Below are positions 1-64,000 of a stretch of 64,000 nt of DNA, one piece after another. This DNA is from Salinicola corii. GTDB taxonomy: Bacteria; Pseudomonadota; Gammaproteobacteria; Pseudomonadales; Halomonadaceae. Location of the stretch: NCBI RefSeq assembly GCF_008298015.1, contig NZ_VTPX01000006.1, forward strand, positions 1 to 64,000, given 5' to 3'. The position numbers and the translations under genes were made by a program. The notes below the pieces were generated by a model that saw only the letters and a list, made by a program, of their open reading frames with translations, was not told the DNA's origin and ran no database searches. Position 1 is the stretch's first letter, and every line of letters starts with the position of its first letter.

Positions 1-116
1 GCCTGACGACCATAGCGAGTGGGAACCACCTGATCCATGCCGAACTCAGCAGTGAAACCGCTTAGCGCCGATGGTAGTGTGGGGTCTCCCCATGTGAGAG
101 TAGGTCATCGTCAGGC
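1..116 (+). rRNA. rrf: 5S ribosomal RNA
   Basis: This is an almost full-length 5S rRNA. The first nine bases (GCCTGACGA) pair exactly with bases 108-116 (TCGTCAGGC) to close helix I. The conserved internal blocks CCGAACTCAG and GCGCCGATGGTAGTGTGGGG are present at the expected spacing. The window starts at or one base inside its 5' end, so the 16S and 23S genes presumably lie just upstream, outside the window. Confidence 0.95.
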
Positions 117-125
117 TTCTATCCC

Positions 126-158
126 AACCCCCAGCTTCGTGAGAAGCTGGGGGTTTTT
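126..158 (+). terminator. Intrinsic terminator of the rRNA operon
   Basis: A perfect 13-bp stem (126-138 with 143-155) with a GTGA tetraloop runs into a T5 tract at 154-158. It lies ten bases after the 5S gene, so it is the natural end of the rRNA transcript. Confidence 0.93.
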
Positions 159-198
159 CTTTGCCGGACTGATGTCGAGTAAGTGTTAGCGTAGCGAG

Positions 199-1278
199 GT
201 GATTGTGAATCGAGTTCCCAACGAGTGGCTGCTGTATTGCCGGGCCGGTTTCGAGCCGGATCTGGCGGCGGAAATCACCTCGCGTGCTATCGACTCGGGG
301 CAATCCGGCCAGGTCGTCATGGCCGAGGCCAACAGTGGATTCGTGCGTTGGCAGAGCCAGAACGATCAACCCGTCAATGCGATTCACCGTGAACTGCCAC
401 TGGCATCATTGGTCTTCGCGCGTCAATCATTGGTCGCTTTCGAGCCATTGACGCTGTCACGTGAGGACCGAATCTCACCCATCGCGAATCTGGTCAAGGA
501 GAGTGGCTGGAATTTCGAGTCGATTTGGCACGAGACCCCGGATACCAATGACGGCAAGAGTCTTGGGCGCTTGGCCAAGTCTCTGAGCCGGCCTCTGGAA
601 AGTGCGCTGAAGCGCGGTGGCGGGCTGCGGCGCAAGGCTGGGGGACGGAGGCTACATCTGTTCTGGCTAGCCGGCGATTCGATACAGGTTGGCATGAGCT
701 TTCCGGGCAATCGCAGCGATCATCCGGGCGGGATTCTGCGACTCCGCCATCCTGCCGATGCTCCGAGCCGTTCGACTCTCAAACTCGAGGAAGCCTGGCA
801 TACCTTCGTGCCGAAAGAGACCTGGGAAACGCGTCTCCACGAAGGCATGCAAGCCGTGGACCTGGGCGCAGCGCCGGGTGGCTGGACCTACCAACTGGTG
901 CGTCGTGGAATGTTCGTCTATGCCATCGACAACGGGCCCATGGCGCCAGGATTGATGGCGACGGGGCAGGTCGAGCACTTGCGTGAAGACGGTTTTGTCT
1001 GGGAACCGCCGTACCGGCTCGACTGGCTGGTGTGCGATATCGTCGACAAGCCGATGCGAGTGATCGATATGGTCGAACGCTGGCTGATCAAACGCTGGTG
1101 CCGCGAGGCGATTTTCAACCTGAAACTGCCGATGAAAAAAAGGTGGGAGGAAGTTCGGCGTTGCCTGATACGGCTCGAGGGTTCGTTGAAGACTGCAGGC
1201 GTGAGCGCTAGCATCGCCTGTCGCCACCTGTATCATGACCGTGAAGAGGTCACCGTCCACGTGAGACTGGATGAATGA
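199..1278 (+). CDS. rlmM: 23S rRNA (cytidine(2498)-2'-O)-methyltransferase RlmM
   Basis: Methylates the 2'-OH of C2498 in the peptidyl-transferase region of 23S rRNA, using S-adenosylmethionine. The 359-residue product is the usual RlmM length. It has an N-terminal THUMP-like part (LLYCRAGFEPDLAAEIT) and a C-terminal Rossmann methyltransferase with the SAM loop DLGAAPGGW beginning at Asp221, plus the lysine of NLKLP at Lys309, expected for the K-D-K-E catalytic set. The start is a GTG; a second in-frame GTG at 205 sits better behind GAGG (196-199) and may be the true start. The gene lies directly after an rRNA operon and its stop overlaps the frame leading into tusA. Confidence 0.9.
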   Translation: MIVNRVPNEWLLYCRAGFEPDLAAEITSRAIDSGQSGQVVMAEANSGFVRWQSQNDQPVNAIHRELPLASLVFARQSLVAFEPLTLSREDRISPIANLVKESGWNFESIWHETPDTNDGKSLGRLAKSLSRPLESALKRGGGLRRKAGGRRLHLFWLAGDSIQVGMSFPGNRSDHPGGILRLRHPADAPSRSTLKLEEAWHTFVPKETWETRLHEGMQAVDLGAAPGGWTYQLVRRGMFVYAIDNGPMAPGLMATGQVEHLREDGFVWEPPYRLDWLVCDIVDKPMRVIDMVERWLIKRWCREAIFNLKLPMKKRWEEVRRCLIRLEGSLKTAGVSASIACRHLYHDREEVTVHVRLDE

Positions 1279-1304
1279 ACGACGATAGCTTGCGCGAGGC
1301 AACC

Positions 1305-1547
1305 ATGAACGACGCTCGGCTTCATCAAGGGGAGAGACTGGATACACGGGGACTCTACTGTCCGGAGCCGATCATGCTGATGCACAACAAGGTGCGAGAC
1401 ATGGCAACCGGTGACATCCTGGAAGTGCTCGCCACCGATCCGGCGACGACCCGCGACATCCCCAAGTTCTGCAATTTCCTGGGACATCGGCTCATCGAAC
1501 AGAGCCAGGATGGGGAAGAATACCGCTATCGCATCCTGTTGGGATGA
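1305..1547 (+). CDS. tusA: Sulfur carrier protein TusA
   Basis: Small sulfur-relay protein. A conserved cysteine takes persulfide sulfur from a cysteine desulfurase and passes it to the TusBCD/E relay for 2-thiouridine formation in tRNA. The 80-residue product has the family hallmark LYCPEP with the sulfur-accepting Cys19, and the conserved ATDPATTRDIP block. I chose the ATG at 1305 because GAGG at 1295-1298 is a good ribosome site and the length fits; an upstream in-frame ATG at 1275 overlaps the rlmM stop and would add ten residues unlike the family. It is probably cotranscribed with rlmM. Confidence 0.92.
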   Translation: MNDARLHQGERLDTRGLYCPEPIMLMHNKVRDMATGDILEVLATDPATTRDIPKFCNFLGHRLIEQSQDGEEYRYRILLG

Positions 1548-1593
1548 GATAGCGGCGAAGCGGGCCGGTTGGCCACTCTTTTCAGCTGACGGG

Positions 1594-2289
1594 TCAGTTC
1601 CCCGGCATGACCATCAGTGCCAGCGCCTCCAGAGTATCCGGATCTTCGTTCCGGATGCGGTTGGCGATATTGCGCTGGAAAAAATAGAGCGTGTGGTGGC
1701 GACTTCGACCGGGATAGAGGCAGTCGTCCCCCAGCAGAACGGGAAGTGGCGTCGCCCGTGTGTCATCGACCAGCATCGCATCGACGGCCCCATTGCTGTA
1801 GAGGTGCCAACCGAAGATCTGCTTGAGTTGCCAGGGCTTGCCATCCTCGTCCATGCACAGTGCGTGCGTGCCCTGGGTTTCCGGCAGTTGCTGGGTCAAC
1901 GAGACGTCTTGGGTTTCTTCATAATCGAAATAGGCTGCCGCGTGCGCCAGCTCGGCAATCTTGTGCTCGGGAGCGTCGTGGAATATCTCGTGCGTCTCGG
2001 GATCGCGATAGCCCACGAAGTGGCCATATTCGGGATCGTCCAGCTCGTGGCAAGGTGCCAACGACTCCATCCAGGGCACCAGGCCGACGACTTCGTCGTC
2101 TTCGCGCAGTCCCCATGCCAGCAGTGGCATGCCGTACAGCGTGTCGGGATCGGAGGCGAGGTAGTAGAGCATTTCCAGGCCGTCGAGTTCGGGCGATAGC
2201 CGGACCAACCGCTTCCTGGCTCTCAGCCGATGCCTCATGGTTTCCAGATCAATGATCTGCGCGGATCGAGGGGAAAGTGGGACACCCAT
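1594..2289 (-). CDS. Conserved protein of unknown function
   Basis: Codes for 231 soluble, acidic residues with no signal peptide or membrane segment. The start is fixed by a strong AGGAGGG ribosome site at 2296-2302, seven bases before the ATG; the frame is open further upstream to a TTG at 2310 but that part lacks a ribosome site. The sequence has many charged and aromatic residues (for example CHELDDPEYGHFVGYRD) and a C-terminal stretch HHTLYFFQRNIANRI. I recognise no family or catalytic motif. It is convergent with tusA and reads away from the MATE gene, so the context gives no hint of its role. Confidence 0.75.
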   Translation of the reverse strand: MGVPLSPRSAQIIDLETMRHRLRARKRLVRLSPELDGLEMLYYLASDPDTLYGMPLLAWGLREDDEVVGLVPWMESLAPCHELDDPEYGHFVGYRDPETHEIFHDAPEHKIAELAHAAAYFDYEETQDVSLTQQLPETQGTHALCMDEDGKPWQLKQIFGWHLYSNGAVDAMLVDDTRATPLPVLLGDDCLYPGRSRHHTLYFFQRNIANRIRNEDPDTLEALALMVMPGN

Positions 2290-2394
2290 GGCTACCCTCC
2301 TGGTCGGCAATGTCTCGGCGTGAGGCCTGATGCCAGTATTAGCACAGCCAGGAAGGGCATGTTAAGCCCCGCGGTAGACTCAATGACGATAATT

Positions 2395-3819
2395 TCAGCT
2401 TTTCGCCAACCGACGGCTACCGACCTGCCATAAACGCCAGGCGAGTAGCCCCGCTGCCGTCGTCAAGCCCGCATTGAGCCCGATCCAGTAACCATAGATG
2501 CCCAGTGCGTCGAATAGGTTCTCCAGGCCGCGCCCCAGCAAGTGGCCGCATCCCAGGCCGACGAACCAGTAGGAAAACAGGGTGATGCCCATGACGACCC
2601 TGGTGTCCTTGTAGCCACGCAGGGCGCCGGCCAGGTTGACCTGGAGCGAGTCCGAAATCTGAAACAGCATGGCCAGCAGAATCAGTGACATGGCCAGGGT
2701 GCGCACATCGACGTTGCTGGTGTAGAGCGACACCACCGGAGCCGCCAGTAGCCAGATCAGCGTGCTGTTGAGTAGCGCCAAGGCAAAGCCGACGCCGATA
2801 CCGTTCCAGGCCACGAAGCGTGCCTCGGCAGCATTGCCCGCCCCGAGTCGGTTGCTGACCCTGACGGTCAGGGCCATGCTCAACGACAGCGGCAGCATGA
2901 ACAGTATCGACGTGACATTGAGGGCGATCTGGTGCGCAGCCACGGTGATCTCGCCGAGGTAGGCGACCAGAAGCGTGATCACGGTAAACAGCGTGACCTC
3001 GAAGAAGATGGCCAGACCAATCGGGAGGCCGATATACAGAAGCTCCGCGATATCCTGCCAGCGCGGCGGGGTCGGGGAGGCCCACAGGACTACCGGGGCA
3101 TAGGCACGACTGCGAGTGGTGTACCAGATCATACCCAGGCACATGGCCCACATCGATACGGCGGTCGCGATACCACATCCGAATGCACCCAGCGCGGGTA
3201 GCTGCTGCAGAAAAAGGGGTATCCCGTCGCCGAATAGCCCGACCAGTCCCTGGCCGCCATAGATCAATAGAAAATTGCCGGGGATATTGACCGCGAGACC
3301 GAGGAGGCTGATCCACAGCGCAGGGCGCGTATGATGCATGCCGTCAGAGAAGGCGCGTAGCGCTTGATATATCGCCACGGCGGGAATGCCGAAAGCAGCG
3401 GCGTTCAAATAAGCGGTTGCCAGGCTGGCGACATCGGCGGGAATCTGCATCAGGTGGAAAATGACGCTGGCACCCAGCGTCATGGCCAGCGCGCTGATAA
3501 TTCCCAGGATCAGTGCCACCCAAAGCGCTTGATGAACCTTGCCGCGGACCTGATCGTGACACCCGGCGCCCATTCGATGTGCCACGATAGGAGTGAGGCC
3601 CATCAAGGTTCCGGTCATCAGCAGCATCAGCGGCACCCACAGACTGGCACCGACGGAAACCGCCGCCAGATCGATGGCGCTGGCCCGGCCCGACATGATG
3701 ACGTCCGACGCGCTCATGCCGGCCTGGGCCAATTGCGCGCCGCAGATCGGCAGGCTCAGACGCAAAAGACTGCCGGTTTCTTGGCGGCAGCGCTGGAAAC
3801 GGCTGACGGTCGACGACAC
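2395..3819 (-). CDS. norM: MATE family multidrug efflux transporter (NorM-like)
   Basis: Inner-membrane Na+- or H+-coupled exporter of cationic drugs and dyes. The 474-residue product has about twelve hydrophobic segments in two MATE repeats, starting with LLRLSLPICGAQLAQAGMS and including the repeat-2 motif LPIGLAIFFEVTLF, which is typical of the NorM branch. The frame is open to 4230, but the real start is the GTG at 3819: it has AAGGAG at a spacing of six bases and gives the family length. The gene is divergent from epmC. Substrate specificity cannot be read from the sequence. Confidence 0.9.
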   Translation of the reverse strand: MSSTVSRFQRCRQETGSLLRLSLPICGAQLAQAGMSASDVIMSGRASAIDLAAVSVGASLWVPLMLLMTGTLMGLTPIVAHRMGAGCHDQVRGKVHQALWVALILGIISALAMTLGASVIFHLMQIPADVASLATAYLNAAAFGIPAVAIYQALRAFSDGMHHTRPALWISLLGLAVNIPGNFLLIYGGQGLVGLFGDGIPLFLQQLPALGAFGCGIATAVSMWAMCLGMIWYTTRSRAYAPVVLWASPTPPRWQDIAELLYIGLPIGLAIFFEVTLFTVITLLVAYLGEITVAAHQIALNVTSILFMLPLSLSMALTVRVSNRLGAGNAAEARFVAWNGIGVGFALALLNSTLIWLLAAPVVSLYTSNVDVRTLAMSLILLAMLFQISDSLQVNLAGALRGYKDTRVVMGITLFSYWFVGLGCGHLLGRGLENLFDALGIYGYWIGLNAGLTTAAGLLAWRLWQVGSRRLAKS

Positions 3820-3930
3820 GGGTGCTCCTTGACCGAACGGACAGGCCGGTGATTCTAGCAGGAGTCGCGGGGCAGCGCTCGGCGGAAGGTGTGAACTTAC
3901 GTATACTCCGGCGCAGTTCCGGAGGCCCTG

Positions 3931-4521
3931 ATGACACACGACATCGAAGACCTGATTGCCCTGTTCGACGGCATCTTTGCCGACAGTCACCGCACGCGAC
4001 TGGTGCGCGGGGAAGACGAACCCATCTATCTGCCGTCCGACGCGCATCACGATCATCATCGGATCGTATTCGCTCATGGCTTTTTCGCCAGCGCGCTGCA
4101 TGAAATCAGCCACTGGTGCATCGCCGGCGAGGCACGTCGACAACTCGAAGATTACGGCTATTGGTATGAGCCCGACGGACGGGATGCTGAACGGCAGGTC
4201 CACTTCGAGTGTGTCGAGGCTGCGCCACAAGCGCTGGAGGCGCTATTCAGCGAAGCGTGTCGCAAGCCGTTCGAGGTCAGCATCGACAATCTCGACGGCG
4301 TCGAGGTGGATCGAGGCGCGTTCAGTGCGAAGGTGGCGGCGCGGGCGGCGCAATATCGGCGCGAAGGGGTCCCCATGCGGGCGCAGGCGCTCATCGATGC
4401 GCTCGCCGTCTACTCCGGAGGAGGTGGAATTCAGGCAGCCGTCGCCGCGGGGCGGCAACGGCTGGTGGCGCGTGGCGCTACTCGTCCCGTTGAAGGAGAC
4501 GCTGATGGAGGTAGAGCATGA
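3931..4521 (+). CDS. epmC: Elongation factor P hydroxylase EpmC (YfcM)
   Basis: Hydroxylates the beta-lysylated lysine of elongation factor P, the last step after EpmB and EpmA. The 196-residue protein carries the family metal-binding signature HEISH (His57-His61, followed by Trp62), and the C-terminal half has the conserved VEVDRGAFSAKVA region. Its length is slightly above the roughly 180 residues of the enteric protein. The 3' end overlaps by 44 bases the end of the convergent gene at 4478. The presence of this gene implies epmA and epmB elsewhere in the genome. Confidence 0.9.
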   Translation: MTHDIEDLIALFDGIFADSHRTRLVRGEDEPIYLPSDAHHDHHRIVFAHGFFASALHEISHWCIAGEARRQLEDYGYWYEPDGRDAERQVHFECVEAAPQALEALFSEACRKPFEVSIDNLDGVEVDRGAFSAKVAARAAQYRREGVPMRAQALIDALAVYSGGGGIQAAVAAGRQRLVARGATRPVEGDADGGRA

Positions 4522-4960
4522 CCTGGACCTCGTGCTCCGGGCGCAGGGGCTCCAGTCCCATCTCTCCGAACAGCTCGCTGCGGGCGCGTGACCAGTCGCC
4601 GGCATCGAGTTCCGGGTAGAGATTCGCCGCCGGGGCAAGCTCGACGAACGGATCGACACCGAAGTCGTCGAACATTAGCGACAGGGCGGCTTCATCGTCC
4701 TGAACGCCCGCCGTGTAGAGCGTCTCGCTGAAATGGTCGTTCTCCAGCTCCCTGAGCACGTCCAACGGACTGATGCCGAGATGTCGCAGTTCGTCGAGAT
4801 CGTAGCCACCGAGGGACAACAGCTCGTCGTCCAGCCATTCATCGTCCGGTTGAATCAGGGTGTGCTTGATCTGACCGTCGGGTAGTGCCCAGGCAATGGC
4901 CAGTGGCAGCGAATTGTCGTCTCCGGTCTCGACGGCGATGAATCCTGGATAGTCGGTCAT
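4478..4960 (-). CDS. Conserved protein of unknown function coupled to tatD
   Basis: A 160-residue acidic cytosolic protein. Its ATG at 4960 overlaps the tatD stop codon (ATGA), so the two genes are translationally coupled. The N-terminal half (FIAVETGDDNSLPLAIAW, then DGQIKHTLIQPDDEW) resembles the first strands of DnaQ/RNase H-fold exonucleases, where an Asp-x-Glu pair and a PxxIAW strand follow each other. Here only Glu of VET remains, so a catalytic role is doubtful and the resemblance is my inference. The C-terminus LMLYLHQRLLQ-like region looks helical. The reading frame upstream of 4960 lies inside tatD and is not used. Confidence 0.7.
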   Translation of the reverse strand: MTDYPGFIAVETGDDNSLPLAIAWALPDGQIKHTLIQPDDEWLDDELLSLGGYDLDELRHLGISPLDVLRELENDHFSETLYTAGVQDDEAALSLMFDDFGVDPFVELAPAANLYPELDAGDWSRARSELFGEMGLEPLRPEHEVQVMLYLHQRLLQRDE

Positions 4961-5832
4961 TTGCCAGCGTCCTCGTTCAGCCGAAAGAAGCGCTTGGCCG
5001 TCAGCGTGGTTTGATGCGCCAACTCGGCTTCGCTCTCGCCGCGCCAGTGAGCCAGTTCTCTCACTATCCAAGGTAGCAGAGCCGGCTCGTGGCGGCGCCC
5101 TTTTATCTTCGCCGGCAGATTGCGCGGCAGCAGGTAGGGGCAGTCGGTTTCCACCATCAAACGCTCGGCGGGGATGTCGGCGACGAACTCGCGGAGATGA
5201 TGACCACGGCGTTCGTCGCTGAGCCAGCCGGTCTGGCCAATGTGAAGGTCCAGGTCGAGATAGCCGTGGAGTGTCTCCCGATCTCCGGTGAAGCAGTGTA
5301 CGACGGCGTCGCTGAGGCGATCCCGCCATTCGCCCAGGATCTCCCGCATGCGCCGCCCGGCATCTCGCTCGTGAAGGAACAGCGGCAAGCCAGACTCCGC
5401 CGCCAGCGCGAGTTGCGCTTCCAGGGCGCGCTCCTGGTCCGCGGGGGAGGAAAAGTTGCGGTGGAAATCGAGACCGCACTCTCCCACGGCGACGACCGAT
5501 TTTTGTCGATGAAGTTCGCGCATTGCCTGCTCCAGCTCCGGGCACCACTCGGAGGCATGATGAGGATGCAGACCGGCCGTCGCATGAAGGCTGGGAAATT
5601 GAGTCGCCAGTCGAGCCGCCCTGGTGGCGCCTTCGAGATCCGCGCCAGTCACCACCAGCGTCGTGACATTGGCGTCGGCCGCCCGAGCCAGGGTCGCCTC
5701 GAGATCCCGCTCGAAGCTGTCGTGGGTCAGATTGGCGCCGATATCGACTAACGGTGACGGCGAAGTGATTCGTAGCGCTTCCGGCAGGGGGGATTCTTGG
5801 CCGGAAGCCTGATGCTGCGGCGTGTCGCTCAC
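4957..5832 (-). CDS. tatD: TatD family metal-dependent DNase
   Basis: TIM-barrel metallo-hydrolase with 3'-5' exonuclease activity on DNA. The 291 residues match TatD itself rather than YcfH/YjjV: the first strand reads DIGANLT (from Asp30) in place of the usual DxHxH. It is followed by TAGLHPHHASEW, the metal-binding ECGLDFHRNFS, HCFTGDRE and ETDCPYLLPR. About 25 extra residues precede the domain. The GTG start at 5832 is supported by AAGGAG six bases upstream. The 3' end overlaps the downstream unknown gene by four bases. Confidence 0.93.
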   Translation of the reverse strand: MSDTPQHQASGQESPLPEALRITSPSPLVDIGANLTHDSFERDLEATLARAADANVTTLVVTGADLEGATRAARLATQFPSLHATAGLHPHHASEWCPELEQAMRELHRQKSVVAVGECGLDFHRNFSSPADQERALEAQLALAAESGLPLFLHERDAGRRMREILGEWRDRLSDAVVHCFTGDRETLHGYLDLDLHIGQTGWLSDERRGHHLREFVADIPAERLMVETDCPYLLPRNLPAKIKGRRHEPALLPWIVRELAHWRGESEAELAHQTTLTAKRFFRLNEDAGK

Positions 5833-5872
5833 GCGGCACTCCTTTCAGTCGAGGGAAAGATTGTCGGCATGC

Positions 5873-5947
5873 ATTGTAAAGGGCCCAAGGCCAAGGGCGA
5901 AGTGTAGGCCAATCCATTTCGGCGAGTGTGGACGAGCAAGGTACAAT
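5873..5947. promoter_or_regulatory. Divergent candidate -10 boxes for tatD and uup
   Basis: The 203-bp gap between tatD and uup holds a TACAAT hexamer on each strand: minus strand at 5873-5878 for tatD and plus strand at 5942-5947 for uup. Each has a weak TTC-type -35 hexamer about 17-18 bases upstream. The assignment rests on the -10 match (5 of 6) only. Confidence 0.35.
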
Positions 5948-6035
5948 GCGGCTCGAAAATACGTTCGGCCAGACAAAATAGCCACCAAGCTACCAACTTC
6001 AGTCATTTCGAAGACTCACGATCGCGAGGTCCTAC

Positions 6036-7967
6036 GTGGCTCTGCTACGCCTTGAACAACTGCAACTGGCCTACGGCCACCATACGCTTCTCGATGGCGC
6101 GGATCTGGAGATCGAGAAAGGAGAACGTCTGGCGCTGGTGGGACGAAACGGCACCGGCAAGTCGACCCTCCTGAAACTGATCTCGGGCGACAACCAGGCT
6201 GACGATGGCCATATCTGGCGTGCGCCGGGACTCAAGATCGGTGTTCTCGAGCAGACCCTGCCGGATGCCGACCAGGCGACGATCTTCGAAGTTGTCGCCC
6301 AGGGGTTGCCCGAGACCGGAGAGCTGCTAGCCGAATACCACCGCCTGGTGGCGATGACCGAACCGGACATGCGACGTCTGGAGACGCTGCAGACACGGCT
6401 GGAGGCGCAGGATGGCTGGTCCTTTCACCAGCGTATCGATACCGTGCTGACGCGTCTTGGCCTGCCTGCCGAGGCCATGATGAGCGGTTTGTCGGGGGGC
6501 TGGCGTCGACGGGTGGCGTTGGCGCGGGCGATGGTTTCGGGTCCTGACCTGCTGCTGCTCGACGAGCCGACCAACCATCTCGATATCGATACCATTACCT
6601 GGCTGGAGGAACAGCTGCTGGCATTCGAGGGAGCGGTGCTGTTCATCACCCACGACCGCGCTTTCCTGTCGAAGCTGGCGACCACCATCCTGGAGCTCGA
6701 TCGCGGGCGGCTGGGACGTTATCCCGGTGACTACGCCACCTACCAAGCGCAGAAGGCGCACGAGCTGGAAGTCGAGGCCCGCGAGCGCGCCGAGTTCGAC
6801 AAGAAACTGGCACAGGAAGAGACCTGGATTCGCCAAGGCATCAAGGCACGCCGCACCCGCAACGAGGGCCGTGTGCGAGCGCTCGAGAAGATGCGCAACG
6901 AGCGTTCCCAGCGTCGTGAGCGCCAAGGCAAGGCGTCGTTCCAGGTGGATAGCGGCGAACGTAGCGGCAAGCGGGTCGTCGAGCTGCAGAATGTCACGCA
7001 GTACTACGCCGATGCCTGCATTATCCGCGATCTCTCTCTGGAGATTCAGCGCGGCGATCGTATCGGGCTGATCGGGCGCAACGGCGCCGGCAAGACGACG
7101 CTGCTCAAGATCCTGCTGGGCGAACTCGAGCCGAGCGAGGGTAGCGTGAGAATGGGAACCAACCTTTCGGTTGCCTACTTCGACCAGTTGCGCGCCGGGC
7201 TCGAGCCGAACAAGAGCGTCTACGACAACGTCGCCCAGGGCAGCGACAAGGTGACGGTGGCGGGCAAGGACAAGCACGTCATCAGCTACCTGCAGGATTT
7301 CCTGTTCACGCCCGAGCGCGCAAGACAGCCGGTCAAGGCGCTGTCCGGCGGAGAGTCCAACCGGCTGCTGCTGGCCAAGCTCTTCACCCAGCCGGCCAAC
7401 GTGCTGGTGCTCGACGAACCGACCAACGACCTGGATGTGGAGACGCTGGAACTGCTGGAGGAGTTGCTACTCGATTTCGAGGGTACGCTATTGCTCGTCT
7501 CCCATGACCGCGCCTTCATGGACAACGTGGTCACCGACGTACTGGCCTTCGAAGGCGACGGCGTTGTGCGCAGCTACGTGGGCGGGTATAGCGACTGGGT
7601 GCGGCAGGGCGGTCGTCTCCCGCCGGCGCCCTGGGAGCTGGCCGAAGCCCGCAAGGCCCAGCAGAAACTGGCCGAGCGGCAGACGGCCCCGAACAGTCAG
7701 TCGGCGGAGAAGGCAGACGGCGACAAGCGCCGCCAGAAGCTCTCCTACAAGCTGCAGCGCGAGCTGGATACACTGCCGGCCACGATCGAGACGCTGGAGA
7801 CGCGGATCGCCGACTTCGAGGCCAGGATGGGGGCGCCGGATTTCTACCAGCAGGATAGCGAGACCGTGAGTACTGCCATCGAAGCGTTGTCGGACACCCA
7901 GGCGGAGCTGGATCGGGCCATGGAGCGGTGGATGGAGCTGGAGGCGATGGCTGAAGGAAGCGGCTGA
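6036..7967 (+). CDS. uup: ABC-F family ATPase Uup
   Basis: Soluble ABC-F ATPase with two fused nucleotide-binding domains and no membrane part; Uup affects precise transposon excision and binds ribosomes or branched DNA. Walker A motifs are GRNGTGKST (about residue 36) and GRNGAGKTT (about 347), each followed by an SGG signature and LDEPTNHLD or LDEPTNDLD. The two halves are joined by the charged ABC-F linker. The C-terminal 80 residues form the coiled coil (SYKLQRELDTLPATIETLE) that separates Uup from YheS and EttA. The GTG start at 6036 follows GAGGT. Length 643. Confidence 0.93.
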   Translation: MALLRLEQLQLAYGHHTLLDGADLEIEKGERLALVGRNGTGKSTLLKLISGDNQADDGHIWRAPGLKIGVLEQTLPDADQATIFEVVAQGLPETGELLAEYHRLVAMTEPDMRRLETLQTRLEAQDGWSFHQRIDTVLTRLGLPAEAMMSGLSGGWRRRVALARAMVSGPDLLLLDEPTNHLDIDTITWLEEQLLAFEGAVLFITHDRAFLSKLATTILELDRGRLGRYPGDYATYQAQKAHELEVEARERAEFDKKLAQEETWIRQGIKARRTRNEGRVRALEKMRNERSQRRERQGKASFQVDSGERSGKRVVELQNVTQYYADACIIRDLSLEIQRGDRIGLIGRNGAGKTTLLKILLGELEPSEGSVRMGTNLSVAYFDQLRAGLEPNKSVYDNVAQGSDKVTVAGKDKHVISYLQDFLFTPERARQPVKALSGGESNRLLLAKLFTQPANVLVLDEPTNDLDVETLELLEELLLDFEGTLLLVSHDRAFMDNVVTDVLAFEGDGVVRSYVGGYSDWVRQGGRLPPAPWELAEARKAQQKLAERQTAPNSQSAEKADGDKRRQKLSYKLQRELDTLPATIETLETRIADFEARMGAPDFYQQDSETVSTAIEALSDTQAELDRAMERWMELEAMAEGSG

Positions 7968-7988
7968 CGGCCTCGCAGCGCATCTACT

Positions 7989-8017
7989 CTCACTGCCCGC
8001 CGTGGGCGGGCAGTGAG
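7989..8017. terminator. Hairpin between convergent uup and uspA
   Basis: A perfect 13-bp inverted repeat (7989-8001 with 8005-8017) has a 3-base GTG loop, placed between the two convergent stop codons. It has no T tract on either strand, so termination in both directions is likely but unproved. Confidence 0.7.
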
Positions 8018-8032
8018 TAAGGGGCGCCAGCA

Positions 8033-8488
8033 TCACTCTTCGGTTTCACCGTCCTTGCCGACGCGGACTGCCAGTACGTCGCACTCGGCGCCATGCAGCA
8101 CGCCAGTCGATGTCGAGCCCAGCAGCAGGGCGAAGCCGTGGCGGCCGTGGGACCCCACGACGATCAGGTCCACGTCGTGTTCCTTGGCGAAGCGCTGGAT
8201 CTCCGTGTCCGGCATCCCGACCACGATATGCTGATCTTCCCGTGGGATGTCGTAAGGGTCCGAGATATCGGCCAGGCGCTGCGTCGCATGTTCGTCGAGC
8301 TGGTCCTGAATGCTCGTCAAGTCCATGGGGATGTCGCCACCATAGGCGAACCCCAAAGGCTCCAGCGTGTGGATGATCGAGAGCTTGGCCTGGTTGCGGC
8401 GCGCGATGGGAATCGCTCGCTCCAGGACCTTGTGCGAATCCTTGGTCAGGTCCACGGCAACCAGCACGTGATGGTATTCGTTGCTCAT
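8033..8488 (-). CDS. uspA: Universal stress protein UspA family
   Basis: Single-domain Usp protein of 151 residues. The start ATG at 8488 gives the standard N-terminus YHHVLVAVDLT with the conserved Asp; an in-frame ATG ten codons upstream would add residues not found in the family and lacks a better ribosome site. The C-terminal nucleotide-loop region GSHGRHGFALLLGSTSTGVL matches the G-2x-G-9x-G(S/T) signature, so this is the ATP-binding type of Usp. It is monocistronic as far as can be seen, and convergent with uup. Confidence 0.9.
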   Translation of the reverse strand: MSNEYHHVLVAVDLTKDSHKVLERAIPIARRNQAKLSIIHTLEPLGFAYGGDIPMDLTSIQDQLDEHATQRLADISDPYDIPREDQHIVVGMPDTEIQRFAKEHDVDLIVVGSHGRHGFALLLGSTSTGVLHGAECDVLAVRVGKDGETEE

Positions 8489-8714
8489 CGGGTAATCCCC
8501 CGTCCGGCGAATGAACATGGATAACTGTAAGCGCGGCCCATGAACGGCACAATGCTATTTTCGGCAACGGCCTGCGGTCAGGCGCCGCAGCCGATCATCA
8601 GGCATGTGTTCACGCGACGCAACGCGATGTCATCGCCAAAGTGCGATGTATCGTTTCATACTTTAGTTTAAAGCGGTCACCGAAAAGCCGAATGACGGGA
8701 ATATAGGAGAGTTT

Positions 8715-9236
8715 ATGGCGGTACTGGGTTTTTTGTTGATCGCGATATTACTGATGCTTTCGCCAATGGTATGGCTGAGGCCCAGTCGGGGCGAGACGCT
8801 GCGTGGGCAATTACGACGATATGTCAAAGCCAATGGCGGAGAATTGAACTTTACCAAGGCTCCGCTGGCACTACCGAACGTCGCCCTGACGGGGTATCGA
8901 CTGCGCTACCCGGGTACGGCGTCGGGTAGTGACTTTACGGTGATACGCAATGACGTCGCCAGTGACGCGCTGGAGGCGGCAACGGGTCAGTGGCGGTGGC
9001 GTCAGGCACCGCTACCGCCATTGAGCGCCGAACGATTGCGGTCCCTCGAGCAGTGGCTGGATGCCCTGCCGAAGGATGCGCTGATCGTCGAATCCGGTAA
9101 GCACACGATGTGTGTCTGGTGGCAGGAGGCGATGAGCCTCGAGAATTTTCAGCAGAATTGGGCAAACTGGTTGGCCATGCGAGACATACTGGCCGGGAGT
9201 GGGAAGAGGGCCGGGGAGGGCATCGGACCGCTTTGA
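8715..9236 (+). CDS. Membrane-anchored protein of unknown function
   Basis: 173 residues with one N-terminal transmembrane helix (LGFLLIAILLMLSPMVWL) followed by a basic stretch and a cytosolic or periplasmic domain. There is no lipobox and no clear signal cleavage site, so it is probably an anchored protein. The C-terminal part has a conserved-looking WRWRQAPLPPLSAERLRSLEQWL segment and a lone Cys in MCVWWQEAMS. AGGAG lies six bases before the ATG. I recognise no family. It is convergent with slyA. Confidence 0.7.
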   Translation: MAVLGFLLIAILLMLSPMVWLRPSRGETLRGQLRRYVKANGGELNFTKAPLALPNVALTGYRLRYPGTASGSDFTVIRNDVASDALEAATGQWRWRQAPLPPLSAERLRSLEQWLDALPKDALIVESGKHTMCVWWQEAMSLENFQQNWANWLAMRDILAGSGKRAGEGIGPL

Positions 9237-9296
9237 AGGGCACGTCCCCCGTCCCTGGTGTGCGGCGGCGCGAGGGTCAGCGTGGTGCCATCAGCA

Positions 9297-9749
9297 TCAA
9301 CTGGCTTTGGCCTGCTCGGACTGACGTTGCAACTCCAGGCCATTTTTCTCGATGCGGTCCAGCATGCTTTCGAAGGTGTCGATCTCATCCGAGGTGAAGC
9401 CACCCAGCATCTCGTCTCGTACCTCGTTGACGATCTTCTCGATCTCTTCCAGCAGCGGTGTTGCGTCGTTGGTCAGATGCAGCCTTTTGGTGCGTCGGTC
9501 CTCGGCGCATGGGCGGCGCTCGATCAGGTTCTGCTCCGCGAGCTGGTCCAAGGTCCGTACCAGCGAGGGGGCTTCCACGCCGATGGCTCGTGCCAGATCG
9601 CACTGGGCCTGGCCTCCACCCATGTTGCGCAGATTCCAGAGTGTCACCCAGCGTGTCTGAGTCAAGCCCAGCGGTGCCAGGCGTTCATCGATGACGGCGC
9701 GCCAGAGTCGCGGCAAACGTGCCAATTTAAAGCCGATATGCTGTGCCAT
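9297..9749 (-). CDS. slyA: MarR/SlyA family transcriptional regulator
   Basis: Dimeric winged-helix regulator of 150 residues. The N-terminus GFKLARLPRLWRAVIDERL and the turn GLTQTRWVTLWNL follow SlyA closely. The recognition helix region is GVEAPSLVRTLDQLAEQNLIERRP and the wing is CAEDRRTKRLHLT. SlyA proteins often relieve H-NS silencing and respond to small aromatic ligands. A potential target with the right base composition is the AT-rich region at 20.9-21.6 kb, but that link is speculation. Its stop faces the gene at 8715. Confidence 0.88.
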   Translation of the reverse strand: MAQHIGFKLARLPRLWRAVIDERLAPLGLTQTRWVTLWNLRNMGGGQAQCDLARAIGVEAPSLVRTLDQLAEQNLIERRPCAEDRRTKRLHLTNDATPLLEEIEKIVNEVRDEMLGGFTSDEIDTFESMLDRIEKNGLELQRQSEQAKAS

Positions 9750-9826
9750 AGCGGATTACCTGAATCGTGAACGTCCTAACATTCTCCAAAGCACCGCAGG
9801 ATAATGCAAGCCACAATGATTGGCGA

Positions 9827-10963
9827 TTAGTCGCCCTGCGTACCGTTATTGCCTAATACATGGCGGATATTCCACCCGGGGATACCTGGCGGGCGCTGAA
9901 TCCTGCCATCGGCGATCGTTGCTTCGCCATTCGCAGCCACTGTGAATCGTACGCTGCCGATACGCTGTCCCGTCTGCGTGATGACGTCCACCTGCCAGCG
10001 TCCTTCCGGTTCGCTGGAGAAATTCTGCTTGTGAGTCCAGGCTCGGTAGCCCTGATCACGTCCGCCATGAATGACCAGCGCAATGCGCTCCACGACGTTA
10101 CCGTCGTGACGCCAGACATGATAGATCTTCTCGCGCAGCCCACGAGGAGCCCGAATCGCCGTATAAACGTAAAGTCCTCGCGACTGAAGCGCCTGAGGCG
10201 TCAGTGCCATGCTTCCGCTGGGCTGTCGGGCCGCTGTATCGAAGCCGGGAGAGAGCGCGCTGCCGGATAGCCACAACGTTGCCGGTGGTATCCAGGTGCG
10301 CCCGGTCCAGGCGATGCCTCCCAGAATGATCAGCAACCCCGCCATGGCAAGCCAGCGAGTGATGCCGCCGGATCCGAGGAGCCCAAGGACACTGGGCAAG
10401 CTGAAGAACATCATTGCCAGGATCGACAGTATCAGGCTCTCGCCGGTGGTCAGACTTAGCATGATCGGGAGCGTGACCAGCATCACCACGAATACGCACA
10501 ATGAGTGGAGCAGGAAGTAGAGCCATCGGTGCCGATTGGAGAGTCCAAAGTACAGCGGATCCAGGATGGCGAGAATCGAACAAGCGATCAGTAGCCCGGT
10601 GAACACCGCCTGACCGCTGGTCCAGATGGTCGTGGCGAGGAAAAACGGCAGGCAGAAAAAAAGTGTCTCCTGATGCACCATTTGCGCGATGAAGGTCGCC
10701 GCCGCGCGAGGCAGCGCGGCGTTGCGTCCTCGCCGCGACAGCCATTTGCTGGTAATGCTCTCGATGATCAACAGAGCCCAGGTCAGCACCAGGCCCAACG
10801 CCAGCACGCCGCCCAGCCACTGTTGTCGATTGACCAGGAAAAAGCCGAGCAGCCCCAGCACGAACGCAATGGGAGGCCAGGCCCAGTGATAACGGCGTAA
10901 ACGAGTGACAAGCGGTTCCAGCCGAGCCAGTATCGGGGGCGTCACGGTCTCTTTCACGGCCAC
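9827..10963 (-). CDS. DUF5924 membrane protein with C-terminal DUF2914 domain
   Basis: 378 residues. The N-terminal two thirds hold about seven hydrophobic segments (for example FVLGLLGFFLV, TWALLIIESI, LFFCLPFFLATTIW, LLHSLCVFVVMLVTLPIML). A periplasmic tail from about residue 250 has the DUF2914 pattern: REKIYHVWRHDG, ERIALVIHGGRDQGYRAWT, GRWQVDVITQTGQRIGSVRF. Proteins with this pairing are common in marine gammaproteobacteria and have no assigned function. It lies 77 bp downstream of the slyA start on the same strand, so it is transcribed towards slyA and could share its transcript. Confidence 0.8.
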   Translation of the reverse strand: MAVKETVTPPILARLEPLVTRLRRYHWAWPPIAFVLGLLGFFLVNRQQWLGGVLALGLVLTWALLIIESITSKWLSRRGRNAALPRAAATFIAQMVHQETLFFCLPFFLATTIWTSGQAVFTGLLIACSILAILDPLYFGLSNRHRWLYFLLHSLCVFVVMLVTLPIMLSLTTGESLILSILAMMFFSLPSVLGLLGSGGITRWLAMAGLLIILGGIAWTGRTWIPPATLWLSGSALSPGFDTAARQPSGSMALTPQALQSRGLYVYTAIRAPRGLREKIYHVWRHDGNVVERIALVIHGGRDQGYRAWTHKQNFSSEPEGRWQVDVITQTGQRIGSVRFTVAANGEATIADGRIQRPPGIPGWNIRHVLGNNGTQGD

Positions 10964-11272
10964 GGTCCAGGCTCCTTCTGAATCGACTCACGGGGAGGCA
11001 CGGTCGGTGATCCGGATGAGAAGCACCGACCGGTCGACGGGCGGGACATTCTAGCGGTTGGGGATCCATTTTGCGCGGACGCGGCGAACGTAGACCTCTA
11101 GTCGCCGAAAGACCTGCGCTATCGTCAAAGGGCGAAGACGCGGTGCGAGACTTTGGTTGATCTTGACGAGCCCCGGCATGCGGCTCAAGCTCTCGATATT
11201 CAAACAGTCGTATGATTCGTCCCGTCGATGCCAATGCGGGACGCTTTTGTAGCCATGGCACGGAGACCACCC
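10964..11272. other. Intergenic region upstream of fadBA
   Basis: About 309 bp between the DUF5924 gene and fadB, which are divergent. I see no ORF with support and no hairpin with a T tract. The only notable element is the near-palindrome at 11199-11216, listed separately. Confidence 0.6.
11199..11216 (+). promoter_or_regulatory. Candidate PsrA/FadR-type operator of fadBA
   Basis: TTCAAACAGTCGTATGAT is an imperfect palindrome: TTCAAAC faces GTATGAT, with two mismatches to GTTTGAA. The layout matches the GAAAC-N4-GTTTC class of site bound by the TetR-type fatty-acid regulator PsrA in pseudomonads. It is 57 bases before the fadB ATG, a suitable place for a repressor. The regulator gene itself is not in the window. 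Confidence 0.4.
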
Positions 11273-14667
<3,395 letters not shown>

Positions 14668-14720
14668 GGTTCGAATCCGCAGTTAGGGTGTCAATCGAAG
14701 TAGGTCGTCAATCGACGCTC

Positions 14721-14751
14721 GCCGTCTCGCCTATGCGAGGCGGCTTTTTTT
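14721..14751 (+). terminator. Intrinsic terminator of fadBA
   Basis: A 10-bp stem (14721-14730 with 14735-14744, one G-T pair) with a 4-base loop is followed by seven T residues at 14745-14751. Confidence 0.92.
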
Positions 14752-14771
14752 CGTCGGCTTCATCCAGAGAC

Positions 14772-15704
14772 TCAGTCGCGGAACTGCAGTCGGCCGTCGG
14801 CGATCCGTCCCATGGCGCCATAGCGCCAGGGCAGGTTGTCACGACCGTGCCCGACGGGGAGGTCGGCGTACAGCGGTAGGCCCCGAGGCATCAGCCACGT
14901 TTCGAATAGCGTCTCTATTCTGAGATCCCCATAGGGCACGCAACTGTCAAAAGTGCCGATACATACGGCAGCCGCCTCATCCAGTGCGCCGGAATAGGCC
15001 AGTTGCCAGAGGTCGCGCTCGAGCCGGTAATAAGGTTCGCCGACGTCTTCCAGAATCACGATGGCGCCTGGCGGTGCCCGGAACGCCAAGGGCGTGCCGG
15101 CAACGCTGGCCAGCGTCGAGAGATTACCTCCGACCAGAGGACCTTCGATGGTGGCGGAGGTGGTTGCCGTAATGGGGGTCAACGTCACACTTTCGGGATT
15201 TCGCCCCACCAGGAGCCCCATCAGAGCGCCGAGGTCGCGTTGGCTCGCAGCGCGCAGGGCCTCGTCATCCGCGATGAGCTTCACGCCTTCCTTCATTACC
15301 GGGCCGTGGATCGCCGGCAGCCCATGGCGGTGGCATTGATCCAGCAGCACGCTGAGGTCGGAATAACCGATCAGCGGTTTGGGCGACAGCCGATGCCAGT
15401 CGATCTCGGTGGCCAGGTGCGCGCAGCCGTAGCCGCCGCGAACGGCCCATACGGCATCAGTATGGGGGTCGGCATAGGCCTCGTAGAGCGTCTCGAGGCG
15501 GTGGCCGACATCGCCGGCCAGGTAGCGGTGCCGCTTCTGCAGTTGGGCGGGAAAACGCACCTCGATGCCGAACCGCTGCAAGGCTTCTGCGGCCTGGTCC
15601 AGTATCTCGGGACGGGTGAACGATGCAGGGGCTATCAGGCTGAACGTCGTTGACATGGGAAGCGTCGTCGCAAGCTCGTCGAGAGGAGAAATGGAATTCG
15701 ACAC
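14772..15704 (-). CDS. ldcA: Muramoyltetrapeptide (LD-) carboxypeptidase LdcA
   Basis: Serine peptidase of family S66 that removes the terminal D-Ala from murein tetrapeptides during cell-wall recycling in the cytoplasm. 310 residues counted from a GTG start. With that start the Ser-Glu-His triad falls at Ser115 (GYSDLS), Glu219 (ILEDVGE) and His286 (VGHGRD), nearly identical numbering to the characterised Pseudomonas enzyme, which favours the GTG at 15704. The alternative ATG at 15656 would cut 16 residues; neither has a strong ribosome site. The GTG begins one base after the stop codon of a decayed upstream reading frame, suggesting a former operon. Confidence 0.9.
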   Translation of the reverse strand: MSNSISPLDELATTLPMSTTFSLIAPASFTRPEILDQAAEALQRFGIEVRFPAQLQKRHRYLAGDVGHRLETLYEAYADPHTDAVWAVRGGYGCAHLATEIDWHRLSPKPLIGYSDLSVLLDQCHRHGLPAIHGPVMKEGVKLIADDEALRAASQRDLGALMGLLVGRNPESVTLTPITATTSATIEGPLVGGNLSTLASVAGTPLAFRAPPGAIVILEDVGEPYYRLERDLWQLAYSGALDEAAAVCIGTFDSCVPYGDLRIETLFETWLMPRGLPLYADLPVGHGRDNLPWRYGAMGRIADGRLQFRD

Positions 15705-15713
15705 GTTACGTCA

Positions 15714-16288
15714 GTGCTGCCTGTGGCGCTACCGGCTCGAGCTCCTGAATCGCGTCCGCCTGAGTCACGATGCCGGTCAGGGCGAGGCAGAACGCCTTGC
15801 TGAGCTCCCCGGCGACCGGTATGGCTCGATTTCGACATGACCCAGCTCGGGCGACCCGCAATCCGCAGGCACTTCGCGGCAACCCGGCGATATGCTGCGG
15901 GGCATCTTCACCGTCAACGCCAGGGTGGGTTTAACCGCGACCTTGATACCGGTGGGTGATGGGCTGGCATAGCGCACTTTCCACTAGATATCGTTTCTGC
16001 CCCGGGCGGCGAAAGCGTGAGCACGACAGATGTGGCCTTCGGGATTGGGCGCGAGCGGCAGTACGCCCCAGGCACTCAAACTGCGCTGTTCGGCAACGGC
16101 CCACACCATCCGATCGCGGTCCAGTGGATGCCCCGCCTGCATGGGGTCGTGACGACGGCAAGGATCACGTCGGCAGGCCTTCCTGGAACCGTTGAACGAG
16201 ATTGCCACGGATATCGCAGACGACTTCGATAAGGACATGGGAAAAATTCAGGGGTGTCACTGGTTTGCATTATTTCAATTCATTCTAT
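15714..16288 (-). pseudogene. Decayed gene upstream of ldcA, identity unknown
   Basis: The 645 bp between ldcA and the tolC-like gene contain no intact ORF, but minus-strand pieces in different frames look coding. In order they are: a piece ending DIRGNLVQRFQEGLPT-stop (16209 and up); a piece ending ICRAHAFAARGRNDI-stop (about 15984); a piece with KVAVKPTLALTVKMPR and GHVEIEP (15814-15977); and a 3' piece ending IVTQADAIQELEPVAPQAAL-Thr-stop just before the ldcA GTG. Codon third positions in these pieces are G/C-rich as in real genes. The pattern fits one gene of roughly 190 codons broken by frameshifts and stops. I cannot name the family. The remaining 16289-16349 is AT-rich and holds nothing I can identify. 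Confidence 0.4.
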
Positions 16289-16349
16289 CATTCATGTTTA
16301 ATGAGCCTGGTTCATGGAAAGTATTGCCAAATGACATTGATAGCCGAGA

Positions 16350-17801
16350 TCAACCACTGGCCGGCACCACGGTGGCCGGTGTGCCGCTCTGCTCGATGCG
16401 GGCGAGGATGCTGGCGACATCCGTCAGGGTCGATGTGTCGAGTTGGCCGACGGCCGCGTCGAGATAGGTGCGATCCTTGAGATAGAGACACAGCGTCTCG
16501 ACGAAGCGGATGCGCAGGTCGTAGAGCGAAGAGCGGGCGTCGAGCACGTCGACCAGATCCCTCAAGCCCAGCGACTCACCCCGAATCGCCGCCTGCAGGA
16601 ACAGGCTTCCTGACTCCACCGAGCGCTGCAGGGCTTCGATCTGCCGCAGGTCGCCCTGCATGCTTCTCAAGCGTTTGCGGACTTCCTGCTTGGCCAGACG
16701 ACTCTCGTTCTCCATCGATGCCGTGCCGGCAAGCGCCGTCAGTTGCCCCTGGCGGATGCTGGCGGTCGTGTATCCGCCCTGGTAGAGCGACAGGTTCATC
16801 TCCATGCTGGCGGTCAGGTCGCTGCTGGTGCGCAGCGCATCATTACTGTCGGCATCGCTGTAGCCGACGACCAGGTTGAGTTCGGGATAGCGGGAGGCGC
16901 GACGCACGTCGGTGTCGATCCTGGCGACACGCTGACGTTCGGCGGCCAGTTGGACCTGGACGTTATCGCCGGTCAGCGCCAGCCAGCTCTCCAGCGGCAT
17001 GGATTCCGGGAGGATGGCGAGATTTTCCGGCGTATCGATCAGCACCGGATCGAATACCAGTGGCGTACCGGTCAGTCGCTCGAGATCGCTCGACGCGTTG
17101 GCCAGGTCGTTTTCCGCCGAGGTCTGGTCGGCAATCGCCTGATCCAGGCGAGACTGGGACTCCAGCAGGTTGATGCGATCGCCGATACCCAGATCGTAGG
17201 CGCGCTGCGCCTGACGCTGCTGGAGCACCAGTGATTCCCGCTGCGCGATCAGCAGGCCCAGTTTGCGCGACGCCTGGTAGGCATCGAGGTAGGTCTCGAC
17301 GACCTTGATCGCCAGGTCCCGCTCGGCGACGGCGACCTGTAGTGTCGCGGCGTCCAGCTGTGCCTGGGCCTTGCCGATTCGACGCCAGCGCTCGAGGCTG
17401 AACAGCGGCTGCGTCATGCGCAGCTCCCAACGGGTATCCCGGGTCTTGCCGGCAACGCGGTCGTCGTAGACTTCGTCCGGATAGTCGTCGGGATTGTCGG
17501 TGTAGACGTTGTCGGCATCCGTGTATCGATAAGCGGCGTTTGCGTCGAGTCGCGGGCGTAGCCCGGCCTCTGCCATCGGAACTTCCTGGGCCACCGACTG
17601 GCTGTCGAGGCGCTGGCTCTGCAGGCCGCTGTCGTAGGTCAGCGCCAGGGCGACGAGTCGCGGCAGAGACGGCAGCGGGGCCGGAGAGCCGACGAGCGAT
17701 GAGTTTGTCGGCGGCGTGATCTCCAGCGGCTGGGCATATGTCGGCGTGGCCAGAGCCGCCAGGCAGCCGGTCAGGATCCAGGGTCGAATGGACAGCATCA
17801 C
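16350..17801 (-). CDS. TolC-family outer membrane channel of a type I secretion system
   Basis: Outer-membrane efflux duct that completes the type I exporter. 483 residues with a signal peptide (MMLSIRPWILTGCLAALATPTYAQ). The two OMF repeats are typical: LALTYDSGLQSQRLD and WELRMTQPLFSLERW in the first, LVVGYSDADS and LSLYQGGYTTASIRQ in the second. The NLLESQSRLDQA and DLVDVLDARSSLYDL helices are conserved in the AprF/PrtF branch. Its ATG overlaps the stop of the adaptor gene (ATGA). It is the last gene of a three-gene operon; no terminator with a T tract is evident downstream. Confidence 0.93.
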   Translation of the reverse strand: MMLSIRPWILTGCLAALATPTYAQPLEITPPTNSSLVGSPAPLPSLPRLVALALTYDSGLQSQRLDSQSVAQEVPMAEAGLRPRLDANAAYRYTDADNVYTDNPDDYPDEVYDDRVAGKTRDTRWELRMTQPLFSLERWRRIGKAQAQLDAATLQVAVAERDLAIKVVETYLDAYQASRKLGLLIAQRESLVLQQRQAQRAYDLGIGDRINLLESQSRLDQAIADQTSAENDLANASSDLERLTGTPLVFDPVLIDTPENLAILPESMPLESWLALTGDNVQVQLAAERQRVARIDTDVRRASRYPELNLVVGYSDADSNDALRTSSDLTASMEMNLSLYQGGYTTASIRQGQLTALAGTASMENESRLAKQEVRKRLRSMQGDLRQIEALQRSVESGSLFLQAAIRGESLGLRDLVDVLDARSSLYDLRIRFVETLCLYLKDRTYLDAAVGQLDTSTLTDVASILARIEQSGTPATVVPASG

Positions 17802-19135
17802 TCTTCTCGCATCGCTCGTGCCAGCATGTCGCTGAACGGTTTGAACACGTAGCTGGCAAAGGTGCGATTCCCTGTCTTCAGCATCACTTCTGCCGGCATG
17901 CCGGCCAGCAGTTGCATCGACGAGGTCATCTTGGCATGTCCCTCGTCGGTCACCCGAATGCGTGCCTTGTAGTAGTGCGTCCGCGTCGCCTCGTCTTCGA
18001 AGCTATCCGCCGAGACATGGGTAACCTCGCCCTCGATGATGTTGGAGAGACGCTGGTTGAAGGCGCTGAAGCGAATTTCGGCGAGCTGGCCAGCGTGGAC
18101 GTTGTCGATGTCGCGATCGGGAATTCTCGCTTCGACGACGAATGCCTCGTTCGCCGGGACGACTTCCATGATTGTGTCGCCGGAACGGATGACCGCTCCC
18201 AGGGTGTGGACCTGCAACCCGACGACGGTGCCCGAGACGGGCGCCACGATGGCGGTCCGCTGCACCTGGTCGCGCAGGGCGGTTACCCGCTCCTCGGTAT
18301 CCGTGACCTGGGACTGAACGTCCTTGAGGTCCTCGCCCACGCCCTGATGATATTCCTGCAGACGAATCTCCTTCTGGAAACCGTTCTCGCTGATCTGTGA
18401 GCGCAATTGCGCGATCTCGGCAGCGTGCTGCGCGTTCTCCCCCTGGTACTGGAGCACCTGCCGCTCGAGCTCGCGCAGGCGCTGATTGTCCCCCAGCCCC
18501 TCCTTGAACAGCGTGCGGTAGTCGGCGGCTTCTCCGGACAGCGAATGGATCTTGGACTGATTCACCTGCCGCAGTCGCTCGAGCCCGGTGATCTGCTCCT
18601 GCATCTGATGGGCCTTCTCGTCGAGTGCGGAGAGCGCATCCTTGAGCGACTGGCGACGAACCTGGAACAGCCGCTTCTGGACATCGACCACGGCCTCCAC
18701 CCGGGGAGAGACGTCGCTCAGCAGGATATCGGGGAATGTCAGTGAATCGCGGTCGCTCTGTTCGGCCAGCAGTCGAACCTCGCTGGCCAGCGCGATGCGG
18801 TATTCCGATTCGGTGATGGAGAGCTTGGCCAGCGGCTGGGTATCGTCGAGCACGATCAAGGGATCGCCCGCGTCGACTCGATCACCATCTTCGACCAGGA
18901 TGCGTTTGACGATACCGCCTTCGAAGTGCTGGACCTTCTTGGTCGAGGTCTCGACGGCGACCGACCCTAGCGCCACGACAGCGACCGCGAGGTCGGCCGT
19001 CAGCGACCAGAGCACGAAGCCGCCAAGCGCGAACACCAGGATTCCCAGGCCCCAGCGACGGCTGGCGTCGTCTCTGGTCGGCAACTGGGGTTTGGGGGCG
19101 CCGAGTGTCATCGGTGCGGGAGAGGCAGTCGTCAT
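17798..19135 (-). CDS. HlyD-family periplasmic adaptor of a type I secretion system
   Basis: Membrane-fusion protein linking the ABC ATPase to the outer-membrane channel. 445 residues: a short cytosolic N-terminus, one transmembrane helix (LGILVFALGGFVLWSL, about residues 29-45), the lipoyl half-motif KKVQHFEGGIVKRILVEDGD, and a long coiled coil of about 210 residues with DALSALDEKAHQMQEQ. The second lipoyl half and beta-barrel (TAIVAPVSGTVVGLQ) and the C-terminal AGMPAEVMLKTGNRT signature follow. It belongs to the AprE/PrtE/HlyD group and overlaps both neighbours by four bases. Confidence 0.94.
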   Translation of the reverse strand: MTTASPAPMTLGAPKPQLPTRDDASRRWGLGILVFALGGFVLWSLTADLAVAVVALGSVAVETSTKKVQHFEGGIVKRILVEDGDRVDAGDPLIVLDDTQPLAKLSITESEYRIALASEVRLLAEQSDRDSLTFPDILLSDVSPRVEAVVDVQKRLFQVRRQSLKDALSALDEKAHQMQEQITGLERLRQVNQSKIHSLSGEAADYRTLFKEGLGDNQRLRELERQVLQYQGENAQHAAEIAQLRSQISENGFQKEIRLQEYHQGVGEDLKDVQSQVTDTEERVTALRDQVQRTAIVAPVSGTVVGLQVHTLGAVIRSGDTIMEVVPANEAFVVEARIPDRDIDNVHAGQLAEIRFSAFNQRLSNIIEGEVTHVSADSFEDEATRTHYYKARIRVTDEGHAKMTSSMQLLAGMPAEVMLKTGNRTFASYVFKPFSDMLARAMREE

Positions 19136-20916
19136 GGCGTCGGCGGCTCCAGTGCCAGGGGTGGGTAGGAGTGTGAGTCGGCGGCCTTGCCGCGGGCGCG
19201 CATCCGGATCGAGTGAACGGGGGCGTCACTCTGTCGTGAAGCGTCCGAAGCTGGCGTCGCCGGCTTTCGCGGCGGGGCGCAGGAGATCATGCGGCCCTCC
19301 TGCAGCACGAGTACACGATCGACATGGTCGAGAATGGCGGGCGCATGGCTGATGATGAATACCGTGGTGCCCTGGTCCTTGAGCTGCCGCAGACAGTGCA
19401 ACAGCGCGCGCTCTCCGATGGCATCGAGGTTGGCGTCCGGCTCGTCGAGGACGACCAGAACGGGATTGCCATACAGGGCTCGGGCCAGACCGAGGCGTTG
19501 GCGTTGCCCGCCGGAGAGCACGCCGCCGGTGCCGCTGATCCGGGTGTCGTAGCCAGCGGACTGGCGAAGGATCATGTCGTGTACGCCAGCCTTCTGTGCG
19601 GCCTCGATGACGCGGGCCGGGTCGATGTCACCGAAACGTGCGATATTCTCGCTGATGCTGCCGTCGAACAGCTCGACGTCCTGCGGTAGATAACCGATGA
19701 AAGGGCCCAGTCGTTCTCGTGGCCACTGTCCGATATCGGTCCCTCCGATCCTGATGCAGCCGCTCTGGGCGGGCCAAACGCCCAGCATGACGCGGGCGAG
19801 CGTCGATTTCCCCGCGGCACTGGGGCCGACGATGGCGATGTGTTCGCCAGGGTTGGCTGTCAGGCTGAGCTCCCACAGTGTCGGTTGCGTGTCGCCGGGC
19901 GGGGTCGCCGTGACCGTTTCGAGCGCCAGCCGCCCGACTGGCGGTGGCAGTGGCATGCGCTGGGGTTCGCCTGGCACCGCGACGAGTAGCGCCTGGAGTC
20001 TGGCGTGCGCCGTGCGTGCCGCGACGAAGCCTTTCCAGCCACTGATCATCTGGTCGATGGGCGCCAGGGCACGACCCATCAGGATGGAGCCGGCGATCAT
20101 CATGCCGCCCGTCAGGCTGCCCTCGATCACCAGATAGGCGCCGAGCCCCAGAATCAGCGATTGGAACATGACCCTTAGCGTTTTCGACACGTTGCTGAGG
20201 ACACCGGCCCGGTCGCTGGCGCGGGACTGGTTGACGAGATAGTCGTGGTGCTTGTCCCGCCAGCGGGCGAGCAGATGGGGCAGCATCCCCATGGCCTGGA
20301 GCACTTCGGCATTGCGCAGGTTGCTCTGGGCCAGGTCCTGGGACTGGACGTGCTCCCGGTTGGCCTCGTTCAGCAGCGACTGGGTGCTCTTCTCGTTGAT
20401 CCAGGCCAGCATCAGCAGCACGCAGGCGGCGACGGTGGCGAAGCCCCCGAACCAGGGATGGAACAGCGCCAGAATGGCGATGTAGACCGGTATCCAGGGC
20501 GCGTCGAAGAAGGCGAACAAACCGTTTCCGCTCAGAAACTGGCGTAACGTCGTCAAGTCGTTGAAGGGCTGGGCCGAGGGCTTGCCTGGAACTAGCAAGG
20601 CCCGCTTGAACGTGGCCTGATAGAGGCGCTCGTTGATCTGCATGTCGAGCCGGTTGCCGACCCGGACCAGGATTCGCGAGCGCACCAGCTCCAGCGAGCC
20701 CATCACGACAAACAGAAACATCACCACCAGTGTCAACATCATCAGGGTTTCGGGGCTGCGCGTCGTGATGACTCGATCATAAACCTGCAGCATATAAATC
20801 GATGGCGCGAGCATCATCAAGTTGATGAACATGCTGAACAGCAAGATGAAAAGAAAAGCACGGCGACTATTGGAAAGCGCCTTCTGCAGATCGGACTTGT
20901 CGTCGGTTTTGGCCAC
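19132..20916 (-). CDS. Type I secretion system permease/ATPase (PrtD/AprD type)
   Basis: Inner-membrane ABC exporter that recognises the C-terminal signal of its substrate. 594 residues from the GTG at 20916: a membrane domain with about six helices (FLFILLFSMFINLMMLAPSI onwards), then the ATPase with Walker A GPSAAGKST, signature LSGGQRQRLGLARAL and Walker B VLVVLDEPDANLD. There is no C39 peptidase or C39-like domain at the N-terminus, which places it with PrtD/AprD rather than HlyB or LapB. The frame is open to an ATG at 20979, but those 21 residues are not family-like and have no ribosome site; the GTG start is a judgement. It is the first gene of the operon, divergent from the giant exoprotein. 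Confidence 0.93.
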   Translation of the reverse strand: MAKTDDKSDLQKALSNSRRAFLFILLFSMFINLMMLAPSIYMLQVYDRVITTRSPETLMMLTLVVMFLFVVMGSLELVRSRILVRVGNRLDMQINERLYQATFKRALLVPGKPSAQPFNDLTTLRQFLSGNGLFAFFDAPWIPVYIAILALFHPWFGGFATVAACVLLMLAWINEKSTQSLLNEANREHVQSQDLAQSNLRNAEVLQAMGMLPHLLARWRDKHHDYLVNQSRASDRAGVLSNVSKTLRVMFQSLILGLGAYLVIEGSLTGGMMIAGSILMGRALAPIDQMISGWKGFVAARTAHARLQALLVAVPGEPQRMPLPPPVGRLALETVTATPPGDTQPTLWELSLTANPGEHIAIVGPSAAGKSTLARVMLGVWPAQSGCIRIGGTDIGQWPRERLGPFIGYLPQDVELFDGSISENIARFGDIDPARVIEAAQKAGVHDMILRQSAGYDTRISGTGGVLSGGQRQRLGLARALYGNPVLVVLDEPDANLDAIGERALLHCLRQLKDQGTTVFIISHAPAILDHVDRVLVLQEGRMISCAPPRKPATPASDASRQSDAPVHSIRMRARGKAADSHSYPPLALEPPTP

Positions 20917-21573
20917 GGTTCTGTCTCTTGTGACATCATTTCGGAAAGTGGCGTCGAACACTGTTGGTACTTTCAGCATGCGGAAATTGTGAGGAAGTTT
21001 ACAAGCGCGTTTTTGGCCGGTTTCTTTTTCTACGGTTTGACGTCATGATCGCCGTTTTGCATATTGTATTTTGTTTTTTAATCGCTTTTTTTGAGACATG
21101 CTATTTTTAATGATGGAGATGAAAAACGTGGTTCAGTAAAAATGGAGAGGTGTATTAAAGACAGTGTGCGCGTTTTTCATGATTTTTTGATATGACAATT
21201 TAATGCTGCTGTCTGATATTTTTCATTGTTGAATTTTTTTGTAAACCTGCCTTTTGTGGTGCAGGAGAAAAGATGTTGGCAAGTCGGTGAAAGCGCATCG
21301 GAAATAGACTGATATCAGATCGGTCGTGAATTTTTTCTCGTCAAATTCGTTTTCGAAGTTTTAGAAGTTTCAACTTTGCGTCGACAGCTAGAAGCGATAG
21401 CTTGCGACCGATAAGACTTTGGTCCTGAGTTTCGTTGTTCATACCCACTACGACAGGAGTTTCCCGCCAGTACCCATACGGGGTGCCGGCATCGTGTCTG
21501 CACGCGCCTGGCGAGCTTCTGTCATCCCTGGCTCGTCACATAACCACCATCACAATGCGTAGGGGCTCTATAC
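20917..21573. promoter_or_regulatory. AT-rich divergent control region of the T1SS and exoprotein genes
   Basis: A gap of about 650 bp between the two divergent transcription units. From about 21020 to 21400 it is strikingly AT-rich for this genome, with runs such as TTTTTTAATCG, GCTTTTTTTGAG and GAATTTTTTTG, and many A/T tracts on both strands. No ORF in it has support. Such islands are typical H-NS targets and hold promoters for silenced surface genes. I cannot fix -35/-10 pairs with confidence. The last 110 bp before 21574 return to normal composition and end in the AGGGG ribosome site (21561-21565) of the exoprotein. Confidence 0.6.
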
Positions 21574-24500
21574 ATGTTCACGTTATCCGTCATCGATGCC
21601 CAGACCGGAGCCGTCGTCGAGTCGTTGGCACAGGGGTCTGCCATCACTCGTGCCCTCCTTGGCGAGAATCACCGGCTCGAGGTGACGCCCGTCGACAGTG
21701 GCGGTTTCGTCGCCAGCGACGTTGCCGCGATCTCCCTGACGGTAACCCACGCCACGGGTGGCCCACTGGAGTTGATGGCCACCGAGAGCCCCTATCGGTT
21801 CCTCCTGCCTTCGGACCTGGACCGAGGGTTGACCAATCTGATGCTGGATGCACAGGACGCCAACGGCCAACTGCTGGCCGGGAGCGAGCAATCGACCGAC
21901 ATCGAGATCGTCAACGAGCAGGGGTGGTCGGGCGACGGTTTTACCTTGCAGGGTGAATCGCTGATACCGGACGATGGCGCCTCGATCGCCGATACCGTGG
22001 TTCGTGACCCTTCCAACCCTGAAACCACGGCGGCCGCCGGGGCCGATGGGTTGTGGAACGGCTCGAGCGGCCCGGGCTATCTCGACATGGGGGGGCAGAT
22101 CGGGGATGCGGCCTATTTCGAGGTGCAGGTCGAGACGGCCGGCACCTACGAACTGGATGTCCGGTATGCCGGAAGCAGCGCGAGCGGCGCCTCGCGCCCG
22201 ATGTCGGTGCTCGTCGATGGCGTGGCACAGGGGAGCCTGGATTTTCCGTCGACCGGCTCGGGTACCGCGGGATGGGAGACCTGGCAGCACGCCAAGCTGA
22301 CGTTGACCCTGGACAGCGGCGCCAATGTCATCCGCCTCCAGAACCTGGTGGGTGGCGGCCCCAATATCGATGTCCTGACGCTGACGGCGATAGCCGTGGA
22401 CGAGGTGCCGACGTCGCTGGTGATCCAGGCGGAAGACCCCGGCCAGGTCTCCATCGTCGACAGCGGCGCCACCAGCAGCGGCTCACTGACACGAGTGGTG
22501 GATAGCGAGCATCCCGATGCGCTCGGCAACGTGGGGGCGGGGGCCCTGGGCGGGGGCTATGTCGATTTCGGTACCGACGCGGGGGACGCGGTCACTTTTC
22601 ATGTCGCACCGGATGACGTCGGCATCTATACCGCTACCATTCGTTACGTCAACGGTGGTACGGGCGATCGCCCACTGCTGGTGTCGGTCAACGGTTCGGA
22701 GCCGACCCTGGTGTCGTTTCCGCCGACTGGTTCCTGGACCAATTGGAGCGAGGTCAGCATATCGGTACCGCTCTCCCAGGCAGACAACACGCTGACCCTG
22801 ACACTGCCGTCGACGGCGCAGGGCGGCGTGCCCAACGGCCCCAACATCGATCAGATCAGCTTCGACTATGTCGAGGCGCTCCCGGCGGATCCCACGCTGG
22901 TGTTCTCGATCGAAGGGGAGGCGCTGGCGATCGACGATGGCTCCTCCGCCGCCGATACCGTGGTACGCGATGCCAGCAACCCCGAGCCGACTGGTGGCGG
23001 GGCCGATCGTCTGTGGGGGGAGTTTACCGGTACCGGTTATCTGGACATGGGCTCGCAGGTGGGGGACGCGGGCTCGTTCACGGTCAACGTCGCCGAGGCG
23101 GGCACTTATCTGCTGACGATTCGCTATGCGGCAAGCGGCGTGAACGCCCGCCCGATGGCGCTATCGGTGGACGGCGAGCCCCAGGGGACGATCGCTTTCG
23201 CTTCGACGGGGCTCAGTAGCGCGGGGTGGGAAAACTGGACGGAGACCACGGTCGAGATCGATCTCGGCGCCGGCGACAACGTGGTCAGACTCGCCAACAT
23301 CGGCAATCTCGGGCCCAATATCGACAACCTGTCGATTCATACGCTGCCGGACGGCGGCGGTGACCCGGCCCCGGAGCCGGGAGATCGCTTCGAGGTCAAG
23401 ATCAACTTCCAGCCCAGTGGGACGTCGACGCCGGATGGCTACATCGCCGATACGGGACAGGCATTTGGGCAGCAGTCACTGCAGGTCAATGGACAGACGT
23501 TCCAGTACGGTTGGGTAACCGCGGCATCGATTGCCGACGGAACCGCCAACGGCACGACGCCGATGGCGATCGCAGGGCAGGACGGCGATGCCCTCGGCAA
23601 TCGCGGCGGCTCGCTGCCCGATGTCGATCCGCTGCAGGCGACCTATGCCGGCTTCGACAAACCCGGTTACAGCCAGGCCGCCGGCTGGGAAATCGAACTG
23701 GAAGATGGCTACTACGAGGTCACGATCTCCATCGGCGACAGCGGTGGCGCCTACGACAGCGTCAACCTCATCAACGCCGAGGGAGAAGCGTTCAACACGC
23801 CCTTCGCCTCGATGCGGCCGGACGGTTTCCCGGCGGACGGCGATCCGACCAACGATAGCGACGGTTACCGCTCCAGCCTGGTCACGCGGATCGTTCAGGT
23901 GACCGATGGCCGTCTGACCCTGGATTCGATCGGCGTCGGCAGCGACAACACCGAGATCCAGTACATCGAGATCCAGTCGCTGCCGGATCTGACCCCCGAG
24001 GACGATCGTGAAGCGCCGGCGGACTACGCGTTCTTCACCGACCCCAGAGCGGTGGCCGGGGTCGGGCAGCAGCAGGTGGAGGTTCATCTCCAGGCCGACG
24101 ATGGCACCCTGCCGGTGGGCATCGACCCCACCTCCGACTTCTTCATCGGTATCTCGGTCGTCGAGGGGCGCGGCGGGGCGTTGCTGGAGAGTCTCAACGA
24201 CGGTTCGGTGAAGCTCTTCAACACCGTGACCGGTGAAGCGGTGGCCTTCAACATCAATACCACTGGCGGTTTCGATTCTCTGACCATCTCACCGGTGGAG
24301 GAACTCGACGAGTACACCAGCTACACGCTGGTGATCGATGGCTTCAAGGATCGCGGCGACAATAACGATCCCAGCGCGCCCACCCGGGAATTCCAGAAGT
24401 TCACCACGACGTTCGTCACAGGAGGCGAACCCGCCGTCCAGGATAGTGAGGTGGCCTTCGACACCAGCGTGGAGTTGAACGGGGCCGAAGATGGCGCCTA

Positions 24501-27500
24501 CCTGTTCAGCTCCATCACCATGTCTCCCGATTACTCCAAGATCTACGTCTCGACGCTGGGCGGCGAGATCAAGCGGTTCGACGTCGATCCGATGACCGGT
24601 GGGCTCTCCAACGAGCAGACCCTGGCGCTGGACTATTTCCAGACCGACGCCGGAGCCCGGGGCATCGTCAGTCTGACCTTCGACCCCACCGATCCCAATG
24701 TGTTGTGGGTGACCGACAACTACCCCATCCCGTTGACCGGGCGCGACAACGGCGTGCCGGATTTCAGCGGGCAGGTCAGCAAGATCACGATCGACGACAC
24801 CGATGCGACGTTCTCCGGCGTGGCGGAAACCTACATCACCGGTCTGCCGCGCTCCAACGGGGATCATGTCACCAATAGCTTGGTGTTCCATGCCAATCCG
24901 GCATTCGACGCCGAGACCAATCCCGACGTGCCGCCTTACCTGCTGTATGTCTCCCAAGGCGCCAATACCGCCATGGGCGGCGATGACAGCGCCTGGGGCA
25001 ACCGGCCCGAGCGGCTGCTGAACGCCGGCGTACTCGAGATCGATCCCTACCGGGATGCGCCGGCGGGCGGCTTCGACGTGTCGACCGAGCCGTTGCCGAC
25101 GGACGGCTCCAACACCCGCTACGAAGACGACGACGGCGACCTCAAGAACGGTCCCATCGATATGGGGGGCGGCCAGTATCTGGTCTTTGCCGAGAACGGT
25201 ACCGCGACGATGCAGGACGCCAACGGCAACGTACTGATCGACTATTACGACCCGTTCGCCCCGGACGCGGTGCTCAAGGTCTATGCGACCGGCATCCGCA
25301 ACGCCTACGACCTGGTCTGGCACTCCAATGGCAACCTGTATGCGCCGACCAACGGCTCCGCGGCCGGGGGTACCACGCCGGACGATCCGTCGACCGCCTA
25401 TAACGAGGGGTTGATCAACGTGGGTATCGAGGACGATTGGCTGTTCCGGGTGGAGCAGGGCGGATACTACGGGCACCCCAACCCGCTGCACGATGAGTAC
25501 ATCCTCAACGGCGGTAACCCGACCACTGGCACCGATCCCAACGAGACGGACGAGTATGCCGTCGGCACCAATCCCGATAGCAACTACCGAATCGACGACG
25601 CCTACTCCTTGGGGACCAATCGCTCGCCCAACGGGGCGATCGAGTACACCAGCAATGTGTTTGGCGCAACGCTGGATGGCAGTCTGCTCTTCGTCGAGTA
25701 CTCCGGGGGCGACGATATTCGATGGATCTCGCTGGATGAGAACGGCAACGTGTCGAGCGACAACGTGCTACGGGACGTGAACGGCAATGTCATCAAGTAT
25801 GTCGATCCGCTGGACATCATCGAGAACCCGCTGACCGGCCAGCTCTACCTCATGACCCTCAATCGCAGCACGGGTGAGAGCCAGGTCGTGCGCCTGGATC
25901 CCGTGCCTGGCGATATCATTGATCCCGGTGAAGGAGATGTCGAATTGACTACTATTGCCACCATCCAGGCCGAGGACGAGTCCCTGGCCGTCATCGCCTC
26001 CGGCGCCGGTGCCCAGATCGTGATTCGTGATGGAGACACGCCGGAACCCACCCCCACCAACCCACCCTACGGCATCCGACCGGGCGCCTTCGGAATGGAC
26101 GGCAACACCGACTATAGTGACGGCACCGTGGGCGGCTACGCCGATTTCGGTTCGACCACGGCCGATTTCATCACCTTCAACGTCGATGTGAGCGCCGCCG
26201 ATGCCGGCGATGCGGTGCTCAGGGTGCGCTACGCCAACGGCGGAACGGCAAACCGGCCACTGGAAGTCTTCGTCAATGACGAGAGCGTAGGCATCTTCGC
26301 CTTTGCACCTCCGGTCGGCGTCAGCGGTAACGCGGCCTGGAATACCTGGCAGACGCTGGACATTCCGGCCGAACTGCTGGCTGGCGCCAACTCGGTCCGC
26401 TTGCAGGCGATCACCAATACCGGCCCCAACATCGATCAGTTGGAAGTCCTGATCGAGGACACGACCCCGGGGTACGCGGTTTACGAGGCCGAGACGGCAG
26501 TGCTGCAGGGCGGCGCCATCGTCGTGCCCGCGACGCAGAGTGATCGTGACGCCTCGGGAACCGGTTTCGTGGACTTCGTCGGCAGCGGCGATCAGAGCAT
26601 CACCTGGAACGTGGAGGTCGACCAGAGCGGTGTCTACGAGGTGGCTTTCCGATACTCGCTGACCACGGGGAAAGCCGACCGTCCCTTGGGGTTGACGGTC
26701 AATGGCGTCAACTATCCGACCGTCAACTTCCCCGCGGAGAGCCAGACGGTGAGCGACTGGGTCTATCAGACCGTCGAGATGAACCTGATCCAGGGCAGCA
26801 ACTCGATCACGGTGACCGCGCCCAACGGAGTCGGGCCGGACATCGACTCGCTGGAAGTGCCCGACGAACCGTCGGCCGTTCCCAGCAATGGCGAGATCAG
26901 CGTGGTCAGCACCGACCCGGCCTTCTTCAGCGATCGTCTCGCCTTCAATTACCTCGAGGACAATGACGCCACCAGCTCTTCTCCGGTACCCCGCGAATAC
27001 AAGGACAGCGGTTCGGTCGTCATCACCAACAACGGCACCGGCGAGCTGTCGGTGAGCAGCATCACGTTGAGCGGTCCCTTCAGGCTGGCGGACGCGGATG
27101 CGCTGAACGATCTCCGACTGGCACCAGGGCAGTCCGTCGAGGTGGGCGTGCTCTTCGATCGTGCCGCCTACACGCCACCGACCAGCAACGCTGCCGATGG
27201 CGTGTTCGAAGGGGTGATGACCGTCATCTCGGACGACGTCGACCAGCCGGTGACCGAGATCCAACTGGCCGGGTTCTGGCAGGCGCGTGACGAAGGCGGC
27301 TGGGAGCCCAACCTCAACGAGATCTGGCGAGTGTTCGGTTTCGGCAACCACATCGATGGGCTCTCGACGCTGGACGGCGGCGGCCAGTCGGTGTTGCAGA
27401 ACTTCGATCTCTACCAGGCGGTCAACGATCAGGAGGTGCTGTCGCGCTACTGGCAGATCGCCGACGGTGTCGAATCGGCGACCGTCACCCAGTTGGCGGC

Positions 27501-29046
27501 GCTGCACGGCTACAGCGGGGCACTGCTGGCGCTTCACGCGCCGGGCGACAAGTCGGCCCGGACCGCGCTGAGCAACCACGATAGCCTCTACAGCCAGTCG
27601 TTCCTGCCGCAGATCGCCAACGGCGACTACGCGACAGCGACCTTCGATCGGGGTCGGATTCCCGATGGCTGGGCCGGCGACGACATCTTCGGCATCTCGG
27701 TCGCCAACCTCTCGACCGATCCGTCGCTCAACCCGTCCGGGGGCGGCACGCCGCCGGCGGAGGATGCGGGCATCGAACGTGGCTACACCGTGCGCGTGTT
27801 CCAGGCCTACGACACGGTCGGTAACGCCATCTCCAACACCTATTTCGTGGTCATGGATTACACCGGCATCAACTACGACTACAACGACAACGTCTTCTTG
27901 ATCGAGGGCATCCAGCCGGCGACGCGGACGCCCTTCAACGAGACCGGCACGCCCTGGACCGTCGACAACGAAGGTCTGACGCTGGACGCGGCGCTGTTCG
28001 ACGAGGGGGCGCCGCACCTGACCTACGAGGATTCCAGCGAGACCCAGTTGGGTACCCACTTCCGCGAGGGCGGGGTGGACGTTCAGGGTAACGGCGATGC
28101 CATCGGCTGGATCGAGAACGGCGAGTGGGTCGAGTACACGCTGGAGGTGAACCAGGCCGGCGTCTTCGATCTCTCCTTCCTCTCGGCGCTGGGTGCGCAG
28201 AGCGGCGCGGCACGCTCCATCACCGCCACCTTCGACGACGGCGGAGGGGTCTACGAGGTCGCCACCGTGGGTGTCGATTTCACCGGCGGCTGGAATACCT
28301 TCGCGCCCACCGCCAGCCAGCAGGTCACGCTGGAGGCAGGCGTGCAAACCCTGCGGCTGACCTTCAGCGGTGGGGCGCAGAATCTGGAGTCCTTCAGCCT
28401 GGCGCCTGCCGCCCAGTTGGCATTCAATGCTTCGGGGACGCCGTGGGTCGTCGACGACGGGCTGACGTTGAACGCCGGGTTCTACGATGAAGGCGGTCCT
28501 GAAGTTGCCTACCACGATAGCAGTGAAGCGCAGTTGGGTGACAACACCAGAAACGAGGGGGTCGATCTGCGCGACAACGGCAATTCGATCGGCTCGATCG
28601 CCAACGGCGAGTGGGTGGAGTACACCATCGACGTCGCCACGGCCGGAACCTACCAACTCTCGTTTGCCGCGGCCACGATGTCCAACGGTCGCACCGTCAC
28701 CGCCAGCGTCGAGCAGGACGGCGCGACCTATACCAGCGCTGCCCCTCATGCCGTGATCAACACCGGTGGGTGGAACAACTATCAGGCCAACGACGGCATC
28801 GAGCTGGATCTGGTGGCTGGCGAGCAGACGCTCCGGCTGACCTTCAACGGCGGCGCGATGAACCTGCAATCGTTCACGCTGACCCCGGAGAACACTGCGG
28901 CGACTACCTCTCCAATGGCATCGACAATGGTGGCGAGCGAGGGCGATTCGAGCCTGATGCAGACCATGGAGCCCGAAGGGACTATACCCAGCGACGATGT
29001 CGCCGTGGCAGGTGTCGATCATCCGGATACGGTAGGCGTGGCCTGA
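21574..29046 (+). CDS. Giant modular carbohydrate-binding exoprotein, probable T1SS substrate
   Basis: 2,490 residues with no N-terminal signal peptide, next to and divergent from a complete type I exporter, which is its likely secretion route. Approximate order: Ig-like N-domain (1-115); three CBM6/35-like modules (118-280, 283-434, 443-592), the first and third near copies; malectin-like domain (606-804); SbsA-type Ig-like domain (816-952); beta-propeller of the PQQ sugar dehydrogenase type with GIRNAYDLVWHSNGNLYAPT (960-1446); two more CBMs (1458-1626, 1633-1763); a choice-of-anchor/Ig-like stretch (1773-1923); an unassigned region (1923-2118); two tandem CBM6 copies with NGEWVEYT (2118-2281, 2281-2439); and a 50-residue acidic tail. 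I find no GGxGxD RTX nonapeptides, unusual for a PrtD-type substrate. Probable role: surface or matrix glycan binding, perhaps sugar oxidation. Confidence 0.85.
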   Translation: MFTLSVIDAQTGAVVESLAQGSAITRALLGENHRLEVTPVDSGGFVASDVAAISLTVTHATGGPLELMATESPYRFLLPSDLDRGLTNLMLDAQDANGQLLAGSEQSTDIEIVNEQGWSGDGFTLQGESLIPDDGASIADTVVRDPSNPETTAAAGADGLWNGSSGPGYLDMGGQIGDAAYFEVQVETAGTYELDVRYAGSSASGASRPMSVLVDGVAQGSLDFPSTGSGTAGWETWQHAKLTLTLDSGANVIRLQNLVGGGPNIDVLTLTAIAVDEVPTSLVIQAEDPGQVSIVDSGATSSGSLTRVVDSEHPDALGNVGAGALGGGYVDFGTDAGDAVTFHVAPDDVGIYTATIRYVNGGTGDRPLLVSVNGSEPTLVSFPPTGSWTNWSEVSISVPLSQADNTLTLTLPSTAQGGVPNGPNIDQISFDYVEALPADPTLVFSIEGEALAIDDGSSAADTVVRDASNPEPTGGGADRLWGEFTGTGYLDMGSQVGDAGSFTVNVAEAGTYLLTIRYAASGVNARPMALSVDGEPQGTIAFASTGLSSAGWENWTETTVEIDLGAGDNVVRLANIGNLGPNIDNLSIHTLPDGGGDPAPEPGDRFEVKINFQPSGTSTPDGYIADTGQAFGQQSLQVNGQTFQYGWVTAASIADGTANGTTPMAIAGQDGDALGNRGGSLPDVDPLQATYAGFDKPGYSQAAGWEIELEDGYYEVTISIGDSGGAYDSVNLINAEGEAFNTPFASMRPDGFPADGDPTNDSDGYRSSLVTRIVQVTDGRLTLDSIGVGSDNTEIQYIEIQSLPDLTPEDDREAPADYAFFTDPRAVAGVGQQQVEVHLQADDGTLPVGIDPTSDFFIGISVVEGRGGALLESLNDGSVKLFNTVTGEAVAFNINTTGGFDSLTISPVEELDEYTSYTLVIDGFKDRGDNNDPSAPTREFQKFTTTFVTGGEPAVQDSEVAFDTSVELNGAEDGAYLFSSITMSPDYSKIYVSTLGGEIKRFDVDPMTGGLSNEQTLALDYFQTDAGARGIVSLTFDPTDPNVLWVTDNYPIPLTGRDNGVPDFSGQVSKITIDDTDATFSGVAETYITGLPRSNGDHVTNSLVFHANPAFDAETNPDVPPYLLYVSQGANTAMGGDDSAWGNRPERLLNAGVLEIDPYRDAPAGGFDVSTEPLPTDGSNTRYEDDDGDLKNGPIDMGGGQYLVFAENGTATMQDANGNVLIDYYDPFAPDAVLKVYATGIRNAYDLVWHSNGNLYAPTNGSAAGGTTPDDPSTAYNEGLINVGIEDDWLFRVEQGGYYGHPNPLHDEYILNGGNPTTGTDPNETDEYAVGTNPDSNYRIDDAYSLGTNRSPNGAIEYTSNVFGATLDGSLLFVEYSGGDDIRWISLDENGNVSSDNVLRDVNGNVIKYVDPLDIIENPLTGQLYLMTLNRSTGESQVVRLDPVPGDIIDPGEGDVELTTIATIQAEDESLAVIASGAGAQIVIRDGDTPEPTPTNPPYGIRPGAFGMDGNTDYSDGTVGGYADFGSTTADFITFNVDVSAADAGDAVLRVRYANGGTANRPLEVFVNDESVGIFAFAPPVGVSGNAAWNTWQTLDIPAELLAGANSVRLQAITNTGPNIDQLEVLIEDTTPGYAVYEAETAVLQGGAIVVPATQSDRDASGTGFVDFVGSGDQSITWNVEVDQSGVYEVAFRYSLTTGKADRPLGLTVNGVNYPTVNFPAESQTVSDWVYQTVEMNLIQGSNSITVTAPNGVGPDIDSLEVPDEPSAVPSNGEISVVSTDPAFFSDRLAFNYLEDNDATSSSPVPREYKDSGSVVITNNGTGELSVSSITLSGPFRLADADALNDLRLAPGQSVEVGVLFDRAAYTPPTSNAADGVFEGVMTVISDDVDQPVTEIQLAGFWQARDEGGWEPNLNEIWRVFGFGNHIDGLSTLDGGGQSVLQNFDLYQAVNDQEVLSRYWQIADGVESATVTQLAALHGYSGALLALHAPGDKSARTALSNHDSLYSQSFLPQIANGDYATATFDRGRIPDGWAGDDIFGISVANLSTDPSLNPSGGGTPPAEDAGIERGYTVRVFQAYDTVGNAISNTYFVVMDYTGINYDYNDNVFLIEGIQPATRTPFNETGTPWTVDNEGLTLDAALFDEGAPHLTYEDSSETQLGTHFREGGVDVQGNGDAIGWIENGEWVEYTLEVNQAGVFDLSFLSALGAQSGAARSITATFDDGGGVYEVATVGVDFTGGWNTFAPTASQQVTLEAGVQTLRLTFSGGAQNLESFSLAPAAQLAFNASGTPWVVDDGLTLNAGFYDEGGPEVAYHDSSEAQLGDNTRNEGVDLRDNGNSIGSIANGEWVEYTIDVATAGTYQLSFAAATMSNGRTVTASVEQDGATYTSAAPHAVINTGGWNNYQANDGIELDLVAGEQTLRLTFNGGAMNLQSFTLTPENTAATTSPMASTMVASEGDSSLMQTMEPEGTIPSDDVAVAGVDHPDTVGVA

Positions 29047-29113
29047 GGCCTTTCCCGGTCCGCCGATCGGCCGGATATTTGCCCGGCCTGAAAACCAGAT
29101 ACCGGGCAGGCGA

Positions 29114-30172
29114 CTAGCCGGACCGGTAGGCGTGGGGCATTTCGGCCAGAATACCGCGACCGCCGGACAGGGTGAGGGCAAGATCCTGGAGACAGTCCCA
29201 GATGGGAAGCGCGATGGCGCCCTTGATGGCCAGGTCGATACGCTGGGAGAACAGCAGCAGTTTGTGCAAGCGTCGCTGCGGCAGCCGTTTGAGTGCCTGC
29301 TGATAGCCGGGGCGGCGCTTCTCGGGAATTATCGGCCGCTGCGCCTTGCAGGCGTGTTCCAGACTCTGGCCCTGATCCAGGTGCTGGAAGATCGACAGCA
29401 GAATTCGCAGCTCTCGTGTCAACGCCCACAAGATGACGGGCGCTTCGATGCCTTCCTGGCGTAGGCCGCGGACGATTCGCACCACCCGGTCGCGATCGCC
29501 TTTCAGGCAGGCATCGGAAAGCGTGAAGACGTCATAACGCGCGCTACTCTCGACCCCGTTGGCGATGGCGGCTGCATCGAGACGTGCATTCGGGGGCAGC
29601 AGCAAGGCCAGCTTCTGCAGTTCCTGGTCGGCGGCGAGCAGATTGCCCTCGGTGCGCTCGCCGAGAAGGCGGGCCGCCTCCATGTCCATCGTGAAGCCAT
29701 AGCGGTTGGCACGGTCGCGCATCCAGAACCCCAGGCGCTGATGATCCACAGGCCACACCGGAACGAATAGTCCCAGTTTGTCGAGCGTCTTGAACCACTT
29801 GCTCGACTGTGCCTTGCGATCGAGTCGCTGACTGGACAGCAGCAGCACATTGTCGCTGCCACTGGCCTGTTCGGCGTAGGCTTCCAGGGCCTTGCCGCCT
29901 TCCTGGCCCGGGGACTGTCCTCCGAGCCGCAGTTCGATTAGCTTGCTCGAGGCGAAGAGCGAGAGGCTGGAGGCCGACTCCAGCAATTGCGTCCACTGAA
30001 AGCCCGACTCGACGTGCATGACTTCCCGCTCCTCGACACCTCGCTCGCGCGCGACACGACGAACGGCGTCACAAGCCTCGAGGTGTATCAGCGGCTCGTC
30101 TCCAGCGATCATTATCACTGGCGGCAGGCGCTTTTTGAGCGACTCTTCCAGCTTGTCGGGAAAGACCTTCAT
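29114..30172 (-). CDS. holA: DNA polymerase III subunit delta HolA
   Basis: Delta subunit of the clamp loader; it opens the beta clamp for loading on primed DNA. The 352-residue length and the N-terminus MKVFPDKLEESLKKRLPPVIMIAGDEPLIHLEACDAV-type start are standard: the GDEPL motif corresponds to the degenerate P-loop region, and SSLSLFASSKLIELRL is the clamp-binding helix region. The C-terminal domain has LTRELRILLSIFQHL. Its ATG overlaps the lptE stop by four bases (30169-30172), the usual lptE-holA arrangement. Confidence 0.93.
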   Translation of the reverse strand: MKVFPDKLEESLKKRLPPVIMIAGDEPLIHLEACDAVRRVARERGVEEREVMHVESGFQWTQLLESASSLSLFASSKLIELRLGGQSPGQEGGKALEAYAEQASGSDNVLLLSSQRLDRKAQSSKWFKTLDKLGLFVPVWPVDHQRLGFWMRDRANRYGFTMDMEAARLLGERTEGNLLAADQELQKLALLLPPNARLDAAAIANGVESSARYDVFTLSDACLKGDRDRVVRIVRGLRQEGIEAPVILWALTRELRILLSIFQHLDQGQSLEHACKAQRPIIPEKRRPGYQQALKRLPQRRLHKLLLFSQRIDLAIKGAIALPIWDCLQDLALTLSGGRGILAEMPHAYRSG

Positions 30173-30657
30173 GGTGTCTCGAGTGCGTCCAGCCGATCGA
30201 TCAACTGAGTGGCCGCGTCGCGTCGCAATTGCTTGATGGCATCGGTGCGCGCCTCTTCGCCGGAATAGATATCATCGGTGGAGAGCAGCACCGTCGTCGA
30301 CACCTCGAGCTGCTGCTGGTTGAGCAGGTAGGCGCTGTCCGAGACGCGCTGGACCGAGAACGGGGCGGTCAGGGTGATCGATGTCTCCCGGCTGCCGGAA
30401 TCGGATCGCGTCAGCCGATTCTCGCCAATCCTCTCATCGCCGAGGTTGACGCGCAGGTCGGCATTCTCCACGACCCGCGTGCCAGCGCTCTCGAGCGAGC
30501 GGCGGACTTCCTCGCTGAACGGGGAGACGTTGGCGTTGAGGCTGAGCTCCGAAATGCCCAGGGCCGGCTGATGCAATCCACGGAGCTGGAAGCCGCAGCC
30601 GGCCAGCACGGTCAGCGATACGGCCATCAGGCCGGCCAGAGCGGTGCGACGCATCAT
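30169..30657 (-). CDS. lptE: LPS-assembly lipoprotein LptE
   Basis: Outer-membrane lipoprotein that plugs the LptD barrel and helps insert LPS in the outer leaflet. 162 residues with a type II signal peptide and lipobox LAGC (lipidated Cys21), followed by the family start GFQLRG. AGGAG precedes the ATG-ATG start. It sits between leuS and holA as in other gammaproteobacteria and overlaps holA by four bases. Confidence 0.92.
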   Translation of the reverse strand: MMRRTALAGLMAVSLTVLAGCGFQLRGLHQPALGISELSLNANVSPFSEEVRRSLESAGTRVVENADLRVNLGDERIGENRLTRSDSGSRETSITLTAPFSVQRVSDSAYLLNQQQLEVSTTVLLSTDDIYSGEEARTDAIKQLRRDAATQLIDRLDALETP

Positions 30658-30679
30658 GAAAAGCTCCTATTCACATGAC

Positions 30680-30699
30680 GGCACTGCTTCCGCAGTGCC
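30680..30699 (-). other. Hairpin in the leuS-lptE gap
   Basis: A perfect 8-bp stem (30680-30687 with 30692-30699) with a 4-base loop in the 111-bp gap between the leuS stop and the lptE start. It has no T tract on the minus strand, so it may be an mRNA-stabilising or processing hairpin, not a full terminator. Confidence 0.4.
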
Positions 30700-30768
30700 A
30701 GGTGGGATTCAGTGCCGACCCGTGGGGTAGCCGATATCCCGGACATCGGTATACCGGTAGACGACCCT

Positions 30769-34133
<3,365 letters not shown>

Positions 34134-34250
34134 CGTGCGAGCGGGGATGCCGTCGTACGGCCCCCCGCGAGACCGGAGACTCCTGGGAACATTCGGCATC
34201 GACATAAGTCGTAACGGCATTCCACGCTGAAATCGACGAGGGACCAGATC

Positions 34251-35615
34251 GTGCCGAAGTCAATCCTCCCGTGGCGACGGGGTCTGCTGGCCATCGGCCT
34301 GTTGGCCGGGTTTTGCGACCCGCTTCGGGCCGATGCGCTCACCCGCGACGCCGAGTCCATGGCGAGGGCCGGATGCCCTGACTGGTTACCGCGCGCTACC
34401 CGATGTTATAGCGGCCAGGATACTCATGGCGCCTATTACTGGATCGCGATCCCCGACGGCTGGAACCATAAGCTGGTGCTCCACAGCCACGGCGGTCCAC
34501 GCCCCAACGCCCCTCGGCCCGACGATCCGCTCGATATCGATCTGCGTCAGTACGACGTGATGGTCCGGGAGGGTTATGCCTGGGCCGGGTCCAGCTACCG
34601 GCGCGGCGGCTACGGCGTGCGAATGGCGGCCGAGGATACCGATTATCTGCGGCGGCTTTTCGTCGAACGCTTCGGCCAGCCCGATCGCATCTACCTCCAT
34701 GGGCAGTCGTGGGGAGGCAATGTGGCGGCCAAGGCCATGGAGCTCTACGGCACGGATGCGGAGGGTCGGCACCGGTACGATGGGGCGTTGCTGACCAGCG
34801 GCGTACTGGGGGGTGGCACTCAAGCCTATCAGTTTCGCGCCGATCTGCGGGCGGTCTATCAGTACTACTGTGCCAACCATCCCTACCCCGGCGAACGGCA
34901 ATACCCCTTGTGGGAGGGGTTGCCGAAGGGAAGCGACATGACCCCGGAAGCGCTCAACGCGCGGGTCGACGCGTGCACGGGCGCCGGGCTGCCGGCCGAG
35001 CAGCGCACGCTCGTTCAGCAGCGGACGCTGAACAATATCGTCGATGTCGTGCGGATTCCGCCCGGCACGCTGAAGGCACACATGCGCTGGTCGACGTTCC
35101 TGTTCCAGGACATGGTCGAGCAGCAGCTCGACGGCGCAAGCCCGTTTTCGAATCGCGGCGTGCGCTACCGTGGCTCGAGCAACGACGACGCACTCAACAA
35201 GGGGATCTCGCGATTCGACGGGGATGCCCGGGCGGTCGAGAAACTAGGCGAGGATGCCGGGCTCACCGGCATGACCGATATTCCCACGGTGACCATGCAC
35301 GCGATCGACGATCCGATCATCTTCGTGGAGAACGAGTGGCTCTATCGGCGGGCACGCGAAGATAGCGGGACCGCCGACAGCCTGGTCCAGATCTATACCG
35401 ACGAAGCGGTGCACAGCAAGCTCTCCACGCCGCAGTATGCCGCTGCACTGGAGGCGCTGGACCGCTGGGTGGAGCGCGACCGCAAGCCCACCCCGGAGGC
35501 GATCGCCCGCTACTGCGAGACGCGGGAAGCCAGTGTCTACGATGGGGGCTGCCATTTCGACACGGATTACGAGGTGGCCGACTGGCGCGCCAGGGTCTAT
35601 GCCCGCCAGCCTTGA
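34251..35615 (+). CDS. Secreted alpha/beta hydrolase
   Basis: 454 residues with an N-terminal hydrophobic signal segment (GLLAIGLLAGFCDPLRADA), so probably periplasmic or secreted. The nucleophile elbow GQSWGG places the catalytic Ser at 153; Asp353 in HAIDDPII and His388 in DEAVHSKLS complete a likely triad. LHSHGG near residue 83 fits an oxyanion region. Four or more cysteines suggest disulfides. The substrate is not evident; the architecture resembles peptidase-S9-like or tannase-like hydrolases only at fold level. The GTG start at 34251 has GAGGG upstream. It is convergent with the MHS transporter gene. Confidence 0.8.
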   Translation: MPKSILPWRRGLLAIGLLAGFCDPLRADALTRDAESMARAGCPDWLPRATRCYSGQDTHGAYYWIAIPDGWNHKLVLHSHGGPRPNAPRPDDPLDIDLRQYDVMVREGYAWAGSSYRRGGYGVRMAAEDTDYLRRLFVERFGQPDRIYLHGQSWGGNVAAKAMELYGTDAEGRHRYDGALLTSGVLGGGTQAYQFRADLRAVYQYYCANHPYPGERQYPLWEGLPKGSDMTPEALNARVDACTGAGLPAEQRTLVQQRTLNNIVDVVRIPPGTLKAHMRWSTFLFQDMVEQQLDGASPFSNRGVRYRGSSNDDALNKGISRFDGDARAVEKLGEDAGLTGMTDIPTVTMHAIDDPIIFVENEWLYRRAREDSGTADSLVQIYTDEAVHSKLSTPQYAAALEALDRWVERDRKPTPEAIARYCETREASVYDGGCHFDTDYEVADWRARVYARQP

Positions 35616-35639
35616 GCGCGCGTTTCGCGATCTAGAGGT

Positions 35640-37010
35640 CTAGAGTGCGGGTTGCACGTCTGGCTTGGATGGTCGCTGCCACTCGGCCTCGTCGGCGTCC
35701 AGCGCCCGGTGCGACGACTCCGGCAGGCGCAGCCCACCCCACATCGCCAGTAGCGTGATCGCGATCAGGTAGATCGCGGGCGACAGGTTGTTGCCAGTGC
35801 GGTCGATCAGCCAGGTCGCGACCAACGGCGCCGTGCCGCCGAAGATCGTGTAGGAGACGTTGTAGCAGAGCGCCGAGGCGGTATATCGAACGCGCGTCGG
35901 GAACTGCTCCGACAGCAGCACCGCCGTCACCACGCCGCAGATTACCGCGCCCACCGCCATCAGCATCGCCCCGATCAGCGATGCCCACCACTCGCCACTG
36001 CCGGCCAGCGTATAGGCGGGGAAGACCGCCCCGATGAGGCACGCCCCGGCGGTCAGTATCGTCTTGCGGCGCCCGACTCGGTCGGCATAGCGTCCGATGA
36101 ATGGACACAGCGCCGCGGCAAAGAGCAGCGCGACGAGGCTGGCCAGCAGCGCCGTGGTGCGAGAGGCGTCGCCGACCACCTGCATGTAGGTCGTGAAGTA
36201 GGTCGTGAACATGTAGAACGACAGCGCCGTTACTGAGATGAAGGCGCTGAGGCTGACGATGGTGGCGCCGTGGGTGCGGACGGTCTCCTTCAGCGGTGCC
36301 TGCGGCACGGCATGCTGGGCTTTCAGGGCCTGGAAGGCGGGGGATTCGTCCAGGCGCAGGCGCATGTAGAGCCCGACCAACCCCAGCGGGGCGGCAATCA
36401 GGAACGGCACGCGCCAGCCCCAGGCGTTTAAGGCCTGTTCGGACAGCAGGGCGCTGATGGAGAAGGTCAGCGCCGCCGCGGTGGCGAAGGCCAGAAAGGT
36501 CGAGACCGGAACGAAGCTGCCGTAACGGGCCTTGCGGTGGGTCGGCGCGTGTTCCATCACGAAAGCGCAGGCTCCGGCATATTCGCCGCCGGCGGAGAAG
36601 CCCTGGACGCAGCGGGCCAGCGCCAGTGCCAGCGGCGCGAACAGGCCGACGCTGGCGTAGGTCGGCAGCACACCGATCAGGGTGGTGGCGCCGGCCATCA
36701 GCAGCACGGTGACGGACAGTATGCGCTTGCGTCCGATCCTGTCGCCGAGCATGCCGAAGAAGATGCCGCCCAGCGGACGTAGCGCAAACGAGACCGCGAA
36801 TACCGCGAATGTCTGCAACAGTGCCAGTGAATCGTCGCCGGGGGGGAAGAAATGCTGTGCGATGATCACGGCCAGAAAGCCGTAGACGGCGAAATCGAAC
36901 CACTCGACGAAATTGCCGATCGCCGATGCCGCGATCACCTTGCGTAGTGTGGCCAGATCGATATCGGCCGGGGCCAAAGCGGTCGCGTTGTTATTGTTGA
37001 CCGTTGCCAT
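35640..37010 (-). CDS. MFS transporter of the metabolite:H+ symporter (MHS/ProP-like) family
   Basis: 456 residues and twelve hydrophobic segments. The opening AASAIGNFVEWFDFAVYGFLA and the loop GDRIGRKRIL are hallmarks of the MHS family (ProP, KgtP, ShiA). RCVQGFSAGGEYAGA in helix 4 is the family signature. Members import osmolytes or mono/di-carboxylates with protons. It lies 115 bp downstream of the 2-oxoadipate decarboxylase-like gene on the same strand; import of a dicarboxylate or lysine-pathway acid is an inference from that pairing only. Confidence 0.85.
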   Translation of the reverse strand: MATVNNNNATALAPADIDLATLRKVIAASAIGNFVEWFDFAVYGFLAVIIAQHFFPPGDDSLALLQTFAVFAVSFALRPLGGIFFGMLGDRIGRKRILSVTVLLMAGATTLIGVLPTYASVGLFAPLALALARCVQGFSAGGEYAGACAFVMEHAPTHRKARYGSFVPVSTFLAFATAAALTFSISALLSEQALNAWGWRVPFLIAAPLGLVGLYMRLRLDESPAFQALKAQHAVPQAPLKETVRTHGATIVSLSAFISVTALSFYMFTTYFTTYMQVVGDASRTTALLASLVALLFAAALCPFIGRYADRVGRRKTILTAGACLIGAVFPAYTLAGSGEWWASLIGAMLMAVGAVICGVVTAVLLSEQFPTRVRYTASALCYNVSYTIFGGTAPLVATWLIDRTGNNLSPAIYLIAITLLAMWGGLRLPESSHRALDADEAEWQRPSKPDVQPAL

Positions 37011-37125
37011 TGCCAGTCTCCATGGGTTTCGAGCGAAGCTCTCAGCCTAGGGCGACCGGCGAATGACTATCGCCATTCAGGCGACGAGAAGTGTTCTGGC
37101 CACGACGCCTCCTGGGCGACAGCCC

Positions 37126-38502
37126 TCACGCCTGGATACCCAGCTGTTGCCTTGCCCGCTCCAACGAATCTGCCTGTAGCCGAGCGTAGAGTTCGAACTG
37201 GTCGTGGACCGGTCGGCCAAGGGCGAGTTCGAAGGCGCTCTGGTTGGATTCGCTGGCATAGGCCTGATGCGGTGCATCGCCCAGGTTCGACTGAAAGATG
37301 CCGGCAGCGCTCACCGGCAGGAAATCCTCGTAGGTGATCGGTATGGCTTCGATCCAGTCGGCCGCCATGGCAGCGTCGAGCGAGGATGGCGCCGGCTCTC
37401 CCTTGGCCAGCCGCTGGCGGCCGCTCTCGCTGACGCGGTATCGAAAGTAGGCGAGGGCGTCGCGCCGCAGCGTCTGCGGATCGTCGGGAAACGCCGAGAA
37501 GCATTCGCTCAACTGACGTTGATGCGCCGTATTGTCGGCAGCGCCCGGTGCCTGACGCGAGCGGGTCAGCAACTCGTCGTAAAGCGCCCGGCCCTTGGGC
37601 GTCAGCGCCGCGCCGCGCTGCTCGATTTCGCCGAAGCGGGCGGTATGGGTGCCGCTCTCGTCGCTGGCAGCGAAACGGACCGGCTCTTCCAGTGCCTTGA
37701 AGCTGGTCTGGCGCAGCAGGATGGGGCGCTGGCGCCGAGGCGGGCCCTCGATGACCGCCTTGGGCGTGATGCCGTAGCCCGGCATGGCGGCCTGGGCGGC
37801 GTCGATATCCAGCGTTCGCGGGGTGAGGTGATTGATGTGTGGCCCGCGGAAGCAGACCACGTCGGCCACGAGACGATGCGCGTCGTGCAGCGCCCGGTAA
37901 GTGCCGTGATCGACGGTCGCGTCGCGATGCCAGCGGAAGGTCTCGAGGATTTCGCTCACGAAGCGTTCGGCCTGATCGCTGTCGAATCCGCCCTGGCGTT
38001 CGCCGATCGCGACCAGCTCCCTGGCACCGGGCGTGAAGATGTCGCGCTCGGCCAGAATCGCGGCGGCCTGGCGGCGAAGCTCGTCCTCTTCGATCAGTTC
38101 CAGGCGCAGCAGCGAAGTGAAGACCCGGAACGGGTTGCGCTTGAGCGATGCCTCATCGATGGGCCGGAATGCGGTGGAGTGAACCGGCACGCCGGCTGCC
38201 GACAGGTCGTAGTAGCTCACCGGGAACATGCCCATCAGCGCAAAGACGCGCCTGAGCATCGACAGTTCGTCGGCGGTGCCTACCCGAATCGCACCGTGGC
38301 GCTCGACGTCCAGGCGTGACGTTTCGTCGTGGGCGCCAAACTGGGCGGCCAGCGCCGGGTCCGCCTCGAGGGTCCTACGGTTGATGTCGGCGACCAGTTT
38401 CAGCAGATCGCCATACTGCGGCACCTCCTGGCGATACATGTCGGACATGGCTTGCGAAAAGGCGCTGCGGATATCGTCGGGGGAGACCAGTGGCAGTGTC
38501 AT
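37126..38502 (-). CDS. hglS: 2-oxoadipate dioxygenase/decarboxylase (HglS/YdcJ, DUF1338)
   Basis: Fe(II) enzyme that converts 2-oxoadipate to D-2-hydroxyglutarate in lysine catabolism in Pseudomonas putida. The 458-residue protein keeps the metal ligands: His69 in ERHGAIRVGT, His225 in GPHINHLTPRTLD, and a Glu at 292 or 294 in ARFGEIEQRG, nearly the same numbering as the characterised enzyme (70/226/294). The ATG at 38502 gives full family length. No other D-lysine or pipecolate genes are in the window, so the exact pathway is inferred. Confidence 0.85.
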   Translation of the reverse strand: MTLPLVSPDDIRSAFSQAMSDMYRQEVPQYGDLLKLVADINRRTLEADPALAAQFGAHDETSRLDVERHGAIRVGTADELSMLRRVFALMGMFPVSYYDLSAAGVPVHSTAFRPIDEASLKRNPFRVFTSLLRLELIEEDELRRQAAAILAERDIFTPGARELVAIGERQGGFDSDQAERFVSEILETFRWHRDATVDHGTYRALHDAHRLVADVVCFRGPHINHLTPRTLDIDAAQAAMPGYGITPKAVIEGPPRRQRPILLRQTSFKALEEPVRFAASDESGTHTARFGEIEQRGAALTPKGRALYDELLTRSRQAPGAADNTAHQRQLSECFSAFPDDPQTLRRDALAYFRYRVSESGRQRLAKGEPAPSSLDAAMAADWIEAIPITYEDFLPVSAAGIFQSNLGDAPHQAYASESNQSAFELALGRPVHDQFELYARLQADSLERARQQLGIQA

Positions 38503-38690
38503 GGCAGACTCGATGACCGGAAATGAAGACCTTCATCCAACGCTATCGGTGCTCTGGAGGCAAGCGACAGGAGTCGGCCTGGAACCAATCGATAAACACG
38601 CGTCGCATATTGGAAAAGCGGAAGAAAGTGTAGGGGCAGGAGGGAAGAAGGAAGCGCGGGGTGGCTGACGCTGGGCGGGGGATCGTTTCG

Positions 38691-38752
38691 AAAAGACGGC
38701 GCCGCCACCCACCGGGTTCGAGAAGGAATCCCGGCGGCGTGGCGGCGTCGTC
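38691..38752 (-). terminator. Intrinsic terminator downstream of lnt
   Basis: A long GC-rich hairpin (arms 38695-38716 and 38730-38752, about 20 pairs with two or three mismatches, 13-base loop) is followed on the minus strand by TTTT (38694-38691). It lies just after the lnt stop and ends the miaB-to-lnt cluster. Confidence 0.75.
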
Positions 38753-38763
38753 GATGGGTCGTT

Positions 38764-40251
38764 TCAGGACGACTGGCGCGTCTTCCAGACCAGCGCCGGA
38801 GCCAGCAGCAGCAACGAGAGTAGCCAGGTCGGCCAGCTACCGGTGCGAGTGAACGGCGTCAGCCCGGTCATCGGAACGATATCGCCGACGACGCTGGCGG
38901 TCGCGAACTGCGGCGCGCGCTCCCGCAGACGGCCCTGATCGTCGATGATCGCGGTCACGCCGTTGCTGGTGGCGCGGACGACGTAGCGACCGTTCTCGAG
39001 CGCTCGCAGGCGTGCCATCTGCAGGTGCTGCAACGGACCGATCGAGCGGCCGAACCAGGTATCGTTGGAAACCGTCAGCAGGACGTTGGCGTCTCGCGCC
39101 CGCTCGGCGACCAGATCGGGATAGACGATCTCGTAGCAGATGGCGCTGCCGATGGCGACACCGTGGGTCAGGATCGGCGGCTGAGAATCCGCCCCGGCGG
39201 TGAAGTCCGACATCGGCAGGTCGAAGAAATCGATGATCCCGCGCAGCAGGAAATCGAGCGGCAGGAATTCGCCGAACGGCACCAGATGGCTCTTGCGATA
39301 CTCGCCGCGGACATCGCCGACACCGGTAATCGCATTGTAGTAGCGCCCCGCTTCGTCACGCTGGACGATACCCGTCAGCAGCGAGGTCTCCGGCGGCAGC
39401 GTCGACTGCAGGCGGGCCATGAACGGGCGGGCCTGGCGCTCGAACATCGGCAGCGCGGTCTCCGGCCACACGATGATGTCGACATCGTCGGGTTGTTCGC
39501 GGGTCATTCGGCTATAGGTATTGACGGCGTTGCGCTGTCCCTCGGGACTCCACTTGGAGAGCTGAGGGAGATTACCCTGCAGCAGCGCGACCCGCAGCGG
39601 GTCCGCCGCCGGCGTGGTCCAGTGGCTGGGCAGCACCAGCGGCGCCAGCCAGAGCAGAGCGACCGGGGCTGCCGCCCACCAGCGCCGACGGCAGAATTCG
39701 ACCAGTAGCGTTCCCGTGAGGGCGACGATCAACGACAGCAGATAGACGCCGCCGACAGGCGCCCATGGCGCCAGCGGGGAATCGACCTGGGCACTGCCCA
39801 GCAGCAGCCAGGGAAAGCCGGTGAAGGCCCAGCTGCGGAAGGCCTCTCCCAGCACCCAGATACCGGCAAAGCTGAGAAAGGCGAGCCGGGACGAGGTGAA
39901 GCGGCGGTAGAGACCGAAGACGAAGGCGTGGAACAGCGCCAGCGTGCCGACGAACAGCGCTGTCAGGAACAGCGCCAGCGGTACGCCGGTGTAGCCGTAG
40001 TCGTGGATCGAGACGTAGACCCAGGAAGTACCGGTACCGAATAGCCCGACCCCGAACAGCCAGCCGCGGAGCGCTGCCTGGCCGACGCTCAAGCGGTGCT
40101 GGCCGAGATACATTAGGGCCACCGCCACCGGCCCCAGCCACCACAGGTGGAAGGGCGCGAAGGAGAGCGTGGAGAACCCGCCGGCGACCAGCGCAGCGAG
40201 ATAGCCAGGCCATGGGCGGCGGGCGGAAATCAACGGCTTGGCTTGCGGCAT
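38764..40251 (-). CDS. lnt: Apolipoprotein N-acyltransferase Lnt
   Basis: Inner-membrane enzyme that N-acylates the diacylglyceryl-cysteine of lipoproteins, the last step of maturation. 495 residues: about seven N-terminal membrane helices, then a nitrilase-like periplasmic domain with the Glu-Lys-Cys triad visible in WPETALP, KSHLVPFGEFLP and AICYEIVYPD, and one last C-terminal helix (WLLSLLLLAPALVW). CTAGGAGAG precedes the ATG. It follows corC by 90 bp, the common gammaproteobacterial order. Confidence 0.94.
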   Translation of the reverse strand: MPQAKPLISARRPWPGYLAALVAGGFSTLSFAPFHLWWLGPVAVALMYLGQHRLSVGQAALRGWLFGVGLFGTGTSWVYVSIHDYGYTGVPLALFLTALFVGTLALFHAFVFGLYRRFTSSRLAFLSFAGIWVLGEAFRSWAFTGFPWLLLGSAQVDSPLAPWAPVGGVYLLSLIVALTGTLLVEFCRRRWWAAAPVALLWLAPLVLPSHWTTPAADPLRVALLQGNLPQLSKWSPEGQRNAVNTYSRMTREQPDDVDIIVWPETALPMFERQARPFMARLQSTLPPETSLLTGIVQRDEAGRYYNAITGVGDVRGEYRKSHLVPFGEFLPLDFLLRGIIDFFDLPMSDFTAGADSQPPILTHGVAIGSAICYEIVYPDLVAERARDANVLLTVSNDTWFGRSIGPLQHLQMARLRALENGRYVVRATSNGVTAIIDDQGRLRERAPQFATASVVGDIVPMTGLTPFTRTGSWPTWLLSLLLLAPALVWKTRQSS

Positions 40252-40341
40252 GTCGGGAGCTCTCCTAGCGAAAAGTGCCCCTTATATCAAAGTTGCCGGT
40301 CAAATGCGCCAAGTGGTTGCGACCCGTTCAGGCGGGATCGT

Positions 40342-41235
40342 TCAGCTCTCGATCCGGCGCGGGGATTCGCTCTCGATTTCGACCGGTACGGGCTTGGCCT
40401 GCAGCAGACGAATGCGGCGGTTGTCCGCGTTGAGAACCGTGAATCGCCACTCGCCGAGATCGGTATGCTCGTTGCGGCCGGGTAGATGGCCGAAACGCTG
40501 CATGATCAGGCCACCGACAGTATCGAATTCGTCATCGGAAAATGCGGTATCGAAGTGTTCGTTGAAGTCCTCGATCGGCGTCAACGCGCGTACGGCGTAG
40601 GTGCCGTCGCCCATATCGCGGATGTCCTCTTCCTCGTCGGTATCGTGCTCATCCTCGATATCGCCGACGATCTGCTCGAGGATGTCCTCGATGGTGACGA
40701 TGCCGGCGGTGCCGCCGTACTCGTCGACCACGATCGCCATGTGATTGTGGGTGTCGCGGAACTCCTTGAGCAGGCTGTTGAGTCGCTTGGACTCGGGCAC
40801 GAACATCGCCGGACGCAGCACATCGCGCAGCTCGAAGGCTTCGCGTTCCTGGCTGTTGCCCTTGAGCAGCGGCAGCAGGTCCTTGACCAGCAGGATGCCG
40901 AGGACGTCATCGAGGTTGTCGTCGATCACCGGATAGCGGGAATGGGCGGTCTCCAGGATGATCGGCAGGCAATCCTCCGGTCGTTGGGTCACGCTGATCG
41001 CAGTGACTTGGGAGCGGGGGATCATGACTTCGCGAACCTGCTGGTCGCTGATCTGGAAGGCGCCCTCGATGATGGTCAGGGCGTCCTGATCCAGGTTCAA
41101 CCGGGGGCCGGCCTCGCGCAGGAAGGTGAGTAGCTCCTCGCGGGAGCTGGGTTCATCGAAATCGCTAGAGAAGGTACTGATGAGTTTTTCAAGCCAGGAT
41201 CGACTGCCCTGGCTACTCGATCGGTCTTCGCTCAT
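40342..41235 (-). CDS. corC: HlyC/CorC family protein (magnesium/cobalt efflux CorC)
   Basis: 297-residue cytosolic protein with two CBS domains ([20 protein letters not shown] onwards and [45 protein letters not shown]) followed by the CorC_HlyC domain ([31 protein letters not shown]). In enterics CorC acts with CorA in Mg/Co efflux. The [17 protein letters not shown] block is diagnostic. Order ybeY-corC-lnt is conserved. A gap of about 290 bp separates it from ybeY; I see no firmly supported gene there. Confidence 0.92.
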
Positions 41236-41526
41236 GACTGTGGTCTCTTGTCCTCGGATGACGCACGGAAGGGGGAAGTGATATCGCTCCGGGGCGTCGA
41301 GCTGGGTGATGAAGACGCCGTGGCACCCACGCGCCCGATGACGGGGCGTGTCGAATCGATGATCGATATCCAGAGAGGGCCGTCCGCGATCCGGAGGCGG
41401 CCAGGCGGAGGCTCGTCGGGCTGTTCGGCCGTCGGGGCCGGGGTCTCGCTTGATCGTTCCCAGTGATGGCAGGAAGATCTCGTCGGTGTCGGCATGGCAC
41501 TGAGTGTCGGGGTTGTGAGTCGAAGT

Positions 41527-42012
41527 CTAGGCATCGGGTGTCGGATCGGTGTCGCGATAGGGGTCCGCGATGCCGAACCGGGCGAGCAACGCACGTTCCA
41601 GCGTCTCCATTCGCTCGGCTTCCTCGTCATCTATATGGTCATAGCCGAGCAAATGCAAGCCGCCATGTATTACCAGATGGGCGTAGTGGTCGTGGGTCGA
41701 CTTGCCCTGTTCCCGCGCTTCGCGCACCACGATCTCGTGGCAGATGACCAGATCGCCGAGCAGCGGCAGCTCGAGCCCGGGGGGCGCCTCGAACGGGAAG
41801 GAGAGCACGTTGGTCGGGCTGTCCTTTCCCCGGTAGTCGCGATTGAGCTGCCGGCTCTCGTCGCATTGGACGAAACGGATGGTCAATTCGCTGCGCGGAT
41901 CCGCCTCGTTCTCGAGCACCGCCGTCATCCAGCGTTCGAGGTCGGCTGCCTCGGGCAGTTCGGCTTCGGCCTGTTCGCCGACGGCGACCTGGCGATCGAT
42001 TTCGAGGCTCAT
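41527..42012 (-). CDS. ybeY: Endoribonuclease YbeY (16S rRNA maturation)
   Basis: Metal-dependent single-strand endoribonuclease for 16S rRNA 3'-end processing and 70S quality control. 161 residues with the UPF0054 zinc motif [15 protein letters not shown] (H-x3-H-x5-H). The conserved [20 protein letters not shown] stretch precedes it. The ATG at 42012 overlaps the phoH stop by four bases, so the pair is translationally coupled. Confidence 0.94.
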
Positions 42013-43076
42013 GAGTCGTCTTGATCCCGCTGGGTTTCGGCATCGAGACGTGCCTGGCGGCGATCCTCGCGGCGCTGGCGCTGTGCCGCCTCCTCCGTCG
42101 CCTCGTGGATGTCGTAGGCCTCGATGATGCGTTGCACCAGCGGATGGCGGACGACGTCCTTGGGAGCGAACTGGGTGATGCCGATACCCGCGGTGTCGCG
42201 CAGCACCTCGAGGACATGGATCAGCCCCGAGCTCGAGCCCCGCGGCAGATCGACCTGCGTCGCATCGCCGGTAATGACGGCGGTCGAGCCGAAGCCGATG
42301 CGGGTCAGGAACATCTTCATCTGCTCGCGGGTCGTGTTCTGGCTCTCGTCGAGGATGATGAAGGCGTTGTTGAGCGTTCGTCCGCGCATGTAGGCCAACG
42401 GTGCGATCTCGATGATCTGGCGCTCGATCAGCTTGTTGACGTGCTCGAAGCCCAGCATTTCGTAAAGCGCATCGTAGAGCGGACGCAGGTAGGGATCGAT
42501 CTTCTGGGCCAGGTCGCCGGGCAGGAAGCCGAGCTTCTCGCCGGCCTCGACGGCCGGGCGCACCAGCAGGATGCGTCTGACTTCCTGACGGTTCAGCGCT
42601 TCGACTGCCGCCGCGACCGCGAGATAGGTCTTGCCGGTACCTGCGGGGCCGACGCCGAAGTTGATGTCATGGCGGCGTATGCTGGCGACATACCCCTGCT
42701 GGTTGAAGCCACGCGGTTTGATCAGTGTCCGTGGCGTACGAATCAGCAGGCCGCCGGCTTCGATATCGCCGGTCTCTTCTTCCATTGCCTCGACGCCCGA
42801 CTCCTGCAGGTAGAGGTGCACGGTGTCCGGCGTCAGTTCGTCGGCTTCGGTCTCGCGATAGAGGTGCTCGAGCACGTTCGCCGCCGCCTTGACACCGGCA
42901 TCCGGACCGGCGAGCTGGAAGACGTTGCCGCGATTGCGCAGGGTCACGCCCATGCGCGCCTCGACGAGCTTCAGGTGTTCATCGCGCTGGCCACAGAGAT
43001 TGGCCAGGCGCATGGGGTCGTTGGGTTCGAGTGTCAGGGACACGACGCGGTTGTCGGACTGTTGGTCTTGGGTCAA
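42009..43076 (-). CDS. ybeZ: PhoH family ATPase (YbeZ)
   Basis: 355-residue PhoH-like NTPase, the usual partner of YbeY. The N-terminal KH-like part ([29 protein letters not shown]) is followed by Walker [12 protein letters not shown] and Walker [25 protein letters not shown] lies in the RNA/ATPase core. The highly charged C-terminus ([14 protein letters not shown]) is probably disordered. It overlaps ybeY by four bases and follows miaB by 185 bp. Confidence 0.92.
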
Positions 43077-43261
43077 CGCAAAGAGATCCGTTGGAGTGGA
43101 AAAGTATCGTCAGCTTACTGCGCCGCTTCCGGTCGGAGCAATGATCGTGATCAACTCCGGCCGGCATCGCTCGCGTGGGGGGCGAACGGCGGGCTGCGGG
43201 AGTGCGGTGGCTGGACGCGGGGGCGGAGAGGTGGAGCAGGCGCGCCTCTCCATGCGCCGCG

Positions 43262-44632
43262 TCAATGGCGCTCGGGAGAGGCCAGCTCGCCGCGCAACGA
43301 ATTGGGAAGCGCTTCGGTGATGGTGACATCGACGAAGTAGCCGATGAGCGATGTCGGATCCTCGGCCCGGAAGTTGACGACACGGTTGTTCTCGGTCCGG
43401 CCCGACAGCTGCCCGGGGTCCTTGGGCGAGAAGCCGGTCACCAGGATGCGCTCGCGGTTGCCGACCATGCGGCGGCTGATCTGCTGGGTCTGCTGGTTGA
43501 GTCGGTCCTGCAGGATCGCCAGCCGCTGCTTCTTGGTCTCCACCGATGTCTCGTCCGGCAGGCTGGAAGCGGGCGTGCCGGGGCGCTTGGAATAGATGAA
43601 GCTGAACGACGCATCGAAGCCGATGCGGTGGATCAGGTCCATGGTGTCCTCGAAGTCGGCGTCGGTCTCGCCGGGGAAGCCGATGATGAAGTCCGAGGAG
43701 AAGCTGATGTCCGGGCGCAGGGCGCGAATGCGCTCGAGCTTGTCGATATACATGTCGCGCCCGTGTCCCCGTTTCATGGCCGCCAGGATGCGGTCCGAGC
43801 CCGACTGGACCGGCAGATGCAGATGGCTGACCAGTTCCGGGATCTCGCCGTAGGCTTCGATCAGGCTGTCGGAAAATTCGACCGGGTGCGAGGTGGTGAA
43901 GCGAATGCGGTCGATGCCGTCCACCGCCGCCACGCAGGCGATCAGTTCCGCCAGGTCGATCTCGTCGCCGCCCGCGTCGAGCCCGCGGTAGGCGTTGACG
44001 TTCTGGCCCAGCAGATTGATCTCGCGAACGCCCTGGTCGGCCAGATGCACGACCTCCTCCATCACCGACTCGAAGGGCCTGGACACCTCTTCGCCGCGGG
44101 TATAGGGGACGACACAGAAAGTGCAGTACTTGGAGCAGCCTTCCATGATCGAGACGAACGCCGTGGCGCCGTCGGATTTCGGCTTGGGCAGATGGTCGAA
44201 CTTCTCGATCTCGGGGAAGGTGACGTCCACCGTCTGGATCGGCGTCGCGCTCTTGCTGCGCGCGTCGAGCATGGTCGGCAGCCGGTGCAGCGTCTGCGGG
44301 CCGAACACCATGTCGACATGCGGTGCGCGCTTGCGGATGTTCTCGCCTTCCTGGCTGGCCACGCAGCCACCCACCCCGATGACCAGATCCGGATTTGCGG
44401 CCTTCAGCTTTTTCCAGCGCCCGAGCTGGTGGAACACCTTTTCCTGCGCCTTTTCGCGAATCGAACACGTGTTGAGCAGGATGACGTCGGCCTCACCCTC
44501 CTTGTCGGTGAGTTCCAGACGATGAGATTCGCCGAGCAGGTCCGCGATGCGGGCGGAGTCGTACTCGTTCATCTGACAGCCGTGGGTCTTGATGAACAGC
44601 TTCTTCGTCATAGGTTGCGTTGCTGCGGCCAT
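43262..44632 (-). CDS. miaB: tRNA-2-methylthio-N6-dimethylallyladenosine synthase MiaB
   Basis: Radical-SAM methylthiotransferase converting i6A37 to ms2i6A37 in tRNAs reading U-starting codons. 456 residues: UPF0004 domain with [19 protein letters not shown] and [11 protein letters not shown] (auxiliary cluster cysteines), the radical-SAM motif [13 protein letters not shown] (CxxxCxxC with the preceding GCS), and a C-terminal TRAM domain. It heads the miaB-phoH-ybeY-corC-lnt cluster and has a good promoter just upstream. Confidence 0.95.
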
Positions 44633-44730
44633 GCGCGCGTCACCGATGCCCCGTGGAGGATGAGAAAAATAGCCGGAACCGGCTGCCGGCGTGGAGTCGC
44701 TGGCGGGCCGTGCTTCCTCGAGAACGCGGC

Positions 44731-44760
44731 ATTATACGGGCGATGGAGCGATACAGCCAA
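44731..44760 (-). promoter_or_regulatory. Sigma-70 type promoter of miaB
   Basis: On the minus strand TTGGCT (44760-44755) is followed after 18 bases by a perfect TATAAT (44736-44731). This puts the transcription start about 90 bases before the miaB ATG at 44632. Confidence 0.6.
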
Positions 44761-44877
44761 CCCGTGTCGCTCGCATGGCGTGGCGGCTGTGGTACCCTTG
44801 CGCCTATTTGCGACGCCATGGTTCCGGGATCGAGTGCCCGTGAGCCTGGCAGATGTTATCGAGAGAGCCGTTAGTCT

Positions 44878-45207
44878 ATGCCCAGTAAGCCGATCTATCG
44901 GGTAGTGTTTCACAATCAGGGTGAGGTGTGGGAACTCTACGCCAGGGAGATCTTCCAAAGCGATCTGTGGGGCTTCATCGAGATCGAGTCCTTCGTGTTC
45001 GAGGACCAGACCAAAGTGGTCGTCGACCCCGGCGCCGAGAAACTGCGCCGGACCTTCGATGGCGTCAATCGCAGCTATATCCCCTACAGTGCGATCGTGC
45101 GTATCGACGAGGTGGAGCGAGGCGGCGCGGCCAAGGCGGTCAAGGCCGAAGGCAACGTCACCGAGTTCCCGCGGCCCATGGCCTGGCCGCCCAGGGATGA
45201 CGGCTGA
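44878..45207 (+). CDS. DUF1820 family protein
   Basis: 109-residue cytosolic protein. The sequence YRVVFHNQGEVWELYAREIFQSDLWGFIEIE and the later IPYSAIVRIDEVERGG-type segment match the DUF1820 family, whose structure suggests an Sm-like or beta-barrel fold; no function is known. It is divergent from miaB, an arrangement often kept in related genomes. Confidence 0.85.
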   Translation: MPSKPIYRVVFHNQGEVWELYAREIFQSDLWGFIEIESFVFEDQTKVVVDPGAEKLRRTFDGVNRSYIPYSAIVRIDEVERGGAAKAVKAEGNVTEFPRPMAWPPRDDG

Positions 45208-45312
45208 GACGACAGCTGGAAACGCCACGGGTTGGTCAGTTTTTCACCAGTTTGTCGCGAATGCCTAGGCAGCCGGTGAATGGCGTCACTGTTACGCAAG
45301 TTGTCCAAATGG

Positions 45313-45335
45313 TTATCCACAAAAGGTGTGGATGA
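45313..45335. promoter_or_regulatory. Inverted pair of DnaA-box-like sites
   Basis: TTATCCACA at 45313-45321 is an exact DnaA consensus box. TGTGGATGA at 45327-45335 is the reverse orientation with one mismatch (TCATCCACA). The two share a perfect 7-bp inverted repeat with a 5-base spacer. They lie in the 242-bp gap before the SH3-domain gene. The pair could also act as a small hairpin after the DUF1820 gene. Confidence 0.5.
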
Positions 45336-45449
45336 TTGGTTCATCGCTCTCGCAGGAGGCGAGGCGCGGTCTCATCGTCGCCCGATTCATCGTTGCGTGA
45401 ATACGAGATGCCCAACCGTTATCGATTAGCCACTTAAGATCACGACGAT

Positions 45450-46067
45450 ATGTTGAAAATTCGAAATCTAGTCATGGGATGTGCCTTGAGCGCAGCTCTG
45501 TTCTCCGCTTCCGCCCTGGCGCAGGATGGCCACTGGGTCAGCGACTCCCTGACCACGTTCGTGCGCAGCGGGCCGACCGACGGCTATCGCATCGTGGGAA
45601 CGCTCACCAGTGGCGATCCGGTCACGGTGCTGCAGACCCAGGGCGACTACACCCAGGTCCGTGGCCCGGATGGCGACGAAGTGTGGGTGCAGTCCCAGTT
45701 CATCCAGGACCAGCCCAGCGCCCAGCAGCAGCTGCCGGCGCTGCAGAAGAAGGTCGACCAGCTGACCACGCGCCTCGATGGCATCGACGACGAGTGGAAC
45801 CAGCGGGTTGCCGACATGCGCAACGAACTGAAGGACCGCCAGGCTCAGGTCGATGAGCTCCAGGCCACCAACAATCAGCTCAACCAGGCCTACTCCCAGT
45901 CCGAAAGCAAGATGCGCGAGATGCAGGCGCGTCTGGACACCCAGGAGGAGGACCTGCTGATGCGCTACTTCATGTATGGCGGCGGTGTCGCTGGGGCGGG
46001 CCTGATTCTGGGGCTGATCGTTCCGCACCTGCCTCGCCGCCGTCGCAAGCGCGACCGCTGGTTCTGA
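45450..46067 (+). CDS. SH3 domain protein with coiled coil and C-terminal membrane anchor (TIGR04211/YgiM-like)
   Basis: 205 residues in the order signal peptide (to SALAQ, about residue 25), bacterial SH3 domain (SDSLTTFVRSGPTDGYRIVGTLTSGDPV onwards), a coiled coil of about 90 residues (LPALQKKVDQLTTRLDGIDD), a transmembrane helix (YGGGVAGAGLILGLIVPHL) and a basic tail RRRRKRD. This layout matches the TIGR04211 family, related to enteric YgiM. It is probably anchored in the inner membrane with the SH3 domain in the periplasm. Function unknown. Confidence 0.85.
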   Translation: MLKIRNLVMGCALSAALFSASALAQDGHWVSDSLTTFVRSGPTDGYRIVGTLTSGDPVTVLQTQGDYTQVRGPDGDEVWVQSQFIQDQPSAQQQLPALQKKVDQLTTRLDGIDDEWNQRVADMRNELKDRQAQVDELQATNNQLNQAYSQSESKMREMQARLDTQEEDLLMRYFMYGGGVAGAGLILGLIVPHLPRRRRKRDRWF

Positions 46068-46086
46068 GCCTGCGGATGCAGCGGGC

Positions 46087-46803
46087 ATGAGCGGGACGGA
46101 CTGGTTGCAGCGCTGGCGGCAGGGGCGCATCGGGTTTCACCGCGAGTTGCCGCATCCGGCACTGGAGACTTTCTGGCACCGGCTCGAGTTGGGTGCCGGC
46201 GCCAAGGTTCTGGTGCCTCTCTGCGGCAAGAGCCGCGACATGCGCTGGCTGGTCGAGCGCGGCAACCCGGTGCTGGGAATCGAGCTGTCGCCACTGGCCA
46301 TCGAACAGTTCATCTCGGAGGAGCAGCTTGTCGCGGAGAAGAGGCGGGCGGCGCTGCGTTATCGCCAGTCCGGCTTCGAGTGCACCCGCCTGGGGCGTGT
46401 CGAGCTGTGGTGTGGCGATTTCTTTCACTTCCAGGTGGAGCAGGCTGCCGAACTGGCGGGCTTCTACGACCGTGCCGCACTGATCGCGCTGCCGCCCGCC
46501 ACGCGTCAACGCTACGCCCACCATCTGGCTCAGCTGTTGCTGCCCGGCACGCGCGGCCTGCTGATTACCCTGACCCACGACGACCCCGACCTGGGCCCGC
46601 CGTTCAGCGTGACCCACGCCGAGGTCGAGGCGCTGATGGCGCCGAATTTCGAGCTGGTGCTGTGCGACGTCACCGCGGCCGCCGATGGCATGGTCGAGAG
46701 CGTCTGGCAACTGACCCGGCGCGGTCCCGCCCGCCAGGCGAGGCCTGGCCCCGTCCAGAGAGGGACACCGGCAAACGACGAACCGCCTGTCACGTCACCG
46801 TGA
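46087..46803 (+). CDS. tpm: Thiopurine S-methyltransferase
   Basis: SAM-dependent methyltransferase of the TPMT family; bacterial members detoxify tellurite and selenite as well as thiopurines. 238 residues with the family start WLQRWRQGRIGFHRE, the SAM loop VLVPLCGKSRDMRWLVERG, and the acidic LWCGDFFHF and DRAALIALPPATR motifs. It starts 19 bp after the SH3 gene and is probably cotranscribed. Its last ten codons and stop lie inside a terminator hairpin, so the C-terminal tail may be a recent extension. Confidence 0.92.
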   Translation: MSGTDWLQRWRQGRIGFHRELPHPALETFWHRLELGAGAKVLVPLCGKSRDMRWLVERGNPVLGIELSPLAIEQFISEEQLVAEKRRAALRYRQSGFECTRLGRVELWCGDFFHFQVEQAAELAGFYDRAALIALPPATRQRYAHHLAQLLLPGTRGLLITLTHDDPDLGPPFSVTHAEVEALMAPNFELVLCDVTAAADGMVESVWQLTRRGPARQARPGPVQRGTPANDEPPVTSP

Positions 46804-46819
46804 CAGGCGGTTCGTCGTT
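46774..46819 (+). terminator. Perfect 20-bp hairpin containing the tpm stop codon
   Basis: Arms 46774-46793 and 46800-46819 are perfect reverse complements around a 6-base loop. The tpm TGA (46801-46803) lies inside the second arm. Short T pairs follow the stem on the plus strand only weakly, and the minus strand serves the convergent yajG-type gene, so it may end both transcripts. Confidence 0.75.
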
Positions 46820-46856
46820 GCGGCATGCCGATGATGGCACGCGCGCTCCCCGGCGG

Positions 46857-47450
46857 TCAGCGGGCCAGCAGGTTGGCCAGCTGCTGGTCGCGGAACGTCC
46901 GGTCGAGGGCATTGCTCAACAGTTCACTCACCATGCGGTTGTTGGTATCCCAGTCCGGCTTGAGTGCGTAGCTCTGTGAGCGTTTGGCGGTGTAGCGGCC
47001 GGTATAGGTGTTGCCGCCGTTGTCGACTTCCGCCTGGATGACCGCCTGCAGCTGCGAGGCGCCCAGTAGCGGCTGCTCGGCCGTGCCGCGCGCGTAGTTC
47101 AGCTCCGACAGGGTCAGGGTCAGGGCGGGGCCGCCATCGTTCTGGCTGGTCGGATTGAAGCCCATGCTCCGCAGGGCGTTCTCCGCCTGAGCGCGAATCT
47201 TGGGAATCACGTCGTGGGCTTCGACGGTAATCGTCGATGTCGCCGAGGCCGTTCCCGAACGGGTGCCGATGACGCTGCTGTCCCGTCCATCGACCACTTC
47301 GAGGGCGACCGACTGCCCGTTGCCGGTGTGCGGGAAGTCGCCGCTCACCTTGGGACTCACGGACAGGATCTGTGGACTCTGCGCACACGCCGTCAGCAGG
47401 CCGAGCAGCAGCATTGTGGCCGTGCACTTGAGTGCAAACCATTGACGCAT
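46857..47450 (-). CDS. yajG: YajG family lipoprotein
   Basis: 197-residue lipoprotein: signal peptide MRQWFALKCTATMLLLGLLTAC with lipobox LTAC and acylated Cys22, then the YajG core (GNGQSVALEVVDGRDSSVIGTRSG, GPALTLTLSELNYA). Residue +2 is Ala, which favours outer-membrane sorting. Family function is unknown. It is convergent with tpm, and its promoter region carries a striking inverted repeat. Confidence 0.85.
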   Translation of the reverse strand: MRQWFALKCTATMLLLGLLTACAQSPQILSVSPKVSGDFPHTGNGQSVALEVVDGRDSSVIGTRSGTASATSTITVEAHDVIPKIRAQAENALRSMGFNPTSQNDGGPALTLTLSELNYARGTAEQPLLGASQLQAVIQAEVDNGGNTYTGRYTAKRSQSYALKPDWDTNNRMVSELLSNALDRTFRDQQLANLLAR

Positions 47451-47475
47451 AACAGTGAACCTCTCGAATCATGGG

Positions 47476-47512
47476 AACGGACAAGGCTCATTATAGACAC
47501 CGCTTGTCCGTT
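47476..47512 (-). promoter_or_regulatory. Candidate yajG -10 box inside a 10-bp inverted repeat
   Basis: A perfect TATAAT on the minus strand (47495-47490) lies inside the 17-base spacer of a perfect 10-bp inverted repeat (AACGGACAAG at 47476-47485, CTTGTCCGTT at 47503-47512). The -35 region is weak. The layout fits an operator over the promoter; a long-loop hairpin ending the cysA transcript is the alternative. Confidence 0.45.
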
Positions 47513-47560
47513 TCCGGAACGTCAATGGGCGCATCGCCCAGCTCGCCGGCGCGGTCCGGT

Positions 47561-48646
47561 TCAGGAGGTCGCCAGCGGTGCCAGTGTCTGCGGTCGTGGC
47601 GTGTCGAAGCGATGCAGGCGGCTGGGCTTTGCGAAAAGGCGCCTGCCTCGTTTCAAGTCCAGACGCTCGAACTCGGCGTGACCGATGGTGGCCAGCCAAG
47701 GTTCGCCGAGCCAGTCAGCCTCCAGCTCGAGACGGACTTCCGCGCCGACCGGGACCACGGCCGTGACGCTGACCGGAAGATGCGCGCGGGTATCGGGCTG
47801 TTCTTCCAGCCGGGTCTCGTGAGGTCGCAGCAACAGCTCCTGGCGGCCATTCTCGACGCCGGGTACCGCAACGCGTGCGTCGCCGCAGGTCAGGACTTCG
47901 TCTTCGACATCGCCCTCGAGCCGGTTGACGTCTCCCAGGAACTCGAACACGAACTGGTTGGCGGGTTGGCGATAGAGGGTGTCCGGCGTGGCGATCTGCT
48001 CGACCCGGCCGTTGCTCATCACCACCACCCGATCCGACAGCTCCAGCGCCTCTTCCTGATCGTGGGTCACGAACAGGCTGGTGAAGTGGAGTTCTTCATG
48101 GAGATGACGCAGCCACCGGCGTAGCTCCTGGCGGACCTTGGCGTCCAGTGCGCCGAACGGCTCGTCGAGCAGCAGCACGTCGGGCTTCAGGGCCAGGGCG
48201 CGGGCCAGCGAGACGCGCTGTTGCTGGCCGCCGGAGAGCTGAGCCGGGAAGCGCTGGGCGAAATCCTGCAGCCGGACCATCTCCAGCAGTTGCATGACCC
48301 GCGAACGGATCTCGCCGCTGGACGGCCGCGTGGCCCTCGGCATGGCGGTGAGACCGAAGGCGACGTTGTCGAATACGCTCATGTGGCGAAACAGCGCGTA
48401 GTGCTGGAACACGAAGCCGATGCGCCGGTCGCGCACGTGCACCCGGGTCACGTCGCGGTCGCCGAAGTGGATCGAGCCGCCGTCGGCCTGTTCGAGGCCC
48501 GCGACGATGCGCAGCAGCGTGGTCTTGCCGGAACCGGAAGGGCCGAGTAGCCCGATCAACTCGCCATCGTGGATATCGAGATCGATGGGCTCCAGGGCGC
48601 GGGTGCGCCCATAGCGCTTGTCGATCTGCGAGATGCGAATACTCAT
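47561..48646 (-). CDS. cysA: Sulfate/thiosulfate ABC transporter ATPase CysA
   Basis: ATPase of the sulfate importer. 361 residues from the ATG at 48646, whose ATGA overlaps the cysW stop. Walker A GPSGSGKTTLL, Q-loop, signature LSGGQQQRVSLARAL and DEPFGALDAKVR are all intact, followed by the CysA-type TOBE region. The open frame upstream of 48646 lies inside cysW and is not used. It is the last gene of cysP-cysT-cysW-cysA. Confidence 0.94.
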   Translation of the reverse strand: MSIRISQIDKRYGRTRALEPIDLDIHDGELIGLLGPSGSGKTTLLRIVAGLEQADGGSIHFGDRDVTRVHVRDRRIGFVFQHYALFRHMSVFDNVAFGLTAMPRATRPSSGEIRSRVMQLLEMVRLQDFAQRFPAQLSGGQQQRVSLARALALKPDVLLLDEPFGALDAKVRQELRRWLRHLHEELHFTSLFVTHDQEEALELSDRVVVMSNGRVEQIATPDTLYRQPANQFVFEFLGDVNRLEGDVEDEVLTCGDARVAVPGVENGRQELLLRPHETRLEEQPDTRAHLPVSVTAVVPVGAEVRLELEADWLGEPWLATIGHAEFERLDLKRGRRLFAKPSRLHRFDTPRPQTLAPLATS

Positions 48647-49470
48647 GTCGCGGTCTCCCGGCGCGTGGCGCGCCATTCGAGTGCGGCCTTGGCGGCCAAC
48701 GTCAGCAGTGCCAGCAATGCCAGCAGCGAGGCACTGGTGAAGGCACCGACGGTGTTGTAGTCCTGGTAGAGCTGTTCGACCTGTAACGGCAGGGTGTTGG
48801 TCTGGCCACGAATCGCCCCGGCGACCACCGATACCGCGCCGAATTCGCCGACGGCACGGGCATTGGTCAGGATCACGCCGTAGAGCAGGGCGTGGCGGAT
48901 GTTCGGCAGCGTGACGCGACGGAAGATCGTCCAGCCGGAAGCGCCGAGGGTGACGGCGGCTTCTTCCTCGCGCGAGCCCTGCGCCTGCATCAGCGGAATC
49001 AGTTCGCGCGCGACGAACGGACAGGTCACGAACAGCGTCACCAGCACGATGCCGGGCCAGGCGAACATGATCTGAATATCGTGGGCGTCGAGCCAGCCGC
49101 CGAGCCAGCCATTGCGGCCGTAGAGCAGCAGGTAGACGAGGCCCGCGACCACCGGCGAGACCGCGAACGGAATATCGATCAGCGTCTGCAGCAGGCGCCG
49201 GCCGGGAAAGTCGAAACGCGTCACCAGCCAGGCCAGGAACACCCCGAAGATCAGGTTGACCGGCACCGTGATCGCCGCCACCAGCAGGGTCAGGCCGATG
49301 GCGGAGAGGGTGTAGGCATTGCTGAGGTTTTGCCAATAGACGTCGATGCCGCTCATCAGTGCCTGGGCGAAGATCGCCACCAGTGGCAGCAGCAGGAACA
49401 GCGTCGTCAGTGCCAGCGCCGTGCCGATCAGCAGGCGGCGGACACGCGGTGCGTCACCGATGCGAACCAT
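48643..49470 (-). CDS. cysW: Sulfate ABC transporter permease CysW
   Basis: Second permease of the sulfate importer. 275 residues with six membrane helices and the EAA loop in EEEAAVTLGASGWTIFRRVTLP. The ATG at 49470 shares its A with the cysT stop (TGATG), and the stop overlaps cysA by four bases, so translation of the operon is tightly coupled. The sequence SPVVAGLVYLLLYGRNGWLG is CysW-like. Confidence 0.94.
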   Translation of the reverse strand: MVRIGDAPRVRRLLIGTALALTTLFLLLPLVAIFAQALMSGIDVYWQNLSNAYTLSAIGLTLLVAAITVPVNLIFGVFLAWLVTRFDFPGRRLLQTLIDIPFAVSPVVAGLVYLLLYGRNGWLGGWLDAHDIQIMFAWPGIVLVTLFVTCPFVARELIPLMQAQGSREEEAAVTLGASGWTIFRRVTLPNIRHALLYGVILTNARAVGEFGAVSVVAGAIRGQTNTLPLQVEQLYQDYNTVGAFTSASLLALLALLTLAAKAALEWRATRRETAT

Positions 49471-50324
49471 CAGCCGCGTCCTCCATGCAACCGCTTGATG
49501 AAGCGGCCCTGCCACAGGTTGATCGCCAGCAGCAGCGCCAGCGAGGTCGCGAGAACGATCGACGCCACGGCCGAGGCCCCGGCGTAGTCGTACTCCTGCA
49601 GCTTGACGAAGACCATCAGCGACGTGATCTCGGTCTCGTAAGGCTTGCCGCCGGCAATGAAGATCACCGCGCCGAATTCGCCCAGTGAACGTACGAAGGC
49701 GAGCCCGGTGCCGGTAACCAGCGCCGGCCACAGATAGGGCAGGATAACGCGCCGAAAGGCGTGGCCGTCGCTGGCGCCGAGCGTCATCGCGGCCTCGTCC
49801 ACCTCGGCGGGCAGGTCCTCCAGTACCGGCTGCACGGTGCGCACCACGAAGGGGATGCTGGTAAAGGCCATCGCCAGGGCGATGCCGATCCAGGTGTAGG
49901 AGACCGAGATTCCCAACGGTTCCAGCAACCGTCCGATCCAGCCGTTACTGGAGTAGAGGGTTGCCAGGGTGATGCCGGCAACAGCGGTGGGCAGCGCAAA
50001 GGGCAGGTCCATCAGCGCGTCGACCAGGCGTTTACCGGGGAATTCGTAGCGCACCAGCACCCATGCCATCAGCAAGCCGAACGCGGCGTTGAACAGCGCC
50101 GCGACCCCGGCGCCGAATAGCGTGACGGCGTAGCTCGCCAGCAGGCGGGGATCGGTGATCAGAAACCAGTACTGCGACCAGCTCAACTGCGACAGCTGCC
50201 CCACCAGACTGGTCAGGGGCAGCAGCAGGACCAGCGAGACGAAGGTCAGCGAGATGCCGAGGGAGAGGCCGAAGCCTGGCAGCACTCGGCGTTCGCGGCT
50301 CCGCGAGAGGGCCTGGGCGATCAT
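49470..50324 (-). CDS. cysT: Sulfate ABC transporter permease CysT (CysU)
   Basis: First permease of the sulfate importer. 284 residues with six membrane helices, starting [21 protein letters not shown]. The EAA loop is [43 protein letters not shown] is typical of CysT. It overlaps the binding-protein gene by four bases upstream and cysW by one base downstream. Confidence 0.94.
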
Positions 50325-51349
50325 CGGCGCTGTAGTTGATCCAGTTCACCGCCGCTGGCGAAGTGCGTCTTCATCGCTTCCGGCCAGCTGCCGAAGACGT
50401 CTTCGACGCGCAGCAGTTCGGTTTCCGGGAACTGGTCGCTGAACTCGGCGGCGACCTTCTCGTCGTTGACGCGATAGTTGAAGCCCGCCAGCAGGCGTTG
50501 CGCTTCCTCGGTGTAGAGATAGTCGAGATAGCCCTTGGCCAGGTCTTCATTGCCGTTGCGCTGGGCGTACTCGTCGACCACCGCCACCGGGAACTCGGCC
50601 AGGATGCTGACCGGCGGCACCACCACCTCGTAGTCGTCCTTGCCGTACTCGTTGCGGATGTTGTTGACCTCGGATTCGAAGGTGATCAGGACGTCGCCGA
50701 TCCCGCGCTCGACGAAGGTCGTCGTCGCGCCGCGGCCGCCGGTGTCGAACACTTCGACGTTGCCGAGGAACGTCTTCATGTAGTCCTCGATCTTCGTCTC
50801 GTCGCCATCGAAGGCCTGATCGGCGTAACCCCAGGCCGCCAGATAGGTGTAGCGTCCGTTGCCCGAGGTCTTGGGGTTGGGGAACACCAGCGAGACGTCA
50901 TCGCGGGCCAGATCGTCCCAGTTCTCGATCTGCTTGGGGTTGCCCTTGCGCACCAGGAACGCGGTGGTGGAGTAGTAGGGCGAAGCGTTGTTCGGGTATC
51001 GATCCTGCCAATCCTCGGCGACCAGCCCGGCGTCGGCGAGCACGTTGACATCGGTGACCTGGTTGAACGTCACCACGTCGGCGCGCAGTCCCTGCATGAT
51101 CGAGCGCGCCTGGGTCGAGGAGCCGCCATGGGACTGCTTCACGCTGACGCTCTCGTCGTGCTGCGCCTGCCACCAGTCGATGAACTTCGGATTGACCGCG
51201 GCGAACAGTTCGCGGGCGATGTCATAGGAGGAGTTGAGCAGCTCCCGCGGTTCGTCCTGGGCCTGCGCAGGCGACAGGGCGCCTAGAGCGAGGGTCAGTC
51301 CGAAGGCGGAGGCGGCGAATAGCGAGCGAGGTCTGGAAAGCCCGAGCAT
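50321..51349 (-). CDS. Periplasmic sulfate/thiosulfate-binding protein
   Basis: Solute-binding protein of the sulfate importer (Sbp or CysP). 342 residues with a cleavable signal peptide ([21 protein letters not shown]). The mature part has the family landmarks [41 protein letters not shown] and [20 protein letters not shown]. Whether sulfate or thiosulfate is preferred cannot be read from the sequence, so no symbol is given. AGGGAA precedes the ATG. Confidence 0.93.
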
Positions 51350-51369
51350 GAGTCTGTTCCCTACGGATT

Positions 51370-51445
51370 ATTAGCGATGCCGGCAAGGCTAGATAAATCC
51401 TAATGGAATGACAATTCGTTTACTTAGAACAAATTTATATAACCT
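51370..51445 (-). promoter_or_regulatory. AT-rich leader of the sulfate operon, possible CysB site
   Basis: The 76 bases upstream of the binding-protein gene are much richer in A/T than their surroundings and contain an imperfect dyad (ATTCC-ATTA-GGATT on the minus strand) near 51401. Sulfate-uptake promoters are activated by the LysR-type regulator CysB, which binds AT-rich, poorly conserved sites. The assignment is by position and composition only. Confidence 0.35.
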
Positions 51446-51496
51446 TGCGCGGTAACTCTATAAGCTCCCACGACCGCAAGTCGGACGATTCGCTGG

Positions 51497-52666
51497 TCAC
51501 CGTGGTCGTCCCTGGCCCGATGGCTTCGCCAGACGCTTCAGGCCGACCAGACCCAGCAGCGGGCCGGGTAGCAGCCACCACGCAATCGTCGCTTCCAGCG
51601 CGGAAAGCCACGGCACCAGCAGGCCGATCGAGACGGCGGAGATGGCGAAGCCGATGGCATTCTGGAGCGTCAATGCGCTACCGACCAGGGCGGCGGGGCA
51701 GGCATTGGCGGAGAGGGCGGAAAACTGTGGGGAGTCGATCACCGCGAGCAGGCTCCACGCCGCCAGGTATGCCACCAGCGCGACGAAACCGAGATGGGGC
51801 GCGAGCCAGGGGTATAGCGCGCAGCCCACCGCCGAGCCGGCCAGCCCCAGGGTCGCGACCCGACGGCTCCCGAGGCGCTGGCTCAACCAGCCGCCGAGCC
51901 AGCAACCGGGGGCGCCGACGGCGATCAGGGCGAACACCAACAGCGACAGCGCCCGTGGGGAGAGTTCGGGATTCGCCGTCACCAGCAGCAGCGGAATCAG
52001 CGTCCAGAGCGTGTATAGCTCCCACATGTGCCCGAAGTAGGCGCTGGCGGCGCGGCGAAAATCGGCGATGTCGAAGGCGGCCAGTCCGGCCAGGCGTGAT
52101 CTTGGGGGTGGGGAATTGGGTCCGTGGGGAGGCGCGTCGCCCAAGCGCCAGACGATGGCCGCCGCCAGCAGCGCGAGCAGGGAGGCAAACCACAGCGTCG
52201 TCTGCCAGTTGCCTCCCCAGTCGATCCCGGCCAGCAGATGGGGCATCGCGGTGCCCAGCACCAGCATGCCGACCAGCCACGCCAGCCCGAGCCCGGCTCG
52301 TCCTGGTGCCCAACCCACCATCAGTTTCATCCCGATGGGGTAGATGCCAGCCAGCGACAGCCCTGTCATCACGCGCAACCCCACGGCTGGCCATAGCCCG
52401 CCCGCGAAGGGCAACAGCGCGTTGGAGAGCGCGCCGATCAGGCACGACAGCGCGAACAGGCGGCTGGCGGGGGCGCGATCGGCGAGTCCGCTCAGGCCGA
52501 TTCCGAGCGTACCGGCCAGAAAGCCGATCTGAACCGCTCCGGTCAGCCAGCCCAGGTCGGCCGGCGCGAGATCCCATGTGGTCTGGAGGTCGCCGATCAC
52601 GGCGTTGGGCGTGAACCACAGCGCGGTACCGAACCACTCGGCAATGGCGATCAGGACGATGGGCAT
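51497..52666 (-). CDS. MFS transporter
   Basis: 389 residues with about eleven to twelve hydrophobic segments and loop motif GLSGLADRAPASRLFAL between helices 2 and 3, a degenerate MFS motif A. The N-terminus EWFGTALWFTPNAVIGDL is shared with a group of uncharacterised MFS proteins. No substrate can be deduced. It lies 21 bp downstream of the SH3-type gene's stop on the same strand and upstream of the sulfate operon leader. Confidence 0.8.
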   Translation of the reverse strand: MPIVLIAIAEWFGTALWFTPNAVIGDLQTTWDLAPADLGWLTGAVQIGFLAGTLGIGLSGLADRAPASRLFALSCLIGALSNALLPFAGGLWPAVGLRVMTGLSLAGIYPIGMKLMVGWAPGRAGLGLAWLVGMLVLGTAMPHLLAGIDWGGNWQTTLWFASLLALLAAAIVWRLGDAPPHGPNSPPPRSRLAGLAAFDIADFRRAASAYFGHMWELYTLWTLIPLLLVTANPELSPRALSLLVFALIAVGAPGCWLGGWLSQRLGSRRVATLGLAGSAVGCALYPWLAPHLGFVALVAYLAAWSLLAVIDSPQFSALSANACPAALVGSALTLQNAIGFAISAVSIGLLVPWLSALEATIAWWLLPGPLLGLVGLKRLAKPSGQGRPR

Positions 52667-52687
52667 CTGGGACGCCTGCCGAAGCGG

Positions 52688-53878
52688 CTAGTCGCCGCCT
52701 CGAGTATCATTGGCGGCCTGGTCATCTCCGGCACTGTCATCAATCGAGTCGCCATCAACCGCATCTTCGTCAACCGTGTCGTCATTGGCTTTGGCCTTCT
52801 GGCCGTAGACGACGGCCTCGGGAATCACGAATTGGCGCATGCCCGTATCGATCTGGTAGTGATCGCCGATTTTTCTGGCGATGTAATCCGCGCTGCCATT
52901 ACCGCCATTATTGATTGCGGTCACCATGCCGGTCTCGAACAGGATATGCAGCGAGTCTTTCGAATCCTGGCCTGGAGGCATTGGAGGCATGGCGATCCAA
53001 ATGCCCGCATTGCCGGGCCCGTCGCGAATCACGCCGAAAGGGCAGAGCTGTGCGGGTTGGCCCGGTTCCAGTACGCAGTCGACCGTACCCGTGGCATCGA
53101 AGTCGTGGTCGCTGCTGTTCAGGCCTTGAAGTTCGGTTTTGCCTTTCGAGGGGCTCGATGCCGGCGGCTGGCTTCCCTCGACCAGGAATCGCCCGGCGAC
53201 CCAGCCGCGGAGCCCCGAGTCCGCGGCGCGAACGTGGCACCAGCGGTCGGCGTCGCTCAGGCGGCAGCCAAGATTCTCGAGCGTTTCGCCATTGGCCAGC
53301 TGGCCGGCAATGGCGTACTGCTGGCCAGGACCCGACCGCACGTTGAGCCTGGTCGTCGCGTCGTCCAGCTCGACCTGCCAGTATCTCGGCCCGTCCATCT
53401 CATCGGGCCGGTTGGCTTTTGCCGGCGCGGCGCTGCCCCTGTTTGCATCGGCCGTCGGGGCATCGCGCGGTTCGCCGACAGCGATGGTCAGCGTATAGCT
53501 CGCCTGTTCGTCACGCCGTGCGGCCGCGCGGGCCAGAAACACCTGAACGAGATAGTCGCCGGATGCTGGCAGGGCGACATCCGCCACGTTGCCCGCCATC
53601 ATCCCCGCAAACAGGAACTCGCCGCCGTCGGCCGACTTGATATTGAAGTAGACGCTGTCGCGGGAGGCGTTCAGATCCACGGACAGGATCTGACCCTGCT
53701 GCGCGGCGACGCGGTACTCGGCGGTCTGGTCGCCGCTTAGCCGAGCCTCGATCACGCGCTCGGGTTCGCTGGCGGCGAGCGTGATGCGCTCGCCGCCCGT
53801 CAATTGGGCGACGGCGCCGAGTGGCATGCCGGCGATCGCCAGCAGGCAGAGGATGTGCCGAACGGGTGCGGTCAGCAT
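52688..53878 (-). CDS. Secreted SH3 domain protein with pre-peptidase-like domain
   Basis: 396 residues: signal peptide (HILCLLAIAGMPLGAVA), a beta-sandwich like pre-peptidase C-terminal domains (ERVIEARLSGDQTAEYRVAAQQGQ to SYTLTIAVGEP, about residues 35-140), and a bacterial SH3 domain (TTRLNVRSGPGQQYAIAGQLANGE, about 170-240). A C-terminal domain with several cysteines (TVDCVLEPGQPAQLCPFGVIRDG) and a very acidic tail follow. The ATG at 53878 gives a proper signal peptide; the frame upstream is not used. It is 68 bp downstream of ggt. The function is unknown; envelope stress or wall binding is plausible. Confidence 0.75.
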   Translation of the reverse strand: MLTAPVRHILCLLAIAGMPLGAVAQLTGGERITLAASEPERVIEARLSGDQTAEYRVAAQQGQILSVDLNASRDSVYFNIKSADGGEFLFAGMMAGNVADVALPASGDYLVQVFLARAAARRDEQASYTLTIAVGEPRDAPTADANRGSAAPAKANRPDEMDGPRYWQVELDDATTRLNVRSGPGQQYAIAGQLANGETLENLGCRLSDADRWCHVRAADSGLRGWVAGRFLVEGSQPPASSPSKGKTELQGLNSSDHDFDATGTVDCVLEPGQPAQLCPFGVIRDGPGNAGIWIAMPPMPPGQDSKDSLHILFETGMVTAINNGGNGSADYIARKIGDHYQIDTGMRQFVIPEAVVYGQKAKANDDTVDEDAVDGDSIDDSAGDDQAANDTRGGD

Positions 53879-53946
53879 GGCCACCGCCCGGCGTCGTCCG
53901 CGCGATGCTGCACGGAGCCGATCCGAGGCCTGGCATCTCTCATGGC

Positions 53947-55695
53947 TCAAATGCCCATCGCCGAAGAGGTCGAGCGTCGCGGGTCGGCACCGCCGGTGAA
54001 GGTGCCGTCGTCCTCGATCAGGATCGACTGCGCCGCGCCCATCGCCTCCTGCTGGCTGATCTTGTGGCCCATGGCTTCGAGCAGGGCGATGGTATCCGGG
54101 CTGATACCGTCCTCGATGCGGATCTCGTCCGGCAACCACTGGTCGTGGATTCGGGGCGCACTGACCGCGCTCTGAATGTTCATGCCGTGGTCGATCACGT
54201 TCATCACCACCTGCAGCGTGGTGGTAATGATGCGTGAGCCGCCTGGGCTGCCGGTCACCAGGAAGTTCCTGCCGTCCTTCTTGACGATGGTCGGCGTCAT
54301 CGAGGAGAGCATGCGCTTCTCGGGCTCGATCTTGTTGGCTTCGCCGCCGATCAGGCCGTAGGCGTTGGGGGTGCCGGGCTTGGCGGAGAAGTCGTCCATC
54401 TCGTTGTTGAGCAGGAAACCGGCGCCGTCGACGACGATGCCCGAGCCGTAGCTGAAGTTGATGGTGTAGGTGTTGGAAACTGCCAGGCCGCTGTCGTCGG
54501 CGATCGAGAAATGGGTGGTCTCGTTGGATTCGTACGGCAGCGGGTCGCCAGCGGCGATCTCGCTGCTGGGCGTGGCCCGGTCGAGGTCGATCTGGCCGCG
54601 CAGCTCCTCGGCGTAGGCCTTGGACGTGATGCCTTCGAGGGGCACATCGACGAAATCGGTGTCACCCAGGTATTCGGCGCGATCGGCGTAGGCGCGTTTC
54701 ATCGCCTCGCTCATGACGTGGATCGTCCGCGCCGAGTTGAAGCCCATGGTGTGGATATCATAGCCCTCGAGAATGTTGAGCATCTGCACGATGTGCGCGC
54801 CACCGGAAGAGGGCGGGCTCATCGCATAGACATCGTAGCCACGGTAGTTGCCGTGGACCGGCTCGCGAATCGTCGGCTGGTAGTTGGCCAGGTCCATCGC
54901 CGTCATCATGCCACCGTGGTCTTTCATCTCGGCCGCGATCAGGCTGGCGGTCTTGCCCTCGTAGAATTCGCGCGGTCCGTTCTCGGCGATGCGCTCGAGC
55001 GTCGCGGCCAGGTCGGGCTGGCGAAACCGCTCGCCGGCACGATAGAGCGAGCCGTCCGGCTTGTAGAACACCTTGCGCGTCGAATCCCACTGTTTTAGCC
55101 GATCCTGGGACTGCTCGAGTCCTTCCGCGAAGCGCGGCGGGATGATGAACCCCTCGTCCGCCAGCTTGATCGCGGGCGCCAGCGCCTCGGCCAGCGTCAT
55201 CGTGCCGTACTGGTCCAGCGCCAGCGCCAGGCCGGCCACGGTACCGGGCACGCCGGAGGCGTTGTGGGTATAGCGCGAGAGTTCGGAGACCGCCTCGCCC
55301 TGTTCGTTCTGGAACATGGTCTCGTAAGCCGCGGCGGGCGCCTTCTCGCGGTAGTCGATGGCGATGACCTTGTCGCTTTTTTCGTCGGAGATCAGCATGA
55401 AGCCGCCGCCACCGATATTGCCCGATCGGGGTTGGGTCACTGCCAGCGCGAAACCGGCGGTGACGGCGGCATCGACCGCGTTGCCACCGTCTTCGAGAAC
55501 GTCGTGGGCGATCTGCGAGGCGAGGTAATGGCTGGTGGCGACCATGCCGTGCTCGCCGACCTGGGGATGAAAACGTTCGCCTTCCAGAATGGCGGACTGA
55601 CCCATCGAGGACACCGAGTACGCGAATGTCAGACAGAAGGCACAGAGTCCGGCGATCCGGCGAGGAGTGTGCTTGGCAGGGGTGAGTCTCGGCAT
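53947..55695 (-). CDS. ggt: Gamma-glutamyltransferase
   Basis: Periplasmic Ntn-hydrolase that cleaves gamma-glutamyl bonds of glutathione. The 582-residue proenzyme with a signal peptide self-cleaves before the nucleophile Thr of ESNETTHFSIAD, matching ESNQTTHYSVVD in the enteric enzyme. Other conserved blocks are GGNAVDAAVTAGFALAVTQP, SGIGGGGFML-like SGNIGGGGFMLI, and GSPGGSRIITTTLQ near the C-terminus. The ATG at 55695 has GAGGG upstream. Divergent from rpe. Confidence 0.93.
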   Translation of the reverse strand: MPRLTPAKHTPRRIAGLCAFCLTFAYSVSSMGQSAILEGERFHPQVGEHGMVATSHYLASQIAHDVLEDGGNAVDAAVTAGFALAVTQPRSGNIGGGGFMLISDEKSDKVIAIDYREKAPAAAYETMFQNEQGEAVSELSRYTHNASGVPGTVAGLALALDQYGTMTLAEALAPAIKLADEGFIIPPRFAEGLEQSQDRLKQWDSTRKVFYKPDGSLYRAGERFRQPDLAATLERIAENGPREFYEGKTASLIAAEMKDHGGMMTAMDLANYQPTIREPVHGNYRGYDVYAMSPPSSGGAHIVQMLNILEGYDIHTMGFNSARTIHVMSEAMKRAYADRAEYLGDTDFVDVPLEGITSKAYAEELRGQIDLDRATPSSEIAAGDPLPYESNETTHFSIADDSGLAVSNTYTINFSYGSGIVVDGAGFLLNNEMDDFSAKPGTPNAYGLIGGEANKIEPEKRMLSSMTPTIVKKDGRNFLVTGSPGGSRIITTTLQVVMNVIDHGMNIQSAVSAPRIHDQWLPDEIRIEDGISPDTIALLEAMGHKISQQEAMGAAQSILIEDDGTFTGGADPRRSTSSAMGI

Positions 55696-55966
55696 GCGGT
55701 TACCCTCGAAATCCGATTGTTGTCGTGGCTGAGCTGAATCATGAAGCCTGTTTGGCGGGATGATTAACCCCGTGTGCAGTATAGGAATTATTCGTCACGA
55801 ATGTCGTCCTCGGCCATTTGGTTTCCGCACCAGATCATTCTGGGTGACGAGCTGGACGCCATGCTTGGGCCTGGCTGTGAAAGAGATCGTCCCCAGACAC
55901 GCCAAAGGTGGCGGTGCGTACGCTAGAATGAGCGCCAGAAGCCAGCCAGCACAAGGACCCCCGTTC

Positions 55967-56653
55967 ATGCGCGATTTCAAGATTGCTCCCTCGATTCTCT
56001 CTGCCAACTTCGCCTGCCTGGGGCAGGAGGTCGAAGACGTGCTCGCATCGGGAGCCGACATCATTCATTTCGATGTGATGGACAACCATTACGTGCCCAA
56101 CCTGACGATGGGGCCGATGGTTTGCGAGGCGTTGCGCAAGCACGGCGTGACCGCGCCCATCGACTGCCACCTGATGGTCAAGCCGGTGGATCGGCTGATC
56201 GGCGATTTCATCGATGCTGGCGCCAGCTACGTGACATTCCATCCCGAGGCTTCCGAGCATATCGACCGTTCGCTGCAGCTCATCCGTAGCCACGGCTGCA
56301 AGGCGGGACTGGTGTTCAATCCCGCGACGCCGCTCTCCTACCTGGACTACGTGATGGACAAGGTCGACATGATCCTCATCATGAGCGTCAACCCCGGCTT
56401 CGGCGGCCAGTCCTTCATTCCCGCCGCGCTGGACAAGCTACGGGAAGCGCGCCGACGTATCGACGCCAGTGGATTGTCGATCCGGCTGGAGGTCGACGGG
56501 GGGGTCGGCCCGGACAATATCGCCGACATCGCCAAAGCGGGCGCGGATACCTTCGTTGCCGGCTCGGCGATCTTCAAGGCCCGCAGCCTCGACGATGCCC
56601 ATCGCTACGACGGCGTGATCGGCAGGATGCGTGCGGCACTGGCCGGGAGCTGA
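55967..56653 (+). CDS. rpe: Ribulose-phosphate 3-epimerase
   Basis: TIM-barrel epimerase of the pentose phosphate pathway interconverting ribulose-5-P and xylulose-5-P. 228 residues with [16 protein letters not shown], the metal-site [23 protein letters not shown], and the phosphate loop [12 protein letters not shown]. The ATG at 55967 with AAGGA upstream gives the family length. An in-frame ATG at 55928 would add 13 residues. A GIY-YIG gene follows after six bases. Confidence 0.95.
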
Positions 56654-56659
56654 CCCCGA

Positions 56660-56998
56660 GTGTCGAAGCCAGTCGACCCGGCTACCAAAGCGCAATCACG
56701 ATGGTGGTATCTCTATCTTATCGAGACCGCGAACGGTGCGCTCTACACCGGCATCACCACCGATATCGAGCGGCGTTTCGCCCAGCACGCCAGCGGCAAG
56801 GGCGCGCGGGCGCTGCGCGGCAAGGGGCCGCTGACCTTGCGACACGTCCAGGCGGTCGGCAGTCACGGCGACGCGCTCCGACTCGAGGCCGCGATCAAGC
56901 GACTCAGCGCGGCCGGCAAACGGCGCTGGATCGAGCGTCAGGTGTTGTCATCATATTGTCACCGAAACGTCATCTTGGCGGAGCCCCCCACGCCGTAG
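56660..56998 (+). CDS. GIY-YIG nuclease family protein
   Basis: 112 residues of the small YhbQ/UPF0213-type GIY-YIG group. The two core motifs are WYLYLIET (Tyr17-Leu-Tyr19 in place of GIY) and ALYTGITTD (YTGIT at 29-33), followed by the catalytic-type Arg of ERRFAQH and the conserved LRLEAAIKRLSAAGKRRWIE. Members are proposed DNA-structure nucleases, poorly characterised. The GTG start lies six bases after the rpe stop with GGGAG upstream, so it is probably cotranscribed with rpe. Confidence 0.85.
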   Translation: MSKPVDPATKAQSRWWYLYLIETANGALYTGITTDIERRFAQHASGKGARALRGKGPLTLRHVQAVGSHGDALRLEAAIKRLSAAGKRRWIERQVLSSYCHRNVILAEPPTP

Positions 56999-57041
56999 AA
57001 TCCGAGACACTATCCGACGACTCAGTGGAAATGTCTCGATC

Positions 57042-57788
57042 ATGAAAGTGGTGGCCCTGCACAACCTCAAAGGCGGCGTCGGCAAGAGTTCGGCCGCCGT
57101 CAATATGGCCCGAGAGGCCAATCGCGATGGCCTGCCGGTTCTGCTGTGGGATCTCGATGCGCAGGGTGCCTCCACCTGGATTCTCGGTGGGGAAGACGGT
57201 ATGAGTCGCAAGGTCGGCAAGCTGTTGGCGGGCAAGTCGCCACTGGGCGAGCAGGTCCAGCACACGCCCTGGGAGCGTTTCGATCTGCTGCCAGCAGACA
57301 TGCGACTGCGCGAACTCGACCGTATTCTCGGCGACAAGGCCGATGGCGACAAGCACCTGAAGCGGCTGATCGCACCGTTCAGCGAGGAGTACGCGCTGAT
57401 GATCCTGGACTGTCCGCCTGGGCTCTCCACACTGGCCGACCAGTTGATCCGTGCCGCCGATCGCATTCTGGTGCCGACCATCCCCAGCCCGCTATCGGTC
57501 CAGGCCTTCTCGCGCATGCTTGAACATCTTGACCTCAAGAAACGCCAGCGCCAGCGGCTGACGCCGTTCTTCAACCTGGTCGACCGGCGGCGGACGCTAC
57601 ACCGCGAATGGCTCGAGGCGCCGCCGGCTGCCATCGGGGCGCCGATGCAGACCTGGATTCCCTACGCCAGCGACGTCGAGCGCATGAGCCTGGAGTGCCG
57701 CCCGCTGGCGGACCTGGCGCCACGTAGTCGCGCCACCCACGCCTACCGTCGTCTATGGCAGGAGCTCAAGACGGAACTGGGCGAATAG
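57042..57788 (+). CDS. ParA-family ATPase without a ParB partner
   Basis: 248 residues with the deviant Walker A KGGVGKSS (Lys10 to Ser17, signature Lys10 and Lys15), the A' box LLWDLDAQGASTWIL and Walker B LMILDCPPGLSTLADQLIRAADRILVPTIPSPLS. This is a chromosome- or plasmid-type ParA/Soj relative. No ParB or CopG-type gene is adjacent, and the neighbours (GIY-YIG nuclease, FAN1) are not partition genes. It may position another cargo. The role is unknown. Confidence 0.85.
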   Translation: MKVVALHNLKGGVGKSSAAVNMAREANRDGLPVLLWDLDAQGASTWILGGEDGMSRKVGKLLAGKSPLGEQVQHTPWERFDLLPADMRLRELDRILGDKADGDKHLKRLIAPFSEEYALMILDCPPGLSTLADQLIRAADRILVPTIPSPLSVQAFSRMLEHLDLKKRQRQRLTPFFNLVDRRRTLHREWLEAPPAAIGAPMQTWIPYASDVERMSLECRPLADLAPRSRATHAYRRLWQELKTELGE

Positions 57789-57820
57789 CCACGACAACGC
57801 TTCGAACGCCTCTCTTGGGT

Positions 57821-57836
57821 CTGTATACTTACCCAG
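57821..57836 (+). promoter_or_regulatory. Candidate LexA (SOS) box of the FAN1-helicase operon
   Basis: CTGTATACTTACCCAG fits the CTG-N10-CAG frame of the gammaproteobacterial LexA operator, with the left half CTGTATA perfect and the right half weaker. It lies 27 bases before the FAN1 ATG and overlaps a TATACT -10 hexamer, the usual arrangement for SOS repression. Confidence 0.5.
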
Positions 57837-57862
57837 TGTTTTGAGTCTACGCTGGGGAAGCC

Positions 57863-59590
57863 ATGGCGCTGTCGACGCTCGAAGACCCGCTCTACTATCT
57901 CGCCAATTTCCGCCGCGTGCTTGACTGGCTGACGTCGCGTTACGCCGATGTGTTGAGCGTCGACGAGGCCGCTTTCATCGCTGATTTCCAACGTCTGCCC
58001 CAGCCCTCCCAGGCGCTGCTGGTCAGGATGATCATGCGCCGGGGTGTCGATTTTCGGGCCAGCCGCCTCGACTATGCGGAGATTGGCGATACACGGGCGG
58101 CGGCCGAGCCGCTGATCGCGGCCGGCTGGATCGAGGAGGGCGCGCCGCTGTCGCTGGAGGCGCTGTTCGCGCTGACGACCCGGCCGGAGATCGGTGCGCA
58201 GCTGGGCGGCTGGCTGGCGACATGCGGTCTCTCCCGGGGCGCCGGCAAGGGGGTATGGCTGGCGGCGCTGCAGGCAGAGTCTCCCGAGCCCCGCCCCCTG
58301 GCCGAGTGGGCGCCGGGACTTGAGGATCGTCACTACCGGTTGAGCGTCGATGCGATGTGCGAGCGTTTCCGGCTGATGTTCTTCGGCAATCTGCGTCAGC
58401 AGTGGTCGGAGTTCGTGCTGGCGGAGCTCGGCGTCTACCGTTTCGAGACCATCGAGCTGGAGGCAACCTCGCGAGCGTTCTCCCGGCGCCAGGAACTGGA
58501 GGCCTATCAACACCTGCACCGCTGCCGGGAGCGTTTCGAGGCCGATGAAGCGATGGAGTCGCTGCTGGCCGATGTTCCACGCCTGCCGTTTGCCAATGAC
58601 TGGCTGGAGCGTCGCCGGGGGCGGTTGATCTACAAGCTGGCCTACCGTCTCGAACGCCAGGGCGAGCTCGATCAGGCCCTGGCGCTCTATCAAGACTGCT
58701 CGGCACCGGAGGCGCGGCTCCGCCGGATCCGGGTGCTGGAGGCGCAGCAGGCATTCAGCGATGCGCTGGCACTGGCCGAGCGGGCGGCAGCCGATCCCGT
58801 CAACGCGGCGGAACGCCAGGCGCTGGAACGGGTGCTGCCCCGGCTTCGTCGCAAGCTCGGCCTGGCGCCGGGGCGTCGGCCGGAGGCAATGCAGCCGCCG
58901 CGCCTGGACCTGGTGCTGCCCCGCGCCACCAGCGTCGAGCGGGCGGTGGCCCGGCATCTCTGCCGTGACGAGGCGCCGGTCTGCTACGTCGAGAACGCGC
59001 TCGTCAATGGTTTGTTCGGGCTGCTCTGCTGGGAAGCGATCTTCGCGCCACTGCCCGGCGCCTTCTTTCATCCGTTCCACTCGGGGCCGGTGGATCTGTT
59101 CGAGGCGGACTTCCAGGTGCGCCGGCGCGACCGGTTCGACAGCTGTCTGGCAGCGCTCGAGACGGGCGACTACGGCGCGATCATCCGTCGACGCTATCGC
59201 GAGAAGTGGGGGATCCAGTCACCCTTTGTGTTCTGGGAAGCGCTCGACGAGCACCTGCTGGAGCTGGCCCTGCAGTGTATCCCGGCGCGCCACCTGCGGC
59301 TCTGGTTCGAGCGGCTTCTCGGCGACGTCCGTGCCAACCGTGCCGGGATGCCGGATCTGATCCAGTTCTGGCCGGAAAACGCTGATCCCTCGCAGGCGAC
59401 GCGTTATCGCATGATCGAAGTGAAGGGCCCCGGTGATCGCCTGCAGGACAACCAGAAGCGCTGGCTGGATTTCTGCGCCCGACACGACATGGCGGTCAGT
59501 GTCTGCTACGTCAGTTGGGCCTCCGAGGGCGATGTCGAGGTGGCAGGCCTCCCCGGTCCCGACACGGCCGTGACCGGGAGCGATTCTTGA
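57863..59590 (+). CDS. FAN1-like structure-specific nuclease (VRR-NUC domain)
   Basis: Bacterial counterpart of Fanconi-associated nuclease 1, which cuts 5' flaps and unhooks DNA interstrand crosslinks. 575 residues: helical N-terminal DNA-binding region (YYLANFRRVLDWL), a winged-helix or SAP-like part, TPR-like helices in the middle (about 230-330), and the C-terminal VRR-NUC domain. The active site is visible as Asp498 (GMPDLIQFW), Glu519 and Lys521 (IEVKGPGDRLQDNQKRW), all intact. Its TGA overlaps the TTG start of the helicase gene, so the two proteins are coupled. A candidate LexA box precedes it. Confidence 0.9.
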   Translation: MALSTLEDPLYYLANFRRVLDWLTSRYADVLSVDEAAFIADFQRLPQPSQALLVRMIMRRGVDFRASRLDYAEIGDTRAAAEPLIAAGWIEEGAPLSLEALFALTTRPEIGAQLGGWLATCGLSRGAGKGVWLAALQAESPEPRPLAEWAPGLEDRHYRLSVDAMCERFRLMFFGNLRQQWSEFVLAELGVYRFETIELEATSRAFSRRQELEAYQHLHRCRERFEADEAMESLLADVPRLPFANDWLERRRGRLIYKLAYRLERQGELDQALALYQDCSAPEARLRRIRVLEAQQAFSDALALAERAAADPVNAAERQALERVLPRLRRKLGLAPGRRPEAMQPPRLDLVLPRATSVERAVARHLCRDEAPVCYVENALVNGLFGLLCWEAIFAPLPGAFFHPFHSGPVDLFEADFQVRRRDRFDSCLAALETGDYGAIIRRRYREKWGIQSPFVFWEALDEHLLELALQCIPARHLRLWFERLLGDVRANRAGMPDLIQFWPENADPSQATRYRMIEVKGPGDRLQDNQKRWLDFCARHDMAVSVCYVSWASEGDVEVAGLPGPDTAVTGSDS

Positions 59591-61902
59591 GCTACCGGAT
59601 CGCCGTCCGGGCGCTGTGCGAGTTCGCGGCCAAGCGTGGCGATCTCGATCTGCGCTTCACGCCGTCGCCCTCGGCGCAGGAGGGGATCGCCGGCCATCAG
59701 CTCGTCGCGGCGCGCCGCGGCGAACGTTACGAGCGCGAGATTGCCTTGAGCGGCAGCTATCACCATCTCGAAGTGCGCGGGCGTGCCGATGGTTACGATC
59801 CCGACGCCAACCGGCTGGAAGAGATCAAGACACATCGCGGAGACCTCGCCCGTCAGCCGGCCAATCAGCGGGCGCTGCACTGGGCACAGGCCAAGGTCTA
59901 TGGACATCTGCTGTGCGCCGAACGCGGGCTGGACCAACTCACGGTAACGCTGGTCTATTTCGATATCGTCAGCCAGCGCGAAACGCCCCTGGCCGAGCAA
60001 TGCTCCGCCGGGGCTCTGCGTGCCGAATTCGAGGCGCACTGTCAGGCATTTCTGGCCTGGGCGCAGCAGGAGCTGGCCCATCGCCGCCGCCGGGACAACG
60101 CCCTGAAGTCGCTCCGCTTTCCCCATGCCGGTTTCCGCGAAGGCCAGCGTCCGTTGGCCGAATCCGTCTACAAGGCCATCCACACCGGGCGCTGGCTGAT
60201 GCTGCAGGCGCCCACCGGTATCGGCAAGACGCTGGGGACGCTGTTTCCGCTGCTCAAGGCGATGCCTGGCGAGCCGCTGGACAAGGTCCTCTTCCTGACG
60301 GCGCGCAATACCGGGCAGCGACTCGCCCTCGAGGCGTTGCAGACGCTGGGCGCAGGTGGCCGTTGCCACCGTGGCGAGTCGCGTGTCCCCGTGCCCGACG
60401 GGACCGGGGCGCTGCCCCTGCGGGTGCTGACGCTGACGGCCCGCGACAACAGCTGTGAGCACCCCTACAAGGCCTGTCACGGCGACTCCTGCCCGCTGGC
60501 CGCCGGTTTTTACGATCGCCTGCCCGCGGCCCGCGCGGCGGCGGTCGAACGCGGCTGGCTCGATCGTGCCGGCCTGCGGGATACCGCGCTTGCCCACGAC
60601 ATCTGCCCCTATTACCTCGGCCAGGAGATGGCGCGCTGGGCCGATATCGTCGTCGGCGACGTCAACTACTGGTTCGATTTTCACGCCATGCTCTATGCCT
60701 TGAGCCAGCAGCAGCAGTGGCGGGTCGGAGTGCTGGTCGACGAGGCTCACAATCTGGTGGAACGCGGGCGCGGCATGTACAGCGCGACGCTGGACCACGG
60801 TGCTTTCCGGCGCCTGAAGCCGACGTTGCCGGCGCCGCTCAAGCGGCCGTTCTCGCGGCTGGCCGCTATCTGGCAGGCGCTGGCGGACGAGAGCAAATCG
60901 GACTATCGGGTCATCGAGACGCTGCCCGGCAAGCTGATCGGGGCGCTGCAGCAAGCGGTTTCGCAGGTGGTCGAGTATCAGAGCGAGCAGCCGATCGCGC
61001 TCGACGGCGAATTGCAGCGATTCGCCTTCGACGCCCAGCACTTCTGCCGCGTCGCCGATGTCTTCGGCGAACATTCGATCTGTGACGTGACCCGCCAGGC
61101 GCCCCGCGGACGCCAGCGCCGCGCCGGGGCGCAGGTGACGTTGCGCAACGTGGTGCCGGCGCCGTTCCTGGCGCCGCGATTCGCCGCGGCGCATGGCGGC
61201 ACTCTGTTTTCCGCCACGCTGACCCCGGAAGCCTACTATCGCGATCTGCTCGGCGTGGCACCGGACGCGCCCTGGCTATCGCTGGATTCACCGTTCCACG
61301 ACTCGCAACTGGCGGTGCACGTCGCCGCATCGCTGTCGACGCGTTACGTCGACCGCGATGCCTCGCTCACGCCGCTGGCGGACCGGATCGCCGCCCAGTT
61401 CCGGGCACGTCGCGGCAACTATCTGGCGTTTTTCTCGAGCTTCGCCTACCTCGAACGGGTTGCCGATCGTCTGGCCGAACGCCATCCCGACGTGCCGTCA
61501 TGGCGACAGGCCTCACGCATGGATGATGCCGCCCGGGAGGCATTCCTGGCCCGGTTCGAAGCGAGCGGGGAGGGGGTAGGCTTTGCCGTACTGGGCGGGA
61601 TCTTCGGCGAAGGCATCGATCTCCCCGGCGATCGCCTGATCGGCGCCTTCGTCGCGACGCTGGGATTGCCCCAGGTCAACCCCGTCAATGAGCAGATGCG
61701 CGCCAGGCTGCAGGCGCTCTACGGTCATGGCTACGATTACGCCTATTTTTTTCCGGGCATGCAGAAAGTGGTGCAAGCTGCCGGACGCGTGATTCGCTCG
61801 CCGCAGGACGAGGGCGTGATCCACCTGCTCGACGATCGTTTTAGCCGGCGCGAGGCCCAGGCACTATTGCCGGACTGGTGGCCGCCGGCTTTGTGGGATT
61901 GA
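59587..61902 (+). CDS. XPD/DinG-like iron-sulfur helicase fused to an N-terminal PD-(D/E)xK nuclease
   Basis: 771 residues from a TTG start at 59587 that overlaps the FAN1 stop (TTGA); the open frame upstream lies within FAN1. The N-terminal domain has a RecB/Cas4-like nuclease site, Asp68 (GRADGY), Glu79 and Lys81 (EIKTH). The helicase part has Walker A APTGIGKT (Lys214), DEAH at 385-388, and four cysteines (290, 297, 302, 340) spaced for a [4Fe-4S] cluster as in XPD/Rad3. The C-terminal motor has VGFAVLGGIFGEGIDLPG and the motif VI-like QAAGRVIRS. FAN1 plus this helicase is probably a crosslink-repair pair. Confidence 0.88.
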   Translation: MSYRIAVRALCEFAAKRGDLDLRFTPSPSAQEGIAGHQLVAARRGERYEREIALSGSYHHLEVRGRADGYDPDANRLEEIKTHRGDLARQPANQRALHWAQAKVYGHLLCAERGLDQLTVTLVYFDIVSQRETPLAEQCSAGALRAEFEAHCQAFLAWAQQELAHRRRRDNALKSLRFPHAGFREGQRPLAESVYKAIHTGRWLMLQAPTGIGKTLGTLFPLLKAMPGEPLDKVLFLTARNTGQRLALEALQTLGAGGRCHRGESRVPVPDGTGALPLRVLTLTARDNSCEHPYKACHGDSCPLAAGFYDRLPAARAAAVERGWLDRAGLRDTALAHDICPYYLGQEMARWADIVVGDVNYWFDFHAMLYALSQQQQWRVGVLVDEAHNLVERGRGMYSATLDHGAFRRLKPTLPAPLKRPFSRLAAIWQALADESKSDYRVIETLPGKLIGALQQAVSQVVEYQSEQPIALDGELQRFAFDAQHFCRVADVFGEHSICDVTRQAPRGRQRRAGAQVTLRNVVPAPFLAPRFAAAHGGTLFSATLTPEAYYRDLLGVAPDAPWLSLDSPFHDSQLAVHVAASLSTRYVDRDASLTPLADRIAAQFRARRGNYLAFFSSFAYLERVADRLAERHPDVPSWRQASRMDDAAREAFLARFEASGEGVGFAVLGGIFGEGIDLPGDRLIGAFVATLGLPQVNPVNEQMRARLQALYGHGYDYAYFFPGMQKVVQAAGRVIRSPQDEGVIHLLDDRFSRREAQALLPDWWPPALWD

Positions 61903-62003
61903 CCAGGGCAGAGACGAGCACCCGGGTGGTCGATTGCCCGGCAGTGGTAGTCTTGCCATATTGAAATGAGTCGCGTGGGCAAAGCACGGGCGGCGTGACG
62001 CTG

Positions 62004-63656
62004 TTATCCCATCGTCGCCAATGCCTCGAACACTCTTGCCACCGCCTCGGCGCCGGGGTCGACGACGCCCTTGAGCGCGCTCTCTGGCACGTAGGCGGAC
62101 CGACCGGCGTTGGCGCGGACGAGTTGGGCAGTGGCCTGGGCACCATCGCGAGCGGCCTGCGCTGCTTGGGCCAGCGATTCACCCCGCTGCAGTGACTCAA
62201 TGGCAGGGATCAGGGCGTCGAGCATGGTACGGTCGCCGGGCTTGGCGCCGCCGTAGGCCTGCACCTTCTCGACGCCGGCGGCGAGCGCCTCGTCGAGTTT
62301 GCCACGTCGATCCAGCGAGGCAGCGGCTGCGGTAAACAGGATCGATAGCAGTACGCCGCTGGAGCCACCCATTTCCCGCGAAAGGAGCTGGCCGATACCG
62401 GCGAACATCAATGGCAGGGCTTCGGTGTTGAGTCGGTTGGCCGACAGCGCCCTGGCGATCGACTCGGCGCCGCTCTCCATGCTGGCGCCGGCGTCACCGT
62501 CGCCACTTTTTGCGTCGAGGGCGTCGAGCTCCTGGCGCGATTGGCGCAGGGTCTCGATGACCCGCTCGAGAAGGGCGGAAGTGCCGGGATCCTGCGGGGC
62601 ATCGTCGGCCAGTGCCTCATGATCCTGTCGGGTATCCGGAGAAAAGTGGGCGGGAGCCTGGGCGACGTGCAAACCGGGCCAGGCCGGCGCCGTCGTCGGG
62701 GCCGACAGCGCCTCGACGACATCGTCGTCGGCCGGCAGCAGCGTGAGCGAGAAGCCGTGCATGTCCAGCGAGGTCATCAGCGGCGCCGGGCCGATCAGAT
62801 GGGCTATCTGATTGACGCCCAGTTGGCGCAGCAGGCTGGCGGTCAGCACCCCCATCTCCTGGGTGGAACAGCTGCCAAGGTCGTTGAGCATCGCGATCCA
62901 GGGCCCGGAGAGCTTGCGGTCGGACAGGGCGTCGCGCAACGGCTCGAGCACCAGTCGCATCGCCTCGTCGGCATTCTTTGGATTGACCTCCCGCGTGCCG
63001 GTCTCGTTGTGAATACCCAGGCCCAGTTCCGGCGAGCGCTCGGCGGCTGCCTGGCCCGGCTGGGCCGCGGCGCTGAGCGCCATGCCCAGCGACCCCATTC
63101 GCTGGCACAGGGCTTCGGCGCGCTCGAGGATGGCGTTCAGCGGCAGTTCCCGGCTCGCCAGATGACCGCTCAGCTTGTGCACCAGCACGGTGCCGGCGAT
63201 GCCTCTCGGTTGCGGGGCATTTTCGATGGCGACATCGTCGGCGACGATGACCATGGCAACGTCCAGTCCCTCGCCTCGGGCACGCTCGGCGGCGAGGCCG
63301 AAGTTGAGGCGATCACCGGTATAGTTCTTGACCACCAGCAGGCAGCCGGCCTCGCCGCAGACTTCGCGAATGGCAGCGAGTACCGCCTCGACGCTGGGCG
63401 AGGCGAACAGGCTGCCGGAGATCGCTCCGGTCAACATGCCCTCGCCGATATAACCGGCATGTGCTGGCTCGTGACCGGCCCCACCGCCGGACAATATCGC
63501 GACCTGGTGTCGGCCCTGATCCGCTTTGTCCCAGTCGCGGCGGATCAGGATTCGCAGACCGCTCTCCGGTTCGGCGACACGCAGTGGAGCGGTTACAGCC
63601 GCCGCTCTCAAAATCTCGTCGACGACATCGCCGGGGGCATTGTAGAAACGATCCAT
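62004..63656 (-). CDS. dhaK: ATP-dependent dihydroxyacetone kinase (DhaK-DhaL fusion)
   Basis: 550 residues joining both domains of the Citrobacter-type ATP-using kinase. The DhaK part (1-330) has SGGGAGHEPAHAGYIG, NYTGD (Asp115) and the substrate-binding His216 in GIHNETG. The DhaL part (about 355-550) has the Mg-ATP motif DAKSGDGDAGASMESGAE and MGGSSGVLLS. It phosphorylates dihydroxyacetone to DHAP in glycerol or DHA use. PTS-type DHA kinase genes are separate, so this is the ATP type. It starts 34 bp after the ndh stop. Confidence 0.92.
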   Translation of the reverse strand: MDRFYNAPGDVVDEILRAAAVTAPLRVAEPESGLRILIRRDWDKADQGRHQVAILSGGGAGHEPAHAGYIGEGMLTGAISGSLFASPSVEAVLAAIREVCGEAGCLLVVKNYTGDRLNFGLAAERARGEGLDVAMVIVADDVAIENAPQPRGIAGTVLVHKLSGHLASRELPLNAILERAEALCQRMGSLGMALSAAAQPGQAAAERSPELGLGIHNETGTREVNPKNADEAMRLVLEPLRDALSDRKLSGPWIAMLNDLGSCSTQEMGVLTASLLRQLGVNQIAHLIGPAPLMTSLDMHGFSLTLLPADDDVVEALSAPTTAPAWPGLHVAQAPAHFSPDTRQDHEALADDAPQDPGTSALLERVIETLRQSRQELDALDAKSGDGDAGASMESGAESIARALSANRLNTEALPLMFAGIGQLLSREMGGSSGVLLSILFTAAAASLDRRGKLDEALAAGVEKVQAYGGAKPGDRTMLDALIPAIESLQRGESLAQAAQAARDGAQATAQLVRANAGRSAYVPESALKGVVDPGAEAVARVFEALATMG

Positions 63657-63690
63657 GTTGTCTCTCCGTTGAAGTTTCGGGGTCGATGCT

Positions 63691-64000
63691 TCAGTGCAGT
63701 TTCATTTTCGGCCGGATATAGCGGTTGAGACCGTCGACAATGACGGTCATCGCTGTCTTGAAAATGCCATGAATCGCCATCTGGTGCATACGATAGAGAG
63801 AAGCGTAGAACAACTTGGCCAGCCGCCCTTCGATGAACAGGCTGCGCGCCGATGCGCCACGCATGAGGCTGCCGACCGCCTCGAAGTGCGCCAGCGAAAT
63901 CAGTGAGCCTCGATCGCGGTAGACGAACGGCTTGAGCGGTTTGCCGTCCATGGCTGCACGCAGGTTGTGGTAGCAGTGGGTCGCCTGCTGGTGGGCGGCT
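63691..64000 (-). CDS. ndh: Type II NADH dehydrogenase, C-terminal part
   Basis: The last 102 codons of a gene cut by the window edge; the 5' part lies beyond 64000. The visible residues PFVYRDRGSLISLAHF, AVGSLMRGAS, FIEGRLAKLFYASLYRMHQ and the end NRYIRPKMKLH are characteristic of the single-subunit flavin NADH:quinone oxidoreductase (NDH-2). It lies on the same strand as the dihydroxyacetone kinase, 34 bp upstream of it, so the two may be cotranscribed. Confidence 0.88.
   Translation of the reverse strand, partial: AAHQQATHCYHNLRAAMDGKPLKPFVYRDRGSLISLAHFEAVGSLMRGASARSLFIEGRLAKLFYASLYRMHQMAIHGIFKTAMTVIVDGLNRYIRPKMKLH

Follow-up and report, generated by a model that had tools for sequence, protein, structure and literature searches.

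A conserved putative LexA operator upstream of the FAN1 and EndoDinG-type helicase-nuclease gene pair of Salinicola corii and many relatives

In humans, crosslink repair employs FAN1 together with FANCJ, a helicase of the XPD family. A link to crosslink repair is also described for bacterial FAN1, and 5' flap cutting and crosslink unhooking are reported for the Pseudomonas aeruginosa enzyme, PaFAN1 (cited in the available parts of PMC9635880 and PMC12796719). Genes of the VRR-NUC subfamily T1p21 lie upstream of helicase genes (Iyer et al. 2006, cited in the available part of PMC9635880). In E. coli, the XPD-family helicases DinG and YoaA are under LexA, according to the available text of PMC11981726, which also refers to unpublished data on the endonuclease activity of a Bdellovibrio EndoDinG. 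The available part of a 2026 paper (PMC12796719) describes 18 P. aeruginosa genes that UV-C induces and for which no control by a LexA-like repressor is known. There, PA1865 (FAN1) and PA1866 are UV-C induced, belong to none of the three known regulons (LexA, Prt and Alp) and are both missing from the list of 15 LexA genes given by Cirz et al. 2006. Ciprofloxacin raises PA1865 as well and hydrogen peroxide represses it, though the cited peroxide studies saw SOS genes rise, and the same text concludes that further regulatory layers remain to be elucidated. The narrow list of about 15 LexA genes is repeated in the available part of PMC13114513.

We analysed a window of S. corii DNA, by which we mean the whole stretch of 64,000 nucleotides, and found in it a FAN1 gene followed by a helicase-nuclease gene. 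The features of the locus are:

57821–57836, no strand assigned: putative LexA operator (SOS box) CTGTATACTTACCCAG, the best lexA/recA-matrix site in 64 kb, conserved upstream of orthologous operons
57824–57829, forward strand: -10-like hexamer TATACT within the operator, recognized by eye
57863–59590, forward strand: FAN1, 575 aa, ATG start, with HTH, SAP and VRR-NUC domains
59587–61902, forward strand: EndoDinG-type XPD/Rad3 Fe-S helicase-nuclease, 771 aa, TTG start, with Walker GIGKT, DEAH and four cysteines
59587–60120, forward strand: PD-(D/E)XK (RecE/Cas4/EXO5-like) nuclease domain at the helicase N-terminus, a predicted fold with H37, E51, D68, E79 and K81
59587–59590, forward strand: stop/start overlap TTGA of FAN1 and helicase, four bases of sequence common to both ORFs

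The FAN1 protein matches PF21315, PF18081 and PF08774 above the cut-off in a profile search; TPR_14 stays below it (16.1 bits vs a cut-off of 23.5). The P. aeruginosa FAN1 structures 4r89 and 5y7g match its residues 5–553 with E of about 4e-178. Relatives were found at 128 loci, and after rows with internal stops were dropped, 116 of them were aligned with the window protein. In this alignment, D498 and K521 are present in 117 of 117 sequences and E519 in 116 of 117. The HTH/SAP/VRR-NUC architecture and the active site of D and E-x-K place the protein among the FAN1 nucleases.

The helicase gave Helicase_C_2 and DEAD_2 matches in the profile search. It does not belong to the canonical DinG or YoaA equivalogs of NCBIfam, scoring 69.5 of 598 bits for DinG and 88.5 of 680 for YoaA. 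By sequence (E <= 0.01), one near full-length PDB relative was found, 9kqh, which Foldseek names as Finegoldia magna DinG. The predicted model has a mean pLDDT of 87.4; residues 1–178 folded alone reach 92.4, and the Foldseek matches of this part, after 9kqh, are RecE (3h4r), SSO0001 (4ic1), phage-type exonucleases, EXO5 and Cas4. We aligned the window protein with the helicases of all 138 loci and made a further alignment of 25 sequences. H37 is found in 137 of the 139 sequences and E51, D68, E79 and K81 in 138 each; 97% or more of the sequences retain C290, C297, C302, C340 and D385-E386-A387-H388. Thus, an N-terminal PD-(D/E)XK domain with H/E/D/E/K joined to an Fe-S helicase makes the protein an EndoDinG. 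The initial annotation had judged both enzymes complete, naming Asp498/Glu519/Lys521 in FAN1 and Asp68/Glu79/Lys81, four Fe-S cysteines and DEAH in the helicase; all of these residues are there and almost invariant in relatives.

It had also described one operon whose genes overlap at TTGA. The ORF coordinates agree with the overlap, and the single operon is supported by adjacency, common strand, overlapping or close gene ends and co-occurrence. Wherever a locus holds both genes they are adjacent and on the same strand: 14/14 in Salinicola, 38/38 in other Halomonadaceae, 17/17 in Pseudomonadaceae and 70/70 among named loci. The genome and named-locus sets overlap, and several members look like the same strains. 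The gap is -4 in all 14 Salinicola loci. Seven loci computed as non-adjacent were counted as adjacent, because their negative gaps arose where the FAN1 frame ran into the helicase past the overlap or missed its stop. In six of the seven the aligned FAN1 and helicase ends are at most 30 bases apart, and in the seventh (L075, genome G023) about 20 bases lie between the two matches. Directly upstream of FAN1 in the window is a ParA/MinD-like ATPase gene (57042–57788). Of 129 loci, 24 have a ParA-like gene in this position, and 22 of these loci are Salinicola, so we place it outside the conserved setting of the operon; the other two are weak matches on the opposite strand. Two genes upstream of FAN1 there is a gene for a small GIY-YIG domain protein (56660–56998), of nuclease type and perhaps there by coincidence.

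The nearest named relatives belong to Salinicola, with up to 96% in the helicase among the best 80 of 491 relatives. With limits of E <= 1e-60 for the helicase and E <= 1e-20 for FAN1, 105 of 121 Halomonadaceae genomes have both genes and 16 have neither, with none carrying FAN1 only or the helicase only. Among 198 genomes assigned to Pseudomonadaceae by similarity and searched with the P. aeruginosa FAN1 sequence, 168 have both, two FAN1 only, one the helicase only and 27 neither. The Fisher p-values for co-occurrence are tiny, with relatedness ignored. In a class-wide set of 232 genomes few carry either gene, six the helicase and seven FAN1; G348, one of the seven, also has a divergent helicase next to its FAN1, which fell outside the strict limit. 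We fetched the loci of 52 of the other 104 Halomonadaceae genomes with the pair and of 20 Pseudomonadaceae genomes, including the three with one gene only. In G004, FAN1 (L154) and helicase (L155) share a contig but are separated by about 25 kb, and neither has a LexA-type box, a natural split of the pair; in G106 they are on different contigs, FAN1 being at a contig edge. As judged from these genomes, the FAN1-helicase pair is kept together over two families.

The candidate LexA box had been pointed out as CTG-N10-CAG, and CTGTATACTTACCCAG stands exactly at 57821–57836, where it had been placed. The bare pattern is not beyond chance, with 23 occurrences in the window vs 19.9 +/- 4.2 expected, and we rejected it as evidence of LexA. 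The site has four mismatches to the E. coli-type LexA consensus, and the window holds no match to that consensus at three mismatches or fewer. What the box is worth was judged by a symmetric matrix of 71 sites (45 distinct) in 58 promoters from 60 Halomonadaceae lexA/recA loci, with no FAN1 promoter in training; the training sites were chosen by likeness to the E. coli-type consensus, and a few are doubtful (lowest 4.7 bits). It turned out that the window site scores 18.5 bits vs 11.4 for the next best in 64 kb, a lead of 7 bits, and 0 of 2560 shuffled promoters reach its score. The lexA promoters of relatives carry, for example, CTGTATACTTAACCAA, which is close to CTGTATACTTACCCAG. The candidate thus holds up, ranking first in 64 kb and being conserved in relatives. 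Halomonadaceae lexA boxes (e.g., L092, L095, L102 and L107) often end in CAA, CAC or CAT and not CAG, possibly an operator form specific to the family. Elsewhere in the S. corii genome, LexA-type boxes with up to three mismatches occur near genes that we named by eye as imuA-like (L033), radical SAM (L034), YdjM-like hydrolase (L036) and a second radical SAM (L041).

We scanned -150 to +45 of the FAN1 start in orthologous operons and set the threshold at 10.7 bits, the 99% level for dinucleotide-shuffled sequences; L144, with 59 bases only, was excluded. A site above this level is present in 13/14 Salinicola operons (14/14 above the 95% level), in 29/38 other Halomonadaceae operons (29/39 loci, the 39th being the solo FAN1 of G004) and in 69/70 named loci, which among them hold 29 distinct box sequences. 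All 17 fetched Pseudomonadaceae operons have a LexA-type site of at least 15.0 bits, and both fetched Burkholderia operons also pass the threshold. In the class set one of five scored loci has a site, and by similarity this locus (G265) belongs to Pseudomonadaceae. As a control, 21 of 5718 windows away from the FAN1 promoter in the same loci pass the threshold. The nine Halomonadaceae operons without a site are L060 and L061 (one genus), L062, L079, L081, L153, L159, and L156 and L157, the last two, both of genus g6, being just below the limit at 10.5 bits. Genera with the site are Salinicola, Halomonas, Modicisalibacter, Kushneria (3/4), Stutzerimonas, Pseudomonas, Halopseudomonas, Mangrovitalea, Undibacterium, Burkholderia and Duganella, plus one further Pseudomonadaceae. 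A weaker form, ATG-N10-CAG, accounts for 24 of the 29 passing sites in non-Salinicola Halomonadaceae; on the opposite strand it reads CTG-N10-CAT, a form also present at Halomonadaceae lexA and recA. In 25 representatives the box ends are conserved and the flanks have diverged, a comparison that overstates the box because the representatives were chosen by hand and centred on the best match. Since the ParA-like gene is mainly found in Salinicola, and the Salinicola loci L052 and L053 keep the box with no ParA-like gene upstream, the box goes with the operon.

The initial annotation had made its case depend on LexA sites being conserved upstream of orthologous operons, and boxes were found upstream of most operons examined. 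The misses are 1/14, 9/38, 1/70 and 4/5. Conservation of the operator in orthologues points to membership in the LexA regulon, and control of the operon by LexA is, judging by the operators, very likely. Most likely, two known enzyme families are joined here in a conserved repair operon under SOS control.

We also compared genes that stand apart from their partner. When the helicase has no adjacent FAN1, 13 of 16 proteobacterial loci have a matrix match upstream of the helicase, and the solo helicases of Cupriavidus have the near-perfect boxes CTGTATATTTATACAG and CTGTATATTCATACAG. Seven of the 13 boxed loci (L201, L206, L209, L223, L225, L231 and L238) are Pseudomonas with much the same box and probably represent one clade. 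Five of these seven helicases are downstream of what looks by eye like a GntR-like regulator frame. The loci without a box are L146, L155 and L235; a matrix match of L146 inside the coding part was excluded. A search of the plasmid collection gave 12 matches, six of which were fetched. The LexA class of Enterococcus recognises another motif, and for this reason the Enterococcus locus L276, which has no such box, was left out of the count. FAN1 genes without an adjacent helicase are boxed in 0 of 4 cases (L147, L154, L262 and L263, the last two from one genus); L148 was excluded from this set, as it holds a divergent helicase. The difference between 13/16 and 0/4 has a Fisher p of 0.007, uncorrected for relatedness and on the assumption that LexA in those genomes recognises the motif of the Halomonadaceae-trained matrix. 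The 17 Pseudomonadaceae operons gave no match right at the start of the helicase (best 7.0 bits). The box follows the helicase, not FAN1; therefore, it may be primarily the helicase that is tied to the SOS response.

These solo genes bear on the strongest rival explanation, which we consider rather unlikely. LexA would control both genes, yet the enzymes would work independently and form no shared complex, FAN1 on crosslinks or flaps and the helicase-nuclease on R-loops, forks and ends. The own LexA-type boxes of helicase-only loci agree with it, and such loci are found in Pseudomonas, Ramlibacter, Rhizobacter, Cupriavidus and Caballeronia. Since solo helicases and a few solo FAN1 genes exist, neither gene needs the other everywhere. 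However, in two families the genes occur together almost without exception and their ends overlap or lie close, which argues against independence and suggests that joint dosage matters. A joint repair pathway of FAN1 and the helicase seems fairly likely to us, and we infer joint action on crosslinks or blocked forks.

It is very unlikely that the pair is an anti-phage or anti-plasmid module of the CasDinG/DdmD kind, induced by SOS during attack. The PADLOC typeIV_DinG model PDLC01439 does match the helicase with 380.7 bits, and its Foldseek matches include CasDinG and DdmD. But there is no repeat array in 48–64 kb, the ParA-like protein alone among five neighbouring proteins has a PADLOC match, a weak one of 23.5 bits, the distribution in two families resembles that of a core gene, and 50,697 phage records contain no FAN1 match at E <= 1e-10. 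Type IV CRISPR CasDinG in particular was rejected, given the missing repeat array and no cas match among the five neighbouring proteins.

The initial annotation had let the box overlap a -10 element, a claim that we do not keep, since TATACT was seen by eye only and a scan for consensus promoters found no sigma-70 promoter in 56900–62400. In many Halomonas-type genomes, the box is just downstream of a separate TATCAT-like (-10-like) element. Also very unlikely is that the box is a promoter element or a chance match and the operon lies outside LexA control, for although TATACT is inside the box, bare CTG-N10-CAG is common and the genes are missing from the published P. aeruginosa LexA list (available part of PMC12796719), the conserved ends and diverged flanks over many genera and the separate upstream -10-like element speak against it.

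Returning to a LexA-repressed SOS operon, we consider it likely on balance, taking the explanation as a whole, that intact FAN1 and EndoDinG are expressed together in the SOS response and act on stalled or crosslinked forks. RecA filaments would trigger LexA cleavage, and the operon would be derepressed. The Fe-S helicase, with the 5'-3' polarity of its family, would load on single-stranded DNA at the stalled or crosslinked fork and open the duplex. FAN1 could then cut the 5' flap or branch and unhook the lesion, the PD-(D/E)XK domain of the helicase might trim or cut the displaced strand, and recombination or translesion synthesis would finish the repair. The notion of a self-contained crosslink-repair machine, put forward initially, is supported in part. 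The FAN1-crosslink link in the available text of PMC9635880 and PMC12796719 is in line with it; contact between the two proteins and action of the helicase on crosslinks would be further assumptions, and in a number of genomes the helicase occurs without an adjacent FAN1.

The operon also bears on P. aeruginosa. A near relative of this species, G469, whose FAN1 is 93% identical, has the operon and the box CTGTATGCATGAACAG. We take PA1866 to be the helicase, as its tag comes directly after that of PA1865 and as FAN1 precedes the helicase in G469. PA1044/PA1045 was rejected as this pair, PA1045 being named as DinG in the available part of PMC12796719. The putative operator is a candidate answer to why UV-C induces PA1865/PA1866 with no known LexA-like regulator. 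A broader proposal, which we put forward tentatively, is that EndoDinG may be an SOS gene, with a LexA operator of its own, that is widespread in beta- and gammaproteobacteria, and that FAN1 may have been recruited behind this operator into the SOS response; the resulting damage-induced unit, like human FAN1/FANCJ, would explain the UV induction of PA1865/PA1866. Bacterial FAN1 has been studied so far as an enzyme, and the conserved putative LexA operator would put FAN1 and a helicase-nuclease in the SOS response. As a compact two-gene system, the operon is a genetically tractable case of FAN1 paired with a helicase of the XPD family.

Among the matches listed from the open-licence literature, we found nothing that connects FAN1 to this helicase or to LexA, and no regulator or partner of bacterial FAN1 beyond the UV-C/ciprofloxacin induction in PMC12796719. 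The enzyme families are already known; LexA regulation and the FAN1-helicase pairing seem to be new, as far as the open-licence matches listed go. The EndoDinG subgroup (available part of PMC11981726; F. magna 9kqh) has the same PD-(D/E)XK domain with H, E, D, E and K, the four-cysteine Fe-S domain and the XPD-type motors. Its description there (section 3.7) names no FAN1 partner and no SOS control, and the word FAN1 is absent from the main text of PMC11981726. The available text of PMC12796719 on PA1865/PA1866 mentions neither a partner helicase nor a LexA site. T1p21, as described in the available part of PMC9635880, likewise has a VRR-NUC gene upstream of a helicase, but this subfamily differs from the FAN1 (KIAA1018) group, and we liken the two by description. 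PaFAN1 (PA1865; 4r89, 5y7g) is a near full-length homologue of the window FAN1 with the same VRR-NUC active site. E. coli DinG and YoaA are likewise LexA-regulated members of the XPD family, but they belong to other subgroups and lack this nuclease domain. Human FAN1 with FANCJ shows the same pairing of FAN1 with a 5'-3' Fe-S helicase, which we regard as an analogy.
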